Shown: positions 1 to 45,405 of the stretch, in pieces
Layout: each line of letters begins with the position of its first letter
Position numbering within the stretch: the first letter of the stretch is position 1
Assembly (NCBI RefSeq): GCF_014132355.1
Contig: NZ_BLZO01000061.1
Span: 1 to 45,405, forward strand
DNA length: 45,405 nt
Direction: 5' to 3'
From: Okeania sp. KiyG1
GTDB taxonomy: Bacteria; Cyanobacteriota; Cyanobacteriia; Cyanobacteriales; Microcoleaceae
Notes under the pieces: model-generated
What the model was told of the DNA's origin: nothing
The model's database searches: none
Seen by the model: only the letters and a program-made list of their open reading frames with translations
Program-made: the position numbers and the translations under genes

Positions 1-267
1 GTTTGCTGAAAAAGTCTTTTTGCTGGGGTAGGAGACAGGAGACAACCCATTCCCTAACCCCTCCGGTGGAGGGGAAGACAGGAGACAGGAGGAACGGGGA
101 ATGTAGAGGAGGTAGAAGTAAGAATTGTCTCTCAATTTTTCTACCATAATCATCCCAAAATACTAGCTTTATGCAGCTCTTTCCACCGAAAAGCTGGTAC
201 TTTTTTCAACTCTAAAACGCTAAAACCAATATCAGTCAATACTTTTAGAATTAATCAGTAAGCCCTA
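1..267. repeat. Partial MITE-like element, TAGGGTTTGCT family
   Basis: This is the right part of a roughly 250-bp dispersed element whose left end lies outside the window. It contains GGAGACA heptamers (31-44 and near 80-92) and ends with the family terminus AATCAGTAAGCCCTA. Related copies lie at 32913-33160, 33378-33643, 35752-35955 and 45384 onward. No gene is seen in 1-558. Confidence 0.6.
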
Positions 268-558
268 AGTAAGTAGAAAAGAAGAAGTACTAAGTTGCGT
301 TTAAATCTCTAAATTATTGTTTTTATAAGTGCTTTAAGAAGTAATAAGTAGTAGACTGAAACCCCCAAAATGGTGCAATAGTAGGGGCGGGTTCCGCGTT
401 AAGTTAATGGTGTCACCCACGACCAGTTTAACCCGCCCCCATCCCAATAATCTAATGCATAAAATTAGCTATGTTGGTCTAGTAGTGGACTATTTCAACT
501 ACAATGATGCAATAGAAAATTGGTGCTTAGATTGCTTTCCGAAGAAATACTATTCAAT

Positions 559-1134
559 TCAATATCCCACTGGTGTTTTGAGGAGATATTTATGACTAGA
601 AGTAGATTCTAGATAAGGTTTAGGAGGATTAGGAGCAGGACGTGGAGGTGCTGGGTCTAAAAATATCCGCTTTACAGAATTTTGTGAAACTAAACCAGTA
701 TCAGAAGTTGAAGCTTGTTCAGCTATTTGATTTTTTAATAACTCATTAGCTACACTTATCTGTCGCTCTTTTTGCCTAAGCTTTTGTAATTCTTGATATT
801 CTGTCGTCCATTTTGACTGACCATAAATTGTCCAGCCATAAATTGCCACACTGGTACTTGCTAATAATACTGCGACCATGGATGAAGTTAGTTGTGTCGC
901 CATCAAAGATTTTAACCACAGTGGTTTAGACTTAGGCAAGGATATGACTTGAGCCAAATTCTGTTCTGGAATTGTTTGTGAGTCCCCACTATCTTCTGAA
1001 GCATAGTTAGCATCAGATAAATTTTTTTCATCTGTTAGTTTTTGTCGGCGAGCTGATTTTTTTGAGACTACGGACAAATTCGTTTTTGGGGACTTCTTCT
1101 TTGGGGCCAAAAATGTACTTCTAACTGCAACCAT
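559..1134 (-). CDS. Small bitopic membrane protein with coiled coil, unknown function
   Basis: The 191-residue protein has no function I recognise. The first ~80 residues are Lys/Ser/Gln-rich and look cytoplasmic. One hydrophobic segment follows at about residues 85-105 (SSMVAVLLASTSVAIYGWTI). After it comes a charged, heptad-like stretch (about 110-150, rich in Leu, Gln, Glu and Lys) and a Pro-rich tail (PAPPRPAPNPPKPY). This N-in, single-helix, coiled-coil layout is that of FtsL/FtsB-type divisome proteins. The resemblance is one of topology only, not of recognised sequence. It stands alone between repeat-rich stretches, so context gives no help. The ATG at 1134 gives the complete basic N-terminus. 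Composition and length argue for a real gene. Confidence 0.7.
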   Translation of the reverse strand: MVAVRSTFLAPKKKSPKTNLSVVSKKSARRQKLTDEKNLSDANYASEDSGDSQTIPEQNLAQVISLPKSKPLWLKSLMATQLTSSMVAVLLASTSVAIYGWTIYGQSKWTTEYQELQKLRQKERQISVANELLKNQIAEQASTSDTGLVSQNSVKRIFLDPAPPRPAPNPPKPYLESTSSHKYLLKTPVGY

Positions 1135-1300
1135 ATAATTTACCTATACTGACATCTCATTTATAAGAATACAAAATATAACAGTATCTAATCTTCAGTA
1201 TATTTAAGCATTCAGCTATTAGCAGTCAGCTCTCAGCAATAAAAATGAATGAAGCAAGCACTTGTTTCACTTCTACTACATTTTCAAATATTAAGTAAAT

Positions 1301-1598
1301 CAGGACTTACGCAAAATATCAATTTATAGAACCCCTAACCGTATCTTCATAAAGATGCGCGTTAGCTAGGAGACAGGAGACAGGAGACAGGAGGGAAGAT
1401 GTGGGGATAAATAATACAAAAAATTCAACACTCCTTCAGATGATTTTTCCTCAAAATTGATGCGTGAAAAGGCTTAATTACCATAATTATATAGACCTCA
1501 AATGGGTTCTATACGCCACCTGTAGGGGCGCTTCGCGTTTGCGGAGCATTCCGGAAGAAAGCGCCTCTACTAGATATGGTGGTTCTGCGTAAGTCCTG
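1301..1598. mobile_element. MITE-like element, CAGGACTTACG termini
   Basis: The element starts CAGGACTTACGCA and ends with the inverted copy TGCGTAAGTCCTG. The flanks are TAAAT and TAAAC, a probable 5-bp target duplication with one mismatch. It has no ORF and contains a GGAGACA heptamer run (1368-1393) and a hairpin-forming GTTTGCG repeat near 1525-1565. The same termini and a 5-bp duplication bound the tnpB-bearing element at 41708-43401. Confidence 0.6.
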
Positions 1599-1746
1599 TA
1601 AACAACTAATTTGTATACTTAATATTAAAAGTTTAAAATCAAACATCCTTTTATCAAACAGGATTGGGTCGCGCAACCCCGCCTTTTCAGGCGAAATATT
1701 TTTGGAGCGTAGCTCAAATCCCCTACTTCCACTCCCCTCCTGGGAG

Positions 1747-3182
1747 CAGGGCTAATTCATTGTCGCCAGAGAAAAATATTGAGGAGTACAATGATTGGTG
1801 TCAAGTATTGAGTTAAGCCAACTATTCTCTATTTAGGGCTTAGATAGAAATGAACTTGTTACAAATATTGGCCCAGTTACCAGATTTTCGAGCTGCCAGA
1901 GGGAGACGTTATCCATTATGGTTAGTATTACTGTTAGTAATTATGGGTACAATGAGCGGTTGTTTCTCCTATTGTGCCCTAGAAGATTTTGCTCGTCGTC
2001 ATCACCAGGCCTTACACCAACAACTAGAGCTATCACCTTTGAGTTTTCCAACTGAAGTCTACATTTCGGCGAATTATGACGAGAATTGACTTTACTGAGT
2101 TGGCTCAAGTATTCAATCAATGGGCTAAACAGCAAATAACAATTCAAGAGGCCGAATGGTTAGCAGTAGATGGTAAGAGTATTAGGTCTACTGTGAGTGA
2201 TTGTAATAGTTCTTACCAAAACTTTGTCAATGTTGTTTCTGTGTTCAGTAATTGCCAAGGAGTACCTGTAGCCATAGAACAATTTCACGTGGGAAGAAAG
2301 TAGTGAAATCGCTGTTGTCCAAACCATATTGACTAGCTTAAACCTCAAAGGAGTGGTTTTTACTTGTGATGCCTTACATTGTCAAAAAAAACAGTCAAGT
2401 TAATCATTGACAGTGACAATCATTACAAGGGTAGCAGTCAAAGGTAATCAAAAAAAATTGTACCAACAGGTACAACTAACGACTGAACAAACACAACCAA
2501 GTAGTGTTGATATATCAGAAGATAGATCTAGAAATCGTGTGGTTTCTAGAACAGTGTCTGTGTTTAATAATCTGTTGGGAATTAGCTCTGAGTGGGAAGG
2601 AATTAAGTCTGTGATTAGAGTTGAGCGTCAGGGTACACGAGCAAGTGTTAACTATTATCAAACAGCTTACTACATTAGCAGTCTGAAATTAAGTGCAGCA
2701 GAATTTGCAGTAGGAATTCAGGGACATTGGGGAATTGAGAATCGACTACATTGGGTTAAGGATGTAGTGTTTAGAGAGGACACAAGTCTAATTCGGCACT
2801 CTCAAGCTGCGGCTAATTTTTCTGTTATTCGTCAGCTAGCGATCGCTATCTGTCGCCTCCATGGTTATTCTTCCCTAACTACTGCAATTCGTAGCATTGC
2901 TCATGATCTGGAGCAGATTTTTCTGATGATTATAAATCCAGAACTGTAGTCATTGAGAATTGAAATTGGCCCAGACACAGAACCTCACTCCCCCCTAGTT
3001 TTCGATTTCAATAGTTCTGGTATTGGCGATCGCGACTGATATTAGCGATCACGACTGAGTCTGTGACATAAATTTTTCCTGTATAAGTATGATAATTTAG
3101 GGAAAAGACTATGAAATACTTGACAATATGGCCAAACTTGTACTCCTCAATATTTTTCTCTGGCGACAATGAATTAGCCCTG
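1747..3182 (+). mobile_element. ISAs1-family insertion sequence, complete ends, dead transposase
   Basis: The element is 1436 bp, bounded by perfect 43-bp inverted repeats at 1747-1789 and 3140-3182, both starting CAGGG as in ISAs1-family ends. It is flanked by an 11-bp direct repeat, CCTCCTGGGAG (1736-1746 and 3183-3193), slightly longer than the 8-10 bp typical of the family. The insertion site lies in a G/C-rich repeat that recurs in the window. The transposase inside is broken, so the element could move only in trans. Confidence 0.85.
1850..2949 (+). pseudogene. ISAs1-family transposase, multiple frameshifts
   Basis: The pieces at 1850-2089, 2076-2303 and 2407-2949 fall in three frames and together cover about 365 codons, the usual length of an ISAs1 DDE transposase. 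The N-terminal piece carries the LLQILAQLPDFRAARGRRYP region. The middle has AVDGKSIRST, containing the first catalytic Asp. The C-terminal piece has GHWGIENRLHWVKDVVFRED, containing the catalytic Glu. Between 2300 and 2407 the frame changes again around a conserved CDALHCQKK stretch, so at least three indels are needed to read through. No slippery site suggests programmed frameshifting. It is a decayed gene inside the element at 1747-3182. Confidence 0.85.
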
Positions 3183-3256
3183 CCTCCTGGGAGGGGTTAG
3201 GGGTGGGTTGGGAGGGAGGGGCGAGGGGTGGGTTGGGAGGGGTTAAGGGTGGGTTA

Positions 3257-3303
3257 ACTTCTGACTTCTGACTTCTGACTTCTGACTTCTGACTTCTGAC
3301 TTC
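3257..3303. repeat. Tandem heptamer ACTTCTG, 6.7 copies
   Basis: Six perfect ACTTCTG units and a partial seventh run without interruption. They lie between the ISAs1 element and glgB, next to G-rich imperfect repeats (3183-3255). Period-7 arrays of this kind are the cyanobacterial STRR type. Apart from this array nothing gene-like is seen in 3194-3495. Confidence 0.9.
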
Positions 3304-3495
3304 GTTAAAACTATTGAGCGTATCAGAAGCACTTGTCATGGTAAAAAGGTGAAAGTTGAATAATTGTTTAACCCTTAGACATTAACTGTGTACGCCCAAT
3401 ATTGGAGAATCTTTGCTAATCAACCACCGACTAGCATATCCTTCCCCATCCTAGAGCCTTCCTAATCAATTGTTAACAAAATTATATTGACAAAA

Positions 3496-5823
3496 ATGAC
3501 AATTTCTGTAGACCAAGTCAACCAAATAGTTTGGAACCATCACCACGACCCTTTTCAAGTCCTTGGTGCCCATCAGATAGAACAAGATGGCAAAACTGTA
3601 ACAGTAATCCGAGCCTACCAACCAAGTGCTGAAGCTGTTTCAGTCATTTCACCAGTAGACCGGAAAGAATACCCAATGGAGTCAGTCCATAATCCACATT
3701 TCTTTGAATGTGTAATAGACGCTCCAGAACTGGCCAACTATCAACTCAAAATCAAAGAAGGAGAACACGAACGAGTCATCAATGACCCCTACGCTTTCCG
3801 CTCTCCGAAACTCACAGACTTCGACCTCCAACTATTTGGAGAAGGAAACCATCACCGCATCTACGAAAAACTAGGAGCGCATATCGCCGAAATTAACGGA
3901 GTCAAAGGAGTCTACTTTGCTGTATGGGCACCCAATGCTCGTAATGTTTCAATTTTAGGAAACTTCAACTATTGGGATGGTCGTAAACATCAAATGCGGA
4001 AAGGCCACACAGGTATCTGGGAATTATTCATTCCTGATATTGGCCCTGGAGAACACTATAAGTATGAGGTTAAAAACTGGGAAGGACACATCTATGAAAA
4101 AAGTGACCCTTATGGATATCAACAGGAAGTAAGACCCAAAACAGCTTCTATTGTTGTTGACTTAGACTCCTATACCTGGAACGACCAAGATTGGATGGAG
4201 AAACGTCGCCACACCGATCCTCTCACTCAACCTATTTCTGTCTATGAATGCCACCTTGGTTCCTGGATTCATGCTGCTTCTGCCGAACCTGCTAAACTAC
4301 CTAATGGTGAAACTGAGCCTGTAGTTCAAGTCTCAGAACTCAGACCTGATGCTCGTTTTCTTACCTACCGAGAATTAGCAGATCGTCTAGTTCCCTATGT
4401 TAAAGATTTAGGCTACACCCATATTGAAATGTTACCTGTAGCAGAACATCCTTTTGATGGTTCTTGGGGTTATCAGGTTACAGGATTTTTTGCCCCTACC
4501 TCTCGCTACGGTAATGCTGAAGACTTCATGTATTTTGTGGACAAATGCCATGAAAATGATATTGGTGTAATTGTAGACTGGGTACCGGGACATTTTCCCA
4601 AAGATGGACATGGTTTGGCTTTCTTTGATGGTACTCATCTCTATGAACATCCAGACCCCCGCAAAGGCGAACACAAGCAATGGGGTACTTTAGTATTTGA
4701 CTATGGTCGTAATGAAGTTCGTAACTTCCTAGTTTCAAATGCCCTTTTCTGGTTTGAAAAGTATCACATTGATGGTTTTAGGGTAGATGCGGTTGCTTCT
4801 ATGGTCTACCACAACTATATGAGACCTGATGGTGAATGGGTTGCTAACCAATACGGAGGTGTGGAATATATCGAAGCTGCTGACTTCCTCCGTCAGGTTA
4901 ATCATTTGATTTTTGGTTACTATCCTGGTACTCTCTGCATTGCAGAAGAATCTACTGCCTGGCCAATGGTAACTTGGCCTACTTATGTCGGCGGTTTGGG
5001 CTTCAACCTCAAGTGGAACATGGGTTGGATGCACGATATGCTGGACTATTTTGAAATGGACCCTTGGTTCCGACAGTTCCACCAGAACAATGTTACTTTC
5101 AGTATTTGGTATCACCACAGTGAGAACTATATGTTGGCTTTGTCTCACGATGAGGTGGTACATTGCAAGAGTAATATGTTGGGTAAGATGCCTGGAGATG
5201 ATTGGCAGAAGTTTGCTAATGTTCGGGCGTTGTTTGCTTATATGTTTACTCACCCTGGTAAGAAAACTATGTTTATGGGGATGGAATTTCCTCAATGGGG
5301 TGAATGGGATGTTTGGGGCGATTTAGAATGGCATTTGCTCCAACATGATGCTCACCAAGGAATGAAGCGATTTTTCCGGGATGTGAATCACCTCTATCGT
5401 TCTCAACCTGCGTTGTATGAACAAGATTGTAATGAGGAAGGATTCCAGTGGATAGATTGTAGTGATAATAATCATAGTGTGGTGTCGTTTCTTCGTCGCG
5501 CCAAAGATGGGAAAGAATTTGTGGTAGCGGTTTGCAATTTTACTCCTCAACCTCATAGTCACTATCGCATCGGTGTACCTGAACCAGGGTTCTATACTGA
5601 AATATTTAATAGTGATGCTGGTAATTATGGTGGCAGCAATATGGGTAATTTGGGTGGTAAGTGGACTGATGATTGGTACTTCCATAATTATCAACAGTCT
5701 TTAGATTTATGTTTGCCTCCTTTGGGTATTTTGGTGTTGAAGTTAGATAAGGAGAAAACGTTAGCAGTGATGGAGCAGTCTCAGGAGGTGGAAGCTGAAA
5801 CGGAAACTGTTTCTGAAGGTTAA
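3496..5823 (+). CDS. glgB: 1,4-alpha-glucan branching enzyme
   Basis: GlgB introduces alpha-1,6 branches into glycogen by cutting an alpha-1,4 chain and re-attaching it. At 775 residues it has the usual cyanobacterial length, with two N-terminal CBM48-like beta-sandwich regions before the GH13 barrel. Catalytic motifs are intact: DWVPGHF near residue 361, DGFRVDAV with the nucleophile Asp near 430, AEES with the acid/base Glu near 483, and LSHDEV near 550. The ATG at 3496 gives the expected N-terminus (MTISVDQVNQIVWNHHHDPF). A TTG three codons upstream at 3487 is possible but less likely. No clear Shine-Dalgarno is seen. The gene stands alone, with an ISAs1 element upstream and a dead tnpB downstream. 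Confidence 0.97.
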   Translation: MTISVDQVNQIVWNHHHDPFQVLGAHQIEQDGKTVTVIRAYQPSAEAVSVISPVDRKEYPMESVHNPHFFECVIDAPELANYQLKIKEGEHERVINDPYAFRSPKLTDFDLQLFGEGNHHRIYEKLGAHIAEINGVKGVYFAVWAPNARNVSILGNFNYWDGRKHQMRKGHTGIWELFIPDIGPGEHYKYEVKNWEGHIYEKSDPYGYQQEVRPKTASIVVDLDSYTWNDQDWMEKRRHTDPLTQPISVYECHLGSWIHAASAEPAKLPNGETEPVVQVSELRPDARFLTYRELADRLVPYVKDLGYTHIEMLPVAEHPFDGSWGYQVTGFFAPTSRYGNAEDFMYFVDKCHENDIGVIVDWVPGHFPKDGHGLAFFDGTHLYEHPDPRKGEHKQWGTLVFDYGRNEVRNFLVSNALFWFEKYHIDGFRVDAVASMVYHNYMRPDGEWVANQYGGVEYIEAADFLRQVNHLIFGYYPGTLCIAEESTAWPMVTWPTYVGGLGFNLKWNMGWMHDMLDYFEMDPWFRQFHQNNVTFSIWYHHSENYMLALSHDEVVHCKSNMLGKMPGDDWQKFANVRALFAYMFTHPGKKTMFMGMEFPQWGEWDVWGDLEWHLLQHDAHQGMKRFFRDVNHLYRSQPALYEQDCNEEGFQWIDCSDNNHSVVSFLRRAKDGKEFVVAVCNFTPQPHSHYRIGVPEPGFYTEIFNSDAGNYGGSNMGNLGGKWTDDWYFHNYQQSLDLCLPPLGILVLKLDKEKTLAVMEQSQEVEAETETVSEG

Positions 5824-6042
5824 TGACTGAGAGCAATTAAGGCAAAATAGTCTTGTGGAATGGGCATCTTGCCCTTTCCCGTTCCCGTTCCCAGGAATTA
5901 AGGATGTCAAACCTGTTGCTATTCCATCAGACCACAATTCTATTGGTGACTTACCTACACAGACGCATCCGCTTTCTGTGTAAGCTTCTGATGCCTTTTA
6001 AAGACGGTCAGAACTTCCTGAGAAACAGAAGCGGTTTTAGAT

Positions 6043-7361
6043 TTAGCTATAACCACTTTGTTTTGACGGCGGTTTATAGTCACCGAACAAGTCCAGCCCG
6101 ACTCGTTTCAAATTGATAGCAGCGTTTATATCTCTATCAATTTTTAACTGTAATTCTTCATCGAAATATTCTCTGATACTGCAATCTGTAAACACTATTT
6201 CATCTCTATAACAAAGCAATTGAGATGTATAATTTGGTTTAACTTCAACAACACTGGCGTTTGCTTTTGCGGCTACCTGACCCAGCACTTCAAAGAATTG
6301 ATAAGTTGCAGCATCTTGCCAAGATTTATTTAACCCCGACTTAGCAGATTGACCATTAGGCAAATATTTCCCATCTTCATCTTGTTTGGTTTGATTTCTG
6401 CGAGTTAATCCTGTGAGATTTAATTTCTCATGGAAAAAGACTTTTTTACCTGTTTTAATTAATCTGTAAGCTGTTTTGTACTGGAAATCTTTACGACTTC
6501 TGGCTATTTTTTGATGGATTTTACTTTCGCGTTTTGCTAGTTTTCGTCTTGATTTACTACCATGTTTACGTTTGTTCTTGCGTTGGGATACTTTTGTTAA
6601 TTTGTATTGATTTGTTCTTAAAGGTTTGAGAGAAGATAATTTTTTCCCTTCTGATGTAGCTAGATAAATATCTTTGTCTAGGACAGCATCTAATCCTATT
6701 GAGTTTTCCCAAGTAGGTTGAATATTGTCAGTTTTCAACTCAGGGATTGACTTATCTTCTAAACTTAAATTTATCCACCAACCATCAGTTTTTTTTGTTA
6801 GTGAAATTTGTTTGATTTTGCTTCCATCAGGTATTATTCTATGAGTCCTGACTTTTATTAAACCTATTTTAGGAATTGATATATATAACCATTTACTATT
6901 AATTGATGAAAATTTTAACCAAGAATCATCGGCACTCTTGAAAGTTCAATGAACGATATCTAGATTGACTTTTAAATCTCGGTTTGCCACTACGATTACC
7001 TTTACTATCGCCTGCTATAAATCTAGAAAATGTTGCTTCTACTCTTTTACAGACATCTTGCAAAACTGTTGAATAAACTTGGGAAAAATCCAGATGCTCC
7101 CCTGAGTGTTTGACTTCTACTATAGCTTTTTTTAGCTGTGGTAATTGCTTTTTCTGGTTGTAGTAATTTGGTTTGTCTTTTAATTCAGGTAAATGAGAAA
7201 TTAGAGGACAAGCGTTTATAGGACATCTGTTTTGCTCCCACCAGTTAAAACGTTCTCCTAACATTCTATTGTACCAATACCGACAAATTCTGAGCCAGTT
7301 GTTTAGTGTCAACTTCTGGCACGTTTGCTGGATATATACGATATTGGTAAGTATACTTCAT
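6043..7361 (-). pseudogene. tnpB: IS200/IS605-family TnpB, frameshifted
   Basis: TnpB is the RNA-guided nuclease of IS200/IS605 elements. The ATG at 7361 opens MKYTYQYRIYP, typical of the N-terminus. The frame is lost within about 16 codons, resumes in another frame (7312-6926, NNWLRICRYWYNRMLGERFNWW), and shifts again near 6930 before continuing to 6043. RuvC residues remain readable: IGLDAVLDKDIYLATSEG (Asp), FFHEKLNLTGL (Glu) and KIDRDINAAINLKR (Asp). The usual C-terminal four-Cys zinc finger is replaced by LLCYRDEIVFTDCSIREYF, with only scattered Cys. No tnpA is near. At least two indels make it inactive. Confidence 0.85.
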
Positions 7362-8761
7362 AGGTGATAAGATTTGAGTATACACCAATTATAGTACAAT
7401 ATTTTATAAGTTAAGGCCAGAATTCATCCCACGCCGACGTTACCTTTTCCTAGGTTATTTTTCCCTACAGGATGCTACGCAAACGTAAACAGCGTAGGGC
7501 TTCTCCCGGTTGAAGCTAAACCTGGAAAAAATGATTTGGTTTATCTTTCTGTAAAAAAATTTGTGAAAAAATGTTTTCCAACTCTAGTGACAACAGAACA
7601 GTTAGAATTGATTTATTCCAAGCACCACCTCTACCAAGATACTATGTAGACCGCCCGGAATACACCGACAATTTAAAGGCTAACCTACTGACCAATTCAT
7701 CGGATACGCGAGCTATTGTGGTGACAGCTATCCACGGTTTGGGTGCTGTTGGTAAATCTACTCTGGCCACAGCTTTAGCTTATGATGAGGAGGTACAATC
7801 TCGTTTTGCTGATGGTATTCTCTGGGTAACTTTGGGTCAAGAGCCTAATATTCTACCGATGCTGAGTGGTTGGGTGCAAGCATTGGGTGACTATAATTTC
7901 AAACCTACAAGTCTGGAGGCCACTGCTAATCATTTGCGGACTTTACTTTATGACAAATCTGTGCTATTGGTGGTGGATGATGCTTGGAGTCCAGACCATG
8001 CCAGAATATTTAATCTGGGTGGTCCGCGCTGTCAGGTTTTGGTGACTACTAGGGAAAAGGCGATCGCTGACATATTAGAAGCTGAAACTTACAGTCTGGA
8101 TGTGATGACTTTATCCCAGTCAATGCAACTTCTAACTCAAAGGTTAGAATGTGAAATTACGGGAGAAGATGCAAAACAGGCGGAGGCTTTAGTTAAAGAG
8201 TTGGGATATTTGCCTTTAGCTTTGGAGTTAGCAGCGGCTCAAGTTGCAGATGGTATGTCTTGGGGAGTGCTGTTAGAGGATATTCAAGGGGAAATTGTTG
8301 AGTTAAAAACATTGGATAGAGAAGGTGCAGAGGATGTTACTGATGAAGGGAGTTTAAAACGCTTGAGTTTGACTGCTTCCTTGAATTTGAGTATTAAGCA
8401 ACTGCCACAGGAAACCAGGGATAATTTTATTTGGTTAGGAATATTGCCGGAGGATGTGAATATTACTCAGGAGATGACGGCTGTACTTTGGGAGTTGGAT
8501 GAACAGGATGCAACAGATAAATTGGCGTATTTGCGGAGTAAAGCTTTGTTGTTAGATGGTGTGGTTTTGGCTGATGACAAACCTACTTATCGTTTACATG
8601 ACTTGTTTCACGATCTAGCACGTTATTTGTTGACTGCACCAATAGATGAAGGTAATTTGTCGGGATTGGGTATTGGTTTAACTGAAGCTCACGGAATATT
8701 TTTAGAGAAATACAGAAGGTGTTAAACTAAGCCAGTTTGTTACCAAACCGACTCGTCTTCA

Positions 8762-8797
8762 GAACCGGACGTGAGACTTTCACCTCCAAATCGGCTC
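8762..8797 (-). ncRNA. Group II intron domain V
   Basis: On the minus strand the sequence starts GAGCCG, has a GAAA-type loop region (GGTGAAAGTC) and closes CACGTCCGGTTC. This is the conserved catalytic hairpin, placed about 40 nt before the 3' splice site as expected. Confidence 0.85.
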
Positions 8798-8816
8798 CTC
8801 TCTTAAACGTCCCTTT

Positions 8817-10673
8817 TCATAGGTACATCCTTGCCTTTAATATCAACATATCGTCAACCCATAAATAACCTTCAGGTAAATCCTGTAACTTCGGTTGTGT
8901 GTACGTCTTTTTATCTAAGGCAGTTTTAGTATCGTGGCAATGTCGGTGTAACAGTTGTTTATTCTTTAGTTTGTTGTCACCGCCCTTAGACCTTGGAATT
9001 ATATGGTCAACTTCCAGTAAGTCAGTTGGTCTAAAAGTTAGTCCACAAGATGCGCATTTATTCTTTTGCCGTTTTAACAGCGTTGTGACTTCTTTCCTTA
9101 CGCCCGGGTATTTGCCGATTCTATTACTCCAATAAGTCCAATCGCCGTCATAAGGGGATTTATTACCTTTAACTTTGATGTGTCTTACAATAGGAACATC
9201 TGAGTATTGGTTTAGTATATATTCGCCATTGTTAAGAATCCAATTTCGGGTGTCCTTTACACTGGGGAAATACTTTTTCTTGACCCATTTGGCCGACTTA
9301 TTTGGATGCCTTCTATTTGCCCATCTCCATAGTCTTTTCCATAAAAGGTGATCCATCTGAGTGAATGCTTCTTTACTGACTACTGTTGAGAAATAGTTAG
9401 CCCATCCTCTAATTACCGGGTTTAGTTTAGCTACTAGAGCTTCTGTTGGAGCGGTTTTGTACTTATCACATATATCCGCCAATTTCCGATAGTGAGTTTT
9501 AATGCTCTTGGAGGATGGCTTAATCAGCGTTTTAAATCCTTGTTTGGTTGACTTATGTTTCCGTTGCCTCACCGTAAACCCTAAAAAGTCAAATCCGGGT
9601 TTGTTTCCTTTATATTCTTCTAAGGTGTGGACAATTCTAGTCAATTCTAGTTTTAGTTCTAATCCTACCCGGTTTAACCATTCCTGTATTACGGTTTTTG
9701 CTTGTAATACTACTTTGATGTCTTCATGTAGGATAACGAAGTCATCAGCATAGCGTATTAGACTAAGGCTTTTTCGTTTGTCTCTTTTACTCATATTGCT
9801 CCCTGAAGGGTGTTTGAGTTGGAGATTTTCTGCAAATTGCATTAGTCTTTCTTCCATACCGTGTAAGGCGATGTTTGCTAGTAAGGGTGATATTACCCCT
9901 CCCTGCGGTGTTCCTTCCGCAGTGTCTAGGAACTGATTATTGTCAAATACTCCAGACTTTAACCATTGTTTAATTAATCGTCTGTAAGGAGATTGACCTA
10001 TCTTTCCTAGCAATGCATCATGGTTAATTTGGTCAAAACATTTGGATATGTCAGCATCAAGAACGTATTTTGGTTTATTTTTGATGCTTTCAAAGATGGC
10101 CTCTATGGCATCATGTGTTGACCGTCCTGGTCTAAAACCATAACTGTTAGGTTCAAAGTGTGCCTCCCACTCTGGCTCCATTCCCAACTTAACCAATACC
10201 TGTAACGCACGGTCGTACATTGTTGGGATTCCAAGAGGTCTCTTTTCATCCCTCCCTGGCTTTGGTATATATACTCTGCGGGTGGGGCTTGCTTTGAGGT
10301 GGCGTGATGAAAGTAGGTTCACCAAGTTGAATCTTTGTATAGGTGTCAGGTTTTTGATTCCATCTACCCCAGCAGTTTTCTTCCCCTGGTTATCCTGTGT
10401 CACGCGCCGGAAAGCTAGCAACCTAGCGTAATAACTTTTTAAAAGAAGTTTTTGGTATCTGTGCATCTTGCGGAGTTCGCCACGGCTGGATGCAATGTAT
10501 ATCAATTTTTGTAATTGGAACACGGATTTCTCTACCTTCTTCCAATTGATATCCTTCCATTTCAGGACCGGATTGATTGAAGTTTGTGAGGGTATATCGC
10601 CTGTATCCCTTGCTACGCTTAAAAATGGCTTAGGATTCCCTAACTTTCTTTTCAGTGTCTGAGCTTTATTCAT
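8817..10673 (-). CDS. ltrA: Group II intron reverse transcriptase/maturase with HNH endonuclease
   Basis: The 618-residue intron-encoded protein mediates splicing and retrohoming. The RT domain covers roughly residues 60-400, with blocks RRVYIPKPGRDEKRPLGIPT, YVLDADISKCFDQINHDALL, GTPQGGVISPLLANI and the catalytic YADD in LIRYADDFVILHED. A maturase X domain follows (GWANYFSTVVSKEAF region). The C-terminus carries an HNH endonuclease: CASCGLTFRPTDLLEVDHII, then SKGGDNKLKN and HRHCHDTK. The ORF is uninterrupted, full length and starts with ATG inside the intron, so the element may still be mobile. It is opposite in direction to the surrounding STAND gene. Confidence 0.95.
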   Translation of the reverse strand: MNKAQTLKRKLGNPKPFLSVARDTGDIPSQTSINPVLKWKDINWKKVEKSVFQLQKLIYIASSRGELRKMHRYQKLLLKSYYARLLAFRRVTQDNQGKKTAGVDGIKNLTPIQRFNLVNLLSSRHLKASPTRRVYIPKPGRDEKRPLGIPTMYDRALQVLVKLGMEPEWEAHFEPNSYGFRPGRSTHDAIEAIFESIKNKPKYVLDADISKCFDQINHDALLGKIGQSPYRRLIKQWLKSGVFDNNQFLDTAEGTPQGGVISPLLANIALHGMEERLMQFAENLQLKHPSGSNMSKRDKRKSLSLIRYADDFVILHEDIKVVLQAKTVIQEWLNRVGLELKLELTRIVHTLEEYKGNKPGFDFLGFTVRQRKHKSTKQGFKTLIKPSSKSIKTHYRKLADICDKYKTAPTEALVAKLNPVIRGWANYFSTVVSKEAFTQMDHLLWKRLWRWANRRHPNKSAKWVKKKYFPSVKDTRNWILNNGEYILNQYSDVPIVRHIKVKGNKSPYDGDWTYWSNRIGKYPGVRKEVTTLLKRQKNKCASCGLTFRPTDLLEVDHIIPRSKGGDNKLKNKQLLHRHCHDTKTALDKKTYTQPKLQDLPEGYLWVDDMLILKARMYL

Positions 10674-13600
10674 TACTATTCATTGCTTTACATTACGTCT
10701 AACAGTGGGTACGTCAGCATACTGCTTTTTACCCAATCCTACTCTCCCTAAGACCTACGTCTAAAGCGTAGATTGACCTTGAATGGCTTCCTAAGATTTC
10801 GACCTATATTCTTAGGTGTCTTAGAGAGGTTTTCTCGTTCCCTTATTCCTTTATTACGACTGATTTAGTGGGGTAAAATCTCCCGGAGGGTTCAATATGG
10901 TTGTTGATACAGACCTGAAAATATCTATATCCAGTGACCCTCTGACTTTCGTCCTACATCCCATAGCTACCTTCGAGATGGTTTTATTTCACGAGAGTTT
11001 CATTACCTTTCTGTTCGTCCACTTGTCAGCCTTTGCTTGCGGTATCGTTCCTGGTAACTGGTATTGTCCCGCTTTTAAACCAGCTTCGGAGATTGATGTT
11101 CAGTCGCTACCCCGTGGTCTATGCTGTCAGCCCAACAACAAGGCGGATGGAATTTCACCACCAAGGTAATAAGAGTTATTCACAAGTCGAGGTTTCCCTC
11201 ATGTGTTGACTTGGAACGGCCATTTATACCCAGTTTCCTGGTTTAGTGGCCAACGAGTCGCACTAACAGATAATAATCTTTGGCATACCTTACCCAATGA
11301 TGGTTATATTCATCAGCATCTAGTCTGGCATTTGGAAAAGGCAGGGAAAATAGAGGAAATTCATGGTTTATTGGCAGAAGAGTCGAAAAATGGGACTAAT
11401 GGTTGGTATGAAACCTGTGAACGTTTGGGGCGAACGGGGATTTTTATTACTGATGTGGCTTGTGCTTGGGAGTTAGCGGAGTTTGATTGGGATGAAAGTA
11501 GGTTGGCTGAAGTTGTTGGTTTGCAGTGTCGTTATGCTTTGATAACTGCTTCTATGAATAGTTTAGCAGCGAATTTACCAGTAGATTTGTTGTTGGCTTT
11601 GGTTAAAAAGAAAGTATGGACTCCTGAGCAAGGGTTAGCTTACGCATTACAAAAAAAATTAAGGAATAAAGCATACTCTCTGGCCAAATTAGTTGATTAT
11701 TTGCCGGAGAACTTAAAAAAACTAGCACTTTCAGAAGCACTGGCTACTGTTCGACAAATGGGTGGGGAATGCGCCGAAGTTCTCATAGCTCTAGCGAATA
11801 AATTGACACCAGAATTATTACCACAAGCACTGGCTGCCGCTCGACAGATTCAGTTTGACAGATATCGCATCCAAGCTCTCATAGCTCTAGCGAATAAATT
11901 GACACCAGAATTATTACCACAAGCACTGGCTGCTGCTCGAGAGATTCGGCTTGAGGATGACCGTGCCAAAGTTCTCAGAGCTTTCGCTGATAAATTACCA
12001 GAATTATTACCACAAGAACTGACTGCTGCTCTACAGATTCAGAATGAGAGAAAACGCGTCCTAGCTCTCAGAGCTTTGGCTGATAAATTGACACCAGAAT
12101 TATTACCACAAGCACTGACTGCTGCTCTACAGATTCAGGATGAGAAATATCGCTCTGAAGCTCTCATAGCTCTAGCGAATAAATTGACACCAGAATTATT
12201 ACCACAAGCACTGGCTGCTGTTCGAGAGATTCAGCATGAGGGAACTCGCTTCCTAGCTCTCAGAGCTTTGGCTGATAAATTGACACCAGAATTATTACCA
12301 CAAGCACTGGCTACTGTTCGAGAGATTCAGCATGATGGTAATCGTGCCCCAGTTCTCAGTGCTTTGGCTGATAAATTGACACCAGAATTATTACCACAAG
12401 CACTGGCTACTGTTCGAGAGATTCAGCATGATGGTAATCGCGCCGGAGTTCTCAGTGCTTTGGCTGATAAATTGACACCAGAACTATTACCAGAAGTACT
12501 GGCTATTGTTCGACAGATTGAGAATGAGTATAGTCGCGTCTTAGCTCTCAGGGAGCTGGCTAAGAAATTACCAGAATTATTACCAGAAGCACTGACTGCT
12601 GCTCTACAGATTGAGGATGAGTATAGTCGCGCCCAAGTTCTCAGTCCTTTGGCTGATAAATTGACACCAGAACTATTGCCACAAGCTCTGGCTGCTGCTC
12701 GACAGATTCAGTCTAAGTATAAACGTGCCGAAGTTCTCAGTGCTTTGGCTGATAAATTACCAGAATTATTGCCAGAAGCACTGGCTGCTGCTCGACAGAT
12801 TCAGCATGAGTATGAGCGCGCCCCAGTTCTCAGTGCTTTGGCTGATAAATTGACACCAGAATTATTACCACAAGCTCTGGCTATAGCTCGACAGATTCGG
12901 GATCATTATAATCGCGCCCGAGCTCTCAGGGATCTGGCTGATAAATTTCCCGAATTATTACCAGAAGCACTTGCTGCTGCTCTACAGATTCAGGATAATG
13001 AGAGAGATCGTGCTTCTATTTTCAGATCTCTGGCGAATAAATTGACACCAGAATTATTGCCAAAAGTACTAGCTAAATTATTGCCAGAAGCGGTGGCTAC
13101 TTTTCCACAGATTCAGTATAATCAGGATAAGAAATATCGTGCCGAAATTCTCAGTGCTTTAGCGAATAAATTGACACCAGAATTATTACCACAAGCACTG
13201 GCTGCTGCTCGACAGATTCAGAATGAGGAATATCGCCCCCAAGTTCTCAGTGCTTTAGCGAATAAATTGACACCAGAATTATTACCACAAGCACTGGCTG
13301 CTGCTCAAGAGCTTCACTATGATGATAGTCGCGTCGTAGTTCTCAGTGCTTTAGCGAATAAATTGACACCAGAATTATTACCACAAGCACTGGCTGCCGT
13401 TCGACAGATTCAGGACGAGTGTAAACGCGCCGAAGTTCTCAGTGCTTTGGCTGATAAATTTCCCGAATTATTACCACAAGCTCTGGCTGCTGCTCGACAG
13501 ATTCAGGATGAGAAATATCGCGCCCAAGTTCTCAGTGCTTTAGCCGATAAATTTCCCGAATTATTACCACAAGCTCTGGCTGCTGCTCAACAGATTCAGA

Positions 13601-14961
13601 ATGAGAGAGAGCTAGCCGAAGTTCTCAGTGCTTTGACGAATAAATTGACACCAGAATTATTACTAGAAGCACTGGCTACTATTCGACAGATTCAGGATGA
13701 TTATAGTCGCGTCCTAGTTCTCAGATCTCTGGCGAATAAATTGACACCAGAAGTACTGGCTACTGTTCGAGAGATTCAGAATGAGTTTTTTCACGCCCAA
13801 ACTCTCACTATTTTAGCTGATAAATTACCAGAATTATTACCAGAAGCACTAGCTGCTACTCGACAGATTCAGGATGAGAGTTGTCGCACCACACTTCTCA
13901 GTAATTTGGCTCATCAATTGACACCAGAATTATTACCACAAGCTCTGGCTGCCGCTCTACAGATTCAGTTTGAGTATCATCGCGCTCAAGTTCTCAGTGC
14001 TTTGGCTCATAAATTGACACCAGAATTGTTACCACAAGCTCTGGCTGCTGCTCTACAGATTAAGACTGAGTATAAACGCGCTGAAGTCCTGAGAGATCTG
14101 GCTGATAAATTGACACCAGAATTATTACCAGAAGCTCTGGCTGCTGCTCTACAGATTCAGTACGAGAGAGATCGCGCCCAAGTTCTCAGTGCTTTGGCTG
14201 ATAAATCTCCCGAATTATTACCAGAAGCTCTGGCTACTGTTCGACAAATTCAACATGAGAGAGATCGCGCCGAAGTTCTCAGAGCTTTGACGAATAAGTT
14301 GACACCAGAATTATTACCAGAAGCACTGGCGGAGGCGAGGCAGATTCAGGATGATTATAATCGCGCCGAAGTTCTCAGTGCTTTGGCTAATAAATTTCCC
14401 GAATTATTACCAGAAGCTCTGGCTGTTGCTCTACAGATTCAGGATGATGATAGTCGTGCCCGAGTTCTCAGTGCTTTGGCGAATAAATTTCCCGAATTAT
14501 TACCAGAAGTTCTGGCTGCTGCTCGACAGATTCAGGATGAGAAATATCGCGCCCGAGTTCTCAGCGCTTTGGCTAAGAAATTGACAGCAGAATTATTACC
14601 ACAAGCACTGGCTGCTGCTCGACAGATTCGGGATGAGAATTATCGCGCCCAAGTTCTCAGAGCTTTGGCTGATAAATTCCCAGAAATATTACCAGAAGCT
14701 CTGGCTGCTGCTCTACAGATTAAAAATGAGGGATATCGCGTCGGAGTTCTCAGAGATTTGGCCGATCAATTGATACAAATGCCAAAAACTCAACTGTACC
14801 CCCTCTGGCAAAATACCCTTCACACCCTATCTCTTCGCACTCGCCCCAACTTACTCTCAGATATAACAGCATTAACTCCCGTAATCTTCTCTTTAGGAGG
14901 TCAAGAAGCAATCAAAAACACAGCCATTGCTATTCAAGACGTTTCCCGGTGGTGGCGGTGA

Positions 14962-15558
14962 TTTCAGTTATCAGTTATCAGTTATCAGCTATTAGTTTTC
15001 AGTTATTAGTTACAGCAAATCCGATTATCAAAAGGTACTTTTAGGCTGCGCATATGTACTTCATCCCAACGCGCAGAAACTGCTCTAACTATTGTCCAAT
15101 AGATAAATAAAACATCAGTTACTCCAAAATGCTTACTTTTTGAGTTCATTCAACGTAAAACCTAGCACCATTTCAGGATTTAAAATTGCTCAAACCAATA
15201 TCAGTCAATACTTTCATATTTAACAGCCACCCCTAACTATTGTCCAATAGATGAATAAAACATCAATTACTCCAAAATGCTCACTTTTTGAGTTCATTCA
15301 ACGTAAAACCTAGCACCATTTCAGGATTTAAAGTTGCTCAAACCAATATCAGTCAATACTCTCATATTTAATCAGCAATCCATAACTATTGGATAAGTGG
15401 AACGGATGTTCTATCGGTACTTTCATGCAACAAAACAGTTATCAGTTATTAGTTGTCAAAAGTCCACTACTGAAGCCAGAGGATTAAAATACTGGAGTTG
15501 ATTATTTTATGTCATAATTATTCCTAGATTAATATTTGAACAAAAATAGATTCTACCT
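14962..15558. repeat. Non-coding: TTATCAG heptamers and a 148-bp tandem duplication
   Basis: Heptamers of TTATCAG type start right after the STAND stop codon. A 148-bp unit then occurs twice in tandem (15085-15232 and 15233-15381), differing at a few positions, with a partial third start at about 15382. The units end in CAATATCAGTCAATACT and a CATATTTAA-like sequence, which links them to the TAGGGTTTGCT element family. No gene is seen. Confidence 0.75.
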
Positions 15559-16023
15559 ATGTATCAACTAACAATTAATATACCAGAAGAAACAGCCTTA
15601 GCCTGAAAATTAACCCCTGAAGAACTTAGTCAAGAAATGAAACTAATTACCGCTATTAAACTTTATGAATTAGGTCGTCTTTCCTCCGGTGCTGCTGCAA
15701 ATTTAGCTGGTATTCCCAAAGTCCTATTTTTAACAAAATTAGCTGATTATGGTGTAGATACTTTGTAAGCATTCAGCTATCAGCATTCAGCATTTCCTAC
15801 GGAATGCTGCGCAAACAGATGCATGAACATATTCAAGAAATTATTAAGGTTAGCTGAAGACATTTTTTTTATAAGTTTTAATTCTCCTTGGAGACTAATT
15901 CCTCTTTTGAGCTGATCATGAGCTAATAACTCATAGCTGATAGCTGATAGCTGACGGCTGAATGCTTACGATACTTTTCAACTAACTGTAGCTGAATTAG
16001 TTGAGGAACTAAAACGTGCCTAA
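15559..16023 (+). pseudogene. UPF0175-family antitoxin, early stop and MITE insertion
   Basis: Reading from the ATG at 15559 gives MYQLTINIPEETALA, then a TGA at 15604, then KLTPEELSQEMKLITAIKLY and onward to GRLSSGAAANLAGIPKVLFL and LADYGVDT. This is a UPF0175 small DNA-binding antitoxin. The frame is then interrupted by a 205-bp MITE (15765-15969). The C-terminus resumes as FQLTVAELVEELKRA and stops at 16021-16023. Removing the MITE and one copy of its 8-bp duplication rejoins GVDT to FQL. The stop codon after GCC looks like a point mutation of a Leu codon. It overlaps the toxin remnant that follows, as is usual for such pairs. Confidence 0.75.
15765..15969. mobile_element. MITE, GTAAGCATTCAGC termini, 205 bp
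   Basis: It begins GTAAGCATTCAGCTATCAGC and ends with the inverted GCTGAATGCTTAC. It is flanked by a perfect 8-bp duplication GATACTTT (15757-15764 and 15970-15977). It has no ORF and an AT-rich centre. Sister copies are at 36063-36246 and 44898-45146, and one end is at 45239. Confidence 0.85.
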
Positions 16024-16126
16024 TATTATTGTTAATACTTCACCTATTCAATATCTTTACCAATCTCATTTACTCGATTTACTCTCTAACTTATATGGTC
16101 AAATTATTGTTTTTAAATCTTCATAA
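16016..16126 (+). pseudogene. PIN-like (DUF3368-type) toxin, N-terminal remnant
   Basis: The GTG at 16016 overlaps the antitoxin stop and opens a 36-codon frame beginning VPNIIVNTSPIQYLYQ. It matches the start of DUF3368/PIN toxins, in which the early Asn/Asp-Thr-Ser-Pro motif belongs to the active site. It ends at 16126, exactly where similarity to the 5' region of the STAND gene begins, so the rest of the toxin was lost at that junction. Non-functional. Confidence 0.65.
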
Positions 16127-16225
16127 ATTTCTTTCTGCTAAAATATAATTTTTCACCCGAAAATAACATGACAGAACAAAATATGCCTGGTTTATCACTC
16201 AATACTAACAGGGTGACAATTTCAG
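16127..16225 (+). pseudogene. 5' fragment of a third STAND gene copy
   Basis: The sequence before and after the ATG at 16169 (MTEQNMPGLSLN) is nearly the same as the start of the intact STAND gene (MTQQNMPGLSPN, 17937 onward). The matching upstream bases run TTTCTGCTA to TTTTTCAC. The copy is cut off after about 15 codons, next to the IS4-family insertion. It is either the remnant of an earlier tandem paralogue or a partial duplication. Confidence 0.65.
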
Positions 16226-17830
16226 CTCACGGGGTGACAAGCTAGTTGAAAGCTATATGTAGAGAAGAATTAGCCGAAAAACTTGAATAATACTTCAATA
16301 AAAAAGGAATGCTGGCTTGAGAATAGATGGGGGATGTGGTGCGATCGCCCACACCTCCCTCTAAAGTTGATTCTTTATTCAAACAAACTTGAAAACAGTT
16401 AAAAATATGATAAAAAAGGTTTGATAATTAGAAACAAAAAAAGAATAAAAAGTGAATATATTAGGCTTTTATCAAGACCATATTGAACAAAAATTGAATC
16501 AATCTCAAGTAATAACATTACAAATATTGTTATGCCTAATTTCCCGGTACAAAACTATACAAATATCAAAACTAACTAATTATTTTCCCCTGCCAATTAA
16601 AGCTGAAAGTAAGCGAAAACATATACAAAGATTTTTAACTATCAATGAATTAAGTCTACCTATTTTTTGGTTTCCTTTAGTACAAATTATGGTAGAAAAA
16701 ATCTTCGGTTTTAACTCAGAATTAGTATTAATTTTAGATAGAACTGAGTGGCAAAATACTAATATATTAATGATTAGTGTAGCGACCGAAATTGAGAGGA
16801 TTACCCATATATTGGAAATTTTTAACTCATCAAAGTTCGAGTAATTTAACAGAGCAACAAGCAGTAATGCGTCCGGTATTTAAACTCCTGAAAAAATACA
16901 AAATAGTCCTCATAGCAGATAGAGAATTCCACAGTATTTTCCGATCACATTGGCTGAAAAAATACCAAAAATATAACGTATATTTTGCATTGAGACGAAA
17001 AAATTCAACCATGATTAAACGAGGTCAAAAATATTGTAATATATCAGAATTAAAGGTAAATATCGGTGAAACTAAGTTATTTTTGAATCAAAAAATTACT
17101 AAAATAAAGAGAGTAGGAATGTATAACTTACTGATATATGAAAAACAGAGATATCGTCACAAATCTGTTTCAGAAAAATGGTATATTTTAAGCAATTTAT
17201 CCACAGCAGGGAAAGTCAAAAAAGTATATAGCCAAAGAATGGGAATTGAGGCCATGTTTAAAGACTATAAAACTGGTGGTTATAATCTGGAATCATCAAA
17301 AGCTAACGAAAAAAGGTTGAATAATTTAATTTTATTGATAGCTATTTCATACACAATTAATTCATTGGCAGGAGAAAAAATCAAAAATAAAAGAATTCAA
17401 GAATATATCTCAAGAACTAATGAAAAAAGAAGAAAATACAGAAGACACAGTAACTTTTATCTCGGATTATCTGGTATTAACTGGATAGTAAATGATAATT
17501 TTATGTGGGAATTAGTAGGAGATTTAATGATGCTAAATCCTCATAAAACCTGATTTTATCGAAGAGGAATTAAAGCTATAAATACACTACTTAATAAAGC
17601 CGTAATTTCTGCTTAATGATCGATTAATAAAAGTAATTTTTAAGTTGTTTAATAATATTATTTAGAAGTTTACTTGAACTATTGTTCAACATAGGAGTGG
17701 GGTGTTGCGATCGCAACACACCCCCATCTATTCTCAAGCCAGCGTTCCCTTTTTTGATTGAAGTATTCTTCATCTTTTTCAGCTAATTCTTCTCTACATA
17801 TAGCTTTCAACTAGCTTGTCACCCCGTGAG
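16226..17830 (+). mobile_element. IS4-family insertion sequence with long inverted repeats
   Basis: The 1605-bp element begins CTCACGGGGTGACAAGCTAG and ends with its inverse, flanked by a perfect 9-bp duplication CAATTTCAG (16217-16225 and 17831-17839). The first 49 bp of the ends are identical. Imperfect inverted similarity continues for about 125 bp to GCGATCGC, much longer than the usual 16-25 bp IS4 ends. The right copy of the duplication merges into a TTATCAG heptamer array (to about 17895). Confidence 0.85.
16452..17553 (+). pseudogene. IS4-family transposase, single frameshift
   Basis: A GTG start at 16452 opens MNILGFYQDHIEQKLNQSQ. The first frame holds ILDRTEWQNTNILMIS with the first catalytic Asp. 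It runs off near 16795 and the gene continues in another frame as RGLPIYWKFLTHQSSSNLTE. The second part has IADREFHSIF (second Asp) and the IS4 signature Y-2-R-3-E-6-K, seen as YSQRMGIEAMFKDYK. One base change near GACCGAAATTG would restore a ~365-residue protein. There is no A-rich slippery site, so programmed shifting is unlikely. The element was probably active until recently, since its ends and target duplication are intact. Confidence 0.85.
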
Positions 17831-17935
17831 CAATTTCAGTTATCAGTTATCAGTTATCAGTTCTCAGTTGTTAGTTATCAGTTGTCAGTTATCAGAAATT
17901 TCTGCTAGAATATAATTTTTCACGCCAAAAATAAT

Positions 17936-20900
17936 ATGACACAACAGAATATGCCTGGTTTATCACCTAATATCTTCCAAGCCCCACCACTCCCTAGATA
18001 TTATGTAGACCGCCTGGAATGCAGTCAAAACTTAAAAGCTCGCCTACTGACAAATTCATCCGATACCCAAGCTATTGTCGTGACTGCTATCCACGGTTTG
18101 GGAGCCGTCGGTAAGTCTACTCTGGCAACGGCTTTAGCTTATGATAACGACGTACAATCTCATTTTGCTGATGGTATTCTCTGGGTAACATTGGGTAAAG
18201 AACCTAATATTCTGCCGATGCTAAGTGGTTGGGTGCAAGCATTGGGTGACTATAATTTCAAACCTACAAGTGTGGAGGCCACTGCTAATCATTTGCGGAC
18301 TTTACTTGATGACAAATCTGTGCTATTGGTGGTAGATGATGCTCGGAGTCCAGCTCATGCTCAAATATTTAATCTGGGAGGTAAGCGCTGTAAGGTTTTG
18401 GTGACGACTAGGGAAAAGGCGAACGCCGATTTCTTAAAAGCTGAAACTTACAGTCTGGATGTGATGACTTTACCCCAGTCAATGGAACTTCTAAGTCAAA
18501 AGTTAGGCCGTGAAATTACAGGAGAGGAAGCAAAACAAGCAGAGGCTTTGGTTAAGAAACTGAGATATCTGCCTTTAGCGTTGGAGTTGGCGGCAGCTCA
18601 AGTTGAGGATGGTATTTCTTGGCAAGTATTATTGGCAGACATTAAACGAGAAAGTTGGTTAAAAGCCAAGGATGGTAATATTTCTTGGAGAATTTTGTTG
18701 ACAGATATTCTACAAGAAATGGGCTTAAAAATATTCGATCAGCCAGGAACGAGGGATGTTACTGAGGAAGCTAGCTTAAAGCAGTTGAGTTTGACTGCAT
18801 TGTTAAATTCGAGCCTTAAGCGACTGACACCGAAAACGCGGGAGAATTTTATTTGGCTGGGAATATTACCAGAGAATGTAACTATTACTCAGGGGATGGC
18901 GGCTTTACTCTGGGATATGGATGATGAGAGCGATGCTAGGGATGAATTGGAGTATTTGCGGAGTAAGGCATTTTTGTTAGATGGTATTCCTTTAGCTGAT
19001 GGTAAGTCTACTTATCGTTTAAATGACTTATTTCACGAGTTGGCTCGAAATTTGTTGACTGCACCCCTAAAGCCAAGGCGTAGGGAAAGTATCTCTGGTT
19101 TGGGTATTGGTATGGCTGAGGCTCATGGAATCTTTTTGGAGAAATACAGGAAGTTAACAGATAATAATCTTTGGCATACTTTACCTAATGATGGTTATAT
19201 TCATCAGCATCTAGTCTGGCATTTAGAAAAGGCGGGTAAAATAGACGAAATTCATAGGTTATTGGCGGAGGAGTCGAAAAGTGGCGCTCATGGTTGGTAT
19301 GAAACCTGCCAACATTTGCGAAAAACGGGGATTTTTATTAATGATGTGGCTCGTGCTTGGAAGTTAGCAGAGATTGACTCGGATGATGGTAAGTTGCCTC
19401 AAGTTGTTAGTTTGCAGTGTCGTTATGCTTTGGTAACTGCTTCTATTAATAGTTTGGCAGCGGAGTTACCAGTAGATTTGTTGGTTCCTTTGATGTATTC
19501 TCCAGAGCAAGCCTTGGCTTACGCATTACAAAAGCCCGAGCCAAGGGATAAAGTATACTATTTGGCAAAAGTAGTTGATTATTTGCCAGAAAATTTGAAA
19601 AATCAGGCTCTTTCAGAAGCACTGGCTGCGGCTCGAAAGATTCGGAAGGAGAGAGACCGGACTCCAGCTCTTATAGCCTTGGCCGATAAATTGACACCAG
19701 AAATATTACCAGAAGCTATGGCTACTGCTCTAAAGCTTCGACATACTGGAGAAGAATATCGCACTCAAGTTCTTGTTGCCTTTGCTGACAAATTGATACC
19801 ACAATTATTACCAGAATTTCTGATTGCTGCTCTAGAGATATCTAATTGTACAAACCGCCTCCAACTTATTGATGCTTTAACCGAGCGATTGACACCAGAA
19901 TTATTACCAGAAGTTCTAGCTACGGTTCGACAGATTCGCAACGATCACTATCGCGCTAGAGGTATTGCTCCGTTGGCTGATAAATTACCAGAGATATTAC
20001 CAGAACTTTTAGCGATCGCTCGACAGATTGAATCTGAGCAACGTCGTTCTGAAGCTCTTGCTGAATTGTCTGATAAATTGACACCAGAATTATTACCAGA
20101 ACTTCTGGCTGCTGTTCGACAAATTCAATCTGATATGTATCGCACCAAGACTCTTGCAGCATTGTCCGATAAATTGACATCAGAGTTATTACCAGAACTT
20201 CTGGCTGCTGCTCGACAGATTCAATCTGATATGTATCGCGCTAAGGCTCTTGCAGCATTGGCTAATAGATTACCAGAAATATTACCAGAAGCTCTGGCTG
20301 CAGCCCGACAGATTCAAGATGAGCTATCTCGCGCTCAAGCTCTTGCAGCATTGGCTAACAGATTACCAGAAATATTACCAGAAGCTCTGGCTGCTGCTCG
20401 ACAGATTCAGTTTGATAAATATCGTGGCGATCATGGCGACCAATATAGGATCGGATTGCTTAAGACCTTAGTTGAGAAATTGACACCAGAAGTCTTACCA
20501 GAAGCTCTGGCTTTTGCTAGAGATATTAAGTCCGATAGGTATCGCGCTGAAGCTATGAGATATTTAGCCAAAAAATTGACACCAGAAGTATTACCTGAAG
20601 CTCTAGCTTTTACTCGACAGATTCAGGATAATAGATTTCACTTCCTAGCTCTTTATCAGATCCTAGCTTCTGATGTCTTACCTAATAACTTGACACCAGA
20701 ATTATTACCAGAAGCTCTAGCTGCTGCTCAAAAAATTCAGGATGAAGCACTTCGCGCCCACGCTCTGGGTTATTCGTTGGGTGATAAATTGACACCAGAA
20801 TTATTACCAGAAGCTCTAGCTGCTGCTCGACAGATTCAGTCTGAGGAAGATCGTGGTCGAGTTCTTAGTTATTTGGCTGGTAAATTACCAGAAATATTAC

Positions 20901-21517
20901 CAGAAGCACTAGCTGCTGCTCGACAGATTCAGGATAAGTATAAACGCGTCCAAGTTCTCAAAACTTTGGCTGGTAAATTCCCAGAAATATTACCAGAAGC
21001 CCTAGCTACTGTTCGAGAGATTCAGGATGATAGATATTGCGCCGAAATTCTCAATGCTTTGACTAATAAATTGACACCAGAAATATTACCAGAAGCAGTA
21101 GCTACTGCTCGACAGATTCAGGATGAGTATAGTCGTGCTAGATATCTTAGAGCTTTGGTTGAAAAATTGACACTAGAATTATTACCAGAAGCTCTAGCTG
21201 TTGCTCGACAGATTCAGAGTAAGAAATATCGCGCTAGTGTTCTCAAGGCTTTGAGTAAAAAATTGATACAAATGCCAAAAACTAAACTCTACCCCCTATG
21301 GCAAAATCTCCTTTATACCTTATCTCTTCAGACTTGCCCTAATTTAATCTCAGACATAAAAGCATTAAATCCCACAATCCTTTTTTTAGGAGGTGAAAAA
21401 GCAAGCAACAACACAGCCATCGCTATTGAAGATGTTTTCCGATGGTGGGGTTTTCGGTTACCAAAAGAGACTGTTTCAAATTCCTTTCTAATTCTTCTAC
21501 CTATTAGAGAGAAATAA
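17936..21517 (+). CDS. STAND (NB-ARC) ATPase with ~16 helical repeats
   Basis: The 1193-residue intact paralogue of the split gene is probably a signalling or defence ATP switch. The P-loop GLGAVGKST is at residues 54-62, followed by LLVVDDAR, VLVTTRE, LRYLPLALELAAAQ and a winged-helix end YRLNDLFHELAR, where the MHD-type His is Asn. Only about 20 residues precede the NB-ARC core, so no effector domain is visible. The linker LPNDGYIHQHLVWHLEKA is followed by about 16 repeats of 30-38 residues (LTPELLPEALAAARQIQ..) and a C-terminal cap like that of the paralogue, then a 20-residue extension. The start is the ATG at 17937 (MTQQNMPGLSPNIFQ) or just upstream. A matrixin-like protease gene follows 68 bp later. 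Confidence 0.9.
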   Translation: MTQQNMPGLSPNIFQAPPLPRYYVDRLECSQNLKARLLTNSSDTQAIVVTAIHGLGAVGKSTLATALAYDNDVQSHFADGILWVTLGKEPNILPMLSGWVQALGDYNFKPTSVEATANHLRTLLDDKSVLLVVDDARSPAHAQIFNLGGKRCKVLVTTREKANADFLKAETYSLDVMTLPQSMELLSQKLGREITGEEAKQAEALVKKLRYLPLALELAAAQVEDGISWQVLLADIKRESWLKAKDGNISWRILLTDILQEMGLKIFDQPGTRDVTEEASLKQLSLTALLNSSLKRLTPKTRENFIWLGILPENVTITQGMAALLWDMDDESDARDELEYLRSKAFLLDGIPLADGKSTYRLNDLFHELARNLLTAPLKPRRRESISGLGIGMAEAHGIFLEKYRKLTDNNLWHTLPNDGYIHQHLVWHLEKAGKIDEIHRLLAEESKSGAHGWYETCQHLRKTGIFINDVARAWKLAEIDSDDGKLPQVVSLQCRYALVTASINSLAAELPVDLLVPLMYSPEQALAYALQKPEPRDKVYYLAKVVDYLPENLKNQALSEALAAARKIRKERDRTPALIALADKLTPEILPEAMATALKLRHTGEEYRTQVLVAFADKLIPQLLPEFLIAALEISNCTNRLQLIDALTERLTPELLPEVLATVRQIRNDHYRARGIAPLADKLPEILPELLAIARQIESEQRRSEALAELSDKLTPELLPELLAAVRQIQSDMYRTKTLAALSDKLTSELLPELLAAARQIQSDMYRAKALAALANRLPEILPEALAAARQIQDELSRAQALAALANRLPEILPEALAAARQIQFDKYRGDHGDQYRIGLLKTLVEKLTPEVLPEALAFARDIKSDRYRAEAMRYLAKKLTPEVLPEALAFTRQIQDNRFHFLALYQILASDVLPNNLTPELLPEALAAAQKIQDEALRAHALGYSLGDKLTPELLPEALAAARQIQSEEDRGRVLSYLAGKLPEILPEALAAARQIQDKYKRVQVLKTLAGKFPEILPEALATVREIQDDRYCAEILNALTNKLTPEILPEAVATARQIQDEYSRARYLRALVEKLTLELLPEALAVARQIQSKKYRASVLKALSKKLIQMPKTKLYPLWQNLLYTLSLQTCPNLISDIKALNPTILFLGGEKASNNTAIAIEDVFRWWGFRLPKETVSNSFLILLPIREK

Positions 21518-21585
21518 AAAAATACCAACATAGTTACCACCTTTTCTCAGAGAAACTATATTGAAAAGTTTTACAGATTTCCATA

Positions 21586-22371
21586 ATGTTTGTTAACAGA
21601 ATACTATTGACTTACTTGCGCTTATTTTTTTTAGGGTTTGCTGTTTGGATGCTAGCTTTCTATTTTTTGATTTCAAATCCTAATGTAGAGGTTAATGCTC
21701 AAGATTTACCTCCTCTAAAAACTTACCCCTTACCACCAACTTTGGCACAATGGAATGACACCAGTAATAGCGGTGATTATTTCGATCGCATTGAAGTTCA
21801 GGATGTAGGTTATTTAATTTGGTCGCAGTTTCCCATTAAAGTTTATGTAGAATCTTCTCAAAAGACTGAAAAATCAGAAAATAACCTATTTTCTAGCTCT
21901 GTTAAATCAACTCCTGACTCCTTACAAAAGGTATCTCGCTCTCGTCAATGGGCTAATACTGTAATAGATGCTATCTGGGAATGGAATACTTATTTACCCT
22001 TGCAAATAGTAGACAACCCAGAAATTGCCGATATCAAAATTTTTAACAAACGACCTCCTTTAACCCCCGGAAAATTAAGAGCGCGTTCTGCGGAGACTAG
22101 CTATCAGCTACATCGAGATGAGAACGGAACTTTATCTCAGAGTTTTATAATTTTGTTAAGTCCAATGCAAGTAGGTAAATATCTCCCTGCTGCTGCTCGT
22201 CACGAATTCGGTCATGCTTTAGGTATTTGGGGTCATAGTCCTGAAAAAAGTGATGTTATGTATTATTCTCAGGTGGCAGAACCTCCTCCTATTTCCGCTA
22301 GGGACATTAATACTCTGAAACGGATTTATTTGCAAACAACTAGATTAGGGGTTCAAGAATTTAGAATTTAG
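21586..22371 (+). CDS. Matrixin-like zinc metalloprotease, membrane anchored
   Basis: The 261-residue protein has a hydrophobic signal anchor at about residues 8-31 (LLTYLRLFFLGFAVWMLAFY), so it is exported or periplasmic. The zinc site HEFGHALGIWGH fits HExxHxxGxxH of metzincins. A downstream VMYYSQ supplies the Met-turn, as in M10-type matrixins. The middle contains AIWEWNTYLPLQIVDNPEIA, typical of bacterial matrixin-like proteins. The last codons and the stop are made from the AGAATTT heptamer array that begins here (QEFRI, then TAG). It lies 68 bp after the STAND gene on the same strand and could be co-transcribed. A functional link is only a guess. Confidence 0.9.
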   Translation: MFVNRILLTYLRLFFLGFAVWMLAFYFLISNPNVEVNAQDLPPLKTYPLPPTLAQWNDTSNSGDYFDRIEVQDVGYLIWSQFPIKVYVESSQKTEKSENNLFSSSVKSTPDSLQKVSRSRQWANTVIDAIWEWNTYLPLQIVDNPEIADIKIFNKRPPLTPGKLRARSAETSYQLHRDENGTLSQSFIILLSPMQVGKYLPAAARHEFGHALGIWGHSPEKSDVMYYSQVAEPPPISARDINTLKRIYLQTTRLGVQEFRI

Positions 22372-22418
22372 AATTTAGAATTTAGAATTTAGAATTTAGA
22401 ATTTAGAATTTAGAATTA
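22356..22418. repeat. Tandem heptamer AGAATTT, about nine copies
   Basis: An uninterrupted run of AGAATTT begins inside the last codons of the metalloprotease gene and supplies its stop codon. It ends at the MITE starting at 22421. Any gain or loss of a unit would not change the protein end, because the first units already contain the stop. Confidence 0.9.
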
Positions 22419-22420
22419 TA

Positions 22421-22652
22421 TCATGTCCGGTAGCATCGGTATTGTATAGCTAAAGTAAGGAAGAAGGAAGAAGGAAGACCGAAGTTGGAAAAACCTTAAA
22501 TATGGTAGATATTTCCCTAGCTTTTATAGCCCTAGGCATTAAGGTGTTTGACATGAATAGAAGCAGCAAACCCAAATGTATTTCCCTGTTGCCTATTGTT
22601 TTCCGGAGCTGTTGCCTTGCCCCTATACACCCTCCGATACTAACGGACATGA
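22421..22652. mobile_element. MITE-like element with TCATGTCC termini and TA flanks
   Basis: The left end TCATGTCCGGTAGCATCGG is inverted at the right end as CCGATACTAACGGACATGA, with two mismatches. Both ends are flanked by TA, as for IS630/Tc1-type target duplications. It is 232 bp with no convincing coding sequence. A GAAGGAA run lies at 22457-22477. Confidence 0.6.
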
Positions 22653-23358
22653 TATTACCTCTTCATTATAAGTAATACCAATTCCCAAAAGTAATGCTAT
22701 ACTTCAGGTATACTTCAACAGTCAAATATTTACCAAGATTCAAAGTCTTTTTTTGACAATTATTAGTCGGTTAGTATAGATTTTTCCTACTTTTAACCTC
22801 TCCCCCACCTCCCCCACTTCCCACACTTCCCTCCTGGGAGGAGGGGCGAGGGTGGGTCCCACCCAATCATACATAGCATTCTTTTTGAGAAATGGTATAA
22901 GAGGATTGGGCCTTGCTGAATTGAAGTATGAATGCGCGATTGTTTGGTTCTCGCCTTCGCCCCCGCTGGTCCCCCATTCAACAAAAAGCGAAGCAACATC
23001 TGGCCTCCCCCGATCCTGCGGGGGACGGGAGGGGGATCGATAAAGGGTGACTTTTAGAGTTTTATTCCCCCAATTTTGGGGGCTAGGGGCTTGCATCATA
23101 CCCAGAATCAGCAACGCCGAGGATTGGGTCAAAGGATTTTTTCTTTCTTGGTCTCATGGATATGGCGAGGGGACCCGCTCTTATCAGAGCCGCTTTCCTA
23201 GCGGAATGCTATCGCAAACGCTTTATATGTTGCGGAGCAAAACGCCACCCCTCGACCGCTTTTTCTCCATGAATGGAGAGGCTTTATACCTGAATTTTTC
23301 GGTAAAATTCATAATGGAAAAAGCTTTAATTAATCAATAATTAAGAGGAGTTAGAAAT
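22653..23358. repeat. Non-coding stretch with nested MITE and hairpin element
   Basis: No gene is seen. A 210-bp MITE occupies 22909-23118. It sits inside an element of the hairpin family whose right part (23119-23313) ends TGAATTTTTCGGTAAAA after the stem TCTCCATGAATGGAGA. A GTTTGCG-type palindromic repeat lies near 23205-23225. The DJ-1/PfpI gene starts right after, with AGAGGAG at 23344-23350 as its probable ribosome binding site. Confidence 0.55.
22909..23118. mobile_element. MITE, GGCGTTGCTGA termini, copy 1
   Basis: The 210-bp element begins GGCCTTGCTGAATT and ends AATCAGCAACGCC. It is flanked by GAGGATTG (22901-22908 and 23119-23126), an 8-bp duplication that could be read as 10 bp. 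It contains G/C-rich hairpin sequence. A nearly identical copy lies at 24103-24311, so the two bracket the DJ-1/PfpI gene in direct orientation. Confidence 0.8.
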
Positions 23359-23943
23359 ATGGCAGCAAAAAAAATTCTGATGTTGGTAGGCGACTATGTA
23401 GAAGACTATGAAGTAATGGTACCTTTTCAAGCATTACAAATGGTTGGTCACACAGTACACGCTGTTTGCCCTGACAAAACTTCCGGTCAAACTATCAAAA
23501 CCGCTATTCACGACTTTGAAGGCGACCAGACCTATAGCGAAAAACCAGGTCACAACTTTACTTTAAATGCTACCTTCGATGACATAGACCCTAGTAAATA
23601 TGATGCTCTAGTCATTCCTGGTGGTCGCGCTCCAGAATATATTCGCCTCAATGACAAGGTTTTGACAATATGTCAACACTTTGCCGAGCATAACAAAGCG
23701 ATCGCTTCTATTTGTCATGGTCTACAAGTGCTAGCTGCTGCTGGCGTTTTAGAAGGAAAGCGTTGCACTGCTTATCCAGCTTGTAGTCCTGATGTTTTGA
23801 GAGCAGGTGGTAAATATGTAGAAGTAGCTGCAGACCAAGTAGTAGTTGATGATAACTTAGTTACAGCTCCTGCATGGCCTGCTCATCCCCAATGGTTAGC
23901 AGCATTTCTGCAAGTTTTGGGAACTAAGATTATGTTCGGTTAA
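23359..23943 (+). CDS. DJ-1/PfpI family protein
   Basis: The 194-residue cytosolic protein belongs to the DJ-1/PfpI superfamily, whose members act as glyoxalases, chaperones or proteases. The exact activity cannot be told here. The nucleophile elbow Cys is at about residue 119 in [10 protein letters not shown], and the conserved Glu is probably in [17 protein letters not shown] near residue 15. [12 protein letters not shown] is also typical. The ATG at 23359 has AGAGGAG 8 bp upstream. The gene is isolated between two copies of one MITE, and no operon partner is present. Confidence 0.93.
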
Positions 23944-24102
23944 ATACTTATTATATAGTTGGGGGTGAGGAGTAGGGGAGTGGGGGGAGATTGAAGTAAT
24001 TATAGAATTATCAACATATCAAGACTTACGCATAACTACCACATACAGCCGTTAACCCCTACAAATGGTCTATACTCAGAAAAGTAAGTATAGCACTACA
24101 AG

Positions 24103-24311
24103 GGCGTTGCTGAATTGAAGTATGAATGCGCGATTGTTTGGTTCTGGTAAGCCCCCGCTGGTCCCCCATTCAACAAAAAGCGCAGCAACATCTGGCTTCC
24201 CCCGATCCTGCGGGGGACGGGAGGGGATAAAACGGGGGACTTTTAGAGTTTTATTCCCCCCAAAGTTGGGGGGTTAGGGGGACTTGCATCATACCCAGAA
24301 TCAGCAACGCC
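24103..24311. mobile_element. MITE, GGCGTTGCTGA termini, copy 2
   Basis: The 209-bp element begins GGCGTTGCTGAATT and ends TCAGCAACGCC, flanked by a perfect 11-bp duplication AGCACTACAAG (24092-24102 and 24312-24322). The host sequence is itself a dispersed repeat. Its uninterrupted form is at about 33279-33318 on the opposite strand, which confirms the insertion point. Confidence 0.85.
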
Positions 24312-24371
24312 AGCACTACAAGAATTGGGCGCGGACATTTTTCAATGCATAAGAAGTACAGAGATTAGCAG

Positions 24372-24457
24372 TTTTGACTACTCCCCGGACTTAAGTCACA
24401 GGGATTCTAAGTTGATACTACGCAACACCGATAAATCCATGTTGCTTCGTTTTTTCG
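24372..24457 (-). repeat. IS605-type right-end hairpin relic, copy 1
   Basis: On the minus strand the sequence runs through GAATCCCTGTGACTTAAGTC to GGGGAGTAGTCAAAA. This layout matches the right end of the window's tnpB elements (GAATCCC, hairpin, GGGAGTATGTCAAA). It follows the tnpB C-terminal remnant at 24566-24725, as a right end and its omega RNA region should. A second copy without any tnpB is at 26395-26478. Confidence 0.5.
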
Positions 24458-24565
24458 AGCGCTGACCAAAGATACACTCTCTGGGGACAAGTCAAAGTGC
24501 CCCTACACAGTCGGCTTAAGTAGGGGCGAACGGCCGTTTGCTTCGCATAACTATCGTTAACGCCC

Positions 24566-24725
24566 CTACTGCTTTCTGCTTACTTTTGTGATTATATTTG
24601 CAGCCCCATTAAAGCCTGCATTAACACACCAATTATTATCGGTTCTATACAAACCACGCTTTATTCTTTGTCCTGACGGTTTCCAATCATTGGGTTTTTC
24701 ACCATAATTTAGGTAGATTGTTACC
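24566..24725 (-). pseudogene. tnpB: TnpB C-terminal remnant
   Basis: The minus strand encodes LNYGEKPNDWKPSGQRIKRG, then LYRTDNNWCVNAGFNGAANI and ITKVSRKQ, and a stop. This resembles the end of long IS1341-type TnpB proteins (RGLYRT..NADxNGAANI). The third RuvC Asp position reads Gly (NAGFNGA). Upstream the frame is closed, so only about 50 codons survive. Between it and the right-end hairpin lies a GTTTGCG-type repeat (near 24525-24565). Confidence 0.6.
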
Positions 24726-24959
24726 ATCTAAATTTGAAACGGGCAGACCGAAAAGTTATTGTATTTAATAATAGCACAGAACAACTAAAGAAGTCTTGTC
24801 TAAACGACTCGTTTGTTTTCATCCCCCGGTTAAAACACGCTTGCTCTCAACGTCGCTTTTCGGTAATGAATGCAAGTGCGGGCATCTTGCCCGCGATGGG
24901 TGTACCTCATAACGCGCGGAAACTGCTATAATAGATAACCAACTAATTTCCTAACTTCT

Positions 24960-26126
24960 CTAGCGGATATATTCCTTGAGGATACTATTACGATTTGGAT
25001 GTCGTAACTTCCTGAGAGCTTTTGCTTCAATTTGTCGAATTCGCTCGCGAGTCACATTAAATATTTGACCAATTTCTTCTAAAGTTTTCATCCGACCATC
25101 ATCCAAACCATATCGTAAGCGTAATACATCCCTTTCTCGTGGACTTAAACTATTTAAAACACTTTCCAAATCTTCTCGTAGTAAATTTTTGGATACTTGG
25201 TCTTCAGGAGTTTCCCCATCTGACTCAATAAAATCTCCCAGTCGAGAATCTTCTTCTTTTCCGATCGGAGTTTCCAGAGATATTGGCAGTTGAGCTGACT
25301 TAGCAATAAAACGCAACTTTTCAATGGTCATTTCCATGTGAGTTGCTATTTCTTCTTCTGTGGGTTTGCGACCCATTTCTTGAGAAAGAAGTTTGGTCGT
25401 TTTCTTAATCCGAGATATAGTTTCATACAGATGAACTGGTAGACGAATAGTTCGAGATTGGTCTGCGATCGCTCTGGTAATAGCTTGACGAATCCACCAA
25501 GTTGCATAAGTACTAAATTTATACCCCTTTTCATGGTCAAATTTTTCTGCAGCTCGAATTAATCCCAAACTACCTTCTTGAATCAAATCTTGGAATGACA
25601 AACCTCGGTTCATGTACTTTTTGGCGATCGAGACCACTAGACGTAGGTTAGACTGTACCATTTTTTCTTTAGCTCTACGTCCAAGTATTAAGCGACGCTT
25701 AAACTTTAACAATTCCATGTCTACAGCATCAGCCCACTCACTAACTTGTGGTTCCCGGTCTAAATGGTACATTAGTTCTTCTCGAATTCGCTCCAATTCC
25801 AGTAAATCTGCAATTTTACGCGCTAGTTCGATTTCTTCATCAGCTCTTAATAGCCTAATTCGTCCTATTTCTTGTAGATAAAGACGAATAGAATCTTCAG
25901 TGTAATGCTTTTTTTTGCCCGCAGCCGCAGTCTTAGTACGAGACTTAGCAACTTTACCAGACTTCAGGTAGTTCTCATCAGACTGAGCATCTGTATATCC
26001 TTCTCTCTCTGTAATTAAGATTTCTAACTCATTATCTGGTTGTCTGGCTGGGGTTTGCGGAAACAATTCGCTAGGATCTAGCTCAGGCTGAATGGTGGGT
26101 TCGATTACGTTGTTAGTCTGGATCAT
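24960..26126 (-). CDS. rpoD: Principal RNA polymerase sigma factor (RpoD/SigA type)
   Basis: The 388-residue group 1 sigma-70 factor directs RNA polymerase to -10/-35 promoters. Region 1.2 is at [20 protein letters not shown]. Region 2 follows ([20 protein letters not shown] and [20 protein letters not shown]), then region 3 and region 4.2 ([20 protein letters not shown]). The N-terminus is short and carries a basic [18 protein letters not shown] stretch, as in cyanobacterial SigA. GAGGAA lies about 7 bp before the ATG at 26126. The gene is flanked by two right-end relics of one tnpB element family. It stands alone, with a long non-coding region upstream. Confidence 0.95.
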
Positions 26127-26394
26127 GTCGCGTTCCTCATGCTCCTTTAATTGAAGAATAAATTACTTTACAGAAGTTTTCTGTCTATCTGAAGACAGTA
26201 TAGCTAGTGACCAAACCTGTATGGTTTATGTTTGTTCTGGAAAATTAAGCAGTTCCCTAGGTAAGCTTTGAATAAATATTTATTTATTCAGGGCTTACTT
26301 TATTAATATTGAACTTTTTTCCCTCGTATTTAGAGTGTCAGATTCTGGCTGGTAGTCATGCCAACATCATTTTCTTTCTCCTCACTAAACTGTT

Positions 26395-26478
26395 TTTTGA
26401 CTACTCCCTGGACTCAAGTCACGGGGATTCTAAGTAGATACTACGCCACAGGATCAATCCTTGTTGCTCCGTTCCTCG
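26395..26478 (-). repeat. IS605-type right-end hairpin relic, copy 2 (orphan)
   Basis: It closely matches 24372-24457 over about 85 bp in the same orientation, including the TTTTGACTACTCC end and the GGGGATTCTAAG hairpin arm. No tnpB coding sequence is attached. The two copies bracket rpoD. Confidence 0.5.
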
Positions 26479-27295
26479 CTTTAAAAAATAATTGCCGAGC
26501 ATAATATATTCCCATATTTAGTTAGCTTGTGAGACTGTTCGCAAAAAATGTTAAAATGGGAATTAGATGAGAGTTTTTACTTAGTGACAGCTCCCGTCGC
26601 TAAACTCTTGCGAGCTATAGCGCGGGCTTCTCGTTGACTCCCGGCAACCCGTCGGACATTTCACGTTCGCGCAGCGGCTCCGCAGGAGAAACTTTAGTTT
26701 TACTTCCCCATGCTGCCCCACCACAGAAGGAGTAGAGATTAATTTCTCGCTCTACCTACTTTCGGTGAAAGTTTTACATACAATCAAGCTGTACTTTGAA
26801 TACACAATTCCTTGTAAAACCCCGCACCTTCAGTTGTCTAGGTTTATTTTGTAGGCGGCGCGAGCGCTCTTGAAATAACTTTACCTACATCATTTATTTT
26901 ACCAGCATTTGGCCCACCATTCATCCCGTCGCTAATCCGGAAGGATATAGCCCGGGGCTTCTGGCGGTTGGTGCTAAAGCTTTCAGCCTATTAACAATTA
27001 AAGGAAACAGACGCAGCTAATCTCAAATTCAAGAAGCGGTCAGCACTCAACAATCATTTTTTTTTACGTTGATCGGGAGATTTTAACCCCTCCTCAACCA
27101 TCCAGCTTTATAGATAGAAGCTAGGGATTTTAACCCAAAGCTGCTAAAAGCTGATAGCTAGTTAATTCATCAGCTACCCATTATTAAAAATGACAACTAT
27201 TTAGACATGAAGGGTGTACTTCATAGTTATCCCCCTTTCCATCCCCACTTTAGAGTTAAGAATTTAGATGAGGGTTTTCATTTCTAATCTAACAG

Positions 27296-27469
27296 ATGAA
27301 AAATAATATGCTAACCATAAACTTTTTACTCTATCCCAGAAAGGGACTAACTATAGCTATTATTTTTTTCTATTATACCTCCTTTTTTTCTTCGCATTTA
27401 CTCTTGCTATTACATCTCCTGTTCATCTTAGGGTTTTTGCTAAGATTTCTAGGTGAATATTTTTATTAG
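27296..27469 (+). CDS. Possible small hydrophobic protein (57 aa), doubtful
   Basis: The ATG at 27296 opens a 57-codon frame with two strongly hydrophobic parts (GLTIAIIFFYYTSFF and LLLLLHLLFILGFLL) separated by few polar residues. There is no Shine-Dalgarno, and the T-rich DNA would give hydrophobic codons by chance. I list it only because it is the single open stretch in a long gene-free region. Confidence 0.15.
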   Translation: MKNNMLTINFLLYPRKGLTIAIIFFYYTSFFSSHLLLLLHLLFILGFLLRFLGEYFY

Positions 27470-28391
27470 TTTCATGCTAGCAATAATTTATACATTAATT
27501 ACCTCCACTATTTATCATGTTGAATTTAGAGAAATATTGCTAGTTTTTTCATACATAGAACTTAATTTTAACTATAGATAAAATTTTTGCCAAGCTGTGG
27601 ATAGTTCATATTTTCAAGACTTGGCTATCGGTATTCTTACTGATTCCTACATTATTATAATTAATTTTACTCTATCCGCCATAGTTTAAATCTAATTAGT
27701 TAGGGAAAAACTGAGTACTTCCCAGTTTAACAACTTAATTCGAGCAAAAGTCACTCTTATATTATCCTCATACTTATGATTTTTTATAGTTATGGTTATT
27801 ACATATCTATTCTTCTGTAATCTAACACAGGTTAATTAATTATTTTAATTTTCATCTTAATTCTCACACTTTGGTGTCAATCTTGAGATAATACCAAATA
27901 ATTTCTATATTTGTAATTTGTTAATTGTTTTATTGTAACTTTGGAGCTAACCTGTGAACAAAAAACTCTCAAGGTAGACTTCATAATCTGAAAATCTCTA
28001 AACTTAGATATTTTGCTACTCTCAATAATACTTATCCTTTAAATCAATGACTATATCAAATCTTCCCATACCCGGTATTATAACAGATACTCCTTATATT
28101 TAAGTTATCTCAAACTTGATCAATTAGGATTAAATATTACGTTAAGAGAAATTAAATTTTTGATGTTAAACAGTTACCATTGAGATTTATGAGTCAACTT
28201 TTGTAAAAACAATATTAAGATTTTGAAAATAGAAAATGTGAAATCAATTCAGTGCAAGGGCTGAATATGAAGATAGTTAATATTAACTGCTAAACATAAA
28301 TAAAGTAACAAACTACAATTTTTACCAGAAATTGATATTTATTAAGATTTATTAATTTAAGTATGTCTTTCTCATATTTGCAGATTTATTA

Positions 28392-29003
28392 TCAATAAGA
28401 ACCTTTTCTCAAAAATTTGATGTAGTTTTCAACAAAAGGGCGAGTAATCTTTCTGTTAGTAATTCTTTGCCCACTATGATAGTGAATCTGAGCATGAACA
28501 TGATAACCAGAAGTTCTTCCTGTAAGTCCTTGAATACCAATTGATTGTCCTTTCTTAATTCTTGTTCCTGTTCTTGGTGGAGAACCTTGAACTAAATGGC
28601 CCATCAACCAATAATAATTAGTCCCATCACACATAAGTTCAACTATCTGACCTGCACCATGGGCGGTGGTAAAACTTCCATTTTTGCCTTGAAATCTAGT
28701 TCTACGGATAGTTCCTTGACAGGGCGCTGGAATGGGAATTTTTAATTTACCATTTTGCTCTAGAGTAAAATCGTAAGCTCCAGGAGGAGTATCATCAATA
28801 AAATAGGGTGTATGAACTACATAAGGGAGAAACCGAGCGGATTTGCCATAGTATGGGGGAAACAATGGACTAATTTTGTGGAAGTTATCTTGTACCCATT
28901 CTTGAACAATGTCAATTTTTTTTATAGTTTGCTCGAAAATTTTGACTCCTGTTTTTACGAAAGGAGCTAACACTGTTATATAGATCAAAGATATAAAGAT
29001 CAA
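28392..29003 (-). CDS. LytM/M23-like peptidase domain protein, membrane anchored
   Basis: The protein is about 203 residues with an N-terminal hydrophobic segment (LIYITVLAPFV) and a C-terminal M23-like beta domain. The second metal region is clear: WLMGHL, then HVHAQIH (HxH). The first motif, usually HxxxD, appears as PPGAYDF without an obvious His, so the enzyme may be non-catalytic, as many LytM factors are. Such proteins cut or regulate peptidoglycan cleavage in the periplasm. The start is uncertain. The frame is open about 50 bp upstream of the TTG at 29003 but has no ATG, so the N-terminus may be lost or use a rare codon. No neighbours suggest an operon. Confidence 0.7.
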   Translation of the reverse strand: MIFISLIYITVLAPFVKTGVKIFEQTIKKIDIVQEWVQDNFHKISPLFPPYYGKSARFLPYVVHTPYFIDDTPPGAYDFTLEQNGKLKIPIPAPCQGTIRRTRFQGKNGSFTTAHGAGQIVELMCDGTNYYWLMGHLVQGSPPRTGTRIKKGQSIGIQGLTGRTSGYHVHAQIHYHSGQRITNRKITRPFVENYIKFLRKGSY

Positions 29004-29798
29004 AAAAACTAGAAAATTTTTAATACTGCCAGCATGGCGATTATCTTTGCGTGAAAGGCAAGTTGTTTAATTATCAAAAAAATGGTAATTGAGCGTGTAT
29101 TCTTGAATTTTTAGATATTTTATTATGTTTTAATTTGAGCAGAGATTTTTTGAAAAAATTGCATAATTTAATTTTTATTATTACAATCAATTGGGAATTA
29201 AAAGACAATACGGTTGGACAAAAATCAAGATGATTTTCAAAAAATTATCTTGATGTATCAAAAACTTATAGATTATTCTATTCCTTCCTCAAGGTAAATA
29301 GAAGCAAACTATGTACCAATGGATAAATGAATAGTAATGAATAGTTTTGAAACATATTCTAACCGTAGAATTTAAAGAAGAAGATTAATTGATTTTGGTG
29401 TTTTTTTAGTTTGATATAAAATTCTTCATTCTGTATCTGCTAAATTCCAGATATTGAGAGTAAAAAATATAAATTTTTAGACTTTATTTCTATATATATT
29501 AGCAATCCTCCATCATTTGTAAAATATTCAAAACATACATAATAAGCTTGAAACTTTTCCTTCTATAACCTGTTACTTTTGTTTTCTGGATCAAAAATTG
29601 TTTGTTATACAGTAATTTCATTTGAGTTGCTCCAACAAACTGGCAGCTTTTAGGCAAAAGTTAATCATGCTAGAGGCAATAGGTCGGAAGGTTTGCCCGA
29701 CTTTTTAGTTTTAGTAAATAACCAACTCTTGTTTGACATCTATACTTTAGGCCAGCTTCAATTACGTCAAACTTTAAATCGGACTAAATCTACTTTCA

Positions 29799-30003
29799 AC
29801 AATGAATAATGAATAATGAATAATGAATAATTACCTCTCCTTGAAACAAGAGGATTGACAAAGAGATGAAAATTTTTCTTCTCTTGGTCCATTGGATATG
29901 GCGCAGGTTTCGGAGCCATCCCATCCTAACGGACTGCTCCGCAAACGACCGCTTATTATCCCCGATCAAGGGGAGGCGCATACCCACAATTTTTCGGTAA
30001 AAA
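29799..30003 (+). repeat. Heptamer-hairpin element, copy with AATGAAT array
   Basis: An AATGAAT array (29799-29831) is followed by TACCTCTCCTTGAAACA, a variable core with a GTTTGCG-type palindrome near 29925-29950, the hairpin CCCCGATCAAGGGG, then AGGCGCATACCCACAA and TTTTTCGGTAAAA. The same order of parts is seen at 23119-23313, 33161-33270, 38331-38453 and inverted at 31655-31781. Confidence 0.65.
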
Positions 30004-30971
30004 ATCAATTAGGTCGTCCTACTAATAGACCAACAAAACGATTGGATATTTCAATGTTTTCAGTCAATAAATGAATTGATTAATTCTGGAGTTAAGAGCA
30101 TATCTAATCTAACTTATGAGCGTGGGCGAATTATTAAAGTTTTTTCCTCGAAGTTGTCAAAGATACTATCTACTCAGTTAAGAAACTTGAGATGAAAACA
30201 GGTAGAGGGCTAAAATAATCAAGGATTGAATAATAGATAGTATAATTAACCGCTGGGCAATTATTAAGACGCGATCGCTCTAGTGATAGAAGGACTTTGG
30301 CAATTCTTGGAAATGTCTACTGGTGGCTTCCGGCAACTAATATCATTCTCAAAAGCATTCATGGAGTACAGCAGGAATAACAAACAAGTTAAAACCCCAG
30401 GGCAAACCCATCTTATTTTGAAGTTCTGACAGGACAAGGATGTCAAGCTTGTGAATATTTATACTCATTAATTCTCTGAAGCTTAACGGCAGAAGGTTCC
30501 AGAATTTAGATGGGTTTACCCTGGTTAAAACCCTTTTACAATAGACTTTTTAGTCAATATCATTCCAGAAAAAATCAGGGTAGGGATTGATCGTTAACCT
30601 CTTGATTTGCGTTGGCGGAGCAAGTGCGGCAGCTACATCGCCTCCTACCTCATACTATAAGTCTAAATACTTACTCAAGTTTTCCCCTCTTTATGTACTA
30701 CATTTTGTCATACGGAATGTGGGTTTTAGAAGTAGTGACATCTGGCCAGACATCATTACAACCGAAAACCAAGGTGAAAACAGCTAAAGAAGCAGTAGCA
30801 GAAAATCCTGTACAACTATCACTTTTTGCGCTCAGTCGCTGGAGGGCATTCGGAAACGTTAAACAAGACGAGGAGAAAATATCAGACTGGTCGTAAAAAA
30901 CCAGCAATTTTCAGTGAATCGTCTACCCACCCGGAATCCTTCAGGCAGCTTATTCTGTTTGATTGACGGAT

Positions 30972-31018
30972 GGGAATCCCGCGCTCTCCCGTAGAGGAGC
31001 GTCGGAAGGATGTCAATT
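30972..31018 (+). repeat. tnpB-element right-end hairpin relic
   Basis: GGGAATCCCGCGCTCTCCCG, GTAGAGGAGCG and GGATGTCAA match the right end of the tnpB element at 41772-41822, in the opposite orientation. The tnpB gene that once preceded it is not recognisable. Confidence 0.55.
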
Positions 31019-31035
31019 AAAGTCCCTAATCTGAA

Positions 31036-31422
31036 TTAATTTGAGTTATCTTTAATTACCCACTTCCACAAAATATTAGTAGGTCCTTGAGCACTAATCT
31101 GACATACTTGTTCTTCTAAACGCTTTTGTTCTTCAGGAGATAAACCCCAAAGAATATGTTTACTTTGCCAAACTAAAACAGCAGTTGTCATACCAATACA
31201 CAAACCTAAACCAAGTGCCGCTAACCTATGATAAATCAAAGCGTAACGTACAGCAATCCAAGTAAAATGCTCTGCCCACAAAGAAATTTCTCTGCGTAAA
31301 CTCCAGAGACTTAGGAAACCAATACTTATCCAGAGCAACCCAACTATCAGCCATCTAACATAGATGATTAGTCTGTAAAGTCTTTCGACTCGTACCTTTA
31401 ATACTGGATCATCTTTGTTCAT
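31036..31422 (-). CDS. Conserved-looking small membrane protein, unknown function
   Basis: The 128-residue protein has two predicted membrane helices. The first lies near residues 17-42 (RLIIYVRWLIVGLLWISIGF) and the second near 68-88 (LAALGLGLCIGMTTAVLVWQ). An aromatic, Arg/His-containing loop joins them (REISLWAEHFTWIAVRYALI). A soluble tail begins WGLSPEEQKRLEEQV. I do not recognise a functional family. It is upstream of nothing obvious and 430 bp beyond the secF stop, on the same strand, so it may once have ended the pdhB-secD-secF group. The ATG at 31422 gives a sensible N-terminus (MNKDDPVLKVRVERLYR). Confidence 0.75.
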   Translation of the reverse strand: MNKDDPVLKVRVERLYRLIIYVRWLIVGLLWISIGFLSLWSLRREISLWAEHFTWIAVRYALIYHRLAALGLGLCIGMTTAVLVWQSKHILWGLSPEEQKRLEEQVCQISAQGPTNILWKWVIKDNSN

Positions 31423-31654
31423 TTTGAATAAGAAATAAGCAAGAGGAAAAACTTTTATGATATACCAATCTAATTAAAGACTATGACAAAACTTTGTCGT
31501 TCGGGAAGAATTAAGTATGATAATTTTCTTTCAAATTACAGCAGTTTCCGCGCTTTATGAGGTGACTATGTTGATAGTTTTAGTAGGGACGTTGGATGCA
31601 ACGTCCCTACATAGTAGGGAAGATGGGAATTAGTATAGTGAACAAGCACAAAAT

Positions 31655-31781
31655 ATTGACCAAAAAATCAGGTCTCAAGCCTCCCCTTTCAAGGGGATAA
31701 AAAAATAAAATTCAATATTTCAAGCCTCTGACTTCAGGTAGAGGTAATGATAACTGATAACTGATAACTGATAACTGAAAT
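31655..31781 (-). repeat. Heptamer-hairpin element, inverted copy
   Basis: Read on the minus strand it starts ATTTCAG, continues with TTATCAG heptamers and TACCTCTACC, then the hairpin CCCCTTGAAAGGGG and AGGCTTGAGACCTG. It matches the copy inserted in tnpB at 38331-38453, including the flanking GGGTC. The rest of 31423-31851 is non-coding, with a repeat of the CGCGGAAACTGCT type near 31540-31570. Confidence 0.65.
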
Positions 31782-31851
31782 GACCCCGTCAGTTGTACCA
31801 CATTAGTCTGAAATCTGCTGTATCATTTTCCATAGTTATTTTTAAATATTT

Positions 31852-32838
31852 TTAAATAGTATTTTCTTGGTCTTCTACTAATTGCAAATTTTCTACTATT
31901 GGGTTAGGGATAGATTGACCAATACGCTCACGCCACCAAGCTAAAAGAGTACTAGCAATAAAAATACTAGAATAAGAACCTGCAATAAAACCAATAATTA
32001 AAGCTAAAGCAAAATACTTTAAAGTTTCACCACCAAATAGAAGAATGCCTACTAATGGTAATAAAGTAGTCACAGTTGTATTAATCGATCTGGTCAAAGT
32101 TTGATTGACTGCATCATCAACAATACGATCTATTGACTCTCCTGGATAGCGCTTAATTACTTCCCTAACTCGGTCATAAATTACTACAGTATCGTTAACA
32201 GAAAATCCAATAATAGTTAGTAGAGCAACCAAGAATAAACTATCTACCTCAACACCAACTACTAAACTAATTATTGAAAAAATGCCCACCGTCACCAATA
32301 TGTCATGGAATAGAGCGACAAAAGCAAATACTGCATAGTCCAACTGGAATCTAAAAGTTAGATAGACAGTAATGGCCAAGAAAGCAACCAGGAGAGCTGA
32401 TATCCCAGAAGTAAAAATTTGTCGTCCCAAAGTAGGGCCAACAGTATCAATTTGTGTGGAACTTGGATCGAATTCACCAAACTCTGAACTTAAAGCAGCG
32501 ATTAATTGAGTTCTATTATCAACATCTAGAGTTTTGGTGCGTATGTCAAGAGCTTGTCTTTCTTCTCCTACAACTTGAATCTTGCTATTACCTAAATCTT
32601 GATTGCTCATTATTTCTCTAACAGCAGCAACGTTAATAGCTTCATTACAACTGTTGGGCATATTGCAATCTAGTTCGAGTTGCAGGCGAGTACCACCAAC
32701 AAAATCTAAACTTGGACGTAAAGGAGCTGCAATATCTGGCCTAGTCCAAGAAATCACCATGGAAATTAAACCACTAATGATGATGGCTCCTGAAATTGTC
32801 CACCATAGCGATCGCTTTTCAATAACACTTATTTTCAT
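31852..32838 (-). CDS. secF: Protein translocase subunit SecF
   Basis: SecF forms, with SecD, the SecDF complex that uses ion flow to pull proteins out of the SecYEG channel. In cyanobacteria it may serve both thylakoid and plasma membranes. The 328 residues show an N-terminal helix ([20 protein letters not shown]), the [13 protein letters not shown] motif, a periplasmic domain, and five further helices. The conserved [20 protein letters not shown] segment is present. It ends in a short hydrophilic tail. The ATG at 32838 is clear. It follows secD on the same strand, but about 930 bp of repeats separate them, where most relatives have them adjacent. Confidence 0.96.
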
Positions 32839-32887
32839 TTTTTACTGATTTTATAGCGCTACGCGCTAGGGAATAGGGAACTTTCAA

Positions 32888-32912
32888 CAATTAATAATTA
32901 ATAATTAATAAT
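32888..32912. repeat. Tandem heptamer ATTAATA, interrupted by a MITE
   Basis: An ATTAATA array ends at 32912. The MITE at 32913-33160 follows, and the array resumes as ATTAATAAT at 33161. The 9-bp duplicate shows that the MITE inserted into the heptamer array of a hairpin-family element. Confidence 0.8.
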
Positions 32913-33160
32913 TAGGGTTTGCTTATGGAAAGTCTTTTTGCTGGGGTAGGAGACAGCTATACTGGAGACAGCTATACTGGAGAAATGGGAATGAAAGAGG
33001 AGGTAGGAGTAACAATTGTCTCTCAATTTTTCTGCCATAATCATCCCAAAATACGCTCCATGCATGAGCTTTTTCCATTCCAAAGCTGGTACTTTTTTAG
33101 ACCAAAAAATGCTTTAACCAATATCAGTCAATGGGCGCGATATTTAATCAGCAAGCCCTA
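32913..33160. mobile_element. MITE, TAGGGTTTGCT family, complete
   Basis: The 248-bp element begins TAGGGTTTGCTTATGG and ends AATCAGCAAGCCCTA, flanked by a perfect 9-bp duplication ATTAATAAT (32904-32912 and 33161-33169). It contains GGAGACA-type units and the family core CAATATCAGTCAATG. It has no credible protein. Confidence 0.8.
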
Positions 33161-33270
33161 ATTAATAATCACCTCTCCTTTAAAACAGATAGGATTGACT
33201 AATCATAAAAATTTTTCTTTATTATGCCTTTAAAAGGGGAGGCTTTACACCACAATTTTTCGGTAAAAGG
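33161..33270 (+). repeat. Heptamer-hairpin element, right part
   Basis: After the resumed heptamer comes CACCTCTCCTTTAAAACA, the hairpin CCTTTAAAAGGGG, AGGCTTTACACCACAA and TTTTTCGGTAAAA. It is the same arrangement as at 29799-30003. Confidence 0.65.
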
Positions 33271-33377
33271 GTTTTAGGATTGAAAAATGTCCCCGTCCAA
33301 TTCTTGTAGTGCTATATAACTGATTTTATAGAATAGGCGATCGAGAAATAGCTCAGGTAAAGGTACAAAATGTTAAT

Positions 33378-33643
33378 TAGGGTTTGCTTATGGAAAGTCT
33401 TCTTGCTGAGGTAGGAGACAGGAGACAGGAGAAAACCCACCCTAACCCCTCCCAGGAGGGGAAGAAATAGGAATGAGCGAGGAAGTAGGAGTAAGAATTG
33501 TCCCAAGATTTTCTGCCCAACTATGCGCCTAAAATACAGTCCTTTTTGAGCGTTTTAGACTGAAACAGGCGCACTGCAATTCGACCCCAAAAAGGCACTT
33601 ATCTTTATATGTCAATGCTTTTAGATTTAATCAGCAAGCCCTA
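33378..33643. mobile_element. MITE, TAGGGTTTGCT family, second copy near secD
   Basis: It begins TAGGGTTTGCTTATGG and ends AATCAGCAAGCCCTA, with GGAGACA heptamers near 33414-33431. The core has diverged more than in the neighbour at 32913. The flanks TTAAT and ATTAA do not form a clean duplication. Confidence 0.65.
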
Positions 33644-33772
33644 ATTAAACTATTTACAGTGTTTCATCTGTAGCAGGTCAAGATGCCCGCACTGTGTAAA
33701 TTTCAGCGACGGCCGTTTGCTGCCCTATACTCCGTAACACCCCTACTCCTAACCTGACTTCTAACTCCTAAT

Positions 33773-35158
33773 TCAATTTAATTCAGGACAAAATAGTTTT
33801 GGTTTGCGGAATTGGGAAAAACCGATCGCCCAAAACATTAGAGTACGACTACAAGTAACAGCAGTAAACATACTAATAGCTACACCAATTCCCAAGGTTA
33901 AAGCAAAACCTTTGACCAAACCAGTTCCTAACCAGAATAGTGCTATACAAGCAATCAAGGTTGTGACATTACCATCTAAAATACTGGAAAAAGCCCGATA
34001 AAAGCCAGACTCTACAGAACGATATAAAGTTTTACCAGTTCGTAACTCTTCCCTTGTCCGTTCAAAAATCAAAACATTAGCATCAACTGCCATACCAATA
34101 CTCAGAATAAAACCAGCAATTCCTGGCAATGTTAAAGTAACTCCCAAGATAGCAAAACTAGCAATGGTAAACAGAGAATAAATAACTAAAGCCACATCGG
34201 CAATCATACCAGGAAGTCGATAATAAACTACCATAAATATTAATACCAGAATTAGGCCACCAGCTCCTGCATAAACACTACGTTGAATACTATCTCGGCC
34301 TAAAGTCGCCCCAACAGTTCTATTTTCCACAATTTCTACTGACACAGGCAGTGCCCCACCCCGCAGTTGTACTGCCAATTCATTTGCTTGTTCGGCTGTA
34401 AATCTACCTTGAATTACTGCATTACCACCAGTAATTCCTGTTTCTGCAAATTCTACGCCGACAGTAGGAGCGCTCAAAAGTTGATTATCTAGGAAAATAC
34501 CAATACTACGTCCAGTTCCTGCTAAATTTTTGGTAAGTTCCGCAAATTTCTGTCCTCCTTCAGAGGTAAAGCGCAAGGCCACATTCCAGTTATTAGAGCC
34601 AGGAGCTTCCGGTTCTGCTAAAGCATCTCTCAGGTCTTGGCCTTTAATAGTCGGTTCTTTGAATAGTCCGGCGATCGCTTGATTTGTTTTTTCTAGAGAT
34701 TCTAAATTTTTAGCTATAGCCTCTGTATCTTGACTATTTTTCAGTAATTCTTGCTCTACTAAACGTTGTCTTTGTAGTTGGTATTCGATTGCTAACTGTT
34801 GCTCGGTGCCTTGTAATTGTTCGCGGAAGTCTAGTTGAGCGGTACCTCCTAAAACTCGTTCTGCTTGAGCTGGGTCATTTACTCCTGGAAGTTGGACAAG
34901 AATTTGGTCTTGTCCTAGAGATTGAACTACTGATTCTGATACACCTAGAGCATTGACTCGATTTTCTACAATTTTTAGGACTCCTTCCATTACCCGTTCG
35001 TCGATAGTGGGAACTTCTTCAGAGGTTTGTAGTTGAATAGTCAGTTGTGACCCACCTCGAAGGTCTAGTCCCAGTCGAATTGGAATTTGACCCAGTACTG
35101 TTACTGATGCTATTACTAGAACTAGAATTAAGGCTATATATGAATTTTGTCTGCGCAT
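33773..35158 (-). CDS. secD: Protein translocase subunit SecD
   Basis: The 461-residue membrane partner of SecF in post-initiation protein export. A first helix (NSYIALILVLVIASVTVLGQ) leads to the DLRGGSQLTIQL motif. A large periplasmic P1 domain follows (VNALGVSESVVQSLGQDQIL; FLDNQLLSAPTVGVEF), then five helices including GMAVDANVLIFERTREEL, the conserved proton-relay region. Length fits cyanobacterial SecD. The start ATG is at 35158. Downstream secF begins after two MITEs and a hairpin element. Upstream pdhB lies 1.5 kb away beyond more repeats. Any original operon is therefore stretched or broken. Confidence 0.96.
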   Translation of the reverse strand: MRRQNSYIALILVLVIASVTVLGQIPIRLGLDLRGGSQLTIQLQTSEEVPTIDERVMEGVLKIVENRVNALGVSESVVQSLGQDQILVQLPGVNDPAQAERVLGGTAQLDFREQLQGTEQQLAIEYQLQRQRLVEQELLKNSQDTEAIAKNLESLEKTNQAIAGLFKEPTIKGQDLRDALAEPEAPGSNNWNVALRFTSEGGQKFAELTKNLAGTGRSIGIFLDNQLLSAPTVGVEFAETGITGGNAVIQGRFTAEQANELAVQLRGGALPVSVEIVENRTVGATLGRDSIQRSVYAGAGGLILVLIFMVVYYRLPGMIADVALVIYSLFTIASFAILGVTLTLPGIAGFILSIGMAVDANVLIFERTREELRTGKTLYRSVESGFYRAFSSILDGNVTTLIACIALFWLGTGLVKGFALTLGIGVAISMFTAVTCSRTLMFWAIGFSQFRKPKLFCPELN

Positions 35159-36717
35159 AATTTAACTAACTAAAACCAGTATTTTTTTAGATGATTTTAA
35201 AGAAGGAGTCAGGAGAAAGGAATCTTGGGTATGGGGATTCGACACCAATTAGTTTGTAGATAAGGTGGATGAGAGTAGGAATTTAGACCCCATAAGGGTT
35301 AAGGTCAGGAGCCTACTAATCAGATTAAAGCACAAAAAATATTCTGAGTCCTGAATCCTTGCTGTTTGTGCAATATTTCCCCTAGAAGAAGGCTGTTAAT
35401 ATTTTGCTTTTTGTATCTTGAGCTTTTATCAACTAATAGTTATAAAGATTTTTCGACAAGAAACATAGTCTGTCAATTTCATCATAAAACCGATGATTTT
35501 TTGTATGGGATATGTCTCTCAACTAATTTCATAAATCAAGGGGTTAAAATTATATTAGGATTCGATAATTTAGGAATTTTTATTTTTATTTAGTCTGGAA
35601 TTACAAACCAATTTCATTATACTATTAAACATCTGGCCTTTGAGTTATTAAATTTTGTCAAATATAAAGGCGCTCTTTTATACAAGTAAACGGAGATATT
35701 TGACATCACTTGACTATATATGACTATATTTATGTATAACTTTTATTATACTGGAGACAGGAGACAGGAGACAGGAGAAATGGGAATTTTAGAGGAGATA
35801 GTTGGAAAAATTGTCGCTCGTGATTTTTCTGCCATAATCGTTCCAAAATACTAGCTTTATGCAGCTCAAAAAGCTGAAAAGCTGGCACTTTTTTATACCA
35901 AAAAATGCTTTAACCAATATCAGTCAATGCGCGTGATATTTAATCAGCAAGCCCTCATTATTATACAGAAATCATTGATTCTTTCCGCCTACTCCATATT
36001 TTATGGAGGTGTCTAGTATTAATGCTATATTTTTTTGTCATCTCCTGATTCACTCATATATCGTAAGCATTCAGCGGTCAGTAATCAGCAATCAGCTATT
36101 AATTCACTGCCTTTATAGCAGGAATTAGTATTGAGAAGTTTAAGGATAATTCAAAGTATTGAAAAATAATAACCTTGACCTTAACAGTGTATATTCATTA
36201 TTTATGAAACAGCTAAAAGCTGAATGCGAGCTAGCTGAATACTTACCATATATCCATTACTCATCTCCTCTATCTTCATGCTATAAAGATATATAGCAAA
36301 AATTTTCAGATTTGGCATCAATTAAATTTCAATACAAGTCAATTATTTTTTAGCTATAATTATTCATACTACTAATAAATCAAATTTTCCATAAATTTAT
36401 CTTAGCTTTAAATAAATATTAATCATAGAATTTTTTATTTTTATTCATTACAGAACAGAGAATTCAGCAATCCTGAAACAGGGCAATATCAAGAAAAATA
36501 AAAAACTAACTCCTGAGTGCTTTTCCTACTAATTACTATCTTTAAATAGACAATATATTTAGATACAGACGATCCTAGAAGAACGTCTATATCCACAACA
36601 AATAATAACTAATTAAAGGCAGGACTAGAACTGAAATAGGCAGCAATTTCACCTCAAAAAGTTAATATTTAGTTTAAGTCAAAAAAGTTAATCAGCTCCC
36701 TTGCTTATTCCTTCAAC
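35159..36717. other. Non-coding stretch between pdhB and secD
   Basis: No credible gene is seen. It holds a TAGGGTTTGCT-family copy lacking its left end (35752-35955, with GGAGACA heptamers) and a complete GTAAGCATTCAGC MITE (36063-36246). The remainder (35160-35750 and 36255-36717) is AT-rich with dense stop codons. Confidence 0.6.
36063..36246. mobile_element. MITE, GTAAGCATTCAGC termini, 184 bp
   Basis: It begins GTAAGCATTCAGCGGTCAG and ends GCTGAATACTTAC, flanked by a perfect 8-bp duplication CATATATC (36055-36062 and 36247-36254). Same family as 15765-15969. Confidence 0.85.
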
Positions 36718-37701
36718 TTAAACTTGCATAGCTACCATTTTCTGTACTGCTTCAACAATCTGCTCTGGTTGTACAATTGTCAATCTTTCTAGCGTACCAT
36801 TATAAGGTGTAGGAATATCTTGTGAAGATAAACGTAGAACTGGTGCATCTAGTTCATCAAATAATCTCTCATTAATTGAGGCAACTAACTCAGCACCAAT
36901 ACCACCTGTTTTCATACACTCTTCCACAATAATTACCCGGTGAGTTTTCCGAATAGAAGTACCAATGGTTTCAAAATCTAGGGGTTTGAGGGATATTAAA
37001 TCTATTACCTCTGGGTCATAACCCTGTTTTTCCAAACTTTTTACTGCTTGGGTGACGTGGTGACGCATCCGAGAGTAGGTCAAAATAGTTACATCTTTTC
37101 CTGTCCGCACCACTTCCGCTTTGTCTATAGGTAACAAATATTCCTCTTCTGGCAAGTCTTCCTTCAAATTGTAAAGGAGGACGTGTTCAAAAAATAGGAC
37201 CGGATTATCATCACGGATAGCTGCTTTGAGCAAGCCTTTAGCATTGTAAGGGGTTGAGCAGGCCACTATTTTCAGGCCAGGAACAGCTTGAAAGTATGCT
37301 TCTAATCTTTGGGAATGCTCCGCACCTAACTGACGACCTACACCACCAGGACCACGAATAACTAATGGTATTTTGAAATTACCACCAGAGGTATAGCGCA
37401 ACATTCCAGCATTATTAGAAATTTGGTTGAAGGCTAATAGTAAAAAGCCCATATTCATACCTTCAATAATGGGCCTTAACCCAGTCAGAGCTGAACCTAT
37501 GGCCATTCCTGTGAAGCTATTTTCTGCAATGGGAGTATCAAGAACACGCAGTTCCCCATATTTTGCATAAAGGTCTTTGGTAACTTTGTACGAGCCTCCA
37601 TATTGACCCACATCTTCACCAAGAACATATACAGCCTGGTCACGGGCCATTTCTTCATCAATGGCTGCACGGAGAGCATTAAATAATAAAGTTTGTGCCA
37701 T
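36718..37701 (-). CDS. pdhB: Pyruvate dehydrogenase E1 component, beta subunit
   Basis: With the alpha subunit, this protein forms the thiamine-diphosphate E1 enzyme that decarboxylates pyruvate to feed acetyl-CoA synthesis. The 327 residues match the family. The N-terminal pyrimidine-binding domain contains [19 protein letters not shown] and [20 protein letters not shown]. The C-terminal transketolase domain contains [20 protein letters not shown] and [17 protein letters not shown]. The ATG at 37701 starts [20 protein letters not shown], as in other cyanobacteria. No pdhA is in the window, which is normal for the phylum. It reads toward secD. Confidence 0.96.
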
Positions 37702-38037
37702 CTAAGGGTTTGATTATATAAATTTGAGGTAACAGTTCCCACACTGGTTACAAGAATCAGATGTGGGCTTCTCAATGACTCGACGTAATTGGTTAGGACA
37801 TAACATAGAGCTTTGTCGATAAAATTCTGCTCTAGGCAGTAAGCCTACTTTCAGTGCCGGGTTTTGAGTTAGCTAAATTGTCGAGAAGCCTCGCGCCAAA
37901 TCAGAGATTATGGCGCGAGATGAATCGGCGGTAAATTAATGGAGTTCAATGCCCCATTAATTTACAAATATTGCTTTTTGCTCAAGACTTCAATTGTTGA
38001 TGTTATCATAACAATGATCGAACTAATGTTGATAGTA

Positions 38038-39456
38038 ATGCGGACGGCTTATCAGTACAAATTAAAGCCTAATAAAGAACAAGTGTCTACCATAGAACTA
38101 TGGCTGGACTTGTTGCGTCGGCAGTACAACTATCGGTTGAGTGAGCGGTTTTCGTGGTGGTCAGAAAATCGCTGTCCGCTTAGTGCTTGTCCTTTAATAA
38201 TGCCAATTCCTCAACTAAGAAATAACCCGGATTATTATTCTCAGAAAAAGATTTAGTCAATACTAAAGATAAATTTCCTGACTACAAGCTAATTCATTCT
38301 CAAGTATTGCAAGATTGTATTAAACGGGTCATTTCAGTTATCAGTTATCAGTTATCAGTTATCAGTACCTCTACAATAAGGAGGCTTAAAATAGGTGATT
38401 TTATTTTTTTTATCCCCTTAAAAAGGGAGGCGCATACCTACAATTGCTCGGTAAAACTTACCTTTGAAAGATGGTTGAAAGCAGATAAAAATGGGCAGAA
38501 ATTAGGAAAACCAAGGTTTAATGGAATAGGTCGTTATCGTAGCTTGATTTACCCTCAAATCAAGCAAGAATGTTTTGAGGTAAATAAGATGAATTTACCT
38601 ACTTTTGGTAAAGTAAAGTTGATTCAACATCGACCATTGCCGTCAGGTTTTAAAATTAAAACCGTTACTATTAGCCGTAAAGCTGATGGCTATTATCTCA
38701 CACTATCCTTAGAATATAAATCGGTTCCTAAATTTAATTCTGATGTCGAACCGACAACAGAAAATACTCTCTTAATCGATATGGGATTGAAAGATTTTTT
38801 GGTAACAAGTGATGGAGATACAATCCTAATACCTCAATATTATCGCTCTCCTCAGAAGCGATTAAAGACTCTAAAAAAACGTTTATCCCGGAAAAAGAAA
38901 GGCAGCAAAAGATGGTTAAAAGCTGTAAAAGCTGTAGCTAAACAACATAAAAAGGTTGCCGATAAACGTAAATATTTTCATTTTAAAACAGCCAATGAAT
39001 TGTTATCACTCATCTGAAGTTATCCAATACGAAAACTTAAATATTAAAGATCTAGCAAAGACCCGTTTGAGTAAATCAATTAATGATGCTGGATGGGGTC
39101 AATTTCTGTCTATTCTTGCTGTCAAAGCCGTTAGCGCAGCTCCTCTGTTTGCGTTTGCGCAGCATCCCGTAGGGAAGCATGACCTAGGAAAAGAGGCAAA
39201 TTCTGGACAAAAAACTATAGCTGTGAATCCTCAAAATACCAGCCAAGATTGCTCGAATTGCGGTGAAAAAGTCCTGAAAGAATTATCTCAAAGAACTCAT
39301 TCTTACCCACACTGCGGTATCGTCATAGACCGCGACTTGAATGCAGCAATAAATATAAAAAATAGGGCGGCGGGGCATCCCGTCCTTAAAGCTCGTGAAG
39401 TCCGATGCAGTGGCAGGACTGCGAAACGAGAAGCCCACACTAAGCTGACGCTATAG
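38038..39456 (+). pseudogene. tnpB: IS200/IS605-family TnpB with two in-frame repeat insertions and frameshifts
   Basis: The ATG at 38038 opens MRTAYQYKLKPNKEQVSTIE. The frame is lost at an A-run near 38250 (QKK, then stop) and again near 39000. RuvC residues are readable: [16 protein letters not shown] (Asp), [12 protein letters not shown] (Glu) and [13 protein letters not shown] (Asp). The zinc finger reads CSNC..SYPHCG, so its third Cys is Tyr. A 123-bp hairpin element (38331-38453, exactly 41 codons) splits CIKRV from KLTFERW. A GTTTGCG-type repeat (about 39130-39200) adds residues before [10 protein letters not shown]. The end abuts dnaA. Inactive. Confidence 0.85.
38331..38453 (+). repeat. 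Heptamer-hairpin element inserted in tnpB
   Basis: It begins ATTTCAG plus TTATCAG heptamers, then TACCTCTACAATAAGG, the hairpin CCCCTTAAAAAGGG, and ends AGGCGCATACCTACAA, TTGCTCGGTA. The broken tnpB frame fixes both borders to within a few bases. At 123 bp it leaves the reading frame open and adds 41 codons. Confidence 0.75.
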
Positions 39457-39462
39457 TGTGGG
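39434..39462 (+). repeat. tnpB right-end hairpin next to dnaA
   Basis: A perfect 9-bp stem, CCCACACTA with TAGTGTGGG, closes a short loop at the end of the tnpB relic. GAGTATGTAA follows, matching the right-end tail of the other tnpB elements. The dnaA start codon is 12 bp further on. Confidence 0.65.
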
Positions 39463-39474
39463 AGTATGTAACCA

Positions 39475-40839
39475 GTGGAAATTTCTCTTGATAATTTGTG
39501 GAACCAAGTTTTAGAAAGATTGCAACTACAATTAAGCCGACCTACTTTTGAAACATGGATTAAAACAGCCAATGCCCAACAACTAGAAAATAACTGTTTG
39601 GTAATTTGTACACCTAACCCTTTTGCCAGAAATTGGTTACAGAAATACTATATAAAAACTATTGCTGATGTTGTACATGATATTCTCGGTCATCCTGTAG
39701 AAATTTACCTAACTACAGCGGGAGAAATTACGGGTAAAGATAATTCAGAACCTATATGGTCGGAAAATAAGGTTGCCGATCTTTCAGAAAGTTTATCTAG
39801 TCAAAAGCCTAAACCAGCAAATCTAAATCCGAAATATATGTTTTCTAGGTTTGTGGTTGGTCCTAATAATCGTATGGCTCATGCAGCTTCTTTAGCAGTA
39901 GCTGAGTCTCCTGGACGAGAGTTTAATCCTTTATTTTTATGTGGTGGAGTGGGTTTAGGAAAAACTCATTTGATGCAAGCTATCGGTCATTATCGTTTGG
40001 AGATTTTGCCTGAATCTCAAATTTTTTATGTTTCTACGGAAAAGTTTACTAATGATTTAATTGTCGCTATTCGTAAAGATAGCCTCCAAAGTTTTAGAGA
40101 ACATTATCGAACCGCTGATGTTTTGTTGGTAGATGATATTCAATTTATTGAGGGTAAAGAATATACTCAAGAAGAGTTTTTTCATACTTTTAATACTTTG
40201 CATGAAGCTGGCAAACAAGTAGTCTTAGCTTCTGATAGACCTCCTAATCAAATTCCTAGTTTACAAGAACGTCTTTGCTCTCGGTTTTCTATGGGATTAA
40301 TTGCTGATATTCAAGCTCCTGATCTGGAAACTAGGATGGCAATTTTGCTGAAAAAATCTGAGTATGAAAATATGGTTTTGCCTAGGGATGTAATTGAGTA
40401 TATTGCCTCTAGATATACTTCAAATATTCGGGAGTTGGAAGGTGCTTTGACTAGGGTTGTTACTTATATTTCTATTTCAGGTTTGCCGATGACTGTGGAG
40501 AATGTCGCACCTATTTTAAATCCACAAAATGAAAAATTAGAGGCATCTCCAGAAGCAGTTATTAAGGCTGTTTCAGAAGTTTTTAATGTGTCTATAGAGG
40601 ATTTAAAAGGAAGTTCTAGAAAACGAGAAATTAGTTTGGCAAGACAAGTGGGAATGTTTTTGATGCGACAACATACTGATTTAAGTCTGCCAAAAATTGG
40701 GGAGGTTTTTGGTGGAAAGGACCATACAACTGTTATATATAGTTGCGATAAGATTGCCCAGCTACAAAATAATGATTTAAACTTAGGTCAAACTCTCAGA
40801 CAGTTGAGCGATCGGATTAATTTTGCCAGTCGTCGTTAG
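39475..40839 (+). CDS. dnaA: Chromosomal replication initiator DnaA
   Basis: DnaA binds DnaA boxes, oligomerises with ATP and opens the origin. All four domains are present in 454 residues. Domain I is at [21 protein letters not shown] short linker follows. Domain III is AAA+ with Walker [10 protein letters not shown] near 157, Walker B LLVDDIQF near 217, the sensor region [13 protein letters not shown] and [10 protein letters not shown]. Domain IV carries the signature [15 protein letters not shown] near 412. The start is GTG at 39475, since no in-frame ATG gives the family N-terminus. GGGAG at 39461 is a weak ribosome site. A tnpB relic ends 18 bp upstream, so the native promoter is displaced or replaced. 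Confidence 0.96.
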
Positions 40840-40873
40840 TCAAAATTCAAAATTCAAAATTCAAAATTCAAAA
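40839..40873. repeat. Tandem heptamer CAAAATT at the dnaA stop
   Basis: About five CAAAATT units start directly after the dnaA stop codon. Confidence 0.85.
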
Positions 40874-40895
40874 GTAATATCTGACTGAGTTTGAG

Positions 40896-41478
40896 CATTT
40901 ATAGAACCCCTAAGTGTATCTTTAATTTTCTCTTTTTTGTCAGGAATGTGATCGCCAATCATCCAAAAGTAGTTTCACGCCTCAAAATTAGACAAGAAGG
41001 AAAACTATAGATTTCACTTATCACGTCAGTAATTAAAATTATTTATTTTAATCAAACAAGTTCCGATTTTCCCCAAATTATTACAAAATATTTCACGCAC
41101 TTGCGTTATTTTGAGGCATTTGGTATCATAGTTTGTACATAAGGTATTGTGCCAATGTTGCGTTTAAAAGTAAAAATTCTGTCTTGAATAAAGCTACAAG
41201 CAAGTATTTACGTTAATATCATCCAGAATATTTACATTTTTGGCAAAGGTGAATCATCTCAAAACGAGAAATTTTAGACAAGTAGAAATGCTTAAGTAAT
41301 TATGGCTATTGACAGATAACAAGTTAATAGAGTAATAAGTTGCGACAGCATGTGAATAGTCCTAAGTTCATAATTTTTCGGTTTCCAGCAACCCTTATAG
41401 TTGTTAGGCTGCGTGAAAACGGCTTTCTGTCAGCCTTTGTATTTCAAGATAAAGCTCCGGTTAGGGGTTCTATAAATG
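40896..41478. mobile_element. 583-bp element with 18-bp perfect inverted ends, in the origin region
   Basis: The left end CATTTATAGAACCCCTAA (40896-40913) is perfectly inverted at 41461-41478. There is no credible ORF and no clear target duplication. Related TTATAGAACCCCTAA is seen at 1322-1336. It lies between dnaA and the first DnaA-box array. Confidence 0.55.
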
Positions 41479-41528
41479 TCCTAACCTATTTGCGTAATGC
41501 TATAACTATGAAATTTGAACTTTAGACT

Positions 41529-41570
41529 TGTGGAAAACTTGTGGAAAACTTGTGGAAAACTTGTGGAAAA
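41529..41570 (-). promoter_or_regulatory. DnaA-box array I: four boxes at 11-bp spacing
   Basis: TGTGGAAAA (TTTTCCACA on the minus strand) occurs at 41529, 41540, 41551 and 41562, as four identical units with an exact 11-bp period. TTTTCCACA is the cyanobacterial form of the DnaA box. The one-turn spacing would place DnaA monomers on one face of the helix. With dnaA and dnaN alongside, this is part of oriC. Confidence 0.8.
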
Positions 41571-41771
41571 ATATAGAATCTGGACGATAATTGGATGGAA
41601 ACAACTATAGTGCTACACAAATGTTTTAGGACATTCCTCTATTCCCTGTTCCCAGGTCTGGTGTTTCCTTGCAACTAAAATTTATTGTTCTAACCAAAAG
41701 AGGTAGTCAGGACTTACGCGGAGATTCTACATATAGGAAGGGCAAATGCCATTCACCCCTACAAGTGGTGA

Positions 41772-41822
41772 TTTGACATACTCCCGACGCTCCCCTACGG
41801 GAGAGCGCGGGATTCTTCAGCC
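41772..41822 (-). repeat. tnpB right-end hairpin
   Basis: On the minus strand: GAATCCCGCGCTCTCCCGTA, then GGGGAGCG and GGGAGTATGTCAAA, overlapping the tnpB stop codon. The right end of an IS200/IS605 element also forms the 3' end of the omega RNA guide. A second copy of the stem is at 43328-43370. Confidence 0.6.
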
Positions 41823-43215
41823 AGAGAAAAACTGACCGCAGTTTTAACAGAAGTGATGTCCTCCTCCTGTGTTGAAAACAATCCTATTTTTTGTATTAGG
41901 AGTGCTGAGTTATAGTCTCTGTCTAATTCCTGTCCACATTTAGCACAGGAATGCCAGCGTTCTGATAAACTTTTAGAGACTTTATTCAGACATTTCCAAC
42001 AATGTTGGGATGTACCTTTTGGGTCTACTTTGATAATTTTTTTGCCTAGTTTCCAGGCTACATACTCCAAAACCTGAACAAACTGCCCAAAAGCTGCATC
42101 TTGCAAAGATTTATTTAATCCTGACTTAGCTGATTGACCATTGGGCAAAAACTGACCATTATCACCCAATTTAGCTTTGCAACGTCTGATTAAATTTGCT
42201 ATTTGCAGGTCTTCTAAAAATATCACCTGACAGTCACTAAATAAATGATAAGCCAGTTTGAATTGCCAATCCAAACGTTGTCTAGCTATTAATTGATGCA
42301 GTCTAGATATTTTACCTTTGAGAATTTTCCAACTCTTTGAATGTTTGTGTTTTTAGCTAATCTCGCCTGAAGTTTAGACAAGCGATGCTCAGAACACCTG
42401 AAAAACTTCGGGACTTCTATAAATTCACCATCACTGGTAACAGCATAGTACAATAATCCTAAATCAATACCTTTTGAGTTATCTTCGGTGGGTTGAATTT
42501 CTGCACGCCTCAAAGGTACAGCTTGATCTTCTATCGTTAAGCTGATATACCATCCATCTGCCGCCCGTATCACTGTACCTGTTTTCACCTTGAATCCTAT
42601 TGGTATTGAACGATTGTAGACAAAGGGGACTAAACCAATCTTTGGTAGATTTATACAAAAACGACCGTTGGCATTTTTGACTATGTTGGCATTTGATAGC
42701 TGAGGATAACTGAAAGAATTATAATAATGCCGACCTTTAAATTTAGGTCTACCACTGGTTTTACCCTTGTGATCAGGTTTGGTAAAGTTATCCATTGTTG
42801 TTTGCACACGCTGGATAACATCTTGCAACACCTGAGAGTGCATCAACTTATACTCAGGGAAAAGTTTTTTAGTCCGTGCTAAATCTGCTAGTTGAACAGT
42901 CTCCCAAACAACATATCCATTAACTGTGTTCGGATGCTTATCTCCTTTCCTTGTTATCGGATTACCAAAAATGTCCTTTTTTCTACCATCTCGTGTTTGT
43001 ACCCTAAATTCAGGGATATTCTGATAAATCTGGTCTACTGGCACCACTGAAACATTAAGAGGACAAGCATTTACTGGTGTGCGTGTTGCTTCAAACCAGT
43101 TTAGCCTTTCAGCTAAACGGTAATTATATTGCTTTCTGGCCATTTCTAACCAATTGGCTATAATTACCGTTTGACTTTTATGGGGTTTTAGCTTGTACTT
43201 GTATTTCAGTAACAT
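41795..43215 (-). pseudogene. tnpB: IS200/IS605-family TnpB, one frameshift
   Basis: The ATG at 43215 opens MLLKYKYKLKPHKSQTVIIA. The gene reads on to LSKLQARLAK, then loses one base in an A-run (GCTAAAAACAC near 42355). It continues in the other frame to 41795. All catalytic parts remain: GIDLGLLYYAVTSDGE (Asp), VIFLEDLQIANL (Glu), the complete zinc finger CWKC..CAKC, and ELDRDYNSAL (Asp). It is the best-preserved tnpB here, about 470 codons including an N-terminal insertion (NPITRKGDKHPNTVNGYVVW). A single base would restore it. No tnpA is present. Confidence 0.85.
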
Positions 43216-43483
43216 GGCAGAATCTACCAGGATTTCTATATTAGTTATTATAATGGCTATGTTAGAAATTTTCAATAGCTATAGCAAACAGGATCTTATG
43301 AAAACCACACACCCTGGCCCGGCTCTCATCCCGACGCTCCCCTACGGGAGAGCGCGGGACTTCCCGCCGGGGAAGTTAAAAGTCAATTTCCGTAAGTCCT
43401 GGTAGTGCTACTGAAACCGAAAAGGTTGCATAACCTCAAAAATACAAGCTAATCCAAAATTTTATTTCAAACCAACAGTGATT

Positions 43484-43568
43484 TTTTCCACAGGTTTTCC
43501 ACAAGCTATTTATTTCTGAAAGCATTGATGTGGTTAAGAGTTTTTTAGAGTTTTCCACATTTTCCACA
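43484..43568 (+). promoter_or_regulatory. DnaA-box cluster II: four boxes upstream of dnaN
   Basis: TTTTCCACA occurs at 43484, 43495, 43551 and 43560. The first two are 11 bp apart and the last two abut. All are on the plus strand, facing array I. An AT-rich stretch follows directly (43569-43612), a candidate unwinding element. Position before dnaN matches oriC in other cyanobacteria. Confidence 0.82.
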
Positions 43569-43612
43569 GATATTAATTTGATATTTTATTACTGATATTT
43601 TTTATCCAATGC
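43569..43612. other. AT-rich candidate DNA unwinding element
   Basis: About 44 bp of mostly A/T (GATATTAATTTGATATTTTA and onward) lies directly beside DnaA-box cluster II, the usual place for origin melting. Composition and position are the only evidence. Confidence 0.4.
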
Positions 43613-43712
43613 TAGATATCTAGATTCCTCAAGTTAAGAATGTTAGGATTTCAGTCTGAGGTAAGTTTTCTCAAAAAAGCCTCTTGTTCCTTATATAACT
43701 AGCTAAACTCTA

Positions 43713-44867
43713 ATGAAATTAACTTGTACTCAAAGTGACTTAAATAGTAATCTTTCTCTAGTCAGTCGCGCAGTTCCTTCTCGACCTACTCACCCAGTAT
43801 TGGCAAATGTTTTATTAATAGCAGATGTAGAAAATCAGTGCTTAGAATTAACAGGGTTTGACTTAAGTTTAGGTATTCGTTCAAATTTTCCAGCAGTTGT
43901 AGAAACAGGTGGGAGTTTTACTTTACCTGCCAAATTATTTAATGATATTGTCTCCAGATTACCAGACGGTAATATTACTATTGATGATGATGAAGGGGAA
44001 GCGATCGCTACTCTTACTTCTACGTCTGGACGTTATGAAGTCCGAGGTATGGGAGGGGAGGAATATCCAGAGTTACCAAAGGTGGAAGATGGGGAGGTTA
44101 TACATTTACCATCGGAAGCTTTAATTAATGGTTTAAAGGGAACTTTGTTTGCCACGAGTCCTGATGAAACAAAACAAGTTTTAACAGGGGTACATTTAAA
44201 GGTACAAAAAGATGGTTTGGAATTTGCAGCAACTGATGGTCATAGATTAGCAATTGTTAAGACTGAAAGTGTGGCACCAGAGGGTGAGTTAGAAGTAGAA
44301 GAAATTGAGGAGTTTGAAGTAACAATTCCTGCAAAAGCTTTACGAGAAGTTGAACGAATGATTGGAATGGATCAATCATCTGAAGCTGTTGCTTTGAGAT
44401 TTGATGAAGGTCAGGTAATTTTTGAGCTAGGAGAACAATGTTTAACTAGCAGAAAATTGGAGGGTCAATATCCAGCTTACGGACAATTATTACCTGATAA
44501 GTTTACTAATCAAATTAATGTAGATAGGAAAGAATTTTTAGGAGCGGTGGAAAGAATTGCTGTTTTGGCTGACCAGAAAAATAATATTTTGAAGTGTTCT
44601 ATTGATAGTGTTAATCAGGAGATTTATTTGTCTGTAGATGCTCAAGATGTTGGTAGTGGTAGAGAGTCTATGGCAGCACAAATTTCTGCTGATGAGCCGA
44701 ATGAAATTGCTTTTAATGTTAAGTATTTGATTGAAGGTTTGAAGGCTATTCCTTCAGCTTCGGAGATTTCTATTCAGTTAAATACTGCTACAAGTCCGGT
44801 GGTTTTAAATCCATTGGGTGGGGTGAAAATGACTTATTTAATTATGCCTGTTCAGTTGAGAAATTAG
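43713..44867 (+). CDS. dnaN: DNA polymerase III beta subunit (sliding clamp)
   Basis: The beta clamp is a ring dimer that tethers polymerase to DNA. The 384-residue protein has the three-fold clamp repeat: domain 1 begins MKLTCTQSDLNSNLSLVSRA, with NVLLIADVENQCLELTGFDL. Domain 2 includes VHLKVQKDGLEFAATDGHRL. Domain 3 ends in VVLNPLGGVKMTYLIMPVQL, matching the conserved MPVQ/MPMR end. The ATG at 43713 is certain from the N-terminus. No clear Shine-Dalgarno is seen. It lies about 145 bp downstream of DnaA-box cluster II and could be controlled by DnaA occupancy. Confidence 0.97.
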   Translation: MKLTCTQSDLNSNLSLVSRAVPSRPTHPVLANVLLIADVENQCLELTGFDLSLGIRSNFPAVVETGGSFTLPAKLFNDIVSRLPDGNITIDDDEGEAIATLTSTSGRYEVRGMGGEEYPELPKVEDGEVIHLPSEALINGLKGTLFATSPDETKQVLTGVHLKVQKDGLEFAATDGHRLAIVKTESVAPEGELEVEEIEEFEVTIPAKALREVERMIGMDQSSEAVALRFDEGQVIFELGEQCLTSRKLEGQYPAYGQLLPDKFTNQINVDRKEFLGAVERIAVLADQKNNILKCSIDSVNQEIYLSVDAQDVGSGRESMAAQISADEPNEIAFNVKYLIEGLKAIPSASEISIQLNTATSPVVLNPLGGVKMTYLIMPVQLRN

Positions 44868-44897
44868 TTGCTTCAAGTGATTTTTAAATCGTAAGTT

Positions 44898-45146
44898 GTA
44901 AGCATTTAGCCGTCAGCTATTAGCTAGCCTCCTACGGAGGAACTACGTTAACAGCTATTAATTTTGGGGAAGGTAAAAATAATTGAGAAATTGAGACAAA
45001 ATGAGACAAAATAAAAATTACTGTTAAAGTTCCTTTCCTAAACCTTAGAAGTAATTGTTCATTACTAATTGCTGTTTGCGTAGCATGACCTAGGAATAGC
45101 GGACTGCTAATAGCTGTTTGCGCAGCAGTCCGCAGGAAATGCTTAC
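44898..45146. mobile_element. MITE, GTAAGCATTCAGC family, 249 bp, downstream of dnaN
   Basis: It begins GTAAGCATTTAGCCGTCAGC and ends AAATGCTTAC, flanked by CGTAAGTT and CCTAAGTT (7 of 8 match). It contains palindromic GTTTGCG-type repeats near 45072-45137. Confidence 0.7.
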
Positions 45147-45238
45147 CCTAAGTTTATCGTGGCAGATTGGATGATTTTATATGTCTAAATTTGCCCGATT
45201 TTTTTTAAGGGAGTATCTGCTAAATATAGTCATATTAT

Positions 45239-45405
45239 GTAAGCATTCAGCCGTCAGCTATCAGCTATCAGCTATTTATTTTAGCTTGAAAGAAAACCTT
45301 TATTAATGAGGTGAATTGAATTTTACTATAAAAGCCGATTTTTAAAGGCTATATTCATTTAAAACCCCTCCTTAAGATTTAGATAGGGTTTGCTGTTTGC
45401 GTAGC
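45239..45405. repeat. Start of another GTAAGCATTCAGC element and of a TAGGGTTTGCT element
   Basis: GTAAGCATTCAGCCGTCAGC begins at 45239. No right end is seen before the window closes. TAGGGTTTGCTGTTTGCG begins at 45384, a left terminus of the other family. No gene is seen from 44868 to the end. Confidence 0.5.

Follow-up and report, generated by a model that had tools for sequence, protein, structure and literature searches.

It is already known that insertion sequences can lie in oriC, that origins can be bipartite, and that a cyanobacterial dnaA can be disrupted by a transposon (PMC3701491, PMC7198777). The bipartite origins described for B. subtilis, H. pylori, and C. difficile have two separated DnaA-box regions, one of them with the unwinding site, and looping out of the intervening DNA is ascribed to DnaA (PMC7561715, PMC6669920). 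Both halves are reported to be essential in vivo in B. subtilis and H. pylori; for B. subtilis, looping is the proposed means by which the distal boxes increase DnaA locally, their position is described as permissive, and DnaA overexpression is reported to rescue their deletion (PMC6669920). In M. tuberculosis, the dnaA–dnaN origin region is a listed hot spot for IS6110, with a copy at this place serving as a marker of the Beijing family (PMC3701491); according to a title in the reference list of that paper, the origin-region copy affects growth. Predicted oriC adjoins dnaN in 55 of 68 cyanobacterial species, and a DnaA-box cluster at this place is the rule (PMC4674748). The dnaA gene is reported to be dispensable in Synechocystis 6803 and Synechococcus 7002, Nostoc 7120 to replicate independently of DnaA, and dnaA of Nostoc azollae to be disrupted by a transposon (PMC7198777). 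In our searches of the open-licence literature, we found nothing on an insertion sequence in oriC DnaA boxes or a transposon in a cyanobacterial dnaA–dnaN intergenic region, nothing by title on Okeania dnaA or on mobile elements of Okeania genomes, and no graded series within one genus that combines a nested insert between clusters with a displaced dnaA leader.

The dnaA–dnaN interval of the window

The window is the whole stretch of DNA that was analyzed, a contig of 45,405 bp (C61) from the draft genome of Okeania sp. KiyG1 (10.98 Mb in 198 contigs, 92.36% complete). A near-mode search of the plasmid collection gave no match to it. Positions 44143–45405 are identical over 1263 bases to the left end of contig C166 (L025 1–1263), so the two contigs probably join downstream of dnaN. 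The following features were assigned.

37879–39472, plus strand: diverged IS605-type tnpB element; left edge approximate, right end about 2 bp before the dnaA GTG
39475–40839, plus strand: dnaA, 454 codons, GTG start, intact; Pfam Bac_DnaA, Bac_DnaA_C, and DnaA_N
40902–41472, no strand: inverted-repeat element with ends TAGAACCCCTAA / TTAGGGGTTCTA and a TA duplication
41529–41570, minus strand: dnaA-side DnaA-box cluster, four TTTTCCACA in an 11-bp tandem repeat
41529–41537, 41540–41548, 41551–41559, and 41562–41570, minus strand: the dnaA-side boxes TTTTCCACA
41703–41707, no strand: left GTAGT target-site duplication of the MITE (a single GTAGT in relatives G004 and G005)
41708–41772, no strand: left part of the MITE, with the inverted end CAGGACTTACG
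41773–43375, minus strand: IS605-type tnpB element inside the MITE, 1603 bp; HTH_OrfB_IS605 and Cas12f1-like_TNB in two frames
43376–43401, no strand: right part of the MITE, terminating in CGTAAGTCCTG
43402–43406, no strand: right GTAGT target-site duplication
43484–43568, plus strand: dnaN-side DnaA-box module, four TTTTCCACA with start spacings 11/56/9
43484–43492, 43495–43503, 43551–43559, and 43560–43568, plus strand: the dnaN-side boxes TTTTCCACA
43562–43611, plus strand: AT-rich stretch, candidate unwinding element, up to 85% A+T per 40 bp
43713–44867, plus strand: dnaN, with Pfam DNA_pol3_beta domains

As the sequence-only reading had described, two DnaA-box clusters face each other between dnaA and dnaN. 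One consists of four minus-strand and the other of four plus-strand copies of TTTTCCACA. They are 1913 bp apart, and removal of 41708–43406 (1699 bp) leaves 214 bp between them, in agreement with the earlier estimate of about 215 bp. The locus has the TTTTCCACA cluster adjoining dnaN that is typical of cyanobacterial oriC and, as in a bipartite oriC, two separated clusters; the spacer of bipartite origins is usually the dnaA gene, whereas the Okeania spacer is mobile DNA. The AT-rich stretch at 43562–43611 overlaps the last dnaN-side box and extends past it. A crude scan for a DnaA-trio in 41481–41707 and 43481–43712 detected on neither strand a run of at least four [CT]T[AT] triplets.

The looser box TTWTNCACA matched the window 13 times against 5.72 expected, a count reached by none of 100 shuffles, and eight of these matches fall in the dnaA–dnaN interval. 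Paired TTTTCCACA boxes, 2–30 bp apart on the same strand, gave seven matches in the draft genome, four of them at this locus; the reversed control of this pattern gave none in the 10.98-Mb draft. The remaining matches are on contigs C93 (two matches, from three boxes) and C55 (one match, from two boxes), at places where the ORF lists, inspected by eye, include neither dnaA nor dnaN. The place on C93 has three TTTTCCACA in 42 bp, away from dnaA and dnaN (L208 2225–2266, G000 C93:33724–33765), and is flanked by a WD40-repeat-like ORF and a PEP-CTERM-like ORF, both named by eye.

GC skew shifted clearly in the E. coli K-12 control (p 0.0004, 49-kb arms). No significant shift was seen in the 79-kb join of the window's own contigs (35-kb arms, permutation p 0.12, expected sign), in the 598-kb contig of relative G004 (p 0.13–0.37, expected sign), or in 400 kb of G044 (p 0.10–0.58, opposite sign). 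Local GC skew is uninformative here, neither supporting nor excluding an origin at dnaA–dnaN. We take Okeania and Trichodesmium to belong to clade A. Clade-A cyanobacteria are reported to be without a V-shaped skew (PMC7198777).

Mobile elements around dnaA and between the clusters

The sequence-only reading had placed one 1.7-kb element with a GTAGT duplication and a tnpB between the clusters. Both the duplication and the tnpB are present, and the insert is a composite, a 91-bp MITE holding a 1603-bp tnpB element. The inverted ends CAGGACTTACG and CGTAAGTCCTG lie directly inside the two GTAGT copies, and the duplication sits outside the MITE ends, not at the ends of the tnpB element. A genome search with the 1.7-kb element returned three other full copies, all confined to 41772–43380 and differing from 41773–43375 by no mismatches and 2–3 gap positions. 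The left part of the MITE had at least 13 short matches elsewhere in the genome (among the 40 of 494 candidates that were scored). Since the full copies end at the tnpB element and the outer left part matches other places, we infer that a MITE was struck by the tnpB element. The size of the 91-bp element, its terminal inverted repeats, target duplication, multiple matches, and lack of a transposase are those of a MITE. Five elements with the same ends occurred among the loci examined, two of which (92 and 93 bp, both in G004) have exact 5-bp duplications; a strict pattern search found no uninterrupted copy of the exact MITE pattern in the window's own genome.

The ends of the tnpB element recur in copies with unrelated flanks, and these copies have common ends, a TTAA flank on one side and TTGACATAC on the other. 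Close to each end, the element carries the same 31-bp sequence (41782–41812 and 43329–43359), which is partly self-complementary. The element resembles IS200/IS605 elements of the tnpB-only kind in its domains (PF12323 and PF07282) and in that no target-site duplication of its own was seen when the flanks of the window copy and of L002–L004, L008, and L009 were inspected by eye; no tnpA was among the domains detected. It differs from them in the broken reading frame of the window copy. The frame is also broken, at other positions, in the other three copies, and because the copies differ by gaps only, these breaks are possibly sequencing errors. The near-identity of the nested copy to the others points to a recent insertion, and its survival is for that reason little guide to long-term cost.

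Closer to dnaA, the sequence-only reading had noted an inverted-repeat element of 583 bp. A repeated element is indeed there, at a corrected size of 571 bp if the duplication is TA, or 567 bp if it is TATA, and three further genome copies are 93.6–95% identical to it. On the other side of dnaA, the homology of the window to its relatives stops at 37872–37878, left of the diverged tnpB element, and matches of this element to other copies stop at 39469–39473, the longest being 72–77% identical. In the window, 0.55–0.9 kb of the relatives' dnaA-upstream sequence is replaced. The dnaA leader common to G001, G003, G004, and G005 is missing upstream of the window dnaA, and the search for it in the window's own draft returned nothing beyond one 44-bp match of 82% identity. 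A simple scan of 38900–39520 found no plus-strand promoter-like site.

The genus search yielded five relatives (G001–G005) besides the window's own genome. The empty site that was looked for is present in three of the five, G003, G004, and G005, where both insertion sites are empty; the sites were not comparable in G001, which matches the window over 109 bp of the dnaN-side module only, or in G002, whose contig ends 537 bp before dnaN. In G003, G004, and G005, the site of the 571-bp element reads GAGCATTTATAAATGTCC and the MITE site reads CCAAAAGA-N-GTAGTGCTA; GTAGT occurs there once in G004 and G005, and G003 has GTAAT instead. These alignments support the view that the window elements are lineage-specific insertions. 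The insert as a fixed functional part was also considered, and rejected on its absence from G003, G004, and G005.

Intervals in these relatives carry other additions. Ahead of the dnaA-side cluster, G003 and G005 have extra stretches at a single place; further extra sequence lies in G003 between the clusters and before dnaN, its dnaA–dnaN interval being 1,219 bp; and G004 has about 1.7 kb extra between the dnaN-side module and dnaN. The G001 interval is 2984 bp, with 2.5 kb from the last box to dnaN. Enlarged intervals were also observed at L089 (Moorena bouillonii, 3217 bp, of which 2.9 kb separate the last plus-strand box from dnaN) and L073 (Nostoc sp. JL34, 4376 bp, of which 4.1 kb do so). 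In four genus-g11 relatives (L204, L205, L206, and L207, from G056, G055, G061, and G060, respectively), pieces of dnaN lie up to kilobases apart, and all four stretches have group II intron matches (Rfam RF00029). Introns in Trichodesmium dnaN are already known.

IS6110, an IS3-family element, has a different host; the Okeania insert is a nested MITE and tnpB element, at a locus where one box cluster is lost or decayed in relatives. Both are tolerated, lineage-marking insertions in a dnaA–dnaN origin region (PMC3701491). The expectation of the sequence-only reading that an insertion in oriC is rarely tolerated is not supported in that form, given the IS6110 hot spot in this region of M. tuberculosis (PMC3701491) and the dnaA–dnaN intervals of the window, G003, G004, and G005, all of which have stretches absent from another member.

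Unequal conservation of the two clusters

Eight sequences were aligned: the window, G001–G005, G057, and G008. In interval length and box positions, G008 agrees with L050 (Trichodesmium sp. MAG) and G057 with L051 (Okeania sp. SIO3I5). In the dnaN-side module, all 36 box columns are invariant, compared with 46 of 149 other columns (Fisher p 8e-16), and the four-box spacing 11/54–56/9 is kept in all eight, that is, in all six genus members and in G057 and G008. None of the eight has an insert inside the module; insertion events being few, this is weak evidence alone, and base-level conservation carries the argument. The last box is 143–146 bp from dnaN in five of the eight sequences. G001 ceases to match the window about 24 bp past the last box and thus has a different AT-rich stretch on that side.

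Perfect boxes of the dnaA-side cluster number four in the window, three in G003, two (plus one mutated) in G005, and none of two in G004; no dnaA-side boxes were found in G001, in G057, or in the 309 bp read of G002. By this comparison, the two clusters are not equivalent, and the dnaN-side one is the conserved part in the Okeania/Trichodesmium group.

A more distant set was drawn from the best 80 of 584 dnaA loci. Twenty-four had dnaN downstream in the sequence examined, three of these repeated G003, G008, and G057, and 21 remained. Minus-strand boxes followed by plus-strand boxes 9–114 bp away were present in 16 of these 21 loci from outside Okeania/Trichodesmium, at 20 bp or less in 12 of the 16, and the other five have no minus-strand box ahead of the plus-strand boxes. 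The module spacing was full in two loci, partial (53–55 step) in eight, and neither in 11. The same-family set comprised 22 loci (L028–L049), one without a dnaN start, 13 with dnaA adjacent, and eight without dnaA in the sequence examined; its 13 dnaA-adjacent loci may overlap with the 21 distant loci. All 13 have at least one plus-strand box, and 12 have minus-strand boxes 58–149 bp ahead. No perfect TTTTCCACA was present in the 1.5 kb before dnaN in five of the eight loci without dnaA (L034, L040, L042, L044, and L047), which suggests that some members of the family may have relocated or lost the dnaN-side origin. Going by these loci, the exact four-box module is not universal: 11 of the 21 distant loci are without the 53–55 step, and within the family it is not universal either.

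Gaps between the clusters in the Okeania/Trichodesmium group are 226 bp in G005, 334 bp in G008, 435 bp in G003, and 1913 bp in the window. Where dnaA adjoins dnaN, the clusters usually face each other at less than 150 bp, from which it appears that the gap widened in the Okeania lineage. The Okeania tandem boxes may derive from the same ancestral boxes as, or from, the minus-strand boxes seen at the other loci.

Readings of the split origin

We consider it probable that the dnaA–dnaN interval is the usual cyanobacterial oriC, with the dnaN-side module as its core, the facing cluster as a dispensable accessory, and the mobile elements outside the core. The core would consist of the four dnaN-side boxes and the adjoining AT-rich stretch. 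The 571-bp element, the 91-bp MITE with its GTAGT duplication, and recently the tnpB element within the MITE would all have landed outside it, displacing the accessory dnaA-side cluster to 1.9 kb. The dnaN-side module alone may open the origin and load the replisome, or DnaA at the distant cluster may still assist by looping, as in bipartite origins; in either case, the insertion would cost little. The accessory cluster would be a DnaA-loading site that tolerates distance or loss. Several results weigh against this reading: no skew shift was significant although the E. coli control responded, the simple scan gave no DnaA-trio run, the module is not universal, and the AT-rich flank differs in G001. 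The two halves essential in B. subtilis and H. pylori differ in this respect from the Okeania locus, whose distal part is lost in relatives, and the absence or degradation of the distal cluster in several relatives argues against both clusters being needed. The suggestion of the sequence-only reading that one cluster alone suffices fits best, with the dnaN-side module invariant and the dnaA-side cluster decayed or missing in several relatives.

Dependence on DnaA and oriC may instead have been lost or relaxed in Okeania, with initiation at other or many sites and elements accumulating around dnaA and its boxes. We regard this as a genuine possibility, if a rather unlikely one. Four of the five genus members with a complete interval have stretches that another member is without; the remaining one, G001, has an interval of 2984 bp that resembles the window over just the 109 bp noted above. 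The conserved leader was not found in the draft, an IS end lies about 2 bp ahead of the GTG of dnaA, and no skew shift was significant. On the other side, dN/dS of the window dnaA against six relatives is 0.08–0.13, and of the eight codon changes peculiar to the window among five Okeania, two are nonsynonymous, so that dnaA, as far as codon comparisons indicate, is intact and under purifying selection. The perfect dnaN-side boxes in eight of eight sequences, and the equally perfect dnaA-side cluster of the window, also speak against relaxed dependence. Intact dnaA does not settle the matter, since the gene is retained in Synechocystis 6803 and Synechococcus 7002 although it is dispensable there. 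These two strains and Nostoc 7120, all reported to be independent of DnaA–oriC, resemble Okeania in retaining dnaA (PMC7198777), and no regular skew was seen locally in Okeania; the precedent of the transposon-disrupted dnaA in Nostoc azollae points the same way. In Okeania, by contrast, DnaA independence is only a candidate reading.

Tentatively, and with somewhat less conviction still, we suggest that Okeania could be midway in losing DnaA–oriC control, mobile elements having replaced the dnaA leader and split the origin, with dnaA and the core boxes so far preserved intact. If so, related strains would form a graded series, from a closer-spaced through a split to a single-cluster origin.

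That the dnaN-side boxes are kept mainly as a DnaA-responsive regulator of dnaN, and not as an origin, seems improbable to us. DnaA also acts as a transcription factor (PMC8203912), and the nearly constant 143–146 bp between last box and dnaN in five of the eight aligned sequences would suit such a role, but the boxes are intact even where they now lie 1.8 kb (G004) or 2.5 kb (G001) from dnaN, distances that would uncouple a regulator, and predicted oriC lies beside dnaN in most cyanobacterial species surveyed (55 of 68; PMC4674748). An assembly artefact, or an insertion on only some chromosome copies, is very improbable: the 1.6-kb element does occur near-identically elsewhere in the genome and the contig shares 1263 identical bases with another, but the sequences on either side of the insert adjoin each other in relatives, the two MITE parts with their inverted ends and the target duplication make a consistent whole, and copies that differ by gaps without mismatch suggest long reads spanning the repeat.

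The Okeania strains offer a natural series from which to learn which components of a cyanobacterial origin are important. The series may also show how a lineage near Trichodesmium, which is polyploid according to the title of a paper cited in PMC7198777, might drift from DnaA–oriC control. For the Okeania/Trichodesmium group, the comparison indicates that it is the dnaN-side box module that is conserved, rather than the cluster facing it.
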